Assembly: GCA_010093515.1 (NCBI GenBank) | Contig: MU001685.1 | Coordinates: 413,851-477,850 of the forward strand | Length of the DNA: 64,000 bases | Direction: 5' to 3' | DNA from: Lineolata rhizophorae | Lineage: Eukaryota; Ascomycota; Dothideomycetes; Lineolatales; Lineolataceae | Translations under genes and position numbers: made by a program | Part shown: piece by piece, positions 1 through 64,000 of the stretch | Layout of the letters: each line of letters starts with the position of its first letter | Numbering within the stretch: the first letter of the stretch is position 1 | Notes under the pieces: model-generated | The model's input: the letters and a program-made list of their open reading frames with translations, nothing else | Databases searched by the model: none | What the model was told of the DNA's origin: nothing

Positions 1-85
1 AGGTCACGATGTACGCTTTAGTTGACCCAGTAATTTGCCCTCTTCTTGATACGGCTCCGTTATTGACCAACAACAACAACCCCAG

Positions 86-1551
86 GACGCCTTCGCCATC
101 CTCATCGCCGCGCAATGCCCTCGCATCAATCTTCTCGGCATCAGCACCGTCCACGGTAACGCCTCCGTGGCGCACACGACGCACAACACGCTCGCCATCC
201 TGACCGCGATCGGCCGCACCGACATCCCCGTCTACGCCGGCGCCGCCCGGCCCGACAAGAGGAAGGAAGTCCACGCCGAATCCATCCACGGTACATCATC
301 TGCCCCCAAGCAGTGTTCCCCTTCCGCCCCATTATCATCATCACCAACCCATTGTTCCTAACAATTCGTCCGCGCCAGGCGACTCCGGCCTCGACGGCAC
401 GACCCTCCTTCCAGCCCCGACCACGCACGCCCAACCCGGCTCCGCCGTCGCCGCCCTCGTGTCCGCCCTCCTGTCCACGCCGCCCGGCTCCGCCTGGGTC
501 GTCACTACGGGCGCCCTGACCAATGCGGCCCACGCCTTCGCAGCCTGCCCGGAGCTCGCGGCGCACGTGCGTGGCGTGAGCATCATGGGCGGCGCGCTAG
601 GGCGCGGCTTCAGCGATGCGGTCATGGGCCAGTTGGGCGTGCGCATGAACGGGGAGGTGCCGAGGAGGGAGTGGGGCGTCGATGATGTGGGGGAGGAAGA
701 GGCGAAGGAGTGGGATGGGGAGTGGGAGGAGAGGGATTGTTGGGTCGTGAAGGAGGGGGGAGAGGGCAAGGGAAGGATGCAGAGTTTCGGGAATTGGAGC
801 CCGTTTGCGGAGTTCAACGTGAGTTTGGAGAAAAAAAGAAATTTCTTTGCCTTTTTTTTTGGGGGGGCATGTGCTTGGTATGCTTGAATGCATGTGCTAA
901 CAAGACGGTGCAGATATACGTGAGTCCGATGATATATGAGTCTCCCCATTAAAGAAAAGAATGAACTAATCGATTTGGACCCTTCCTAACAACCCGCAGT
1001 GCGACCCCGAAGCCGCTTCCTCAATCCTCACGCATCCCATACTCAGGCCCAAAACCACTCTCATCCCCCTCGACCTCACCCACCAAGTCATCGCCGACTC
1101 CCACGTCCTAGGCCACATCCGCGGGCCTCCTGCCGACCATGCCGCGTCCCGGGTCCGCGCTCTCTTCCTAGAGATCTTAACTTTCTTCTCGCGCACTTAC
1201 GCTCACGTCTTCGGCATGACGATGGGGCCCCCGCTTCACGACCCTATCGCGGTCGTCGCCGCACTCGCGCCGGGGACCTTCTTTGACGCGCACGGATGCC
1301 ATAGTGGGGAAGCGGCCGACGAGGAACGGTGGGCCGTCAGGGTGTGTGTGGATGGCGACGATACGGGCGGGACCGGGGAGAAGAGGCAGCCGCAATTTTC
1401 GGGACAGTTGGGAAGGACGAGAGAGAGGCTATTGAAAAAAGGGTCACAGGGTGTGAGGATCCCAAGACGGATGGATGTCGATATGTTGTGGTGGTTGGTC
1501 GATTTTGCGCTTGAGAGGGCTGGGGCACAGATGGCGTCGGCAAGTGATTGA
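86..1551 (+). CDS. Inosine/uridine-preferring nucleoside hydrolase, 3' part
   Basis: The enzyme family hydrolyses the N-glycosidic bond of purine or pyrimidine nucleosides to ribose and base (nucleoside salvage). Exons read as 86-290, 379-818, 914-919 and 1000-1551, giving 400 residues up to the TGA. The 5' end, including the Asp-rich DxDxxxDD start of the active site, lies outside the window; the first visible exon opens with DAFAI, the second half of that motif. Family marks are GISTVHGNAS, DIPVYAGAA, the EFN-IY-CDPEAA segment and the C-terminal PLHDPIAVV with the conserved His. The IY pair comes from a 6-nt exon between introns of 95 and 80 nt, both with GTGAGT donors and CTAAC branch sites (896-901, 986-990). 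Positions 1-85 look like the end of an upstream intron. The stop is 24 bp from the end of the convergent gene at 1576. Family call is firm; substrate preference is not readable. Confidence 0.9.
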
Positions 1552-1575
1552 AAGCGGAATTATGATGTGTCTTTC

Positions 1576-2637
1576 TTATCCTTCTGCCACTGGAAGTTGT
1601 TGCTCTGTGGTTGTAATTGATCGGTGGTGGACGCGACGTAGGACTTTAGAGAAGAAGGACTTGAACTGCGTCATGCGTGCGCGGCCGAAGCATATCGAGG
1701 CGAGTATTAAGGGGGCGATTTGATCGAGGTCTGTCAACCTATGTTGAGTCTTCGGCCACGGGGGCCTTACGACGAGCGAGCACTGTGAGGCGTCCTCTTT
1801 CAGAGTAATATTTAGGAGTCCAACAAAGACATCCGTAAAGGACGTTAAGAAGGTGCCAACAGAACTGAGTGCGAGTGAAATTCCGGTTGGGTGTTGCGAG
1901 ATCATGCTATAGTATGTGGTTCCTACAGGAACTAGCACTTGGATCATGCATCGCCAGTAGTACATGGTAGCAAGGCCAGGGCGTTCAAACCCCCATGTGC
2001 GAACGATATTGCTGCCGAGACTCATAGCAGTCAAAACATGCCAGGCCAGATACCACGCAACGGATCTAGCGAGTGTCTGGACCGAATGGATTGGTGTGTC
2101 ATGTTGTACGAAATAACAAAGCACACAGCAAGTTCCGAGCATACAGCTTGCGTGCGTTAGAACACAAACTGCATTCCACGGTGCAAGATTGTCGTCTGTG
2201 CGGGAAAAGGTCTTTATACAGGCGTGGATAAAACCAATAGCTGGATAGGATATTGTTGCGAGCATGGACGCATCAATTGTTCCCGGCTTTCCAACATGAT
2301 CACAAGGCCTTGTTACACTTGATGTACAAGGCTTTTCAATGTACTCGACAAAGCCAAGAAAATTGTACTTTTCCCTCTCGCGAATTCCAGGAGGGTAAGG
2401 GCAGTAAAAGCGGGATTCCTGTGTTGGGCTATCCCAGATAGATAGTACTGTGTACAGGCCCAGCAACTCGCAGTCCCAAATGGAGTCGACGGCATTGATA
2501 AACCAGGCAAGGAATGCGCCAGGCCCGTAGTAGCCCGATATGGAGGGGTAATAGTTGTCCTCAGAGCAGCCTTTCTGGAAGAAAAGAAGAAGGAACGAAC
2601 CCACAAGAGGCCCGAGGAGCACGATACGCATAAACAT
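1576..2637 (-). CDS. Fungal multi-pass membrane protein of unknown function
   Basis: Uninterrupted 353-residue frame starting at ATG 2637. The first 20 residues are hydrophobic (signal anchor or first TM). They are followed by a short lumenal or extracellular stretch with YYGPGAFLAWFINAVDS, a pattern I associate with uncharacterised fungal integral membrane proteins. About six further hydrophobic segments follow, for example around SYPAIGFIHACI, NAVCVLTHASCMLGTCCVLCYF, SVAWYLAWHVLTAMSL and SLALSSVGTFLTSFTDVFVGLL, so roughly seven membrane spans. No catalytic motif or known transporter signature is visible. It lies tail-to-tail with the nucleoside hydrolase, with only 24 bp between the two stops, so the 3' UTRs must overlap. 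Function unknown; being a real gene is supported by length, hydrophobic periodicity and lack of a competing frame. Confidence 0.7.
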   Translation of the reverse strand: MFMRIVLLGPLVGSFLLLFFQKGCSEDNYYPSISGYYGPGAFLAWFINAVDSIWDCELLGLYTVLSIWDSPTQESRFYCPYPPGIREREKYNFLGFVEYIEKPCTSSVTRPCDHVGKPGTIDASMLATISYPAIGFIHACIKTFSRTDDNLAPWNAVCVLTHASCMLGTCCVLCYFVQHDTPIHSVQTLARSVAWYLAWHVLTAMSLGSNIVRTWGFERPGLATMYYWRCMIQVLVPVGTTYYSMISQHPTGISLALSSVGTFLTSFTDVFVGLLNITLKEDASQCSLVVRPPWPKTQHRLTDLDQIAPLILASICFGRARMTQFKSFFSKVLRRVHHRSITTTEQQLPVAEG

Positions 2638-4965
2638 CGTGGGAAATCGAGAGTACGATCTTAATCATCATCTAGGAATCATCGTACGCAACGGTGACTG
2701 GAACCGAAAACATGAGACGAGCGTTCGGATATGACCTTGGGAGAAGAGCTCCGAGCAAGAAGTAAGTGAAGACTAAGTGGCTAAGCTAAAGCTTTTAAAG
2801 TAGAGCCTCGCTTGGCACACGTGAATGGCGTGCCCGTTTCCAGGCAGCAAGGCGGACTCCACTGAGCACCAGTCGGGACGCTACACGATGTGCACCACAG
2901 AATTGTGCTGCCCCATTCGAGACATGGAACCATGCCGAATAGGTAGGATCAAATAGTGGTTAGTTCTTTCGTTCTTTAAGGACTAGATGGCCCAATCCAG
3001 TGGGCCAGGACACCCGCGCCCGGAATACAAAAGAGACTGATGAGAGCAACCTGATGAAATAGCTAAGAGATGTTGGGTATACCACATATTATATCGACCA
3101 GAAATTGCAGATCGACATGGATATGAACACAATGCACTGATGAGCGGTGGGTACCGGGGCAGCGGGTGGCCACCCCTGCGACGCATAGGTGGCTGAGGTC
3201 GACGCATGAACAGTGTTTTGACACATCTATGTATAGGCCGGCGACGAACAGCGGAGAAGGCTGCTGCGCTCAGCAGATCGGAGGCGAGAAGCGACAACGC
3301 AGGGCGAGGAATTCACGAGATGGGCCCCTGGGAGCCAGAGGCTTCAAGGCCCGAGTGGGCGAGAAAGCGAGATACCGAAAGCGTGGCTCGGGAGGCGCTA
3401 GAGCGAAGCTTGGCGCGCGCGGCCGGCGCCGGATAAGGGCAGCGGCACCCGCCACGACTGCCCGTTCGGGCCGGCGCGCGCCCAGCGAGGCGCCTGGAGG
3501 TTAAGGAAGCATCCAACGGTTCTGGAAACGGGGCTGGGACGAAGGGCCGCATGGAGAAGGAAGCCGGTGGCGGGGAGGCGCGCGCGGGCGGCGGGCACCC
3601 CCCAAAAGCAATAGGCTTCGCTGGCCGTGCCTGCCCGCGAGGGGGCAAGAGCCGGAGATTGGACGGGCGGCGTGCCAATAGGGTGACGGCGGCAGCAGCC
3701 TAGCACGGAAGCGAAAGTCGTCCCTGCCAGCCAAACGGCGGCACGGCACATGACTTCTCCCTCCACCGCTGCCCGAGTCCCCAGCGGTGCGCGCGCCGTG
3801 CTCGCTCCAACCGTCACGTCGAGTCCTCCGCCTGCTTGTGCGTCTTCCATTCTGGCCCACTTTCGCTCCCTCGCCCGCGAATACGCAGCCTCGTGCGCTG
3901 CCCCCGTTGCTGATCCCCGGCCCGATCGCACCCCGGCCCACGGCGTCCAGAACTTCCGGGCCCCCGTCCCGCTCCTTTCCCCTTGGCCGCATGCGCCCGC
4001 TGCCGCGACCCTGAGGCGCGCGACCCCCCTCCTTGCCCTCGCCGCCTTCCCGTTGGGCCACGGGCCATCTCCGCTGCCGCTGCTGAGCGTGAAATACACG
4101 CTACACAGGCCGACCAGTGCGCGCCCGCAAACCACCAATTATTGCCTGCTGCAACATCCCCGCGCCGTGCTCGCGAATGGCTTCGTAGCCGTCCATTGGC
4201 TCCCGCCCCTGGTGCTCACTTGCCCTCTGCTCCCGCCCGCAACGAGAGCGCGACACCGCGGTTGGCCGGCCGGGCCTTTGTCCTGGTCACTTCTCCTTCT
4301 CTTCACCTTCGGCAGGGGCCGCGCCTCGCTCCCGAACGAGCAAACTCCAGTCCTGACGCATCGCGACCGCACCACGTCCAACCAGCACAGCACGCCGCCC
4401 GGTGTTCGAGCATCTGCCGTCTGCCTATCCGTCGTTTGCATCTCTTCCGCACTTCCTCTCGATCCGCCCGTCCGCGACGTCCTGGCCGCCGTCGCATCTC
4501 GTCGCTTCCCGCCGAATTTCTCCGCACTCCTTAACCCGACGACCGCCGGGAAAATAGCACGCTGGACATCCATCCCGTTCAGGTTTCGAAGACAGCCTAC
4601 GGCTCCCGGTCGTTTTGTCCCATGGATCGTGTGAGCTAGCTGTGCGCCGGGCATATACAGCAGCGAGCGCAGGTCTGTTCCGATCCTGGGAAGGGCCAAC
4701 CGACCGCCTGTGCCTTTCCCATATTACCCGGCCAGTCAGGCGCAGGAGCATCTGCAGCAGCCGCAGCTGGGCTCTGTTGCGCGTGTACCATTGTACGGCC
4801 ACTGCTGAAGCGCCTTTCCCCACCAAGATACTAATTGCTATTTGCCCAATTCCTCTCGCAGGCCTCTCTCGCGACAACGTCCTACAGCTCGTCTCAGTTC
4901 CTTCGTCTCCGCTCACCCTCCTTCAATCGCGACAGCATCTCGGATCGCTCGTTACGGTTCCCTAA
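2638..4965. other. Intergenic, divergent promoter region
   Basis: About 2.3 kb between two divergently transcribed genes. The first 450 bp are of mixed composition. From about 3300 to 4500 it is very GC-rich, and several long overlapping frames occur on both strands, which I read as chance frames. The last 300 bp before 4966 are C/T-rich and contain a possible 5' UTR intron acceptor (TCTCGCAG at about 4853-4860). No RNA gene or repeat seen. Confidence 0.6.
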
Positions 4966-6780
4966 ATGTCCGACGCACCGGCGGTCAAGAGCCTATCCGC
5001 CTCCTCCTCCCGCCAGCCCCTCTCTCAGCAGCCGAATGGCAGTTCCCGACCACGCCGTGGCGATTCAACCGATACAACCAAGGTAGATTCGGGATTCATG
5101 ACATCGAAGACCGGGCTCGCAAGCCAACAAAATGGCAACGGCGTCAATGGCGCTGAGCCCGACGACTTCGGCGATCTTTACCGGACCCCGGCAAGCACGA
5201 ATGGACGCTACAATTCGTCGAATAAGAACAGCGTGGACCATGGCTCGAAACGCAAACACTCGACAACAACTGGAGTCCGCAATCGCGATGACGTAGAGAT
5301 GGACGATAATAACTGGATACATCGGGATAAGCTGGCACAAATCGAGAGCCGCGAGCTTGAGGAGGCGGGGTTCACGGTGCCACGTGCAGCTCGCATGGGG
5401 AGCAGGTCAGCGCACAGCAGCACATCCGCACATAAACGAGATAATACGCTCGACCAGCCTGCAGAAGTAGAAGCAGGAGCTGGAGGAGGTGGCGTCGCGA
5501 CTGGTGGACCTGTTAATGGCGTCAGTTCAGACGAGAACTACGGTCTAGCTTCTCAACCAGCGCCGCGTGCCGAGAAGCGGCAACGGATAACGTCTCCATC
5601 CTCGGCAGATGAAGAGCCACACCTTGGTGCTGGTGCATCAACAAGGGCACAGTATGACAACGATAACGACGGTGGTGAAGGTGCTGTCTTCGATTTTGAA
5701 CTGCGGACGCCAGAGGAAGTCGCCGCGGAGCAGGAGTACTTGGCTCAAATGCGACAACGAGGACAATCCCGAAGCGCGAGTGCGTCACGGATCCCGCTCT
5801 CCAAAGCTAGCCCCGCACCGGTACCTTACACCTTCATAGAACGCGACCTCCCTCTACCACGGAGCCGCAATGGCAGCGGTGCATGGAGCGGCAACCCGGA
5901 GGAGAGCGGCCTCGCCTTCAATCGAACTCGGGCTCGTAGCCAGAGCATCGGAAGCCAGGTCCTAACCGACGACGCCGACGCCATGGCCTCGGGCCCGAAC
6001 ACGCCCACCCGCTTGGCCACCAGCAGCCCAACTTCGCCGCAGGGCTCGCCGCAGAAAGGCGGGGCCACGGCGCTCGCCCCGTCCAGAGCAGCCCCAACAT
6101 CAGGCGGCCGCAAATCTCGGACCCCGTCGTCACAGCAGAAGAAGGCGTCGCCGCCCTCGACAGCGAACCAGCAACAGCAACGCGGCTCGTCCGCGTCGGC
6201 CAAACGGCCAGGCACGAGCGGTGGCGGCGGCGGCGGTTCTGGCGGGCGCCCCGCGACGGCCCGGCCCGAAGGTGATCCTCCTTGGATCGCGTCCATGTAC
6301 AAGCCGGACCCTCGGCTGCCCCCCGAGCAGCAGATGCTGCCGACGCACGCTAAACGGCTCGCCCAGGAGCAGTGGGAGCGCGAGGGCCGCACGGGCACGG
6401 CCTACGACCGCGAGTTCCGGCTGCTTAACGCGGACGAGATCCGCGACAGCAGGCGACAGTCTAAGGCGCTGAGCAATACGAGCGGCGGTATGAGGGACGA
6501 CGCCGCCATCGGCTCCGGCAATGAGGATGCGCAGTGGCCGCTCTCGGGGGTCACAAGGGGCGCGCAGGATAGGCCGGGCACTTCGGGCACGGAGCACGGC
6601 GGGTACAAGACGATTCCGACGATTGCGAAGCAGCCGGGGCCGCCGACGGGAGGGGCGGCGCAGTATCAGGCGCAGGTGCAGGCGGGATCGAGGAACAAAC
6701 CGGTGGAGACCGTGAGGGTACAGGATCCAGGGGAGAAGGAGGGGAAAAGCAAGGGGTGCGGGTGTTGTATTGTGATGTGA
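4966..6780 (+). CDS. teaR: TeaR-like prenylated cell-end marker (TeaA receptor)
   Basis: Single-exon 604-residue protein, mostly low-complexity and disordered (Ser, Gly, Pro, Gln rich, with a glycine run near residue 420), ending in Lys-Gly-Cys-Gly-Cys-Cys-Ile-Val-Met. The last four residues, CIVM, form a CaaX box expected to be farnesylated at Cys601, with extra cysteines at 598 and 600 that could be palmitoylated and a basic stretch just before. Conserved-looking islands are WIHRDKLAQIESRELEEAGF (about residues 116-135) and DPPWIASMYKPDPRLPPEQQ (about 438-457). In Aspergillus, TeaR is the prenylated plasma-membrane anchor for the microtubule-delivered marker TeaA at hyphal tips, functionally like S. 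pombe Mod5. The identification rests on architecture and these islands from memory; the CaaX end is seen directly. ATG 4966 lies at the end of a pyrimidine-rich leader. Confidence 0.72.
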   Translation: MSDAPAVKSLSASSSRQPLSQQPNGSSRPRRGDSTDTTKVDSGFMTSKTGLASQQNGNGVNGAEPDDFGDLYRTPASTNGRYNSSNKNSVDHGSKRKHSTTTGVRNRDDVEMDDNNWIHRDKLAQIESRELEEAGFTVPRAARMGSRSAHSSTSAHKRDNTLDQPAEVEAGAGGGGVATGGPVNGVSSDENYGLASQPAPRAEKRQRITSPSSADEEPHLGAGASTRAQYDNDNDGGEGAVFDFELRTPEEVAAEQEYLAQMRQRGQSRSASASRIPLSKASPAPVPYTFIERDLPLPRSRNGSGAWSGNPEESGLAFNRTRARSQSIGSQVLTDDADAMASGPNTPTRLATSSPTSPQGSPQKGGATALAPSRAAPTSGGRKSRTPSSQQKKASPPSTANQQQQRGSSASAKRPGTSGGGGGGSGGRPATARPEGDPPWIASMYKPDPRLPPEQQMLPTHAKRLAQEQWEREGRTGTAYDREFRLLNADEIRDSRRQSKALSNTSGGMRDDAAIGSGNEDAQWPLSGVTRGAQDRPGTSGTEHGGYKTIPTIAKQPGPPTGGAAQYQAQVQAGSRNKPVETVRVQDPGEKEGKSKGCGCCIVM

Positions 6781-8302
6781 TGGTTTCCATGGGAACGCGG
6801 GGATGGGGAGGGGAAAGGCTACCTGCCGGTCTTAGGGTAGTCGGTCGGTGGGCACACCGGTGTTTTCGGGGTTCTCTATCATCACTGTCATTGTTTGCCA
6901 GTCTGGAGCGTGTATAGAGAGTTCTGCTATTTTCTATTTCTTTTTTTTAGTCAACTTTTTCTTTGTTTTACCTTTTCTTGCTTCCTACATAGTCTCATTT
7001 GTTCTTATTGCTGGGCGACGGGTGGGAGGCACGGAAGGAGCCGCAGACCAACTAGGTTCTTGACCACGACTTTTCTTTCTCCGACTTGATTTTTGTTTTC
7101 AGAGTCTTCCATCTCCTTTCGTCAATGGAGCGTAATCATATTACTGAATTGCGCAAAAATAGGGGAGCTCCTAGTGAGAACCCAAAAGCATTGAGCGGCC
7201 TTGATCGAATTTCCCAATTCGTCTCCACTTTGCTGTTTTCTGTTCGGCCCGCATCATCCTGCTTGTCTGTTTCTCCAAACCAGTTATCAAAAGGAAGCCT
7301 AGCTGCTTTTTTTCAATTTTTTTCTTTCATAGGAGCCACACGGAGTTTTTAGTTTGAGTTGCTAGTCGTGTCTTGTTTAAAGCGTCTCCATTACTATTTC
7401 TCTAGTGATTTACTATTTCTATTTGCCTTTTTTCGTTTTTCGGTCTTCTCTCGTGTCCTTATGCCCGGCGTAGTGTTTGCTTTTTGCTTGTCTGGGGAGC
7501 TCTCCGAGACCCCTCATGGTTGGCTGGGTGGGGACGTTGGCGGGTGGATGATTTTTGGGGTGTCCCTGCCGCGCTGCCGCCCGCGTCATATATCCTTTCC
7601 TTTCTTGCGGCCCGCGGGGTGAGGCAGATAACTGTTGGTCGACTTACACCTTTTTTAGTACCAAGTTATAGTATCACATTGGTATGCCCTACTTTCTTCT
7701 CTTGGTGTTGTTTTCCTGGTCGTTTCTGTTCATCAGCCCCTTACTTACGTCCGGCTAAGCCCTGCTCTTTGTTGTTCCTTTTCTTTTTGGAGTCGAATTG
7801 TTGCCGCGACGGCTTAGCGTGGATTCATTGATCGGTTGATTGCTTCTTCTTTGATTCCCGGATACGTGAATGGAGGTAGGACTTGCGAGGAGCATTTGAG
7901 CGTTGGGAAAGCTCTAGACAAACGGGGAAGGAGAGCCGGCGAAGGCGGATACAGACTGGCACTCACGATGGTAATGGTCGGCCTCGGGAGTATTTGTGGT
8001 CGAGCGCTGTGTTGCCTGGGCTGGTTGAATTGCTGGCAGGATGAGAGAGCGTGTGGCCGGTTTGCCTTTTTGCGTTGCTTGGGCGTGTGTACGTGTGTAT
8101 TGATACCTTTTTGCAATCGAATTGAACGGCGACGCTCTCGCCTGCTGATTGAATTGAATTATTTAGATGGTGTCTTTTTATTAGTAGGCTTATGAATATC
8201 TGCCAATGTTGTCCCTGTGATGGTGGATGGTGTTGCTCCTTACTAGGTATAACGCGGGCTTGAGTCGACCATGGCGGGACGAGGACTCGATCCTGCCTAG
8301 AC

Positions 8303-8308
8303 CCGAGG
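8303..8308 (-). promoter_or_regulatory. CCTCGG motif (FarA/FarB-type)
   Basis: CCGAGG on +, that is CCTCGG on -, about 525 bp before the acyl-CoA synthetase start. In Aspergillus the fatty-acid regulators FarA and FarB bind CCTCGG. A 6-mer is weak evidence in GC-rich DNA. Confidence 0.25.
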
Positions 8309-8350
8309 GTTCGGACACTTCCTCGTGTCCGAGCAGTTTGGTTCCCTTTC

Positions 8351-8356
8351 CCTCGG
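8351..8356 (+). promoter_or_regulatory. CCTCGG motif (FarA/FarB-type)
   Basis: Second copy, 476 bp before the acyl-CoA synthetase start codon and in the same orientation as the gene. Confidence 0.25.
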
Positions 8357-8649
8357 CTAACCGACCGCTCCGGTGCGTCTTGGCCCTGTCCTTCCGGTAC
8401 GCTCATTGGAGGGCCCGGCTCACATTCCCCCCAAATCCCCGCCCCGCGTTCCCAAACCCCGGATCCCCCCAGAAAACGCGAACTCGGTCCCTTCGTTGGC
8501 GTGGATGGCGCTCCCACTACTCTTCATTTATCCCAACTTTTGCACATATACTTTTGTGTCGTACAGTATTTTAGATTTGGTTCATTTCGCGAGCAGAGCC
8601 ATCCAGCGTGTTCAATTGAACTTAGGTACGTCGAGTTATACATTGCTGT

Positions 8650-8655
8650 CCGAGG
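8650..8655 (-). promoter_or_regulatory. CCTCGG motif (FarA/FarB-type)
   Basis: Third copy, 177 bp before the start codon. Three copies in about 530 bp is somewhat more than the roughly 0.5 expected at 60% GC, but not decisive. Confidence 0.3.
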
Positions 8656-8831
8656 GTAAGCAAGCTCTCCAATCAGGCTCGCCGACGTCATTCCTAGAGA
8701 CCCGTCCATATCCCCTCGAAAGTAATCGACAACGCTTCCATTGATACCAACGCAAAATCGAAAGAGCAACCCGCAAGCCTCCGACGGTCGCCCCCCCGGC
8801 TTCACAATTCCCGATTCCCCGATTCCCAACC

Positions 8832-10915
8832 ATGGCCCCCTCCGCCTCCTCCGGACCGCAATCCCGCCTCGCCCGCCTCGCCGCGCACTTCCTCGCGCCC
8901 TCCTCCGCACCCGAACCACCGTCGGCAACACCCACCGCGCCCGAGCCTTCTCCCCCGCAACCGCAGCCGCACGGCCTCAACTTCCACGCCCTATCCCCGA
9001 CCTTCTTCCTGCCGCGCGCGGCCGCCATCGAGCCCCACGCGCCGGCGATCCACCACGTGACCTCGAACGGGGCCATCCTGCGGCGCACGTACGAGTCGCT
9101 CTCGGAGCGGGCGCTCGGCTTCGCCTACTGGGCGTCGCGATGCGCGCGGGTGTCGCGCGTGGGGCTCGTGCTGCCCAACACGCCGGCGTTCCTCGAGGCG
9201 ACGTTCGGAGTCGGCGCGGTGCCGGGCGCGGTGCTGGTGCCGGTGAACTACCGGCTCAAGAGCGAGGACGTGGCGTACGTGCTGGAGCACGCGGGAGTCG
9301 AGGTCGTGGTTGTGGATCAGGAGTTTGTGGGGTTGGTGGAGGGGTTTCGGGAGAGGAATCCGCGCGTTAGGGTTCTGGTGGATGCGGATACGGATGTCGT
9401 GGAGGGGGAGCTGAGCGGCGAGTTCGACGCCGCGGTGCTGGAGGGGTTGCGGTGGGATCGGGAGAATGGGAAGATGGGGTGGGAGGGACTGATGGCGCAG
9501 GCGAGGGATGAGGAAGAGGTTTTTGCGCTAGCCTATACTAGCGGGACGACGGCGAGGCCGAAGGGCGTCGAGTACACGCATCGGGGGGCATATTTGGCGG
9601 CTATGGGGAATGTCATTGAGAGCGGGTTGAACTTTCATGATGGGAAGCGGGCAAGGTATTTGTGGACGCTGCCTATGTTTCACGCTATGGGTGAGTTTTC
9701 CCACTTGAAGGGTGGAGAAGCACCACCACGGCCGCCGTTCGGAGAGAGATCTTCGCAAGTGGCGCGGTGGTGCAGCTTCGACGCTCCTTCTTGAAGAAAC
9801 TGCGCGAGACTGATTCTTAGAAACTGGGGTTTGGCATCAGGCTGGACTTTCCCCTGGGCCGTCACCGCCGTGCGCGGCACCCACTACTGTCTGCGCAAGA
9901 TCGACTACGGACACATCTGGACACTGCTCAAGCACGAGGGCATCACGCATTTCAACGCCGCGCCCACGGTCAACACTCTGCTGTGCGCGGACCCGGCCGC
10001 CGAGCGGCTGCCGCAGCCCGTCCGCGTCACCGTCGCCGCCTCGCCACCGACTCCGCACCTTTTCGAGCTGATGACGCGCCTCAACTTGCAGCCCGTGCAC
10101 GTCTACGGTCTGACCGAGACGTACGGGCCCATCACGAAGGGCTACTTCATGCCGGCGTGGGAGCGCTTGACGCCGAACGAGAAGTACGGTCGCATGGCGA
10201 GGCAGGGCCACGGCTTCGTGACGAGTTTGCCGGTCAGGGTCGTGAAGAACGGGGATGACCTCCCTGAGGAGCACGTCGAGGATGTGAAGAGAGACGGTAA
10301 GGAAATTGGCGAGGTCGTCTTCGCAGGGAATATTTGCGCAAAAGGGTATTATAAGGATGAGGAGGCTACGAGGAAGCTGTTTGCCGGCGGTGTGCTGCAT
10401 TCAGGTGATTTGGCGGTTTGGCACGGAGATGGCGCTATCCAGATTCTGGACCGCGCGAAGGATATTATTATTAGTGGTAAGTTCTCCTGGCATCCATCTT
10501 GCGTGAATGTAGGGTACGGAGGAGAGATTGATAGACGCGACACTTTGCTTCTCCCAACGTATTGTTGCGGAAGTAGAAAGCTAACAATGGACGTCCAGGC
10601 GGCGAGAACATCTCTTCAGTTGCACTCGAGAGCATGTTAGCCATGCATCCGGACCTCCTCGAGGCGGGTGTCGTCGCGGTGCCGGACTCACACTGGGGAG
10701 AGCGGCCCAAGGCTTTTGTGACGGTGCAGGCAGGAAAAGAGCTGACGGGGGAGGATGTCATCCAATGGGCGAAGCATCAAAGCGCTATTAGCAAGTTCAT
10801 GGTGCCGAGGGAGGTCGAGGTGGTGCCGGAACTACCCAAGACGTCAACGGGGAAGGTGAAGAAAAACGTGCTGAGGGAGTGGGCCAAGGGCGCAGATAGG
10901 GCGAAGATCAGGTAA
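8832..10915 (+). CDS. AMP-binding acyl-CoA synthetase, possibly peroxisomal
   Basis: Three exons, 8832-9690, 9841-10476 and 10599-10915, give 603 residues. ANL-family motifs are all present: the P-loop-like YTSGTTARPKG (from residue 235), GLTETYGP (from 376), the hinge region with RAKDIIISGGENIS and the catalytic lysine in KTSTGKVKK (Lys584). The enzyme activates a carboxylic acid as acyl-AMP and transfers it to CoA; the overall pattern resembles medium-chain or aryl-acid ligases rather than acetyl-CoA synthetase. Residues 12-20 read RLARLAAHF, which fits the broad PTS2 consensus, while the C-terminus (AKIR) is not a PTS1, so import by PTS2 is possible; a mitochondrial presequence is the alternative. 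Both introns are phase 1 with GTGAGT and GTAAGT donors; the second has a CTAAC branch site. ATG 8832 sits in a good context (CAACCATGG). Substrate cannot be read. Confidence 0.9.
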
Positions 10916-12990
10916 GCGGGCGGAAGGTGCCGGAGAAGGACTGGCCTGCTTTGTACGTTGGCTTTGGAAACGTTTATATACTTGTAGAAAGTTCGGCATT
11001 CGGTACCCCGTTTGTATGTACGTTGACTTGCTATTGGTTTTTGAGCTAGATCCTTGCCGGAGATCTCCGGTTGCTGGTTGCATCACGTGCCCCGAACGGA
11101 CAACCAGGTGGCCTTTTCATTGCGTCCGGGACGGCAGCGGCTCGGCCGGCGCGAAAACGCCGGCGCGTTAGCGGATCGCCCTGCTAGTCTCTCTCCAGCC
11201 CCACTACGGCCGGAGATGGGGTCGATGATGAGCCGCCATCGTCGAATTCGGACGGTCGGCATCAGGCTCCCTTCCTCCTTTCCCCCGCCGCATTCGGCCG
11301 ACGATGGCTGTGATGCGTCGCCGCCGGTGAGAGCAGTGACCGACCGGGGCTGCGTCAGCCTCGCCGTCCGGGGAAAGCCGGCGGGACCGGGGGGTCGCCG
11401 GTGTGTACGGAGCGCGTCGGGACGGCCAACGTTAGCTTCCAAATCAGGGGACGGCGGGCCAACACCTATCACCCATGATGGGAAGGGAGAGCTTTTAGGT
11501 TGCAACAAACGAAAAGGCCAGCGGAAGGAAAAGCTGAGGAAGGCCTTGGTGGGCGCGAGAAGCGAAAAAGCTGCGGTGCCGGGCTCCCGCCGCGTCGCCG
11601 CACCGGTACCTTGCGGGAAGCACAGACGGCAGGCGGGCCCGCGCGCCGCGGCGGCGGCGGCAGGCTTGGCTTCGCCAAGACGGCCACTCCTTGTCAACGG
11701 GCGCGGCGCTGCAGGCCCCCGACCCGGGGCGCATCGGTGATGGCGTGCGATTGGGGGGCGCCATGGGCCGTGGACGCTCGATAGGTTCCAAGGTGCTATG
11801 TAGCATGTGTGCGTGGGTTCCATCGCGTTTCTCGACGCCGAAGAAAATTTGAGTGGTCTTGCAGAACGTCGTCGCCGCTCTCTTTGCGCAACAGGCTGCC
11901 ACCAGACGTGGCGGACCCGCGGCAGGGCCTCCTGAACGGCGGCCAGGCACGTACAGGACATGAGAGCGTGCGTGTTGTGTGTGCGTGTGGTCTGGCGGCT
12001 TCAGAAGGGGGCTCTTCCAACCCCCCTCTGGCTCCCCCAAGAGTCGCCCCCATGCCTCCTCGGGCGGCGCGCTAAGCCCGAAGGGGCGAGATTAGCGCGG
12101 CCCCTCGCTCCTTCGCCGATGATATAAGGCGCGGAAGATTGCCATTGCCCTGCAACGAGTCGCCCCGTCCCACGCAACAAATCCAGCGTCAAGCGGCGAC
12201 CCAAGCCTTGCTTACCCATCTCTGCCCACCACTCCCCGTCGCGTCCGCGCCCGCGCCCGCACACTAGCACACGCCTTGATTGGCTTGAGAGTGTCTTGGG
12301 CGAGCCTTCTTTTTAGCCTTGCCCAGTCGACGGTCTTATAATTTTTTTTTTCTTTGACGTCGCAGGGCACGCGGCGACGGGCGTTAATTATTTTTTTTAT
12401 TCTTTCCCTTTTACCGCCTTGCGCCTTTCACTTTCCTCCCTGGGCCACCTTAGTTCTTTCCTGCGCTTGGCATCGTGGGTGGGAGCTCGCACGCGACGCG
12501 ACGAAGCGACAACACGCCGGACACGACAACCCCAAACTCGCATCGACCCAGTTCGTCTGGCACCTAAACCGAATCATCTCACGCCTTCGCATAGGTTTCT
12601 GCTGCAGCCTTTGCTGCCGTGATTTCCATGCTGCGTTTTCTAGCAACTTTATAATGCTCTAAGAAGGCCCGGACTACGCTACAGCACCGATGCATCCCAG
12701 TTCCTCGCACCACCAGCGACTCTCACAACCACCTGCACCGCCACCCTCCGTAATAGCCACGCTCGGCCCGGCCCAATCACCGCCGGCCTGATACGAGAGC
12801 CCCTAGTAATAAATTAATTCGCGCCATCCCCCGTCCTCGTGCGCGTAACGCTACCTATTACCCATACTACCCAGCTACCAAGTACCGCAACGTACTCCGG
12901 CCGGCAGAAAAAAAAAAAAAGAAAAAAAAAGGAAAGCGCAGAAGGGGCCCCTTAGCGGATCGCCCCCGGCCGCCCGCCGCTGCGCCAGTC
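10916..12990. other. Intergenic, long MOT1 upstream region
   Basis: About 2.1 kb, GC-rich to 12.1 kb then C/T-rich. It includes a TATAA at 12123-12127 and, close to the start codon, an A13-G-A9 tract. A 292-residue frame on - at 11083-11961 overlaps other long frames and shows no family resemblance. Nothing else recognised. Confidence 0.55.
12908..12930 (+). repeat. A-rich tract (A13 G A9)
   Basis: Simple homopurine tract 60 bp upstream of the MOT1 start codon. Poly(dA:dT) tracts commonly exclude nucleosomes near fungal promoters; that role here is inference. Confidence 0.7.
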
Positions 12991-15900
12991 ATGGCTTCGT
13001 CGCGGTAAGTCTTCCCACGCTTCTAGGGGCTCTTAACCATCCCCCACCTCGTCTCTATACCGCCCCACCGCCCTCCCTGCGCCAACGCCGTGAGTCAGGC
13101 GCCGCCGCGTGTCCTGCTCCACTTGGAGGTGCTATGCGAAGCAACTCACAACACCTTCTATTATGGATCTCTCGCTAACGCAGTTCTATTCCGCAGGTTG
13201 GACCGCTTGGTCACGTAAGCTTGCTCCCATTGTCTCGTTAATGACTTCTTCTCTTTTTAATTCCCGTTCTCCCTTTTTGCCTTTTTTTTTTCCAAAAAAA
13301 AAAAGAAAGGCATATTGTTAGCCGTGTTTCTCTTAACGCCGTTTTGTAATTCTATCTTTGTATTGGGGTCAAGATTCTGATTGTCTAAACATTTGTTGCC
13401 ACTCGGCACGTGATTAGTGGCACAGTGACCACGAAAAAGTATCCACAGAACTAACCAAACTTTCAACGTCTACAGACTGTTAGAAACTGGGAGCACACAA
13501 TTAATACGCAACACTGCCGCACAACAGCTCGCCGATGTGCAAAAGCAGCACCCGGACGAGCTATTTAATCTTCTCACCCGAGTTATTCCGTACCTCCGCT
13601 CTAAATCATGGGACACGCGCATAGCTGCCGCTAAAGCCGTCGGCGGCATCGTGGAAAATGCGGAGAAATTTGATCCAAATGCGGAGGACCCGCCATCTAT
13701 CAAGAGCGAAAATGGCGACGGAGGCGCTACTTTTGACGGATCTGCTGCCGTCAAATCGGAAGTCAAGACCGAAGACGGGGTAGCTGTTCCGCCAAACGAG
13801 GAGCAGTTCACGCTTGAGACGCTCGATGTTGCTCTCATCCTCAAGCAAGGGAAGAAGCTCCTCGGCAGCGTGGGCAAGGAGTACGACTACATGCTCGCCA
13901 ACTTAGACCCCGCCGAGCGGCTCGCGCACCAAAAGAAGAGCCTTACTGCCCGACTCGGTCTCGGCGGCGAGTATATCGAGGAAGACCTCGTTACCGAAAA
14001 GGATTTCGCGCTGCCCACCCCTAAGCATTCGAACCCGATGCCCACCCCTGGACTCCATAAGCTCGACACCTCAATATCCAGGACCAACAGTGCCCCGACA
14101 GCGGCGGCCGAATCGGCCACGTCACCGCACGAGCAACCCGCCCAGACGCCTGCGGACGAGAATGGCGGCCTCAGCAAGCGGCAGCTTAACATGTTGAAGC
14201 GCAAGAACAAGAAAGAGTTCAAGAACCAGGCTACCAAGGTCCGCGTCATCGACCTGGCGGGTCGAAGATCGAGCGTCGCCTCTGGAGGCTCGTCCGACCA
14301 GCTGCCAGCTCCACAATCCGCCCAACCACAGCCGCATGCAATCAAGCAAGAGTCTGGCGGCGAAGGCAACGATGTTCAGGACTACTTCTCCCTCGACAGG
14401 CCCAATGGCGACGACGATGCAAAGGTGGTCTCCGAGTTCAAGGGCGTCCCACCGCCCGAGAAGTCTACTTTCCAGTCCGAGGAAGAGGAGAGCGGGTTGG
14501 AATGGCCGTACGAGCGGCTGTGCGACTACCTGTCGGTCGAACTCTTTGATCCACACTGGGAAGTCCGACACGGTGCCGCGATGGGTCTGCGGGAAGTCGT
14601 TCGCGTCCACGGAGCGGGCGCCGGTCGTATCAAAGGTCGAAGCCGCGCCGAGAACGACGTGCTCAACAAGCGATGGCTAGAGGACTTGGCGTGCCGTCTG
14701 TGCTGCGTCTTCATGCTCGACCGATTCGGAGACTACATCTCGGACAATGTCGTCGCTCCGATCCGCGAGACGGCCGGCCAAACGCTGGGCGTGGTGCTGC
14801 AGCACATGCCCGCCGAGTCGGTCAAGGCCGTGTACCACATCCTGTACCGCTTGGTGATGCAGTTGGACCTAGGCGACGCTAAGCCGGCCTGGCAGGCATG
14901 CCACGGGGGCATGATTGGGCTGCGCTACCTCGTCGCGGTGCGTAGCGACCTCCTCCTCCACGACCGCGTTCTGATGGACGGCGTGCTCAACGCCGTCATG
15001 AAAGGCCTGAGCGACTACGACGACGATGTGCGCGCCATGAGCGCCGCCACGCTAATCCCCGTCGCCCGTGAGTTTGTCAACCTGCGGCCCTCGGCGCTCA
15101 ACAGCCTCATCCACATCGTGTGGGACTGCCTATCAAGCCTGAGCGACGACCTGAGCGCCAGCACCGGGTCGGTCATGGACCTCCTAGCCAAGCTCTGCAG
15201 CTTCCCCGAGGTGCTCGACGCCATGAAGAAGAACGCCGCGATGGACCAGGAGCAGTCCTTTGCCAACCTCGTGCCCCGTCTCTTTTACTTTCTCCGCCAC
15301 ACCATCACGAGCGTGCGCTCTGCCGTCCTACGCGCCCTGCTCACCTTCCTCGACATCGAGGGTGAGGGCACAAAGGGTTGGATCAACGGCAAGGCCTTGC
15401 GTCTCATATATCAAAACGTCCTCGTCGAACGAAACGAGGCTGTTGCGAAGCTCTCGCTGAAAGTGTACTCGACTCTTCTCACAACTCTATCTACGGGCGG
15501 GCCAAACGCCGTCGCCGTCGAGCTCGGTCCGCACATCGACGCCCTGGTCCAGCTCACCGTGCATCCCATCGGTGTCTCCCGTCACCCTATTCCCATGGAC
15601 GGCTCGCTTTTTATCAAGCCTTCTGGCCAGACGTACGCGCTGCCCGCTCAACCTGGCCGTAAGGCGTCTTCGCCCACTCATACTACTGTTTCTGAGAAGT
15701 CCGGCCGAGGCCGTCGAAAGTCCGATAAGAAGGAGAAGGAAGCCGTGCAGACGCCTACTACTCACAACGTTGATGCGCACATGATGCAGGGCGACGTGGA
15801 CCTCGTGGGCATGGACGTGATGCTGCGATCGAAGATGCTCACCGCCGAAGCGCTCGGCAAGACCATCGCTTCTTGGCCCTCGCCACACCGCATGGAGACG

Positions 15901-18900
15901 TTCGGTGTCCGCCTCGTGCACTACATGAAGTCGCCTTACTCAACAACGCAGCTCACGGCATCCATGGTTGCGGAAGAATACGCCAAGGCCACAAGTGACA
16001 AGGACGACACGGCCGTCGTCTTCGCCCAGACGCTGCATCGCCTCGTTGAGGATGAGCGACCCGCTTACTACTCCGACCTGACGAGCTACCTCCAGGTCGT
16101 GCGCGCGCAGTGCCAGTCGCTCCTCAGCACCTTCCGCGAGACGGCGCACGTAGCGCCGTCAAAGCTACCGACGCCGGCCGTCATCGTCCAGGGGGAGCCG
16201 GAGGCCAGCCAGTTCGCCTTCGGCATGGCAGACGCAACCAAGATTGTCGAGGTCACCTACGAGCAGCTTAAGAAGCAGCTCACGCCGGCGCAGCGCATCG
16301 CGTCGTCGAAGCCGCTGGCGGACGCGCGCACCGATGTCATCACCGCCATGGAGGAAGCCATCACCGTCAAGGATCAACGCGATGTGCGCATCCGCGCCGC
16401 CGCCGCCGCGGCTATCGTGGCGCTCCGCGACATTCCGAAGAAGCCTGCGCTGACAATTAAGGGTTTGATGGACAGCGTCAAAAAGGAAGAAAACGAGGAA
16501 CTACAGAAGCGGTCGGCGGCGGCGGTAGCGGTGCTGGTCGACCATCTCTCTGCTGCGGGCAAGCACGCTGTTATTGATAAGGTCGTTGGCAATCTGGTCA
16601 AGTTCTGCTGCATGGAGACGGCCGAGACGCCCGAATTCCACCCGAACGCGCACATGACGATCGGCATCCTGTCGCTCAAGAAGGAGGAAGACGTACGTGA
16701 CCCAGCGGACGCGGCGCGCTTCGAAGCCGAGATCAAGGCGGCGCGCATCACAAGGCGCGGTGCCAAGGAAGCGCTCGAACAGCTCGTCGTCGGCTTCGGC
16801 TCAGACGTCTTCGGCCGCGTTCCGATCCTGCGGCGGCTCATCGAGGCGCCCATCCAGCGCACCTTCGCCGCCGAGCTCCCCGCCGACATCGCCGATCCGA
16901 ACACGACGCTAGGCCAGGAAGCCGTCGATGGCATGTCGACGCTGCGCGCGCTCGTGGCCAAGTTCGACCCTGGCTTGCACGACTTCGTGCTCGAGCTGCT
17001 GCCGCTGGTGGCCAAAGGCCTTCAGAGCAAGCTAGCCGTTTTGCGCTACGCCGCGGCGAAGTGCTTCGCAACGGTCTGCAGCGTACTAACAGTCCAGGGC
17101 ATCACGATGCTCGTAGAGCAGGTCTTGCCGGCCATCAACAATGCCAACGACGTGCACTGCCGCCAGGGTGCCATCGAGTGCGTCTACCACCTAATCCACG
17201 TCATGGAGGACGGCATCCTTCCGTATGTCATCTTCCTCATCGTCCCCGTCCTGGGCCGCATGAGCGATTCGGACAACGACGTCCGTCTGATCGCGACGAC
17301 GACGTTCGCAACGCTGGTCAAGCTCGTTCCGCTCGAGGCAGGCATCCCGGATCCGCCAGGCCTGTCCGAGGAGCTGCTCAAGGGCCGCGATCGCGAGCGC
17401 AAGTTCATGTCGCAGATGCTCGACGCCAAGAAGGTAGAGCCGTTCGAGATCCCCGTGGCCATCAAGGCAGAGCTGCGGTCATACCAGCAGGAAGGCGTCA
17501 ACTGGTTGGCCTTCTTAAACCGGTACCACCTACACGGCATCCTATGCGACGACATGGGATTAGGCAAAACGCTGCAGACGCTGTGCATCGTGGCGAGCGA
17601 CCACCACATGCGCGCCGAGGAGTTCGCGCGCACACATTCGCCCGACGTGCGGCGGCTCCCGTCGCTAATCGTCTGCCCGCCCACGCTATCCGGTCACTGG
17701 CAGCAGGAGATTCGCCAGTACGCGCCGTTCATTACGGCGGTGGCGTACGTCGGCGCCCCCGCCGAACGCGTCAAGTACCGTCCGCAGCTCACACAGGCCG
17801 ACATCGTGATAACATCATACGACATCTGCCGCAACGACATTGATTTCCTAGCGCCGCTCAACTGGAACTACTGTGTCTTGGACGAGGGCCACTTGATCAA
17901 GAATCCAAAGGCCAAGACGACGCTAGCCGTCAAGCGACTTGCGAGCAACCACCGCCTCATCCTATCCGGCACACCTATCCAGAACAACGTCCTGGAGCTG
18001 TGGTCGTTGTTCGACTTTCTGATGCCGGGCTTCCTGGGCACGGAGAAGGTGTTCCACGATCGGTTCTCGAAGCCGATCGCGGCGAGCCGGTTCGCTAAGA
18101 GCTCGTCCAAGGACCAGGAAGCCGGCGCGCTCGCTATCGAGGCGCTGCACAAACAGGTGCTCCCGTTCCTACTACGGCGGCTCAAAGAGGAGGTTCTCAA
18201 CGACCTGCCGCCCAAGATCATCCAGAACTACTACTGCGACCTGTCAGACCTGCAGAAACGACTGTTCGAGTCCTTCTCGAAGAAGGAAGGTAAGTCGATC
18301 GCAGAGAAGGCGACCTCGGCCAACGACCGCGAGTCCAAGCAGCACATCTTCCAAGCCCTGCAGTACATGCGCAAGCTGTGCAACAGCCCGGCCTTTGTCG
18401 TCAAGCCAGAGCACCGCGACTATGGCGACGTCCAGCAGTACCTGGGCGCCCGCGGCTCCTCTCTGCAGAGCGCCGAGCACGCCCCTAAGCTTGGCGCGCT
18501 ACGCGACTTGCTAATTGACTGCGGCATCGGCACGGCAGACGTGGGTGCCAATGGCGGCGGGAACGGTAACAACGGCAGCGGGTCCTCAGGCGAGGTGGAC
18601 ATACCGAGTGCGGGCGAGGCCGTCAGCCAACACCGGGCGCTCATCTTCTGCCAGATGAAGGAGATGCTAGACATGGTCCAGAACCAGGTACTGCAGCGGA
18701 TGCTGCCATCAGTGCAATACATGCGGCTAGACGGCTCCGTGGAAGCGACGCGGAGGCAGGAGATTGTGAACCAGTTCAACAGCGACCCGTCGTATGACGT
18801 GCTGCTGTTGACGACGAGCGTGGGCGGCCTGGGCCTGAACCTGACGGGCGCTGACACGGTCATCTTCGTGGAGCACGACTGGAACCCGCAGAAGGACATG

Positions 18901-19323
18901 CAGGCCATGGACCGCGCGCACCGCATCGGCCAGCGCAAAGTCGTCAACGTCTACCGCATCGTGACGCGCGGCACGCTCGAGGAGAAGATCCTCAACCTCC
19001 AGCGCTTCAAGATTGACGTCGCGTCCACGGTCGTCAACCAGCAGAACGCGGGCTTGGGGACGATGGAGACGGACCAGATTCTGGACTTGTTTAATTTCTC
19101 CGCCGATGAGGCGGCGACCGGGGGGCTGGTGGCGCCGCCGCCGGGTGCACAGCAGCAGGGTGGCGAGCAGAAGATTAGCGAGGATGATGCTGTGGATGCC
19201 ACCGGGGCGGTGAGAGAGGCCGGAAAGAGGGGCTTCTTGGATGAGTTGGGGGATCTGTGGGATGAGAGGCAGTATGAAGAGGAGTATAATTTGGACTCCT
19301 TTTTGGCGTCGATGAAGGGGTGA
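12991..19323 (+). CDS. MOT1: MOT1/BTAF1, Swi2/Snf2 ATPase that removes TBP from DNA
   Basis: Exons 12991-13004, 13197-13214 and 13476-19323 give 1959 residues starting MASSRLDRLVTLLETGSTQL, the expected Mot1 opening. The N-terminal two thirds carry HEAT repeats that grip TBP. The C-terminal ATPase has motif I DDMGLGKT (Lys1375), motif II in the Mot1 form DEGH (from 1480), SGTPIQNN, TTSVGGLGLNLTGAD and DRAHRIGQR (from 1823). The protein uses ATP to dissociate TBP-DNA complexes, redistributing TBP between promoters. A single 5.8-kb exon holds almost all of the gene, but the first 32 coding nucleotides are split between a 14-nt and an 18-nt exon with introns of 192 and 261 nt. Donors are GTAAGT and GTAAGC, and branch sites are GCTAAC and ACTAACC. 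A Gly/Asn-rich insertion (GGNGNNGSGSSG) lies within the helicase C lobe. Confidence 0.97.
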
Positions 19324-20169
19324 GAGTTTTGGGTTTCGGTTGGAGGGGCAGACTCGCGGAGTCAGGGTGTGTGGTTGGAATTCGAATTATACAAAAAGCG
19401 GAGAAAGGTGTAGGGGGTATAGTTGGTGCTTTCTCTTCTCTGGCGGGTTGAGTTTGCCGGCATTGTTTTCATTTTGCATCCTTGTTTGACATGGAGGAAG
19501 GAGCTTGTGTCTTTGGGTTTGGCAGACTTGTAAGGCAAAGCATAGCGTGGCGAACTGTTTGTCTATGCTGCTGTACGGAGCAGACGGACAAAACGGGTTT
19601 TATTGTTAGCTCTTCTACTCTTAATCGGGTATAGGAATGATGCCTAGTTATTGTTACTAGGCCATTGGCTAAGATTTTGTTGGGAGTGCAGGGACAAAAA
19701 ATGGATAGGAACAGAAAGAGGTCTTTGGGGGAGAAATGCGCCCCTCGGGTATTTTCAGAGGCACTTGAGCCAGCTGGGCGGGTTATAGGCTGGCTACAAG
19801 TTGTCTTGCTCCCTGTGCGAATCATACCGGCGAATAGTGTAGAGACACTAGAGCTCATGTGGTCGAAAAGAAATATTATTCTCAGAGCAGTAATACTTCA
19901 GCTTGGCTGTGACAGTGAATGTTATCGATCTGTTCTTCAGGGTCCTCGCACGTGACCATCTGTAGGCCTAGGTTCGCTCGCTTATAGCGGGGGGTAACCC
20001 ACACAAATGCCCGGCAGGAAAATCCATTCTGCCGCCCGGCCTTTGGCTCCACGATAGACCTAAACGCACTTCTTATACGTTCTCTCCCACCACAACAGCT
20101 CTCGTCAAATCCACCGACCCCCCACACCAAAAGTACTCTTCGAGGACAGCCGACATCTGAGCAGTCATC
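19324..20169. other. Intergenic, RPS12 promoter region
   Basis: About 850 bp holding the MOT1 3' UTR and the RPS12 promoter. The 150 bp before the RPS12 ATG are C/A-rich, as in fungal ribosomal protein leaders. No RNA gene seen. Confidence 0.6.
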
Positions 20170-21085
20170 ATGGTGAGTCTTTTCTCTTTCTCCTTCTCCC
20201 TCTCCTTGCCGTTTGCCGTACCCCGCAATACATCTCTGTCCAGGGTTTGGCCGTTTGCATGCACGAACACAAAGCACGCAGATAGACACATGCACAATTG
20301 TTGCATCTTTCATTGTAGCACCTTACCGTCTATATCACCACTTCCACACACGCATGAATCTTTTAGCATTCGCAAATCCCCGGCATTGTGCACGATCATA
20401 TAGCTAACGACGGCAACGCGCGCACGTGCGCTCCGGCCCGGGACACGCAGTCGGACGGAGAAGAGCCGACGTCGCCGACCGCGGGCGGCAACGAGGAGGT
20501 GGAAGTGTCGGCGGACGCGTCGGCGGGCAAGGGGCAGATGTCGGTGCTGGAGGCGCTCAAGGGGGTGCTGAAGCTCGCGCTGATACACGACGGGCTGGCG
20601 CGGGGCGTGCGCGAGGCGTCCAAGGCGCTGGACCGGCGCCAGGCCCACATGTGCGTCCTCAATGAGAACTGCGAGGAGGAGGCCTACAAGAAGTTGATTG
20701 TGGCGCTGTGCTCGGAGCACAAGATCCCGCTCATCAAGGTGCCGGACGGGAAGCAGTTGGGCGAGTGGGCGGGCCTGTGTGAGTTTTTTTTCCTTCTCTC
20801 CTTGTTGGTCCTGACGAGCTTTGGAGCTGCTTTTTTTGTCTCTCACGTTGGACCGGGTCCAGTCCGTACGTGTATAATGTAGAGCGTCAGCTAGGTGACG
20901 GGAAGGTATTTTGGTCGGTTGTGGACGATATGGCTCTAATACGATGCGTCGTGCACACAGGCCAGATCGACCGTGAAGGCAACCCGCGCAAGGTCGTCAA
21001 CTGTTCGTGCGTCGTGGTTCGCGATTGGGGCGAGGAGTCTCAGGAGCGCTCCATCCTCCTTAACTACTTCCAGACCGAGCAGTAA
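20170..21085 (+). CDS. RPS12: 40S ribosomal protein S12 (eS12)
   Basis: Coding exons 20170-20172 (the ATG alone), 20451-20778 and 20961-21085 give 151 residues starting [10 protein letters not shown]. Family landmarks are [60 protein letters not shown] and, across the second intron, [15 protein letters not shown], ending in NYFQTEQ. The protein belongs to the beak of the small ribosomal subunit. The first intron (278 nt, GTGAGT donor, GCTAAC branch at 20403-20408) begins directly after the start codon, an arrangement frequent in ribosomal protein genes. I looked for a box C/D snoRNA in this intron and found no TGATGA/CTGA pair. The N-terminal acidic tail is longer than in the human protein, as is usual in fungi. 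Confidence 0.96.
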
Positions 21086-21649
21086 AAGCCCGGACCCAAG
21101 ACCGACAAAACCGACCTTTCATCCGACACAAATCTTGCGTGGGAGATCCGAGCTTTTCGTCCCATTATTTCCTTGTAGCTTCGGCATAGCATGCATTGCG
21201 TTGCGTCGATAGGGTTCGGTACACTGGATCTGACAGGAGGGCATGGTGGATGGAAGGAATGGTTGTTTGGGCTAGGGGCGCGATGGTTTCGGTTGGCCGG
21301 GGGGATGGTGTGTCTCCTTTTTCCACTGGGCCATTGCGGACGCTTCTCTTAGTGTTTCTCCGCTTGCCTAGTGGTGTGGTCCTGTTTCTTGATTATAGAG
21401 ACTGAGCGCCTGCTGGGATAGGGGATAGACAAAAGAAGAAAGGCATCTGAGGCCTCTATGCGTTCGATTTTTCGTGTGCGATCTGATGTGCCTACTCACG
21501 TATAGTTGCACATCCTCTAAAAGAAAATACGCCAGGCCTGTACATTAACTATTATGGCTTTCCCTTGATGATCCCCGAATTCTGACCAGCAACCTCACAT
21601 ATCTACCCAACGCCGCCCACTGAAACCCGGGCCTATTATCAAAACGCCT
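21086..21649. other. Convergent 3' region
   Basis: 560 bp between the 3' ends of RPS12 (+) and the GRGGAGN protein (-). It holds their 3' UTRs; no other feature seen. Confidence 0.6.
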
Positions 21650-22254
21650 TCAATTATACACCCACTCCGCACCTTCTTGTCCATAACCTCCTCCCTCTCC
21701 ATCCTTCTGGCGCTCCCTCCCTTCTTCGCTGTGCACCTTGGCCGGCCTCGCCAGACCGGCCTCGACGTCGCGCGCGACCCGCTCGCTGAGGTCGTCCTGG
21801 CGGTCGCGCGCCTCGGCCTCGGCCCGTTCGCGCGCCGCCTCGGCCTCGCCGCGCCAGACGAAGTTGCCCTGGCCGCCGCGGCCACGGTGGCCGGCCGCGT
21901 GCTCGGCTAGTTGCGACGAGGAGGTGCCGGCGCCAGGGGTGGAGGCGGTGGTGGTGGTGAAGGTGCCGGTCGAGGTGAGGGTGGCGGGGGAGTAGAAGTT
22001 GCCAGCGCCGCTGGTTTGGGGGGGGTGGGGTTGTTTAGCAGGGGTTCCGGGGGACAGTGAGAGAAGAGGCGAGGAGAAAAGACGTACCCGCGGCCCATGT
22101 GGGCGTATTCTTGCGGGTGGGCGTGCGATGGGGACGGGAGAGGGTCGTCGGACGCGGATGCCGATGGCTGCGCGGCCTCGACGTCCTCTGCGCGGCGCTT
22201 GTCCGCCCCGGCGGCTTGCTCGATGTTGCCGGCGCCGCCGCGACCCCAGGCCAT
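21650..22254 (-). CDS. GRGGAGN-repeat protein (DUF3602)
   Basis: Two exons on -, 22254-22088 and 22010-21650, joined in phase 2, give 175 residues. The glycine motif occurs three times: GRGGAGN at residues 4-10, GRGGAGN at 54-60 and GRGGQGN at 99-105. The second copy is created exactly at the splice junction. The family (DUF3602) is fungal and uncharacterised. Between motifs the chain is Ser/Thr/Pro-rich and disordered. The C-terminal third is highly charged and probably helical (EAEAARERAEAEARDRQDD). The 77-nt intron has a GTACGT donor and a GCTAAAC branch site. No localisation signal is visible. Function unknown; the spacing of the repeats suggests a short linear binding motif used several times, which is inference. 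Confidence 0.85.
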
Positions 22255-22839
22255 TGTCGTTTGTGGGGATGGGGGCTCGTTGGTTGGGTTGTGGGTAGTT
22301 CGGAGGGGGGGAGGAATTTCGGAAAGTGCTTTGGTGAGCGATAAGTTATCGAGAGCACAGAGCTGCAATTGTAGACGAGGATCGCAGGATTGAAATGCGT
22401 TCTCGAATTATGGGCAATTGTCCGCAATTGATGAGCCGTCTGGTCTGCTTTTAACAAGTCAAATCTTGCTATGGGGCCTAAAGCAGAGAAAAATAAATGG
22501 CGCGTGCTCAAAAGAAAAATTCTGGCGCTGAAAACTCCCACCCCACGCTACGTAACCAAGTGTTGCTGCAAGCCAAGCTTTTCGTGGCGCTGTTCTCGGT
22601 CAGTCCAGACGGCCGGGGCGTTGGTGGGGGCAGCGTTAATCCAGTTCCTGGTATATACAGTGCGTATACCCTACGAGGTTCACATTTAAAGCGACAACTT
22701 AACTTCCTGGAGTTGCGCTCCCCTGTTCTACCAATTTTTGATTATCAACGTCGAGACAAGCCCGAGCCGAGTTTTACCGTGCTTGCAATACCTGGAGGTA
22801 AGAGGGAACACACCGTGTCCTTCACCTAGACGTCACGTT
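22255..22839. other. Upstream region of the GRGGAGN gene
   Basis: About 590 bp. It holds the promoter of the - strand DUF3602 gene. A 110-residue + frame at 22497-22829 has no recognisable features and is not called. Confidence 0.5.
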
Positions 22840-25245
22840 TTATTTGACAGTTGACTCTTGTTTAATTTATATTCGGTTCATCTTGTACGGGGACAAGAAG
22901 TTACAGAGAAGCGATTCGATATACTACTATTTTGCAGTGCAATGAACTGCATTTTAGCAGTTTAGCAGGTTTCTCTTGAAGCAGATTTGCTCTGGGTTTA
23001 TTTGGGTTCAGCGATGCTTTGATATAACGAAATAGCTAAAATCCTTGGGCGGAATCAAAGAATGTTCATATGAATGCCGTGAGCTATCGCCATTTATGAC
23101 ATGTTAAACCTTCCACGGGCACTTAAGATCGCAATCACGCGCCAACTCTATAAAAACCTTTCGGGATTTTTTGACGGCTTTATTGAACTTTGAAGTGACA
23201 GAACCAAAAACATGCTCAGATTGACGAACGATGCTGAGGAGATATTCTCAAGCTATGAAAGTTCCATTCTACTGAGGATTATAGGCTAAGCAAAGATAAA
23301 TCACACTGTTTGATAGTAACAGCTCTGACGCCGCGCACGTTCTCGTGCAAGGCGGAATTGACTTAGAATGTCACTGGTACTAGTAGTTGAAGTACTTGTG
23401 CTATGTGACACGTTCACCGCAACGACCCACAGCGGGGACTGTCGCTCTAACTTAGTGATTTCTAAGCCGGTGGAAGTCGGCGGGGGGAAAGCTATCCGGA
23501 AAGGATAAGCCAGCCATACTTTCTCATCAGCGAATGCCCTCATCTACCGTAGCGAATTCAGAGCTCTCCAACCTCCTCTGAAGTATCGCGATGACTTAGA
23601 TAGTCTCGTGTTACGTTGACTGAAGGCATCGCTAATCCGGATATTCGATGAAATCCAATAAAGGTGTCAATGGGCTCGACTCACAGGCTAGAAGAGCACA
23701 GGGGGCCTTGCAGGCCCACGACACCCATTTCAACGACTGGCCCAGGAATGAATACAGGGAAGCAGCCTCTATGAGAGCTTATAGGCTCGGCTTCTATGCT
23801 AGGCTTTTAATAATAGATATCGATCGCAGAACTAATCCGGCACAGAATGATAGGATCTTATACTTCAGTGTTGGAATGAACTAAATATGCGTAATACCCT
23901 TGGCATTGGATTCTGCTGACCCCTAGTTTAGACCTTTCCCCTAATTTTGGCTCTAGAGTATGTCATTTTTGTGCTTGGGGAATGGGCATAGTCCCGACGT
24001 GGCAATAGGTCCGTAGCTGTTAATGATATTAACGAGCTCTGGCTGTGGGTAGCGGCTCGACTTCTAATTAAGTTATTTATGTCCCTAAAAACAATGTAGA
24101 AAGTCCGAAAAGCATACAGCTAAGCCTTTCTATTTGAATGAAATGGCTCGGGATATTTAGCTCAATTCAATGGACAGACTGGCTTGTCGGAGGACACCTT
24201 AGCTCAAAGCCTGTTGGTATGACGAGGTTTTGTCACACGTTTGTAGCTAAACTGGAAAAGCGGATATTTCCCGATTCGCGTAGAATGTGCTTTTATTGGT
24301 AGGAACACAGTGCCTGGTTATCATATTTTTGAATTCTTAGGTTTACTGTGTAAAGCTTTAGGAAAATTTGGGTTGAATTGGAAAATGTATGCACGAACCG
24401 GTCCTAATCCGACTAACTATTTCTTCAAAAAGTCTTGCTTTCTCTAGATCTCCTTAGACTCCGTGTATCTAGTGCTTTCACTGACCAGGTCTATATTTCT
24501 CACGTAAAGACTCGAATGTGTACCACTAGGCCAGCTCGGCATCTTTGAGTGGATCCAAATATAGACAGCAACTAGACAACGTAGTTAGGAGACGCGCTAG
24601 GCGGACGCCGAAGACGCTTACGAAGCTGATAGCAAGGCTCTTGGGATTCTCTTGACACGGAATTTTTAGCTCGGATAAGCAGAAAGACGCCAGCTCAAAT
24701 GAGGCCTAGAGTGAGGAGTTGTGGACTTGGTCAAAAGAACCGAGATATCCGGAGCATTTGGTCCTATCGCAACGGATATATTGCTGTTAGTTCTTTTAGA
24801 CCATCAAAAAAGCTGATATGTGGGCGCGTCAGCGAAAAAGCCAGGCGATCACTTGACAAAGGCCTGAACTTGTGTAAGACAATGCTAACAGAAGTTGCTT
24901 GTTCATTTGAAAGAAACTTGGCTCCGAAAACAAGCAATGACTGTCTGAGATCGGCAATTTCCCTGGAAGAGCAAGAGAGCATTATTGGACGAGGACCGAT
25001 TAGTTCGGCCATCCATCCATTTGGCCTAAAACAAGCACATTATTTGCGTGCTCGAGTCACGTGGAAGCGATCGTGAATCAACTGCCGAAGCGTCAACAAG
25101 TGCCTATCACGGACGACCGAGCCCACCAAGCAACTGACGACCCAAGCCCCCGTCGAAGATGACAAGCATTGCGTAACAAGTAACTCGGTAGCTCTTCCAA
25201 TGTAAATATACAGGCCTGTCATTGAGTTTAAAAAAAAAAAAAAAA
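22840..25245. other. AT-rich gene-less island ending in an A16 tract
   Basis: About 2.4 kb with visibly lower GC than its neighbours and only short, unrecognisable frames (for example 23648-23884 and 24699-25076). It ends abruptly in A16 at 25230-25245, after which the DNA becomes GC-rich. Low GC, loss of coding potential and a terminal A tract would fit an old retroelement, such as a non-LTR type, decayed by RIP-like mutation. I found no reverse transcriptase, transposase or terminal repeat, so this is inference. Confidence 0.4.
25230..25245 (+). repeat. A16 homopolymer
   Basis: Run of 16 A at the right edge of the AT-rich island. Confidence 0.95.
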
Positions 25246-27023
25246 GACAGCAGTATCCGCTGTTATTTTAACTCCGCCTGTCTACGAGGTCATTTGCGAG
25301 GAATAAGCATGCGTCGGCACACAAAAATAGCCTCCCGATCGTCTCTCGCCCCAGAAGGCGAAAAAGACACGACCTCGGTCGGCATTTTCTCCGCAATCTG
25401 CACAGACCAAGGCCGTCGTCGTCTTCCCCCCCTGGCCCCCTTGCGGATCCCTCCGCACACGGCAGGGCGGCGTATCGCTCTTGTCCATCGGACCAGTTTC
25501 CTCATGGGCTCGTAGCAAAATCTAATCGCCCTGCCGTCGGCAGTTCGGAGCGGCACTGGGGAGCATGCTTCCGGCGTCACCGCGCACCATGGGTCCCAGT
25601 TTGCGCAGACCGGCTTCACGTGCCGGGGACGGGGTCATGAGCTACGTGGGTAGATAGGTAGTGAGTGGACGAAGGCATGGTTGAGTGGGTGGAGGACCGT
25701 ATGCGACGCTGTAGGCCGGCATTTCTGAGCAACGACTTCGCACGTTCGGCTTTCTTTAAGCGGTCTTTCTCCCTGTATGTGTGTGCGTGCGATAAGGACG
25801 CCAATCGCCGTCTCCGGGCTGACTGATCTTGCACCTCAACAGGGTGGTGATACATATGTATGTAGTACCCACAGCAACATTCGGCTGGGGAAATGGGGGC
25901 CGCATAAGTCCACCGCCGGGGACGATATTGGCGCATGAGAAAAGCGCAATGGCCCTCCTGACCGGCCTCTGTAGTCACGGAGTGTCCAGCAACCTCGCGC
26001 CAAACTCAGCGAAGGTTTTCGCGTCGATTGAAAGAATCGACGGCCCTATCCATCCGCCATCTGGGCGCAAGTGGTGGCGATCCGCCTGGCCCTAGCTCCC
26101 TCCCTCTGCGGCCCCTCCCCCGCACCCCGTGCCGACCCCGCGCGCCACCAGCTCAGCCCACAGCTCCCGCCGGCGCCGTTCGAGCCTGCAGAGCCAGGCC
26201 CCAACGGTCCTCGGGCCCGCGGTCCCAGTTGGCCCCCTCTATCTACCGAAGCGCGCCGCCAGCCCATCGCAAAGGAGAGCAGAAAACGTCTCACGGACCC
26301 TCCCTTCTAAGCTAGCTGAGCTGCCTGCCCGAGCGTCCGAGAGCGATGGCTCGGTTCAACTGCCGATGCCCGAACGGCAAATACGTGCACAGGAGTAGGC
26401 TGCCCGTCCGAGCCCACGGCGTGGAACTTACGCGGCAGTTCGGACGTCCGCCCCCGACCTCGACCAACTCGCCATGCAAGACAGTGCAAGTATTTAGTAG
26501 GTCCCGCGAGACGGGACGAAACGGCCTGGCCCGTGTCCCTTTCTCTCGTTGCTAGACCTAGCCTGCGGTTCCCCATTTCGCATACGTACTCCCAGAAGAA
26601 GCAAGAGTAATTGAACGTTCGTGTTTTGCGGATTGCTCGCTGCACGCCGTCCAGCAAGCAAGCGCCCCCAAGAAAACTTGCTCGTATTTGGGTCCGCCGA
26701 ACGTACGGAGTAATCTATGCACGCGATTTGAAGTAGACGCACCACCACTGCCAGCAGGCGCTCGAGCCCAAGCTTAATCCCTAGCTGTCCGTGCCCACCT
26801 GCCAGCGATCAGCTCGTTCGGTCAGTCGTTCCTTTCCTTCCGCGCACCCCGCCTACGCTGGAAGGAGGAGAGGTACCTACTACCTGCCGACGACACACGT
26901 ACAGCGGTCAGGTACCTCCTCACCTCTCGACCGCCAACGAGGAAGAACAGCCCAGCAAACCTATCCAAAGCTGCGGAAAAAGGAAAAGGGAGATCACCCA
27001 ACATTTAAAAAAAATAAATAAAA
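25246..27023. other. P450 upstream region
   Basis: About 1.8 kb, GC-rich and C-rich between 26.0 and 26.5 kb, with several chance frames. The last 30 bp before the P450 ATG are almost all A and T (ATTTAAAAAAAATAAATAAA), an A-rich leader typical of an efficiently initiated fungal mRNA. Confidence 0.55.
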
Positions 27024-29101
27024 ATGCTCCTCGACGAGCTTGTCCCGACCCTGCGTCAGTACTGGCCAGCGCTGCTGGGCCTCGCGGCGGTACTGTACCT
27101 GCTAAGCAACAAGTTCCACAACGGGCTGAATAAGTACCCGGGCCCTCTACTGGCCGCCTATACCGACTGGTGGCGCCTCTTCACCGTCTGGTCCTGGCGA
27201 GTGGAGTTCACGCACATTGCGCTGCACCGGAAACGCGGCGACATCGTCCGTCTAGGGCCCAACAGCCTCTCCTTCGGCAATCCGCAGGCCATCAAGCAGA
27301 TTTACGGTCTCAACAAGGGCTTTGTCAAGGTAAGAAATCGAAGAAAAACAAAATGAAAGGTTGGGAAGAAAATGCAGAGATGCAGAGATCTTCTATGCTG
27401 AAGATCTCGGCTATCTGGTTCGGTTACCGACTTGACTAGTCGAAATCCGAATTGATTCGCAAAAGAGGATATCGAAAACGCTAACCGGAGTTCAACAACT
27501 TCACACTCAGTCCGAATTCTACCCGGTCCAGCAAGCGATGGACAAGGACGGCGCGCGGCTGCAGTCCCTCTTCTCCACCACGTGGGAGGACTACCACGCG
27601 CGGTACCGCCGCTGCGTCAACGGCGCCTTCAGCATGAGCTCGCTCGTCTCCTACGAGCCGCTCATGGACTCGACCATGGATTACTTCCTCGACCGCACCC
27701 AGAAGCTCTTCGCCGACACGGGTAGGACGTGCGACTTCACGCGGTGGCTGCAGTTCTTCGCCTTCGACGTCGTGGGGGAGTTCACCTGGAGCAAGCGGCT
27801 GGGCTTCCTGGAGAAGAACGACGATGTCGACGGCATCATTGATTTCTTGGCCAACTTCTTCTCCTACGCCGCGTTGGTGAGTTGAAATTCGGGCTTGACT
27901 GATTTGGAGGGCTCTATGCCTAGAATCAATACTCACGACTCTCATCTAGGTCGGTCAAATTCCCTTCTTCGACGTCCTGCTGAACAAGAACCCCATCAAG
28001 CGTTACATGATGAAGCTGGGCTTCTACAAGAAAGTGTTCCCCGTGACGCTCTTCGCTCTATCGCGCGCCGACGAGCGCGCCGACGAGATGGCCAAGATCC
28101 GCGAGTACGGCCTTCCGGAGAAGACGCTGGCGGGCGACAACGGGCGCGGTGTCGACCTCATGACCAAGTTCACCCAGGCGCAACACGACCACCCGGACGT
28201 CATGACGGACAAGCAGGTGCTGACGTCGTGCACGAGCATGGTCTTCGCCGGCTCCGACACCACCGCCATCAGCCTCAGCTCCACCTTCTACTTCATGCTG
28301 CGGCACCCGCGCGTCCTGCGCAAGCTGTACGCCGAGATCGACCAAGCTGTGCGCGACGGCGTCATCGCCGACCGCCCCAACGGCGCCGTCTCTTGGTCCG
28401 AGTCTCAGCGCCTCCGGTACCTCGACGCCGTCATCCAGGAGAGCTTCCGCATGCATCCGGCTGTCGGCTTGCCGCTCGAGCGCATCGTCCCCCCGCAAGG
28501 CGTCGAGATTTGCGGCGAACACATCCCTGGCGGCACCATCGTCGGGGTTAGCCCCTGGGTGATCCACCGGCGGGCCGACGTTTTTGGCGCGAACCCGGAC
28601 GAGTACAGGCCGGAGAGGTGGCTCGAGGTGGGACCCGAGAAGCTGAAGGAGATGAAAGGTTGCATGCTCCAGTTCGGCGCTGGTTCGCGGACATGCATTG
28701 GAAAGAATATCAGCCTGCTAGAGTTGTATAAGCTAGTCCCGAGTGTGCTACGCAGATTCGAGGTGAGTCCCAACTTCTTCCGAAGGACATGTTTTGGTCT
28801 TGGCGAAGCATTATAGTCGCCTCCCTTTTAGGGTGACCACCAGTTGCTTGCTACGATATTGATCCAAGCGCGGATTCGTCTTGTGATCAGTCAAGTGTTG
28901 AGGGGCGAAGTGAAGTGGATTGCCTCCGAAACTGGTCCATGGCACCATGGATCCATTTAGAGCCGAACAAAACAGCTAACGACTAAACAGATTGACTTTG
29001 AAGACCCAGACAAGGAATGGCACACCCACAATGCATGGTTTGTGAAGCAGTCAGGCTTCAACACAAAGTTTAGGCCAAGATCTCTGAACGTGACAGCATA
29101 A
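27024..29101 (+). CDS. Cytochrome P450, pisatin demethylase-like
   Basis: Four exons, 27024-27329, 27511-27876, 27950-28762 and 28991-29101, give 531 residues. The N-terminal hydrophobic helix (about residues 13-27, PALLGLAAVLYLL) anchors it in the ER, followed by the proline-rich hinge KYPGPLLAAY. P450 signatures are the oxygen-binding I-helix AGSDTT (324-329), the ExxR of the K helix (ESFR), PERW, and the haem loop FGAGSRTCIG with Cys473 as thiolate ligand. It is a monooxygenase that needs a P450 reductase. The overall pattern resembles fungal P450s annotated as pisatin demethylase (CYP57-like), but this is from memory and gives no substrate. All introns are phase 0; the last (228 nt) is the longest. 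No biosynthetic cluster genes flank it, so a stand-alone xenobiotic or lipid role is as likely as secondary metabolism. Confidence 0.9.
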
Positions 29102-32100
29102 ATACGAAGAGGAGCCGAGGACCACGAAGAGTAGTGGAGCCTGGGCGGAATGCAAGAGTAAGATGGTAAATAGGGAACGAGAAAATGACGCACCCATTGA
29201 AGGTGTTGGGAACAAGAAGGTGTTGGGAACAAGAAGGCGGCCACTGTGAAACCGCTTACGACATCTGTACCGCAATGTAGGAACTGTGGCGCGTGAGCCA
29301 CGAGGCTTCGCATCTAAGACGGAGGGGGATTTCACTTTAAAATTTTGTGTTCTTGCGGGGCATTGTTCGGAAGGCGTTCAATTTCAGTCCGTCTATCTGT
29401 CGCACCGGTTGTATGTACTTTCAATGCACCGCGGTATTACAGAGTAATAGAGGCAAAGATGTGTCTAGACGACAATGGCCAACGAGCCCGGAAGTGGGCT
29501 GGGTATGACAGTGTCAGCGGAGGCTAAGAGATATTGCGGTCGTCAAACGACACCTATTATAGTAGCAGCAGTCGTACGCATCGATCTCGTGGTTCCGATT
29601 GTGCTTGACAAGATATTGTGTGTGTGGTACTTGTGTGATGCGATGTTGTTCCCAAATTGTCTAGGCCATTATTGAATTTAGAGAGTGAACAAAGGATGCT
29701 AGGATATTCACAAGCCAGGGAGAGATCATTTATGGAACGTTGACGACCACAAGAATAGCCACGGAGAGTGCCGGGTGACTAAAAGTGAAGGTAAAAGAAC
29801 CAAGACTTGCGACACGTAAGTTACCTTGATTGGAGGGCTAGATCAATTGAAGGTTATAGAGTGAGATATGAGGTCATGTCACATGGTAGCGATCCCATGG
29901 TGGTAGCAACCTTCCGTGCGTGTAACCAGTTCCTAGTCAGCGCAATAGTTTCGTTTGACGGCTCAGCGAAAGTAAAGATGTGCACAGGACACTTAGCTGG
30001 ATCCGATCTCGTACAAGTATGCGGTGCGCTGAGTGATCGCACAGGACGGGTCGGTTGCGCCATGGTTCGGAACCGCGAAAATTCGCTGGGATAAGCGTGA
30101 TGCCGCGAATAGCAGCGGTAATGGCGGCGTACCCGATTGAACCGAGGGATGAGGGAGTTTGGGCGAACAGACGGGCGTGATACAGCATAGACGAACACGA
30201 CTCCATTTCGGACGCATTGAGATGTGAACAGTCGCAACCTTTCTTCCCCCGGTCCCAATTGCCCATGCCTGCCGTGAGGCTAGGGCACGCGGACCGATCG
30301 ATTGGGAACGTACCAGAGCCCCTTGGCACCGCGGATCTCGCCCGAGTCCCGAGAATGCCGTTGGCGCAACACAACGGGGGGCCGCCGACCAACGAACGAA
30401 TCGGCCGAGGGTGATCGACAGGGGTGTCCGAACAAGTGGACCCGCCGATTCGATATTCGAGCGAGGGAGGACAGCGCGGGTCCGCGGAAAGAGAAGAAGT
30501 CTCGAAAGCCTTTGCCCAATAACCCGACGAAAAGACGCGAGCGATAAACGTCCGACGGGAAAATGGTGAAACGTTACCCAATGATTTCTGGGCATTCCCA
30601 GTGGCCAATTGACTACGGAGTAGCTGCGCCGCTCGCAGCCTGCAGCTATGTACTAGGGAGGGGGCTAGGCCCGCCGTCGTTCCGCGGAAGGCTGGGACGT
30701 CGTCCCCCGAAGCTTTGGCTACATAGCTCCACCCATCGGTCCGCCATCCGCGGTCCTGGCGCCCCGTGGCCTTATTCGCTTCAAGGAGAAAAGTTGGCGA
30801 ACTTAAAACAGAGAAGAAAAAGGAACAGGGCGCCTCGGATCTGCGGCCGCCGCGTGGATGAGGCTGAGGCAGTCTGGCCGAGCCCACCGAAGCTCTGCCG
30901 AAGGGCTTGAAAGTGCCGCCGCGGCGCCGCGGCGCGCCCTTGGTGCCCGATCGGCAAAAGCATCGAATGGGTTCTTTTCCAGCTGCTGCTTGAATCAGGA
31001 GAAGGTTTCTGGGAACCCCGTTAGATTCATGGTTGCGCGGCCCCGGGACCTGGGCGATGGCTTTTCGGGCTGGCGGCCGCCCGGAAAGGGCGTCGCCGGG
31101 GGACCCACTTCTCGGCCGCCTCGAGCAGCTTGGGGCGAACTGTCGGCGGCGGCCGCCGACCAGCTCTCGGTGCCAAAAGGCGCTTGGGGTGCGTTTCGGG
31201 ACGGGTGGTGGCAGGCCGGCGGACCGCTACTCCACGTGTCGTCGGGGCCGGGGTGGTGTGCGTGTGGTGCGTGTGTTCACTTGTGCACGGAGGGAATTGG
31301 GGGGAGGCGGGCAGGTAGAAGAGGGCGATCGGCTTGTTCCCCCCTGCCTTCGCTTCCGCCGGCTTGGAACCCCGATGCAGATTGCAGCAGCTTCCCGTTG
31401 GCGCCGCAGGGTCAAGGGAGAACGGTTTGCCCACACGGAAACCCGCCGCCCGGTCTCCCCGCAGGCGCCAAATTCTAAATCCAGTCCGGCCAAATTATCG
31501 ACAGGGTTCGCGGCGCACCAACGTCGAAATTTCCCACAAAAAAAATTTGTTTTATCGGTTGCTGAGGCCGTGTGGCCGCTACTGTCGTGTGCGCGCTGTT
31601 GCCATGACGCGGCTGACTGCGCATTCAGCCCATTCTCGCAGCAAAATTGCAATGGATGACTGGGCCGACCTCGTTGTAACCCAGCCACTCAATGGAACAC
31701 GTATGACCACGGAGAAGGCAGGTATCACTTCTCATAAGACGCTTTGTGCGCGGCTGCTTCATTGCGCCTGCGCGGTCGTCGGGTGGTGAGCTCACCGGAA
31801 ACAAGCCGCAATTAATGGCGCATTTTTGAATTATGAGAAGACAAACGTGCCGTTCGGTTGAGGGGTGATCCTTCCTCAGCGTTCGGCTTCCCGACCCGAA
31901 CGGGCTGCTAGGGCGCGACAGGCTGCTTTTCTGTTTGAGCCGCACCGACTGCGGGCATCCCGGCGTAACGGAGGCAACGGCACTTTGGAATTAGGTTGCC
32001 GGGGAGCCTCGTGTCAACGGCGACGCGGGCCCGAAACTCGTCATCATATGTGCTTGCTGCCGGTCCTTCTCGGAATATTAGGCGCATATTATTATTGTGG

Positions 32101-34250
32101 AGAGGCCGCCTGCGAAATGGACGTCGAAAAAAGTTTAAAAGGCCGCGGTCGAAGGACCTCTCATGCGAGGCCCTATTTCGTTAAAGGGCCGGCGTGCACG
32201 TTAATGCGGCGCACTATATCCGAAATGGGCCGCCGAGTCAGTCTCTATTTCAGCCTCCTCGTTAAGCTCTGGCAGCCAGTTCGAGCCGGTCTCTTCGGGG
32301 CACGGCGCCGAACGTCCATGTGGCATGTGGCTGGCGGGCGGCTGCTGCTCTGGGTCCGCGGCTTCGTAGACCCTGCAGCCTGGGCAAAACACTTTGTTTT
32401 AGATATTTTTGTGCGATTAGGCACTTGGGTGATGGGCGTATCCTTGGGCTCCTGTGTGGTGTAGGGGGGGCAGCGCCTAGCAGCTGTTGGGAGAAGCCGC
32501 CGGTACGAGGGGACTAGGGGATGTCTCTTTGTCGGGCGCCTGGTCCAGGGCGGCAGGGTTTTGAGTGCAGTGGGGATGCGCGTTGCAAACCATCCGCAAG
32601 GCATAGGCTCCACGGATTATATTCGTCCGTACTGTGACAGGCTGGAGCATTCCGGCCAGTCGCGTGAGTTCCGTCTCTTTCGTCCTTCGATGCTGCCTTG
32701 ATGTCCCGCCCTCTAGGAATCAAGTGCACGGTTGGGGTGCAGCACAATTTTTCCTTCCATATTGGCTGTGACGTGTCGAAAAAAGTATAAAACCCACTTT
32801 TTGTGAGCGCGGTCGAAGAAATGCGAGCCCTCAACCAGGTACCTTTGCAGTATCCTGGCTACATAGGAAGCGGCAGATCCTGCGGCGGCTCCCCTGACTT
32901 GGCACCTGTCATCGCTGCGAACAGCGCCGAGGAGGAAACGGCGCGCTCGCACAAAAAGTCTGGGCCGACCACGCACATGCTTCAGCACTTGGACCTTACT
33001 CCCCGTTGATCCAAATTCGAATAAGCAATAGAATACTGTGCTCATATGGCGGCGAGGTTGCGACCACAAACCGAGAGATCGTACTTTGTCGCCGCGGAGG
33101 CGAGCTCCCTGGCGAATGCGACTTTGGATGTGACACCAGTCGCTGCCCACCTCCCTTCGCGCGCGCCGGACGACTGGTTCGCCTCGTTGTCTCGCTCGCC
33201 GGCGGAAGGGAGACAGAGCGCACGACGGGCCGGCGCAAGTGTCGCAAACCGTGTGGGCGGGCAAGGATCTCCCTCCGCCCCAGATCGGTCCAACGTCTGC
33301 GAGACGACCGTCCTACTCGGTAAAACTCCGCCTTAGAGCTCCGCCGCTATTACCTGGGACGGCAGGCCTGCCAGCGCGGTGGCTGCAGGGACAGCTCAGA
33401 CGCAGCCCATCAGCGCGAAACCTTCCAGAATACCCGACGGAATTAAATGGTCGGATGCACGGCCGCGGCGGCCCTTGTACTGAGCCACGCTCGGAAGGCC
33501 GGCCGCGTTCCCTGGCGAGCAGTGGTGCCGCACAGGCAAAAGGTAAAACGGGCGCACAATTGTCTCGTAAAAAACACGAAAAGGGCGCGCTGCGATTTGA
33601 TGAAATTCAGAGACGCCGACCGGGAGGATTCTTTTGCGGAAGCCGGAAGGTACGACGGTCTACGGAGCAGTGGCTGTAGGAATGCTGCCCGGGCGACGCG
33701 CGGGCGGCGGTGGATTGGCTACCTGGGCCGCCTTTCGCTACATACCTATCCCACGCGGGACGCCTATCGGCGGCGGCGGGGGCGCGGGGGTAACGGGAAG
33801 TGGGAGGGCTAGAGGGAAACGGGGAGCCAGTGCTGGAAAAAGCAGCGCCGGTGAAGGGGGGCGTGCATTTTTATTTTGTGAGGGGGAAAAGCGAGGGCGT
33901 GTGTGTGCGCGCGTGTGCGCGATAAGGGGGAGGTGGGACGGGAGGGATCCATATCAGTTTAAGGGGGCGCGACAATTGGGCGCGAATGGGAAGGCGCGAG
34001 CAGAAGCAAAGAGCGCCAGACAAGGCATGCTGGCCATGCACCTGGGAACAGCTTACCCGGCTGGTCGGGGACATGGCGAATGCTGCGCGGGAATCGGTTC
34101 GGGGAATCGCTGCCACAACGACGCTAGGGAGATTCTGGCGCGCTTCTAGCTGCCAGCGGACGAGCCGTCTTGTTGCACCGGCCCTAGCACGGCCCTCCGC
34201 TAACTGAGTCAAGACGGTACACACACACATACGTAGTATGTACTAATAGG
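29102..34250. other. Gene-poor GC-rich interval, first half
   Basis: About 5.1 kb with no supportable gene. A 316-residue frame on - (29937-30887) and many others overlap on both strands at similar lengths, as expected by chance in GC-rich DNA. A TATAAAA at about 32786-32792 is followed by an ATG at 32821 with a 62-codon frame of no resemblance to anything I know. No tRNA or rRNA seen. Confidence 0.45.
29200..29233 (+). repeat. 17-bp direct tandem duplication
   Basis: Two perfect adjacent copies of AAGGTGTTGGGAACAAG, about 100 bp after the P450 stop codon, within its likely 3' UTR. Confidence 0.95.
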
Positions 34251-34290
34251 TAGGCACTTGCTGTAGGTACGTATCCTGTTGGCTGGTAAA

Positions 34291-34312
34291 GGGGGGGGGG
34301 GGGGGGGGGGGG
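34291..34312 (+). repeat. G22 homopolymer
   Basis: Uninterrupted run of 22 G, followed by T and four more G. It can form G-quadruplexes and is prone to length change and sequencing error. It sits in gene-less DNA. Confidence 0.9.
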
Positions 34313-35709
34313 TGGGGAGTGGCTAGATGGAGGTGGGCCAGTTGGGATGAACGGGCCCGTATGCAGGCAGTATGGAGGCAGCCGCAAGGTTCACTCGCAA
34401 GTCAAAAGAGGTCGTAAGCAAGGTCCAGGCGGCCCAAAAAAAGGAAGAGGGTGTTACTCATCACCCGGAGAGGTCGCCGTCCTTCACAAGACGGGACGAC
34501 GAAAAGAGCCAAGGTTACCTGGGCTACTCTACACGCTCCATACAGCTATCCAGCCTCGACATACAGGGCCGTGATGTAGCCCGCGGCCGAGTCCAGTCAG
34601 GAGTGACATGTCGCCCGCGGCTGTTTTATAGGCCGGGCGGCTGCGCGGACGCGGGACCTCACAAGGGCCTCGCCGCCGGGCTCGGCGGGCACGCGGGCTC
34701 GGGGCGGAGGAGGCTGCAGCGACGTTGTGGGCGCGGGTGGGAACCCCCTGGGTCGGGGGGTAGCGAGGTCGGGGGGTAGGAGCAGGGGGCCGTGGGTGGC
34801 CGGCTGCGGGCCCGCTTCTTGCGCGGGCTGCAGGAACGACCAGCAGCGACAGGGGGGGGCGCTGGTCGTAGCCCGCACTTTTGGGACTGCTCATGGATGC
34901 TTTTTACGCGCAAGGTTGTCGCTTTGAAACAGGCCCCGAAAGGCCCGGCACGTCATGTCTAGAGGCATCCAAATTATTGTCTCGGTCGGGCGCCAAGCCC
35001 TGGGTGTGGGAGAAAGGGGGCAGCCCGCCTGGCCTTTATTAAACCCAAGGCCTGCCCTGCACGCAAGCTCTCTTTTTTTTTGGTTCTCTACAAACACATC
35101 TGCCTTAATACTCTTTCCGCACCACACCCAGCGGGGTGCAGCGTCTTCTGTCTACCTTTTGCGCTTGGCCTTCTCGCCCGCTTTCATTCCTTAGCCAAGT
35201 TTCGCCGCGTCTTGCTCTGTCCCGCTGGCCGTTTTGAGCACGCCCGCATCCCTTTGACGCTCGCACCCTGCCGTGTCAACGCTCGTCCTGCACCTCGCCG
35301 ACGACGACTAGCCCACAAGCTCCCGGAAACGAAAACAGCCCTGTGCAAGCCTTCACCCGGCTGTGACAGGAGCCCATAAAAATCCCGCCGCCGCCGCCGC
35401 AACCGCGACTATTTCCAGGCGTCACCTCAACTACACGTCTTCGGAACCGCCTTCGCTCAGCTGCACCCGAAAAGACCCTAGTGGAGGCTACACTTGGGTG
35501 CCTACCTGCAACCTGCATACCGTGAGTCAAGTCCAGTCCAATGTATTGGGACGTCCATGGCGTCAGCTTAGCACAGCCCTACGGCGTACTGCACTGTCAC
35601 CCCCTGTCCAAAGAGCCTCACCGTTTCCGCGTGGGTGTATAGGTGCTTCGTGGCTGACTCCTTCCGAATATAAAAGACAGGCCATCCCGCAACCTTCCTC
35701 GCAGTCAAC

Positions 35710-35811
35710 ATGATCGTTCGGGACTCTTCAGCGATGTTCAACATGGGCCGTGGAGCGTACGATACGACGGGCACGCCGAAGCCCCCGCCGCCACCCCCCA
35801 AGCGGCGATAG
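35710..35811 (+). CDS. Possible 33-residue ORF, unknown
   Basis: Short frame with three Met codons in the first 12 residues and a proline-rich basic end (TGTPKPPPPPPKRR). It follows an acceptor-like CCTCGCAG at 35696-35703 and a TATAAAA at about 35669-35675. It could be a small protein, an upstream ORF of a longer transcript, or chance. No family recognised. Confidence 0.2.
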   Translation: MIVRDSSAMFNMGRGAYDTTGTPKPPPPPPKRR

Positions 35812-38637
35812 CAACTTGATCGCTTAAGAGTGCCCAGCTTTGCGCGCATTGGCTGGTGAGTCTCCTTTCCTTGCGCGTGTATCCAGGCGATGCGACGCTG
35901 GACGCGCCGCGATTCGTTACCGCGCACGTCCAGCCCTGAGTCACACTAGATGAAATCGCGCATTCGATGCGCGTTACTTGGATCTTACTCGCAGAGATGA
36001 CTGACGACGTCGTGCAGTGGCTCAGCTTCCTGTCGCAAACATCGCATGTAAATTGGTCAGCCCACGGGTGTCCTATTCCTATTTTCCGACCCCCCCCCGG
36101 CTCTTCGCCAATACTATCGTTTTAATCAACCGAGCGTCTACGATTCTTCGACCACGGGAGCGCGATTAATACCCTCTGTCGCGCTTCATTTCGATTTGAG
36201 CCGACGTTCGAGCATACACGACCGTCCGCAGGCCTTGTATCATTAGGGCGTCCTGATTTCTCCTTGTCTCACTATTGTCGGCTTCCTTGATTTTTACTCC
36301 CTTCGGCGACACGATGGCTTCCTTGCTTTCGATCATACCCATTAAGAGCGGCACACCTTTTCCAGTTTGCGTTCCAGAAAAAGTCATTCCGGCGTTTTAG
36401 AGATGGCGTGCTCATGCACTAGGGAATACCAAAACAGGCTTCACTTTCGGTCTGGGGGATTTGGATAGACTTCTTTTTTTTTTTTCGGCAGTTCGCGCTG
36501 CATACACAGGGCTTGAGTTCATTGTACACTAGTTCAGTCGGAAAATATGGCACGAGCCGGCTGCGCGCCCACAACTATTGTTGAAAGAGGATGGAGAGGC
36601 GGCCTGCGTCGGCCATCCAGCTAGCATGAAGCGGGCAGGCGTACATGGGTTCCATTTCATCCGATTTGCGGCCTCGTCATCATCCCATCAAGACCGGGGA
36701 CGAGGCTGCGATGGGCGCGCTCTTCGGTTAGCAGTTTTGTTTTCGGGTTCTCGAGCTCTGTGTACTGTCTTAGACATTTGCCGATGGGGAGAAAGGGCAT
36801 GATCAGAATGATTGGAAACCGTGTGTACTAGCATCACTTGTAATCAGAATTTGCTTTCATCCAAAAAAAAAAAATCGTATTGACGCATTTCTTCGTGATA
36901 GTGACACTTACGCGCCGCGGACGTTCAGGAGAAGGCATACGAGAATGCACATGTCTCAGATCGGCGCTGCGTGTCTAACCCAGCACCGTGGATTGGACCG
37001 GTTGCAGCACGCCCTCACATTCCTTTTCCGGGTTCGCTGTGATCCTCGCTTTCCGTAGGCTGACCGGTGGCACGACCGCAATGACAACTTGCACACAGAC
37101 CCCGGCGAGGGCTTTCTAAAATAACAATCGCCGTCGGAGAATGCACGATTTTGATGTGGGAGCGCATTTTCCGGAGCCCGCTGGGCTGACGCGCAGGAGG
37201 GAGCGCAATCCGCGCGATAGTGAACCCGGCGGGACGGCTCGATCGGCCTTGCTTACAGCACTTTTCCTATCACTCCAGTACTACATACATACACGCGCCG
37301 GGGGCGAGGTTGTGTGCTGGCTTCAGCGCATGCGTTTGGTACGTGTGTGGGTCCCTAGGCATCTATCCGCGGCCGCGGACGGGGTACATAGCTTCATGTT
37401 CCTTCTATTGCCCGACGGCTACACGCGCATCGTCTTCCTGCCCGGATACGCGCAGAGCCACTCCGATCTCCGATATTCGCCTTCACGTTCGCCGGCTCGC
37501 GGCATTCCAGGACGCGGCCCGCGGCATTCCATCTGAGCTGGGTTGTTCCTTTTTCTCGTCATTTTCCTTTTTCCTTTAACGTGTCTCCCGCTGAAACAAA
37601 TCTCCGGCTCGGAAGCAAGTAGCCGGAGAACCATCAAATGTGTGACTCCCCGTCCCATGAGGAGCAGGTGGCACGCCTCGGTCTCCCCTACGGACGTGGG
37701 GAGATAGGTAGAGAGCAGGGCGACCTAATAGCTGTACGTATGCGCACAGCCGCAAAAGCCTCATCTCAGGCGCGCCTTTTCTTTTTCCTTCTATTCACTG
37801 GTCCTCGGGTAGCGCGTCGCAATAGGCAAGAGATTCCTTCGCACATGTCACGTACGTGTCGCAAGGCCGGGGAGTCACTCCCTCCATCCCTTACGCTGGG
37901 CGCTTTTTCCAGCTCGGCGCTTCCGAGAGGATCCTACTGGATTCCTCGAAAGTGACATGACGTTTTCCCAACGTCCCACTTTCGAACGAGTGGTGGTGCT
38001 ATAGACTCAGCGCCCCATATAAGACCAAAAGATGATGTGTTGCTAAAAACAGACTGCCCACTCTTGAGGTTGACAACGAACTGGAGCCGCAGCCTTAAGG
38101 TAGTGCGTCTTAGTAAACCATCATGCCCAGCGGCCCCATGCCAACTACCCTAGGATCCCGTGTGTTCCCCGAGCGTTTCGACATCATTCTCTCTTTCGGC
38201 GCGCTGTCAGACTTCTATGAGTCTTGATGGGGAATATGCGGTGGGGAAAGGGTGTCCCGTTGTGGTTTAGCTGGAAGCTCACCATTGACATAGCTCATGC
38301 ATTCGCTTCACAATTCAAGAATGCAATCCGTCACCATAAAACATTTCTTACTTTTTCGAGACGAAGCCAAACAGCCCATTCCCATCCCCTCTGGAACCCT
38401 TATTCCGCCCCGGGCGGATCAAGCAATCTTGCCCAGAATCCTCCTTTGCCCCACTGTGGCAGGTATTCACGGGTTGGGTGTAGGAAAGTAGAACTAGAGG
38501 AATCGAAAGCAAGCGCGCGATAGATGAGCGGGCCAAAATCCTGACTTGACCCCCACGCGGCTTGGGATAGCCGTCATTAGGTGTCTATGTACCACTGCCT
38601 TTGGCAGCCCGCGATTACGGTGGCGGTGGTAGCCGTC

Positions 38638-38670
38638 GTGGTGGTGGTGGTGGTGGTGGTGGTGGTGGTG
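38638..38670 (+). repeat. (GTG)11 trinucleotide repeat
   Basis: Eleven perfect GTG units with imperfect GGT-rich flanks, in non-coding DNA about 1.2 kb upstream of ARPC5. Confidence 0.95.
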
Positions 38671-39827
38671 GGCCCCCGTTGGAGATGATGGGACGAAACG
38701 GGAGAGCCCACCTGCTGGGACCGGGACTGGCCCGAGACGCCGTCCCGCCGCGCGCGCGCAGCCGCGCACGAGGCAGCGGCGCCGCGGCGCGGCACCGGCC
38801 GACGATCTCAGGAAGCGAAAGGGAAATGGGGCGCCCACGCGGGCGCGCAACCTACCCAGGGGGGAGGTGGCCCGAGGCGCTTCGTTGGCAAATCTTGGGA
38901 CGGGACCGGAAACGGACGACGTGGGCGACAGCGCGCGCGGCTGTCCAGACGGTGATTGACAGATTTGCTGCGCCGCAGAGCGCAACCTCGACATGGGCAC
39001 CCCCACGACCAGACGGATGGCCCGCCACGCAGACGAGACAGCTGCCGCACCCTAACGATCCCGTCCGGTTTTCCTCCTTTGTTTTTGTTACTTTTTGGGC
39101 GGGCGGCGCTGCGCCGCACATGGACGCCCAGTCACGTTGTCTTCGCGGCGTTTTGTGTGGGTCTGTGTTGGCAAAAAGAATAAAATAGAAAGTTTTGGCC
39201 AAACGGAAATCGGAAATTTGAACGCCACGCAATTTGTTCCGGGCGGGCACCAGCCTCACTTCAGGCTTGGCGGCGGCGCGACGGGGAAGACGGCCGCCAC
39301 AGACTAGGCAGAGCCCCACTACCGCGGCGCACACACACAGAGCCAACGTCTCCCCGGCGTGATCGACCCCGCCACTTGCAGGAGCTACGGCGACGACGGC
39401 GACTACAAGGCCACGAGCATCAGCGACGGCCAACGACAGGAGAGCACACGACGTTCACACGACGCTCGGGCGCTCTCTTTTGCCACTGCGCCACAGACCG
39501 GCGACCACACGAGACGAGCCCCGTACTGTAGCTCCGCTTCGAAAGGAGCAATCGAGTCATCGGCCGATTCGTCGTATCCCGTATCCAAGCGGTGTCCGGT
39601 CGGACTCGCGCATCGCGCAAGCTCAGCTCGAGGACGAGCAGGCAGGCGTGTGCCAGCTTGCCTATCCACTCAACTGCCCATTCAACCACCTCCCTTCGAT
39701 ATCCGCATACCTACAGCGCGTACGGCTTCGTCCCCCTGGACAGTCGCCGTCCGCACGAGCGCCCCTCCCCCAATCCGAACCCGCAAACCCGTCCGGTCGC
39801 CCGACCCACCAGCATAAACCCGCCACG

Positions 39828-41650
39828 ATGTCGCAGGTCAACTGGCGCACCATTAACGTGGACGCGCTGGACCCGGACAGCGCGCTCAACTTCGACATGA
39901 GCACGCTGACGCCGGCCGTGACACCCGTGTCGGCGTCGGAGGTGCAGGGGCTGGCGGGGCAGATCAGGCAGTTGCTGCGCGGGGGGGATCACGAGGGCGC
40001 GCTGAGGGGCGCGCTCGAGAGCGTGCCGTATGGGGCGGATGAGAAGGGCAAGGTGAGTGCCCTTTTTGCGTTTGGGTTTGGTAGGGAGGGAAGAGGGTGG
40101 AAGGGGAAGAAATTCGCAACTAGAATGGACCGTTCAAGCTTAAAAGAACAGACGGGTGCAATGGGAAAACCCGCGTGACTCTTGAAAGATGGCGCAGACC
40201 TGGGTTTCAATCGAATCCAAAGCAATGGGTTAGCAACTAGACTGGAGGGCAGAACAGGCAAGGCTAACCGCTACATTGGGTATTCCTACCTCCTCCGAAT
40301 AGGAAATCCACCTCCATACGGTTATTGAGATCCTTCAGTCGATCCGCCAGTCCGAAATGTCCCCGCTCCTCAGCCGCATATACCAGTCAGAAGGCGGCTC
40401 TGAGCTACTTGATGTCCTCATGAAGTATCTGTACGTCCACTAATTCACATGCTGCTATTTCCTAGCCCTTTTCCTTTCCTATGCGATCTTAATCATCCCA
40501 CAACTCCCGTTTGTCTGGTCACTTTCCGCTTCTTGAGCCACGTTTCTCGAGCCCCCACGGATAGTCGCGTGATGCTTGTTTCCCCGGCAGGCTTCATTGT
40601 TTGCTCGCAAGCGCTCCGCAGGCCCCGGTCGCGCCATTCCGCTGCCTAGTACTACGTGCTTCCCGATCCGCTGCCGCGGCCACCCAGCTCTGCCAGATCG
40701 CCGGTACTCCGGATCCCTGCGTCACTGCAGCACCAGATGCACTCGTGCCACTATGCTGTCCAGATTGGTTCGGCATCGGCCACGAAACACCAGGTCGCCG
40801 GCGCTTGCGGAACGCGGGAAACGGTCCGACGCCGGATGCGGTGCGGCGACGATGGCGACGCGGCACCTTGCAGCATAGTTCTCGATCTGGGCTTTTTACC
40901 TGACTTGTATAGTGTCGGACATGCTTCAATATCCTTTTGCTTTTCTTTCATTTATGTTATGAATAATGGCGAATTGGGTGAGAATATCAACTCCAGATGG
41001 CTAACTCGATCCGGGCGCCTACCGGCACCTCCTTCGTTCAACGCAGGTACAAAGGCATGTCGCACACGACGCCCACCGGCGGGGCCAAGCAGATGGCGCC
41101 GCAGGCCACGGGCTTCTCGCAAATTCACCCGCTACGAACGGGTGATGGTGGAGGCCAAGCCATGAGCGTCTTCTTGAGTTGGCATGAGAAGGTATGTTGG
41201 ATTTGCTGGTTCTCTCTAGCTTCGCTTATCTGTTGGTGGGCGGTATTTTTCCCTGGGATTGCGTTTGTTTGCTTGTCCCACACTTCCCCACCTATTCACC
41301 GCTAGTGTTCTTGTCTCGGAAATGCGTCAATGTGGCTAGCTAGCATGCATTCTAGAAGTGTGTGCCACGCGCATATCGATCATTTTCGCTTGGCGTCCTG
41401 AGACAGCATTCGCAGTCATATTTGCGATGGGCGCTTGTCTCGCGTATTGGGATCTTCTCGTCGTGTCTCATCCGTTGGGATGTTTTCGACCTGCCGATCT
41501 AGCGTTGTTTTGCTTTGACTCTCCCTTTCGTTTGGAATCCGTGGCTTGTGTTTAGGCTCGGCTGACTGACTACTCTCAAACATGCAGTTGGTGGAAATTG
41601 CTGGCCCGGGGAGCATTGTGCGGGTCATGTGCGACAGGAGAACTGTTTGA
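39828..41650 (+). CDS. ARC15: Arp2/3 complex subunit 5 (ARPC5/Arc15)
   Basis: Exons 39828-40052, 40303-40430, 41047-41191 and 41588-41650 give 186 residues. The chain reads MSQVNWRTINVDALDPDSAL at the start, then the helical core QIRQLLRGGDHEGALRGALE, EIHLHTVIEILQSIRQSEM, LSWHEKLVEIAGPGSIVRVM, ending DRRTV; this is the 16-kDa ARPC5 subunit. The Arp2/3 complex nucleates branched actin filaments and in hyphae serves endocytosis behind the tip. Introns are 250, 616 and 396 nt, far longer than the 50-280 nt seen in the rest of the window. The 616-nt one (donor GTACGT) is partly GC-rich. The segment encoded by exon 3 includes a Gly/Gln-rich linker typical of the fungal protein. Confidence 0.95.
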
Positions 41651-42346
41651 AGCGACGGCGTATTAGCAACTCATCATAAGCTATTTCGGTGGGAAGTGCA
41701 ACTTCCAAGGCTCCCTGCTAGACCTCATAGGCCGGAAATGTATGCTGGTCTCTCAGAGAGCCAACAACATCTCTAGAACTCTTACAAAGGAAAGTCGAAG
41801 CAGTTCCGAAGAAAATGCAATTGACTATATCATTCCTATAAGGATGCAGTCATATATCAGTCAACGAATCTCATTAATGCAATGCGCGGGTAATGTTCTT
41901 AGCTTGGAAGACGTGACTTCACGAGCACAATATAGGTAGTATATGCTAATCTCCCGTGCCTAGGGGAAATCACAAAATCACAAGATGACGTCCTGTTTCT
42001 AAAAGCAACCGGACACAAGCCCGCAAGCTAGCAGTACAGGATTAATATTGCATTTTACGAAACCCTCATTAGGATCACCAGGACTTTCGTTCTAGGCACA
42101 ATGCAAACGACATCGACCGTACCGGACGAACTCCTCGCTAAACCGGAAAAAAAGGCAAATTCTTCTCCCTTGCTAATCCAATGAACGCCATACCGTGCGA
42201 TTATTCGTTGCTTCATCGAATGGTCTAAGACGGTTATACCCTTTTCCATCCTCACCGGGGGTGCCGGGTGAATATCCACGTAGAGAATACTTTTGTTCCA
42301 CGCATTACCAACCACACGAGTGTCGAGACGGCCACCGGTCCGCCCT
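41651..42346. other. Convergent 3' region, AT-rich
   Basis: About 700 bp between the 3' ends of ARPC5 (+) and the 4-TM gene (-). AT-rich, with no recognisable element; holds both 3' UTRs. Confidence 0.55.
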
Positions 42347-43272
42347 CTACGCCCCTTCATAAGCGCCCTGGCCGCGCTCCTCGTTCGAGCCAGCTACTTC
42401 CACCGGCTCGGCCTTTTCGTTGCGCGCATGAGAAGACAGCGGGCTGCCGAACTCATCATCGTGGGCTTGCGACAGGAAAAGAATGATGGCGCTACGCCCG
42501 GGACGTGTCAGCAGCCATTGACTCGCGCTTGTTAACCGTGCCACGGACCCGCGTAGAAATTCGCAACGCGGGGCGCGCACAGAAGTCGGAGGAAACTCAC
42601 CTCGCAACGGTGGCGACCCAGCCGGGCCAGGCAAACACGGCGCTCGCGACGGCCCTACCGTTATCCGCGTACCTCAGCGGCGCGCGGCCGTGTTTGTACA
42701 GCGCGGCCAGGCGCTCGCCCTCGGCGCGGCTCACGCCCGAGACGCCGACGCCGTGCCGCGCCACCTCGACGGTCATGAGCAGGGCGGCAGCGAGCTCGAA
42801 GCAGCAGGCGAGCACGGCGCAGACCTTCCAGGCCAGGCGGACGGAGCGCGACTCGTGCCGTTCGGGCCAGAAGAGGTCGAAGAAGAAGGCGGCGCCGAAG
42901 ATGGTGGCGACGAAGACGCCGGCGAAGATGTTGTAGGAGGTGGCGCCGATGAAGGAGTTGTTGTGGAGGTGCGCGGAGGGGTTCAGGCTGGAAACGAGGT
43001 TTTGTTGTTTTCGGTAGTCTAGGACGGCAGGAAGGAGGAAATGTCAGTTGCATCGGGGACCGGGAAACTTCGGTGTGCGATAAGGGTTGGGGGGACCTCG
43101 TACCGTCGAGCGCGGCCGTTCCGAGGGCTTCGGAAACGACGCAGAGGATCATGGCGCATTGGTAGACGATGAACTTGGTGCGCCGCAGGTGGTATGTGTT
43201 GTTCCACATATTGGACGACTTGAACTTGCGCCAGTGGATCTCACGCAGATCGAGGCCCCATATTACCGCCAT
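42347..43272 (-). CDS. Conserved fungal four-TM membrane protein, function unknown
   Basis: Exons on -, 43272-43104, 43018-42601 and 42491-42347, give 243 residues. The N-terminus MAVIWGLDLREIHWRKFKSS is cytosolic-looking and charged. Four hydrophobic segments follow: around residues 34-56 (FIVYQCAMILCVVSEALGTA), 80-102 (YNIFAGVFVATIFGAAFFFD), 115-136 (VCAVLACCFELAAALLMTVE) and 177-202 (ASAVFAWPGWVATVASAIIL, spanning the last splice junction). FWPERHESRSVRLAWK lies between TM2 and TM3. The tail is short, acidic and disordered. I recognise the pattern as a conserved fungal hypothetical membrane protein but know no function. Introns are 85 and 109 nt, phases 1 and 2. The last exon is supported because it restores the fourth membrane span and gives a stop in frame. 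Confidence 0.82.
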
Positions 43273-45334
43273 CGTTACTGCCTCGGGAATTTTCCTCTTC
43301 CTTTGGTTGCCTCAGAACCGACCTCGACGCCCGGCGATATTTCCAGCGAATCCGAAGCGTACACGCGAGGCCCGAGCTGTCGTCCTCGGGAATTGAAGGG
43401 TGGCCCGAAGTGCTGTGCAGAGTTGGAGGGAGTTGTTGAAGTCGAAATGCTGCCCCAGGTGGAAGCTCCGACCGGTTGCTTTTATTCTTCTTTGCTATAG
43501 CTTGTATTATACGCGTGCTTAAGAATCCGTGCAGTTGCGTAGGTGGATCGCCGCGCACGGAGACTGATGATCACCGACCTAGATCCAGTTCTGGCGGTGC
43601 AGGTCCCTCTATCTTGGCGGCGTGGTTATTGGCCGACAGTAAGGGATATTCCTCGCGGGTTATTTCTTTTCGCACAGCCAAATACGAATAAGGAAAAGAT
43701 GAGATGGCTGTTGTGGCTTGATCGTAGATGGATAGACGATCAAGAGTCAGGACAAGAAGAGAGAAGTGCGGCTGTGGGCGTAAGTGATCACGCATCCATC
43801 ATCGTCGCTCCCGGTCGAAACCCATGGCGCGCTCGTCCGGATAAGAACGACTGGTCGTAGTCACCTGGCACAAGCTTTCCCATATCGGGTTGCAACACTG
43901 GAAAGAACACCCGTGGCTGGCCGGATTGGTAAGCTCAATGTTCATTCTTTCCCTCTCTCCGTACCCTCAAAGCCAAGGCTTGCCCTGCGTGGATTGGGCT
44001 ACCGGACCTCGCCGGTAGCATGGCTCGCGGAGAAAGTAGCTACGTACTCCGAACATGGAGCGTGGGTCGTCGTCAGGCGTGCCGTGCGCTTTACCGCCGC
44101 CATCCGGCCACTTCCACCGATGACTGTCAATCACCAAGCATGCGCGCGCGGGTGGTTTCAACTCGTTGACGCCGCTGGAAGCGAGAACGGACGGATGAAT
44201 GGATGACCAGCGGAAAATCAGACGCTTAGGGGCACCCTGCGGACAGAGCACATTCAAGTTTCCGATGGGAGCTCAGGCCAAGGCCGCCTTTGCCATGCGT
44301 CGTTTCGCCATGCCGCGGCGCGTTGCGGAGGAAATGCTTGACCACAAAGCTTGGCCGCAACGGCCCCCAGCCTCCCCACAACGACTTGCCAGGTTCCTTT
44401 CCGCGCACGCCGCGGCGCTCCAGCTTGATGACGGCGGCCTGCCGGGTTGCTTCTCCTTTCCCTTTCGTCCTGGTCGAAGCAAAAGGGCGCCGCTCCCGCC
44501 TGCCACCGCAGGAGCGCAATGACGTCTTAGAGCGTTTCAGGCAGTGCTTAAAGGCGCGCTAAGCGGGCGCTACGAGGCACATCATTTGCCCGTTGGAGCT
44601 GCTAGTGGCAGATCGCGCGCTGAGAGCGGAAAGTGGGCGAGAAAATTACTCGTCTGCTGGCCATGTGCAATTTTGGGATCTGCGGGCCGAGCGGGCCTCC
44701 TGCAACTCTCGTAGGCTGGCGTAGCTGTCTCAATTCGTTATGTTTGGTAATGTGCATCTTCTTCGGCTCTTCGGGGCTGATGTATCGTGCGGGATGACGG
44801 AAATGGCGTTTTGTGGACGGTCCGATTGGCCCGTTGGAGGACGATTGCGGAAACTCCAACATTTTACTAGACAGGAACGTCGCTCTTCAGTTGAGCATCA
44901 GATGGAGGCGCTCGCTCTGTCATCGGTTACTATATATCCACGTTATTCAACACACTGGGGATGCGAAGGCATGGAGTGATAAGCAGGTGGCTGGCTATAC
45001 GCCGTGCAATATCCAGCAGCCGCTGGTGTGTGTAGTCTTAGCACAAATAATGATGAACTAGGAGAGCACATTACTTAATTAATGAAGGGAGGTAAGTGTT
45101 CAAGTCTTCGTGGACCCTATGCATAAGATTGTTAAAAGCAACAGAAAGAGAAGAATGCTGTGCCGGTCGACCTTCTGTACGTGGCATGCTGACTTGGAGT
45201 GGGGATAACCGAACTTGGCGAGCCTGCTGAGGGCTTCAAACAAAACTTAGCCAACATATCATGTGTGACTTTGAAAGGCGCTATACTCGGCGCGGACACC
45301 TCTTTAGCCCGTGCAACTCACTGCATTAAAGATA
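43273..45334. other. Divergent intergenic region
   Basis: About 2.06 kb between the divergent 4-TM (-) and glyoxalase-like (+) genes. Short overlapping frames only (for example 44199-44522), none recognisable. No RNA gene or repeat seen. Confidence 0.55.
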
Positions 45335-46526
45335 ATGTCGGCCTCAGAGGCCCCGTCTATGCCTCCAGTTCGACTCCGGCAGATCGCCTTCATCACTCAC
45401 GATCTTGAGAAGGAAAGACATAAACTGGTTAGCTTCAGCTACAGTAATTCGTCAATACACATATCAAGCCAGCTCACCAAGCCCAAATATGAAAGACTGA
45501 AGTGTTCAGCACCGAAGTCATCTATGCCGACCCAGCCGTTGCACAATGGGGACTGAAAAACTTCCTAGGTATTCCGACCAACAACAGAACTAGATCTCGA
45601 AGCAGCAGCAGCTAAAATGCCTTACGTAGTTTCCCTTGGAGGTGACTTTCTCGAAGTACTGCATCACTTGATGGCCCCGCGAAGTTTCTGCCATGGATAC
45701 TCCGAATAGGAGGCTCTAGACTAACATAAGATACAGGTCTGCGCCCCTGTTCAACCCGACACGAGTGTCGGAAGGCTGCTCGACAAGCGCGGCGACGGCG
45801 GTTACATGATCATCATGCAGACAGAGGACGCTGCAGCGCGGCGCGCATTCATCGAAACGAACGGACTTGCCAAAGTAATACACAGCCACTCGAGTGACGA
45901 TGCCGACTGCGTGCAGTACCATCCAAAAGGGATCAAAGGTTCGTGGGGCCTACCATTCACTCTTTCAAATCCACCATTTCGACGTGCATGCTTCCCCTTT
46001 GCCCTAACTTGCCTCATCTCACAACATGTCTCTCTTCCTTCCAGGTGGCATCATGCCCGAACTCGACACGCAACACCCTTCACCCGACCACCCCTCCCCG
46101 CTCACAACCCGTCTGTCCCACTGGCACGCCTGCGGCCCTTCCTCCCGCTACGCAGCCTACCTCCCCGCCATGCAGCTCACCTCGCACCTCGCGCTCTCGC
46201 GCCTGGCGCTGCGCCTGGCGCCGGGCAACGCTGACGTCGTCGGGGCCGCCGCCCAGTGGAGCGAACTATTCGGCATCGCCAGAGGAGATGCGGCCGGGGA
46301 GCTTGCGTTTGCGGATGGGGTGAAGGTGGAGTTTCTGGCCGGGGAGGAGGGCAAGAGGGAGGGGCTGGAGGAGGTCAGGGTGGACGTGAGGGGCAGGGAC
46401 AAGTTGATGGAGATGCTAGGTCGGGCGAGTCGGTTGGGGTTGTGCGGAGATGGGTGGATTAGGATGGTCGGGGTGAGGTGGGTTTTTCTTTTGGTGGGGA
46501 GTGATGGGAAGAGGAGTTACTTGTGA
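45335..46526 (+). CDS. Glyoxalase-like (VOC-fold) domain protein
   Basis: Five exons, 45335-45427, 45496-45568, 45630-45655, 45737-45938 and 46045-46526, give 291 residues. The order of conserved pieces is LRQIAFITHDLEK, VIYADPAVAQWGLKNFL, SLGGDFLEV, RLLDKRGDGGYMIIMQTEDA, HSSDDADCVQYHPKGIKGGI, then a C-terminal half beginning HWHACGPSSRYAAY. This matches a fungal group annotated as glyoxalase-like domain protein, with two VOC half-sites; His22 and Glu near residue 63 could be metal ligands. The reaction is unknown. Exon 3 is only 26 nt. The first donor (GTTAGC) and the fourth (GTTCGT) are non-standard but are supported by the conserved protein either side. The gene is followed 407 bp later by the enoyl-CoA isomerase on the same strand. 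Confidence 0.82.
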
Positions 46527-46933
46527 TGCGGTAGGAGTGCCATGATGGATAAGAGAATGGGGTGTTGGTTGACGAGAAGATGAGTAGACCACAATATTTA
46601 GTCCCCCGGAGAGTTTTTTCAGGAGCGGAAACTTTGAGCTCGTGTTCTCGGCCTTGGTCCTCGCGATTTGAAGCTTCAAAGCTAGAGCCAATCAGGGAGC
46701 TCCAAGATGCCGAGGTCCAGATCAGACGATAGGAGCTTAGCCCCAACCCGGCCCCTACCTCGGCGGAGACATGCTTACACTCAGCTCCTATGCATCCACT
46801 AGTCGCTTATTGATGATATATGAAGACTACTTCCGGATGCAACGGCTCTAGAGCAAAGAGTTGATGGCTTTTGGAATCTCTTCTACTTCCCAAGTGTTCA
46901 AAAGTTTCGTGCTTTGAACTCAAGCTGCCAACC
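46527..46933. other. Promoter region of the enoyl-CoA isomerase gene
   Basis: 407 bp between two co-directional genes; contains the upstream gene's 3' UTR and one CCTCGG motif. Nothing else recognised. Confidence 0.55.
46758..46763 (+). promoter_or_regulatory. CCTCGG motif (FarA/FarB-type)
   Basis: 171 bp upstream of the enoyl-CoA isomerase start codon. FarA/FarB regulators of fatty-acid catabolism bind this hexamer in Aspergillus, and a peroxisomal beta-oxidation gene is a natural target. A single hexamer remains weak evidence. Confidence 0.35.
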
Positions 46934-48011
46934 ATGTCAGCTAACAAGTTCAACGACATCGTCGTCGAAGTCAAAGGCCAGATTGGAATAATCAAGGTTC
47001 GCCCAATACCTATTTCCTATCGTCCTCTTTCCTGAAATTGACGTTAGTGCATCCACCTTCCAGTTCAACCGGCCGAAGCAGCTCAACTCGTTTGGCGGCA
47101 ACCTTCTAGCTGAGACGGTACAGGCTGTCCGGGAGTTGAACGAACATCCGGAGACAGTGTTCACGGTTCTCACTGGCGAAGGGAGATTCTTCTCAGCGGG
47201 CGCAGATGTGAAAGGTTTGCCTTTTCGTCCTCTATCTACACACGTGGCCGTCTACTGACGCATATTCGGGAGTAAGGCGTGGCCAGCGCAACCATCGACT
47301 CGTTCAAGAACGATGCCGAGAAGAAGATAAAGTACCTCTCAGGCTTCCAGACCAGTAAGCGACCTTCCAATCCGAACCATTCGGCCTAGGCTCTAAATTT
47401 GGGGTCTTGCTCAGCTGTCGAGCTCCTGCGCTCCCTCATCGACCACAAAAAGGTCTTCGTGCTAGCCCTCAACGGCCCCGGCGTCGGTGGCGGTGCCGCC
47501 TGGTTCCAAGGCATCGCCGACGTGGTTCTGGCCGCGCGCGGCGCCTATCTGCAGGTGCCGTTCAGTGCGCTAGGCCTAGTACCTGAGGCAGGCTCGGCCG
47601 TGATGTTCGCGCAGAGCATGGGCGTGCACCGCGCCAACGACTTCCTCATGTTTGGGCGCAAGGTCAGTGTCGAAGAGATGGAGCAGTGGGGCATGGTGAA
47701 CCGCGTGTTCGACGCGCAGGGGTTTGGGGATAGCGTAGTCACGTTCCTTGAGGAGATGCTGAAGGTGAATGATGGGAAGAGCATGATTGAGACGAAGAGG
47801 TTGCAGAATGCACCTTTGAGGGATGCGAGAATCGTGGCGGTGTTTAATGCGATGGATGCGTTGGCAGAACGGTTCGTGGAGGACGCGCCGATTAAGAGGT
47901 TTGAGGCAAAGATGAAGGAGCTAGAAAGTAAGTTTGCCACGAAGGTTAATCATATCTACATTGCATATCTGACACTGAGCAGCAAAGTCGAAGGGCCGAT
48001 CAAAACTTTAG
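46934..48011 (+). CDS. Peroxisomal enoyl-CoA isomerase/hydratase family protein (ECI1-like)
   Basis: Five exons, 46934-46996, 47064-47214, 47277-47354, 47415-47927 and 47983-48011, give 277 residues. The crotonase fold is marked by RPKQLNSF, GEGRFFSAGADVKG and NGPGVGGGAAWFQGIADVVL (oxyanion-hole GVGGG). FSALGLVPEAGS carries the Glu expected to act as acid/base in delta3,delta2-enoyl-CoA isomerases of the ECI type. Such enzymes move the double bond of unsaturated fatty acyl-CoAs so that they can enter beta-oxidation. The last 55-nt intron (47928-47982, GTAAGT donor, CTGAC branch) joins GAA-A to CA-AAG, so the protein ends TKSKGRSKL: a canonical peroxisomal PTS1. Without this splice the frame runs on to 48133 and lacks SKL. 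The first and second donors (GTTCGC, GTTTGC) are non-standard, but flanking protein conservation supports them. Confidence 0.9.
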
Positions 48012-48367
48012 TACCCGAATGTTGGCGTTTAAGGGACTTGGATGACTGGTGCCGGATTGGGATCTGTATAAGCGCAAATTGGGTCAAATCCAGAGTACTC
48101 ATGCCACGGCATAATCATTTTACATGGAGGTGAGCAGCGTCTTGGATTTAAATGTAACCTTGTAGATAGCTGCTATGTACGTGTGACCATCAACGAGCGC
48201 AGCTTGCCGTACCACCTCCCAACCGGGTTAATCTATGCTATGAGTGTTGGGGTATTGACCGGGTCTTAAAACCATGAAATCCAGCCATTAGAGGCTGATT
48301 GGGAGAACTATCCATGCGCCGAACATCATTGTGCTCCGCCCATGATTCCATACTGTCCTCGAAGAGA

Positions 48368-48763
48368 TCACTCTTGAGTCTGCATGCTATTAGTATTATA
48401 TTCCACAATGAAAGCAGAGGGTAAGGCATGAAAATCACGTGCGCACGCGAAAAAGCTGCGCGTACGTACCTCGGGTGGTTTTCCGACCGGCTGGATCATC
48501 TTCTCGAGGAATTGAAGGCGCGCCTTCTCACGGGGGACACCCATGCCGATCGCCATGTACTCGAGCATTGCTGGATGGCCGACGTAGCTAGCCAAGCTAT
48601 CGCGATTGATGTTCGATATCCATTCAAAGGGCGTCGTATCAGCGTGACCTGTGCCTACATAGCGGGCCTGGAGCGCTTCGAGCTGCTGCTGAGCGCGCAA
48701 CTTGTCTGCCTAGATGCTTGTAAATATCTCGGAAGTATGAGTGTACGACAAACCGTGTACCAT
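48368..48763 (-). CDS. Splicing factor 3B subunit 5 (SF3b10/Ysf3)
   Basis: Three coding exons on -, 48763-48761 (the ATG alone), 48709-48470 and 48379-48368, give 84 residues starting M-ADKLRAQQQLEALQARY and ending KPPE-TQE. Landmarks are YVGTGHADTT, SNINRDSLASYVGHPAMLEY and MAIGMG. It is the small subunit of the SF3b complex of U2 snRNP, which binds around the branch site during spliceosome assembly. The length matches the family (about 85 residues). The first intron is 51 nt and starts directly after the start codon (GTACAC donor). The second is 90 nt with TACTAAT near its 3' end. The last exon encodes only three residues and the stop. The gene lies tail-to-tail with the enoyl-CoA isomerase, 356 bp between stops. 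Confidence 0.93.
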
Positions 48764-49335
48764 ATTGAGGCTCGTGAATTCGCTGGAAGCGCGTCCTTGG
48801 TTATTTTTGTGTTACGTCTGACGGCGAGCGAATGCAAAATTTAGGTGTAGAGGTTGCGGTGGTGTGGTGACTTGGGTTGGGGAAAGAAAGGTGCTCGTAG
48901 CCGGTGAGAACTGGTCCCCCTCCGCTTCCTTATCTGGTTAGCCCCGTATCTCTCGCTTGTAAGCAAAATTACCCCCAGTTCAGATCGTTTGTAGCTACTA
49001 CGGTGGCACGTGCGAGAAGATTACACATTAGTGATCTACATACAACACCAGCGTAAAATCCATCAAGTCCTAACACCGATGTAGAGATAAAGATAGTAGT
49101 CGCTAACTATAGTAACTTCCAATGTTCTATGTGGTATTCAATATGTTTAGAAGCATTATAATTATTTTCGTCATCCACTAGCTTTTTAACGCGCGCCCAG
49201 TTGCCTATGTAATGTGTATGTTTTAGTAGCGGGCTTTCAATTAGCCGAGAATTTTTGACCACTACTTAGTTGTAAGTCTGCTTCAACTTGCTCACCATGC
49301 ATCCCGTCTGTGTATCGTAAATTCTCGTGATTGCA
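48764..49335. other. Divergent promoter region
   Basis: 570 bp shared by SF3b10 (-) and the hypothetical gene at 49336 (+). AT-rich from 49.0 to 49.3 kb. No other feature seen. Confidence 0.55.
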
Positions 49336-50073
49336 ATGTCGACACCACCGGCCGAGGAACACCCTGCTCCAAATACCGCAACGCATGCCGCTGCATCTGG
49401 CCCGCCTGCATCAATACCCTACTCCGCGGCCTTCGAAGACAGCCTCATGCGCACCGTGCTCTTCCCAAACCCGCTTCTTGAACCTCCCTGCGCGATCTCG
49501 GTCAGAAGCGCGTTGGCTTCCTCCAACGCGACCTCCGAAGGAAACCGCAATGATGGCGCTGTCGACCCGGCCACAATTGACCCTGCAACCCTCCCATCCG
49601 TCAACCCTTCCGAACTGCCTCTAGCCATATCAGATCCGCGTCGTCGCTACCGCTCCGCAATCCCCAATGTCCTCACAACGCATCCCCATGGCTCGATATA
49701 CGGCGGCCCCAATGCGGGCCCGGACCCGGCTCCTGCGCCAGCACCCGGTTCCGCCGGCGGACGCAAGACCAGTGGTAGCGCCGCCTCGGCACCGTCGAGC
49801 CCCACGAGCCCAGAGTCGCTAGCCGCATCGTTGGTGCAGCGGCATCGCATACGCACGGCAGGAGAGTTGGAGACGCGTGTTGCGCAGGAGAGGGCCGAAG
49901 CGGTGGAGGAGGTGCGGGCACGCATGCGAGCACGGCAGGAGGCTGGCGAGGCCAACGCCAGCGTTGAGAGACAACTTAGGGCTCTCCACGCGCAACATGA
50001 TATGGAGATGAGGATCGCGGAGAAGATTCGGGATGAGGCCAAGAAGAGAAGAGAGAGCAGGAGAGGAAGGTAA
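49336..50073 (+). CDS. Hypothetical protein with C-terminal coiled coil
   Basis: Single-exon frame of 245 residues from ATG 49336 (an in-frame ATG at 49327 would add three residues). The first two thirds are Pro/Ala/Ser-rich and disordered, with a more conserved-looking island AAFEDSLMRTVLFPNPLLEP near residues 31-50 and a PAPAPAP linker. From about residue 165 to the end the chain is a strongly charged helix (AGELETRVAQERAEAVEEVR and on), probably a coiled coil, finishing in a basic patch KKRRESRRGR that could be a nuclear signal. I do not recognise the family. Strong third-position GC and lack of internal stops support a real gene. It shares a divergent promoter with SF3b10. Confidence 0.7.
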   Translation: MSTPPAEEHPAPNTATHAAASGPPASIPYSAAFEDSLMRTVLFPNPLLEPPCAISVRSALASSNATSEGNRNDGAVDPATIDPATLPSVNPSELPLAISDPRRRYRSAIPNVLTTHPHGSIYGGPNAGPDPAPAPAPGSAGGRKTSGSAASAPSSPTSPESLAASLVQRHRIRTAGELETRVAQERAEAVEEVRARMRARQEAGEANASVERQLRALHAQHDMEMRIAEKIRDEAKKRRESRRGR

Positions 50074-50448
50074 GGGATGTCAACGGGTTGTAGTAAATAA
50101 ACTTCGGGGCGGAAAAGGGCACCAAAGAACCCGGAAGGACGAGTGCTGGGGGTGCGACAGACCCATTGGTGAGTGCTCTGCTACAACTATGTGTGCGTCA
50201 CTAAATGCAATGTTAGATATGAAAACTCGGAATTACGCTACAGGGCTGCTGGGCCGGAGTTATGGAAGCGTTTCAGGGATATTTTGATACCCAGGTACGG
50301 AGCTTTCTAGACATTCTGGGGAGTCACTACACATTTCTAGATTGGGCACACATCTGCGAACACCACTCGTCGTTTCCGTCTGTGCAATGAAGAATAACCT
50401 GACTTTCTCAAGGTCTAAATGCTTTTTCAAGCCCGGCAACCTTGGAGA
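50074..50448. other. Convergent 3' region
   Basis: 375 bp between convergent genes; 3' UTRs only. No recognisable features. Confidence 0.55.
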
Positions 50449-51336
50449 CTACGTCTCCATCTCAGCCGGGTCTCTGCTCGTACTCATCTCGGCCAGTCTC
50501 ACCTGCGCTTCATGTGGGGGTGGCGGCACCGGCAGCACTACCAGCCTCTCTGTCTCTCGAGATACTCCCAGCTCTGCAACATTCACATTGTCTTCCTCGC
50601 CCCTCTCTTCTCCGTAACAGCCGTACGCCGCGGTAGACACCAAAACAATTATAATACACACACCAAAAGATACGAATATGATGGCTTCGAGCCATTCAAG
50701 TGGGAACAAGCTGTACTGGACATCATCAGGAGAGCTGTCGGTAGTGCTGTTCTCAGATGATGCGCGTTTTTTGTGCGCTACCGTAGTCTGGGCAGAAACG
50801 AGTAGGTCTGACTCGATCAACCTAATCGGTCCAGCGTAGTCGGCTTGTTCACCCTGTGATATTTGCAAGGCGTAGTCGTCTGCAGCACGGAGCCATTTCG
50901 GTGGTGCCCATATCCACGTTCCGCTAGATTCAGGTGCTAGGAAATCGACGTCCATTAGTTAACTTTTCATTGTACCAATGCACATGCACTTACTTGCTAT
51001 CTCCTCAAAGTATATGTGTGAGTATTGTTTCATTACGCTCAATATTATGGGCTGTTTCCTAGTCAGCTATGCCGTTTGCGTAACAACCGCTTGTTATTCA
51101 CTCACATTTTCCAGGTCCGCTGTTTCCCAAGTGACGTAGCCTTGTCTTCCCAAAACAAACGTTTCTTGAACTCGCGTGAACCGTAAGTTTGCTCCTCGAA
51201 TGAGATTCTCATGGCCATCCACACATTGCGCAAATCCAAAATGCGTGGACAAAGTCGCCAGACACATAAGATGCGCGAAGCGAATGCGGTCGAGGAGCGA
51301 CCAAATGGTGCACCGCATATTGAATGGACGTTGCAC
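50449..51336 (-). CDS. Kre9/KNH-like domain protein with one transmembrane span
   Basis: Exons on -, 51336-51106, 51051-50994 and 50936-50449, give 258 residues. A hydrophobic stretch ending STHFGFAQ (about residues 19-37) looks like a signal peptide. An alternative start at Met7 would shorten the leader. The next 100 residues fit the Ser/Thr-rich membrane-anchored domain of the Kre9/KNH type (PF10342): VTWETADLEN, PIILSVMKQ, SSGTWIWAPPKWL, ADDYALQIS. A Ser/Thr-rich stalk (about 155-172) precedes a single TM helix near 180-199 and an acidic, proline-containing cytosolic tail, so it is a type I membrane protein. Domains of this kind are tied to cell-wall beta-glucan assembly or surface display; the role here is inferred. 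Introns are 54 nt (CTGAC branch site) and 57 nt (CTAAT). It lies 555 bp downstream of the decayed HET gene on the same strand. Confidence 0.65.
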
Positions 51337-51891
51337 GACAAACGAACTGGCGGTATGGCCTAGATGCCTCTATCACTCATGAAGTGCAGAGATATCTTGT
51401 GTGGATGTTAGTTTGGTTGGTAGTTTAGCTTAAGGAGACTTACTGAGGGTTCTCACAAAGATAAGCTACTAACAAGTCGCGCTTCGTGCTCCTCTTCTGA
51501 GTTCTGACCTTGAAACGGTTTCCAACAGATCTTCCCATTCAAAAGTCCAACGATCCACAGCTCGTTGTATCTCACGCGGGCTTGCCGGCTTTATGTTGTT
51601 CTTCCACGGCGCTACGCCTCCAGTCGGCTAGTGTTGCTGTGCCGCACGCAGGCGGATGCAACGCCTAGCGCCACGCAAGCACAATCACAGCCCACTTGCA
51701 ACTACGGCAGGCTGTCGAGTACATTGCCAAGAGCTGCCTTCGAGCAATTCGAAACAGGAATCGAGTCACTCGTGCGCAGCCACAACTTTGTGGCTACATG
51801 CCTTAATGCGTGTCCATAAATAGTCCGACGAAACACTCGAGTGCCGTTGCGGCGAGAAAGGAAAACCGTCGAAGTGGATGCCGCTGGCATG
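51337..51891. other. Intergenic between two - strand genes
   Basis: 555 bp between the HET relic's 3' end and the Kre9-like gene. Only chance frames seen. Confidence 0.5.
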
Positions 51892-53818
51892 CTATATGAA
51901 CCAAAAGTCTTCGCAATTGGTGTAGCTCTCTAACCAGAACGCGCCGTCCATGGCGCCATGGACGTAACAGTCGCCAACAAGGAGCCATCTGTCGGTGGTT
52001 TGGCACAGACGGATCACCAGCGGAGTTTTCCCACCCTTGAACAAAGCGATCCTATCTCCCTTCTCCGTGGATTCTGGTGCCAGTCCAATACACCCATTAT
52101 CAAGCCTTACCATCCTTCTCCCCGATGCAAATGCTGCAAGTTTGTTTTTGAACTCTTGGCATTGCTGGCTCCAAAGCGTTCTGTACCTACCTAATACAAA
52201 GCTGGCAAGAAAAAAAAAGCATATCTACTGCCATTATGGCGATATCGCACATTCTTGGGTAGTGGCACAGCCCTAGGATGTGCAGGAATCTGTGCCGCAT
52301 GAACTCAATGTTCCAGATCATGAACTGTTCGCGTTCGGTATCGAAATCATCCAGTCGGGTTTTAGCCAGCAAGGACTGCCAATACGCGTCAAACATACTT
52401 TGTCCTGTCGGTTCGTACACCTTCCCAGACCAAAACTAAGTGACACGCTTCCAGTCCTGAAGAGTAGCAATGTTGTCTAGCGTGCGGTGGATGTCCCTCG
52501 GGTTATATAACATAGGCCCATGTAGCGAAATTCCTTTAAATTCTGTTCCCACCTCTTCCACTTTGCAAAATACAAAGCCCGACAATCGTAGCCCAGCCGT
52601 TTCATTATTCGGTCGACTGGTGAGAAAATCGATTGCGGAGCCACATGTAGCTTCTCGTAGCATATGCGGGGTGAGCGGTGATTCCTAATGGCATGGGGCA
52701 CGCCGTCAAACTTCAATCCAGAACTCACGACGGGAGATGTAGTTCGTGCTGTTCAAGTAGTGCCCTCCTCTCGGCACGCTCAATAAGTCCAAACTGCAGG
52801 ATGTCGGCATCAACACCTCAGCAACTCGCACGTACAATTCTTCAACTTCGATCCCATAGTCCGGCCGAATCCCATCCAATTGCCTCGCCGCTACAGTCAT
52901 AGTGTTACCGTCATCAATATCCAAAACACCCCTCAGTGCGTGCACCTTGTCCCTCGGGTCCTTCGCATCAAAGCACCGATACCTCGCCAACGTCCTTAAA
53001 AATTCCCGAGGTCTTTCCAGGACATCATCGGCGTACAGATCGACTGCCACCTCCGCACCTCGGCTCGAGTCAATCATGAGTGGGTACTGCACCAGAACCG
53101 AATTCCAAGCACCAACACCCGACGCACAAACGTACGCACAAGCGTGCCAGATGAAGTCGTTCCACGGAATAGCAGAACTACCGCAGAGGATGATGGCACG
53201 ATCCCGGCCGGATTGCCCGACTTCTTAGATGGTCCAAACGCGCCGAAACCAGGGACGAGATAAGAGGCAGAAGAACGACTTGGGGCTAACGTGCGGATCT
53301 ATCGGGTAATCCTTAAACCTGAAAGGAGTTAAGCGGCTAGAAGCATCTGGCGGGACAGCTTGATCGGTTGCCTCATCCGCCAAGTAGCGAGCCCATGCCA
53401 TAGCTAGGTCGCTCTGATATGCCTCCGGGCCTAGCCATATCACAACTCTGCTCGCCGCTTTGTAAATTTCACCCATCAAAAGTACCCGCGCAATTTTTTC
53501 AATATCATCTTGCTGATTTATAGATACCGCATCCAGCCAAAGTACAATTTCCTCCCCAACAAGGCTTTGTGCCCGAAGCTGGCGCAGGGCACTATGTAGA
53601 TTTGGAGTCACAAAAAGCACGTCATTACAACAGTGAATTTTTTGTGCTAGAGTGGGTGTACCCCAACGATACGAGATAGCCGTGTATCGAGGACGTTGAG
53701 ACAGTGTGACGGGAGAGATAGAGACACAGATGGGTTCGTCAATAGATTGGTCGACAGAAAGAAGGGTTAAGAGACGGATTTGGCATAGAGACAAACGGTG
53801 ATAACGATATTCCGTCAT
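51892..53818 (-). pseudogene. HET-domain (heterokaryon incompatibility) gene, decayed
   Basis: The HET domain of allorecognition proteins, which trigger death of fused incompatible hyphal cells, is plain from the start at 53818: YTAISYRWGTPT, LWLDAVSINQQDD, LLMGEIYKAASRVVIWLGP and RPWFRRVWTI. Downstream family segments remain recognisable on the same strand: ALRGVLD near 52.9 kb, LRLSGFVFCKVEEVG near 52.6 kb, and the C-terminal GLAPESTEKGD and CYVHGAMDGAFW near 52.0 kb. The frame is interrupted by at least two in-frame stops at positions where a glutamine codon would be expected, plus a probable frame change close to a T9 run near 52.2 kb. One likely intron donor (GTGAGT) lies at about 52726. 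C-to-T changes creating TAA/TAG from CAA/CAG are what RIP leaves, and the flanking DNA is AT-rich. A functional truncated HET protein of 197 residues cannot be excluded. Confidence 0.8.
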
Positions 53819-55228
53819 TGGCTGAGCGCTAAACTAGAATGAAAATGATTTAGTTATCTTGTTCGTTTCTTATATAACGACTAAATTTGAAGCATTAATA
53901 GGACTGTAGGAACGTTAATTCGCGATTGTTCGAGAGGTAGATTTGAATTACTTTAAGATCACGCCACCTATAGCAACACCAAGCCATATGAGCTGAACGC
54001 TATCACGTCAGCACGTTCCTTCTTACTTTATTTTTATTAGGTATTGAGAGATAAACGCAATTCTAAGTCCTCTAGTGTGTCCGTCTGAACCTCCCATCCT
54101 CTGGCCTAGCCACTTCTATTCTTCATACAAAATTATGCAAAGAATAGTGGTAGCTAGATTGACGAAATTGTAAGTTTCCGTACCTCGTGTACTCTAGGTT
54201 GAGTATAAAAGGATTCTAGCTAACTCGGTCCAAAATCGTGCATGACAACGAGCTAGCCTTTTCGTGCGCTACAAATTTCTTAGAGTTCAGCGAGAAAAGC
54301 AGGCCGCGTACTATTCCGACCAATTGTAAATAATACAAAAAGGCCAACTTGCGGTTTCGCCGACCAACCACGTAAGCAACATGGTAGTAGCTATGCGTGG
54401 CAATAATGCATTTCGTCGGCCTTGCCTAATCTTTATCGGTTTTGCACAATGTAGACGGAACGTCAGAGCTAGTTGCCGACCAATCTATACGCTCATGGAC
54501 TTCAAACAACGAGTCATCGTTCATCCGTTATTCGTGGTAGAGACTACTATGTAGGTGACTCTTCACAGAGCTATAGTTGGTCTATCCAGAGTTGGATGTG
54601 ACTGCGTATGGAAGGAGGCTAACTCAAATCACCTCAGTGTACCCGTGGGACACGATGGCAGTATTTTCTGCTTTTTACAACGCCTGGCTTCTACAAGTGA
54701 CCATTTAGTTGATAATAATGTTTTAAGAATATAGAACTTTCGGTTTAAATGGATAGTTACATGTAAATGTCGCATTTTTAAATATAATTAAAGTTCAGAA
54801 TATTCGAGATAGGTGTCGGAAGCTTAGGTTATCGAAGACTCCAACCTAGAATTTGCTCAGGAGAAGTAGTGATCGATAAACTATATGTTCGTTGATGGAT
54901 CGCTTCCGCTACCATGGTTCCGAAAGCTAAGAAGTCTATGGAAGCGAGAGAACCAACCGTGCCAAGTGGACTCCATATTACTCGAACGTAGTCAGAACAA
55001 TTTTGAGGGAGTCAGAGCAAATAGTGGCATTATAAGATAACCACGGTAGTGAAACTGCGCTTAAAATTGTGAATATAAGTAATCCGAACCCGCCCAACTC
55101 TAGAGATCGCAGCTGACTGCTACAAAACTTTACCTCGCCAACAGCACACTCAAAACTAGACACTCGCACAAAAGCAAACCCTCGCAAAAATATATCTTGA
55201 ATCTCACTTCGAGCTTGAATAACAAAAG
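53819..55228. other. AT-rich gene-less region
   Basis: 1.4 kb, clearly AT-rich with very short frames on all strands. It borders the decayed HET gene. It could be RIP-affected relic DNA, but I see no element ends or coding remnants. Confidence 0.5.
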
Positions 55229-55789
55229 ATGTCGTGCTGCCTCTACTATCTAGAAGTTGCCCGCATGGGAAGATTTTCTTCCCGTTCTTCGCCCACCATC
55301 AAAGACACAGAGCCCCAAATGGACCCAGAGGCTACTGAACCCGGCACCCCACTCTCCCAAGAAACGCATCTATCCTCGGAATGGAGCAACCGCGCGCACC
55401 AATCCGTCCAACTCAGTCCCACCCTCACTAGCTACACCAGGACAGAGCCACTCGCAGACCCCCGCCAGCTTGGCCGCAGCAACAGCAGCAGCAAAGATAA
55501 CGAAGAACGAGGCACCCGCGCAGGCAACGACAAGAACGACGCCCGGCACACCGCCTCCGCTAGTATCGGCTCCGACCCGCCGCCCCTCTGCTTCCTTACG
55601 GCCTGCGTGTGCGGCCTGCGACTGCTTGCCGAGCCTGCGCGCAAGTTCTGGGTCGACGTCAGCGCCGTGTGGCGCGAGTGTTTCGGGTTGATCGGGGGCG
55701 CGTCCGGCCGCACGGAGCGGGAGGGGCAGGAGATGGAGTGGATCTTCAATGCCGAGGATGTTGATTCGGTCGATGAATGGGGGCACTGA
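55229..55789 (+). CDS. Hypothetical protein
   Basis: Single-exon frame of up to 186 residues; the second ATG at 55265 (174 residues) is an equally good start. The first 110 residues are polar and disordered (Ser, Thr, Glu, Asn rich). A Cys-containing hydrophobic stretch PPLCFLTACVCGLRLLAEPA (about 129-148) is followed by an amphipathic part with WVDVSAVWRECFG and an acidic end. It could be a small membrane-associated or tail-anchored protein. No family recognised. Supported only by length and by a rise in GC relative to AT-rich DNA on both sides. Confidence 0.45.
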   Translation: MSCCLYYLEVARMGRFSSRSSPTIKDTEPQMDPEATEPGTPLSQETHLSSEWSNRAHQSVQLSPTLTSYTRTEPLADPRQLGRSNSSSKDNEERGTRAGNDKNDARHTASASIGSDPPPLCFLTACVCGLRLLAEPARKFWVDVSAVWRECFGLIGGASGRTEREGQEMEWIFNAEDVDSVDEWGH

Positions 55790-57599
55790 GGGGAAGAGTC
55801 GGCAGCAAGGCGCTGGTGCGATGGAGGGGAAGCATGAGGTGGAGGTGTTGATGAGGAGGGATGAGGTGTCAGGAGAATGTCGGGAGACGATTGGGGAGAG
55901 ATTGGAGCCTATGTGAAGAGAGGATGTTCGCTTCTGTTTTGTGGTCGGCTTTTGAAGGCTCTCAGCGAGAAGGTTTGGTTAGGCGCCACGGTTGTGGTCA
56001 AAAGTTGAAACAGGAGCTCGCTCTCACTGCCAAAGGGAATAACAGACACTACGCAGTTCTGTTTGAAGTAGTAAGACAAACCGAATAAAGTTTAATATTC
56101 TACTTTCATAGTATTTTTAAAGTAATCGTAGACTTTAGAAGGGTTAAGACTGTTGGATAGAATTAGCACCTTGCATCATAAAATCGTACATAAGGATTAA
56201 TCGTTGATAGAATTCAGTGACCCTCTTGATTTTACGACTTCAATGAAAGAAGTGACCTACTAACAATTTGTGATATAATAAAAAGTTCGGCAGGATTGGA
56301 CTTAGTCTGCTCATGTCTGGTATGTGAAGTAAAGATCATATTTAATGGCAACCATGTCGTCTCCACCTTCGACACCTTTGCTCATAGCCCTGAATATGAT
56401 CTTTCCATGATACCGTGCATCGATGCATCAAAGTCTATGGAATACGAAGTACTACTGACACTCACAGTGAACCATAATACTCATTTCCTCAACATTGACC
56501 AGATTAGTCTTATTGCCCGAAATTGATGGCAGAACCTGGGAAAGAGAACTCTGTCGGATGTATCAACGCATCAGGGGGAAATGAAACGTAAAGTCACACA
56601 CGCACGGAGCGTCTGATCACTCCCTTCGCATGTCATCTCGATCCCGACTCGGGAGTCTAGACCAGACGCACAACGATGCCCTACCTCCTGCCCAAGCACT
56701 TCTCTCCCAGACAACATCACAAAACAAGCCCCTACCTAGCACGTGTACGCGAAGCACCCCACCGCCATTGTGGACATCCAACTCGTTCCACGCGCTGGCA
56801 AAAAGCAAACCCCGCTACTAGGCATCGCGGCAACCTTACCCGGCGCACATTCCCATCTCTGCGCACCACACACCACGCCACCACGACGCCAGACGGGACG
56901 GGAGGGCAGTACGTACCCGCCAGCCCGGACCCGCGCCCGCCTTTCCCTCCTTCGCCGGCCGGCCGGCGCGGCCCGACGCCATGGGACACAGAGCGGCCAA
57001 ACCACAACCCGTCGATCGCTTTCCAAGTCAGGCCACCCTCTTTTTCCCCCTTCCCTTCCCTTTCCTTGCCACGGCTGGCTCCCGGGTTCTAGGTTCCCTC
57101 TACAAATTTCCGAAATACGTAGCGTTTCGATTGGCTGGGATGGCCGCCTTTTTCCTGTGCGGAGGCTCATTCCCAAGAGCCTCAAAGAGGCGTGCGCCGT
57201 ACCGGGTGCACAGGACTAAATGAAGAGTTTTTGTTGCTTGTCGCAGGCTTTCCCCGCCGGCGTCTCCGACGGCGCCCCAAGAGTGGCACTGATCATGGAA
57301 GCGCGGCCGGGGTGCGGAGATTTGCTTCCGTATCCGGCGCGTCGGGAAGGCTACCTAGAGGGGGGAAAGGAAAAAATGGAGATAGACGAGGAGGAAAGAA
57401 AGGGCGGAGGGGGGTGGTTTACGGGGAAGGCGCAGGGTGAAGGAGGGGGGAAGGGAAAGGATGAGGAGTGGTTGCCTCACCTCAGCAGTGTGGTCTTGAG
57501 CTCATTCTGTGCTGCCATTGGCTGCGGGGAATTGCGGACCGGGACCAGCCACTGAAGCCACACAATTCAGTATTCGGGGCGCACGCGCAAGCTCGGGGC
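55790..57599. other. Intergenic
   Basis: About 1.8 kb: AT-rich to 56.6 kb, then GC-rich with overlapping chance frames (56617-57220 on both strands). No recognisable gene, RNA or repeat. Confidence 0.45.
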
Positions 57600-60500
57600 C
57601 CTTTTTACTTTGTGTTGTCGTAATCGCCTTGCGAGTTCCAAGCCATCACGGAATGGAGGGCGGCACGGTTGAGTGAGGTGCAGATAAGGGAAGAGGTGGT
57701 GGAGATGAGAAAGGTGTGGTGGTGGTTTGTTGATAAACGGTGGTCAAGCTTTTCTGTCAAAGGATGGGAATAACCTGGACGGAATGCGACGTTAGAACAT
57801 GGTGGGCTGTCTGGCGCCAAATGAAACGAGAATGTCTCAAAACAAAAAGCAAAGAGATGCAAAGCCGTCAAACAAGGTTGTTGCTGATCTTTCGATGGTG
57901 AAAGAGCCGAGTTGACATGGTTACAATTTCTCCGGTCGCGATAGACTTAGCCTAGGGCAGCTAGGCCCCCACGGAACAACCGCACGACACACAAAAGAGC
58001 CGTCGCGCCTCGTCGCGTGGGGTGGCTGGCGTGGGGTTACTATTAGGCTTGCTAACATTATAGGACGGGAAAGAACAGCCGAGAGGGATCACTACCGGCG
58101 ATTCTGTGTAGTGAACCCATGTCTAGAGATCTCGAGTGGTGCCAAGAAGATGCGCGCAAGCGCCGAGTTCATATACGGGCGCAGGAGTGTTGGGGTACAT
58201 GAACGAGCTCAACAATGCATTCGCCTTGGAAAGAGTTCCGTGGGACATGCGTGAGAGGGGTCCAACTAGGCTGACCTGACGGCGGGAATGCTCCGAAGTA
58301 GCTATCTGTTCCTGCACGCTGGTTTTTGATCGGCCTGGATCTGGCATGTCTCACTTACCAACGCCATGATCCTGGCGTGACGTCCAAAGATGTCATGCAG
58401 TCACATCCGAAAGAGGGAAAGCAGGTCATTTAGAGAGCAGCCTACCCAACAGAAAGACAAAACTCCAACCTTGCAATCCTAGATCCGGGGTTACGGAGCT
58501 TGCGAATCTAAATACGAAGGAAGATAGAACGATCGTGTGGAAATAACGGTACGATAGGTCGATCATCCAACAAAGACTCGTCCTGCACGAGGGTCGGCTA
58601 CTTGAAGATCGATTGTGACAGCATGTAGTCCGCAAGCATATTTGTGATATATCATACGTGACGTTGTATCGGCGAAGAACCCGTTTGGGTGATGCGTAGC
58701 TGCAAGGCAAGAGTGTGAATGACCTGCGCCAGACAAATCTAGGAGCGACGCTTCCGGATACGGACCGGATCGAGTAACCAAACGCCGGTTCTGGCCGAAG
58801 TAATGAAGTCCTCCAACTTCAGCTCACTCTGCTGGAGCCCAATCAAAGAGATCAACGAATGAGTTTTCCATCCCGTGGCAATGAATGCATTGATCTTCTG
58901 AGTCCGTTCGCGTCGCCGCCGGAACGCACGTTGTCTGCTCAGGCCAAGCGGAGGTCATAGCTAATACTTTCGATTGGAAAAAGATTTCGGATGCCAGACA
59001 CATGATTTGAATGTCCAGGAGCGACGGGTCCCAGACTACCCGAGAAAGAAGAACGCGCCGAGAGCAACAGATGATTGACTGCCGGTTGCGCATCGGGCCT
59101 GCCGACTGCCCAAATCTGCTCCTGAAAAACTCTGCGCAATCCCGAGATGCGGAGTGATCGAACGGATTTGAGACCGAGAAAATAGAGTTTCCAATAGGCT
59201 TACACGTCCAGTACGCCCGAGACAGTCGAGCCGCGACGGCGACCATAGAATACATAGACGGGACTGCTCGGTCCCGTGCTGATCCATCTCGACCGCACCA
59301 CTCCGCTGCGAAGCCGCGAAAAGCGCGCAATGTAGAATAGAAAAGGGGAAGACGGATAGGCCATGGGCCGGGCGGGAAAGAGTTGAGTAGTCAGCTGGAC
59401 GTCTCCACGCCGCCGCTTCGCATGCCAACCCCGTTGGCGAGGAGTGGCCAAACTGGCGGGCGAGCGGGCGGCGCGTTCAGCTTCTCCGGGGGTTCTTGGT
59501 CGCACTTGCCCCAGGTTTTGCCTCAGCGGCCCGCCCGGGCGGCCACTCGCAGCCACCAACACCTCACCTACGGGCCGTCCGCCCAAACATCGACGCGGCA
59601 TCTGAAACAGCTGAGCGTGTGCAAGGATGAGCGTCGAAGCAAAAAGCAAGAAGGATGGCGCGATGGCGCCATCGAAATGGCGACCAAACACACATTGCGA
59701 ACATCGAGCAATACATCATCCATGGGCAGCAAGACCTACGTGGAGAGCACGCAGGCGGGTACCGGACGACCGGTGGGCGGGAGCCTGTACGTGCTGGTCA
59801 ACGGGCAAGGCTGCACGGCTAGTGCACGTGTGACTCATCGCTGCCGACCGACGCTGGGCTCATGAGCCGGCCGCAGCAGATGCACGACGCATCGTGACTC
59901 CATCGCACCGATCCTGAAACCGCAGTGCTCGTCATAATCCTGTTCGGGAGCGAGCGCCCGTGTGCGCGACGAGGGACCGAAGCGCGTCGCTGCCCAAAAC
60001 AATATTTATCGCGGCGGTGCGATCTTGGAACCGAGAACTCTCGAGCTGGCAAATCTGGGACGGGACGGGCCTCTTGGGGAGCGCCTGTAGAAATGGACGC
60101 TTTGCGTCGGCCCAGACCGGGGACGCGAGGTCAGGTGCGCGCCGCCCCGGCTGACAGCGGAGCCGTGCCGATCGCATCCGCACCTCGGCCCTTCGCGGGA
60201 CGAAAGCAGACCCTGCTCAGCTGAAAAGGCCATGCAGGGAGACCTAAGCTTTTGCAATCGAGTCAAGAATTCTGATCCGCCCCTTACGACAATGACGGAG
60301 CGAGTCTGAGGACGCAGGCTCGGGCGGGGCGCGAAAGGCTCGCACGATGGCTCCACTTGCGTCAAGGGCCCGGCGTTGAGGCGCAGTCGTTGCATGCTCC
60401 CGGGTGGCAGGAAGCCCGCGGGCGCCGAGCGAGCGGCGGCTTGCAGCACTTGAAACGGAAACGCAGGAAACAAGTCCATGGGTCGGTATCGATAGCCCCG

Positions 60501-62760
60501 CGTACGTGGGCCGCCGATAGGCAAATCCGGGGTCGCTGGACGACGACCGTTGAGATTGCCTCCGCCGCGCAGCCCACTGCTCGCCGTCGACGGTCGCTCA
60601 CCCCTTCAACGTGAAACCCGACCTCCTCTCTGGGGGAGCGGGAGACGGGCATCCTTCGCGGCCCTGCCCGCCACCGCACCGCGCCAGCCCCCCAATTTGT
60701 ACCGATTGTGTCGTCAGCAGCTTTGCCGCGGAGCGATACGGAGCCGAGCGGTAACTGGTGCGGTCCGACATAGCGGCGCGCTTTTCGGCGAAGATAAGCA
60801 GGAAGGGAGGGTGAGCAGGATGACAGCCGGCATGCGCGCCTCCGCGACGCGGCACAAACTGGGAGGGGCCACGCGACGCGACCGAGTGACGCCATCGACG
60901 GTGGATTTCGTCGCTGGTGTCCCTTTTTCGCCATTACGGAATTAGAAAACGCCCACGTAGGTACGGAGAAGGTTGGCAGGCCGGCAAGCCGCCTTGCCCT
61001 GCTGCGCGTGGCGCGAAGCTGGTTGTTCGCGAAGAGTTCGTGCCGCATTCGGAACACGGCGTGGGCGAAGAAGGAAGGAAGGGGGTGCCAGGGTAGGAAC
61101 AGGCGAGCCCGAGATCTACCACGGCACATCTGCACGCGCCACAGCGGCCCCGCCGAGGCCAAGCGCACAGCCTCAGTCGCCTCGAGGGCGATCGGCTCGC
61201 AGCCACCGAGCCACCCACGGAGGGGCCCTCGCCGTGCGCCCGCCATCGCATGCGCGTCCCCTTCTCCGTCGCCTGTCGCGGAAGCGGCAAGCCGGGCAAG
61301 AAGGGGCAGCGCGTCCGCCAGACGAGCGCGGCGCGATCAGACGATGCTTCAGGAAGCGCCAGTGCTACTTTGGAGGGCCCGTGTGTGGAGAACTTGGGCC
61401 GGCCGGGCGCGGTGGGTGTGGCCGACCTCTTGGAGGCGGCATCCCGGCAGCACCCCGGCGTCGCCGTCCGATTGGGCCGTGCGTATGGTGCCCATTTTTA
61501 GCCTCAATCAACGACGACCTGTCGTTGCCTTCTGACCGCCGCCTCTGTTCCTCGCCCATCCTCGATCCGGCCCAGCACCAAGAGAGGCAAGCAGCGCGCC
61601 CGCCGCCGCTTGATTCCAGGCACCGTGTCCAGAAGCCGTCCGCGCAGCCCTCGCCCACGACCCGCGCTCCGCCGCTGGCCCGGAACCCTCTCTGCTCCCT
61701 GCTGCCGACCAGCCCCGGGGGCTCTGGTCCCCCCCGCCGTCCTGACGATCCTGCCTTGCCCTTCGCCTCACATGTGCGCCGCCCAAGAAGCCTTCTGGAA
61801 GCTCCCTTGTCCGCGGCCGCCCGGGCGCGCGCTCTCCGTTGCGACTTCAGGCCGCAACCCAATCTGCGCAGCGTGCCCGGTCCCTCGGCCGCCGGGGAGC
61901 CCGGCGACGCGCGCTCGCGCTTCGTCTGCCCGGCTTGCTGCGGTGCAATGTCGCCCCCGCGGCGCCGTGCAGGTGGTGGTGAGCGGCTAGCAAGTAGGCA
62001 GGTAGGTACGTATGGTGTGAGTAGGTAGCCTTCCGGCCCGCCCTCGCTGCCTATCCTACTCGCTCAGCTTCGTCTGGCACCGGGTCCAAGCCAGAAAAGG
62101 CGAAGCAGAAAAGGAAAAAAATTAAATAAAAATGCCCATCAGGTAATGGTGGACCGAACCGGCCTTGGTAATTCATTTCCGTGGCAAGGTCTGGACGTCC
62201 CCTGCCGCGCCACGGCCATCATGTCGCAATCTCTCCCAATGACGGCCCTCGCGAACCACATGCGCGAGGCGGGCAAGACGCGCTGCCCTCAGCTTGCATC
62301 TTTTCGTTAAGCTGCAGGTCGCCCTTAGGCCGTATGCACGACTTAAACAAGTCTTATGCAGGTTGATGGGGCTGGGTAGCCGTAGTGCGCTGACCGTTCG
62401 GCAAGGCCTGCTGTGCGCCGGTGGGTGGCCACACCCCAGGCCGCGGGCCAACGACCGATTTAAAGACTTACTCAACCCACCCCACCGCTAGCCTTTCCTT
62501 GCCCTCACCCTCACTCACCCTCCTCCCCCCATCTGATTCGCCCGTCCCTTTCCTCTCTCTCAGACAAGGCGCGCAAACTAATTCCCTTCCTTGGGACCAC
62601 CGCCTTCGAGCATTTACAAAACATTCTACTTTTTTTTCCACAATCTCCTTTGTTATATCGTCATATCGTCGCCTACTACTGTCGTTGACCGCCTAGTCCC
62701 ATAATATCGCCGCATTTTCCCATTGCCGTTCTCACTTCACAACCACGAATACGTCGCAAC
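57600..62760. other. Gene-poor region upstream of the last gene
   Basis: About 5.2 kb. 57.6-59.3 kb is of mixed composition. 59.4-62.1 kb is very GC-rich and carries long overlapping frames on both strands (for example 60362-61246 on -, 60973-62028 on +) that I take as chance. At 62110-62131 an A-rich leader (AAAAAAATTAAATAAAA) precedes an ATG followed after 8 coding bases by a GTAATG donor-like site. 62490-62560 is strongly C/T-rich, like a fungal core promoter. No confident gene. Confidence 0.4.
62490..62570 (+). promoter_or_regulatory. C/T-rich core promoter tract
   Basis: Pyrimidine-rich block of CCT, CTC and CCC runs about 200-270 bp before ATG 62761, of the kind that precedes transcription starts in filamentous fungi. 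Inferred from composition only. Confidence 0.35.
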
Positions 62761-63867
62761 ATGCCCATACAACTGCTGCCTGCGTCGGCCGCGGCCTTCG
62801 CCCCGCGGTCAGCCCCGACCGTCGTCCTCAATTCCAAGGTGGAGCCGTGGTTAACCCAGACGCTGAAGCGCATCAACCGCATAAAGCGCCCGTTGAATAG
62901 CGTGCCGCAGCACTTCCGATGCCTGACCGAGACTCTGTCCGGCGCCAACGCCATCTGGTCTCTGTGCTCCATCATGGTGCCCAAGGCTCCCGACTCGGAA
63001 CTGCGCAAGGACTCCAACCCGCTTGTTGAGGCTCTGTTCAACTATCAGCTCATCCACATCGAGGCCTATGTCGTGCACGTCGACATGGTGTCGCAGCACG
63101 AGGTGGCCTTCAAGCTGACTCAGGATACCATTGACGCCCTAGTCGAGTACCACAAGGACATCTACTGCGTCGACGTGGCCGCCAGCACCTGGAATTGGGC
63201 CGAGAAGGAGGTGCAGCTGAAGAAGCTTCAGGAGGAGTTCGTCCAGGCCGTGAACCGGTACGTGTTCCGCACCGGCGTGCGCGCGCTCGAGGGCATGGAG
63301 GAGGAAGGGGCAGGGGAACTTCTGGATGGGAGGAGTGAGGACGTCAAGAACGCCATCATGGGTCTTTTCCTGCCCCTCCTGCCGCCGCCGCCGCGCATCG
63401 TCGACGTCGTCCGCCCAGCGCCAATCCTGCCTAGCTCGGACAACACTGCTGGGGGTCACTGGTGGCAGCCGACGCATAGCCTGCCGACGCAGAGCCTGCC
63501 GACGCAGAGCCTGCCGCCGCCGCAGCCGGCGCCCGTTGAGAGCTGGCGCGTGCTGCCCTCGACTCCCAGCCCGACCATCGCTTCGCAGTGCACGGCCGAG
63601 TCGCAACAGCCCAGCTTCTGGACCACCATGGCCGACGTGCCCAACATGCAGCTACCGTCGCCGACGCCGTCTTTCAGCCAGCCCTTCAGCTCCTCGTCAG
63701 ACATGTACAATTCGCCGACGCCGTCGACGGCCATGCCCGCCGCCCCGCTGCCATTGCCTAGCGTGCTCGCCCAGCAGTGCGGGCCTGCGGCCGCCAACAA
63801 CAACTTCGGCGGCGGCTTCTCGTGGAGCTACAACGACTTCGCGCCGCAGTACGCGGCTACCATGTAG
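62761..63867 (+). CDS. Hypothetical protein with Pro/Ser-rich tail
   Basis: Single-exon frame of 368 residues. The N-terminal half (to about residue 185) looks folded and largely helical, with segments such as LTQTLKRINRIKRPLNSVPQ, ALFNYQLIHIEAYVVHVDMV and KEVQLKKLQEEFVQAVNRYV. The C-terminal half is disordered, rich in Pro, Ser, Thr and Gln. It contains a short repeat (SLPTQ/SLPTQ/SLPPP near residue 239) and several PSPTPS-like phrases, reminiscent of activation or low-complexity regulatory tails. No domain recognised and no DNA-binding motif seen. Even GC-rich third positions and a promoter-like C/T tract upstream support a real gene. It may be lineage-restricted. Confidence 0.65.
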   Translation: MPIQLLPASAAAFAPRSAPTVVLNSKVEPWLTQTLKRINRIKRPLNSVPQHFRCLTETLSGANAIWSLCSIMVPKAPDSELRKDSNPLVEALFNYQLIHIEAYVVHVDMVSQHEVAFKLTQDTIDALVEYHKDIYCVDVAASTWNWAEKEVQLKKLQEEFVQAVNRYVFRTGVRALEGMEEEGAGELLDGRSEDVKNAIMGLFLPLLPPPPRIVDVVRPAPILPSSDNTAGGHWWQPTHSLPTQSLPTQSLPPPQPAPVESWRVLPSTPSPTIASQCTAESQQPSFWTTMADVPNMQLPSPTPSFSQPFSSSSDMYNSPTPSTAMPAAPLPLPSVLAQQCGPAAANNNFGGGFSWSYNDFAPQYAATM

Positions 63868-64000
63868 CTCGCAAACCGAGAGCGCATGGCAGAGCGAAAG
63901 AGAGCTTCACGGACGACGATGGCGCCGACCTCGACAAGCAGCTGGGCCAGCTGGTGATCCCTTCCCAAATTCCTCCTTTAGCTTCCGAACTACAATTTCA

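Follow-up and report, generated by a model that had tools for sequence, protein, structure and literature searches.

The question raised by this locus is whether splicing decides where its protein goes. Within the window, by which we mean the whole stretch of 64,000 nucleotides of Lineolata rhizophorae DNA that was analysed, a gene on the forward strand (46934–48011) ends in a short exon specifying the peroxisomal targeting signal (PTS1) SKL, and this exon lies behind an intron of only 55 nt. A preliminary description had proposed that retention of this intron turns the signal off and gives the cell a second form of the enzyme.

Gene model and protein family

The gene is composed of five exons, all on the forward strand, which join without an internal stop to give 834 nt encoding a protein of 277 amino acids. 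Exon 1 (46934–46996) starts at the ATG and, like exon 3 (47277–47354) and the 29-nt last exon (47983–48011), follows from a frame-consistent model; it is further supported by the ECH_1/ECH_2 match of the joined product. Exon 2 (47064–47214) overlaps an ECH_1 match found in the search of the fungus's own genome (G000:C16:460905-461069), and exon 4 (47415–47927) is placed by the model and by a phmmer alignment. The spliced protein terminates in ETKSKGRSKL, with the SKL and the stop codon TAG carried by the last exon. The three upstream introns measure 67 nt (46997–47063, GTTCGC...CAG), 62 nt (47215–47276, GTTTGC...AAG) and 60 nt (47355–47414, GTAAGC...CAG). Retention of any of them introduces an in-frame stop, in the ORFs at 46871–47035 and 47136–47258 for introns 1 and 2, respectively, and as read from the sequence for intron 3.

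Pfam analysis of the spliced product gave matches to ECH_1 (PF00378, 1.2e-33) and ECH_2 (PF16113, 2.2e-16). Among the best 60 of 175 distinct matching sequences of solved structure, the top matches are chains of Eci1 (8.4e-24 and 1.1e-23), presumably from yeast; next among the matches listed come other chains of 3,2-trans-enoyl-CoA isomerase and those named enoyl-CoA delta isomerase 2. In the phmmer alignment Glu155, which is encoded by exon 4, stands opposite Glu158 of Eci1, which we take to be the catalytic residue. The gene product is thus a member of the enoyl-CoA hydratase/isomerase family, nearest to Eci1 among solved structures, and a predicted isomerase, in keeping with its original description as an enoyl-CoA isomerase. 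It resembles the Eci1-type delta3,delta2-enoyl-CoA isomerases in family, in the aligned glutamate and in possessing a C-terminal PTS1; what may set it apart from these relatives is a PTS1 that is SKL and is carried by a last exon of 29 nt. Relatives of the locus were also sought outside the fungus, and tblastn confirmed none of 35 pattern matches in prokaryote genomes and neither of two in viral contigs.

The terminal intron

The last intron (47928–47982, 55 nt, phase 1) has the donor GTAAGT, a branch-like CTGAC at 47969–47973 and the acceptor CAG, and is credible as an intron. Two statements of the preliminary description are upheld, that the spliced enzyme ends in GRSKL, the joined exons giving ...KSKGRSKL, and that retention shifts the frame (55 mod 3 = 1) and drops the SKL, with a stop at 48131–48133. 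The long tail without SKL that it predicted is indeed present in the retained frame (47928–48133), its computed length being 68 rather than about 69 residues. The product of the retained RNA would comprise 336 amino acids, that is, 268 residues in common with the spliced form and the 68-residue tail, which ends in TWR and contains no PTS1. Intron 4 is the sole intron of the four that meets no in-frame stop when retained. Enumeration of 96 combinations of donor and acceptor towards the gene's end led to a PTS1 in six cases, and in all six it was the same SKL.

On a simple score based upon the textbook consensus, intron 4 reached 7.0 while introns 1, 2 and 3 reached 4.0, 4.5 and 4.0. For comparison, further introns were picked by hand with conserved peptides as anchors; nine of eleven attempts gave an option (none was obtained for SF3B5 mid2 and MS d) and MS c proved to be the same place as MS b, leaving eight. 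Among the resulting 12 introns one scored above intron 4 (7.5) and two tied with it at 7.0, a ranking which is only indicative since, where an intron had several options, the top-scoring one was picked by the very score used for ranking. Our designation of a strong intron has as its basis the textbook consensus and this small hand set chosen by the same score, and on that basis intron 4 appears closer to the consensus than the other three introns of the gene. The full textbook intron pattern was counted 19 times in the sample read forward and 31 times in the reversed sequence, so that no enrichment was seen. A splice-site model trained on the genome yielded eight introns at first, which was too few, and noise in its relaxed version, and no support was drawn from it.

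Introns close to the stop codon are found elsewhere in this genome. Three of six ECH paralogues read possess late introns, situated 16 (C10), 36 (C8) and 50 (C13) residues from the end. The convergent neighbour of the isomerase gene, on the reverse strand at 48368–48763 (upper limit approximate; ORF end at 48368), encodes SF3b10 (SF3B5; Pfam PF07189, 1.5e-36), and a terminal intron of 90 nt (GAG/GTACGT...CAG) is seen there ahead of a 12-nt last exon specifying Thr-Gln-Glu-stop. In view of these genes an intron near the stop codon is, by itself, no sign of regulation.

The SKL end

The spliced product carries SKL at its C-terminus, a PTS1 tripeptide. In a 264 kb sample (the 64 kb window plus 20 stretches of 10 kb, approximately 9.8 kb of the total being N) 10,402 frames reach a length of 8 codons or more, and three of them terminate in SKL, the isomerase included. 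Since such ends are rare, and since this one stands in the right frame at the end of a protein whose family has peroxisomal members, it is unlikely to have arisen by chance. The two 3,2-trans-enoyl-CoA isomerases of Ustilago maydis carry the PTS1 ends ARHKL and AKSKL (according to the passages available of PMC9133605), and the peroxisomal proteome of Histoplasma includes Eci1 (available part of PMC13343957). An SKL end is therefore to be expected for an enzyme of this type, and it looks like its standard peroxisomal signal.

The 14 ECH_1 matches in the own genome lie in eight places, counted here as eight genes. The ends of six of the seven other ECH genes were read (C37, whose end was not reached, was left out) and are AKL (C28), SKL (C4 and C13), EKL (C8), ENA (C10) and KGR (C6). 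The C13 paralogue (L007, G000:C13:668824-669381) ends in PQAANSKSKL some 50 residues past its late intron. Two of three MaoC-domain matches, C19 and C29, also end in SKL, the third, a frame of 1856 amino acids, being left out. Within the window, an acyl-CoA synthetase-like gene (AMP-binding type, by eye) at approximately 8745–10900 on the forward strand ends in RAKIR and has no PTS1.

Comparison with known splice-controlled targeting

That fungi place a PTS1 under the control of splicing or readthrough, as the preliminary description stated, is confirmed by the accessible part of a review (PMC3798809). The cases there comprise GAPDH, phosphoglycerate kinase (PGK), TPI and the 6-phosphogluconate and malate dehydrogenases, each having a peroxisomal isoform beside a cytosolic one; splicing is reported to be responsible in U. 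maydis GAPDH, Aspergillus nidulans PGK, Yarrowia lipolytica malate dehydrogenase and Candida albicans 6-phosphogluconate dehydrogenase (PMC3798809). In the Y. lipolytica enzyme a 4-nt difference in intron size between the splice forms decides the PTS1 (Kabran 2012, as cited in PMC3798809). As in the isomerase the PTS1 end is set by splicing, but the malate dehydrogenase is described there as having cytoplasmic and peroxisomal coding isoforms, whereas for the isomerase a single product is expected from our reading of the sequence. In U. maydis GAPDH and in the PGK of A. nidulans the PTS1 is cryptic and, like that of the isomerase, depends upon splicing (Freitag 2012, cited in the parts available of PMC3798809 and PMC12316961); those enzymes are mainly cytosolic with a small peroxisomal part, whereas the form of the isomerase with the PTS1 would be its main one. 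More generally, the known enzymes with a controlled PTS1 in these sources have a job in the cytosol, while the isomerase is of a type belonging to beta-oxidation. In the titles, opening parts of abstracts and keyword passages searched in the literature, no case was met of an enoyl-CoA isomerase whose PTS1 is controlled by splicing. The mammalian ACBD2/ECI2 is described as a protein of both peroxisomes and mitochondria with dual affinity (available part of PMC9549241), which is not PTS1 control by splicing.

The PGK of the own genome, examined as a positive control of the mechanism, gave a PTS1 end in none of 105 splice combinations, and readthrough of its stop codon leads to SGSL. The GAPDH C-terminal domain gave no own-genome Pfam match, though all 14 controls were detected, and neither the own genome nor the search controls yielded a match to the acyl-CoA oxidase domain. 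To our knowledge GAPDH is to be expected in any fungus, and for this reason neither miss is read as absence: the missing GAPDH match most likely reflects a gap in the search or the assembly, and that for acyl-CoA oxidase could reflect a gap or a real loss. Stop codon readthrough was considered as a source of the PTS1 of the isomerase and dropped, as here the PTS1 precedes an ordinary stop.

The retained reading frame and alternative explanations

The proposal that regulated retention turns the PTS1 off, giving a cytosolic isoform with the 68-residue tail, draws on the fact that retention costs the protein its SKL while the frame stays open over a long distance, and it has a precedent in the control by splicing of the peroxisomal signals of other fungal enzymes (available part of PMC3798809). 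In a test with 5000 dinucleotide shuffles, a frame open for 68 codons arose in 2.6% of the shuffled versions of this stretch, and 1145 of 6600 tail-length windows outside long ORFs, unrecognised exons among them, were likewise open. This open frame is the sole positive evidence for a switch. Against it stands the composition of the tail, with a GC3 of 0.50 versus 0.78 in exon 4 and no Pfam match at E 0.001. Its codon score falls at the 46th percentile of 563 wrong-frame open windows, at the 36th of the 1145 open windows outside long ORFs and at the 8.5th of 388 in-frame coding windows, a result which is not decisive since 8.5% of the coding windows score lower still and long ORFs of the same sample served to train the codon table. 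By these measures the tail leans towards the non-coding class. The signals of intron 4 fit the consensus, which also speaks against a switch, and we know of no cytosolic task for this isomerase. Moreover, piggy-back import has been reported for yeast Eci1 and Dci1 (available part of PMC3781343), and one of the ECH paralogues here (L010), which ends in EKL, appears Dci1-like by eye; loss of the SKL may thus leave the location of the enzyme unchanged. In Pichia pastoris alternative splicing is reported to give rise only seldom to functional protein, with three exceptions by intron retention (available part of PMC3547764). Given the consensus-like intron, the tail leaning towards non-coding sequence and an enzyme type belonging to beta-oxidation, we did not retain the earlier idea that the isomerase is under splice control of its PTS1, and consider a retention switch very unlikely. 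The fuller version, in which the carbon source would control targeting by regulated retention and so provide peroxisomal and non-peroxisomal forms of a dedicated beta-oxidation isomerase, is likewise very unlikely.

Two other readings leave the PTS1 outside regulation altogether. The acceptor of intron 4 is of the NAGNAG type (GAGCAG, 47977–47982), and splicing at the GAG ending at 47979 rather than at the CAG ending at 47982 would also be in frame with SKL and add one Ala, so that two SKL proteins one residue apart could be made with no effect upon targeting. The upstream GAG lies just 7 nt past the branch-like A, and by the textbook consensus GAG is a weaker acceptor trinucleotide than CAG; use of this site would probably be minor at most, and we think it highly improbable that the pair of acceptors accounts for the locus. 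It could also be supposed that there is no intron at all, that the true protein bears the 68-residue tail, since without splicing the frame runs on to 48133, and that the SKL is accidental. The rarity of SKL-terminated frames (3 in 10,402), the PTS1s on the U. maydis relatives (passages available of PMC9133605), the presence of donor, branch-like and acceptor sequences together, and the tail being nearer to non-coding sequence all weigh against this supposition, which we regard as the least probable, indeed as extremely unlikely.

Probable constitutive splicing and its consequences

The gene model is consistent throughout, and its family, its frames and its SKL end are observed. They are very probably those of an ordinary Eci1-type gene of peroxisomal beta-oxidation, the terminal intron of which is spliced constitutively so that SKL completes the protein for import by Pex5. 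According to this explanation the 55-nt last intron would be removed from the RNA as a matter of course, and the 29-nt last exon would then supply the PTS1 to the end of the protein. Pex5 would recognise the SKL and the enzyme would be imported into the peroxisome, where it would presumably act as a delta3,delta2-enoyl-CoA isomerase in beta-oxidation. Any intron-retained RNA would represent splicing noise, and its protein would end in 68 unrelated residues.

Were a retention switch to operate here after all, splice-controlled targeting would reach a core enzyme of beta-oxidation, beyond the dual-use enzymes of carbon metabolism. Under constitutive splicing the consequence is one for annotation: a gene predictor which overlooks the 55-nt intron loses the PTS1 and reports a false tail of 68 residues, and the enzyme would as a result be dropped from the peroxisomal inventory of the fungus.
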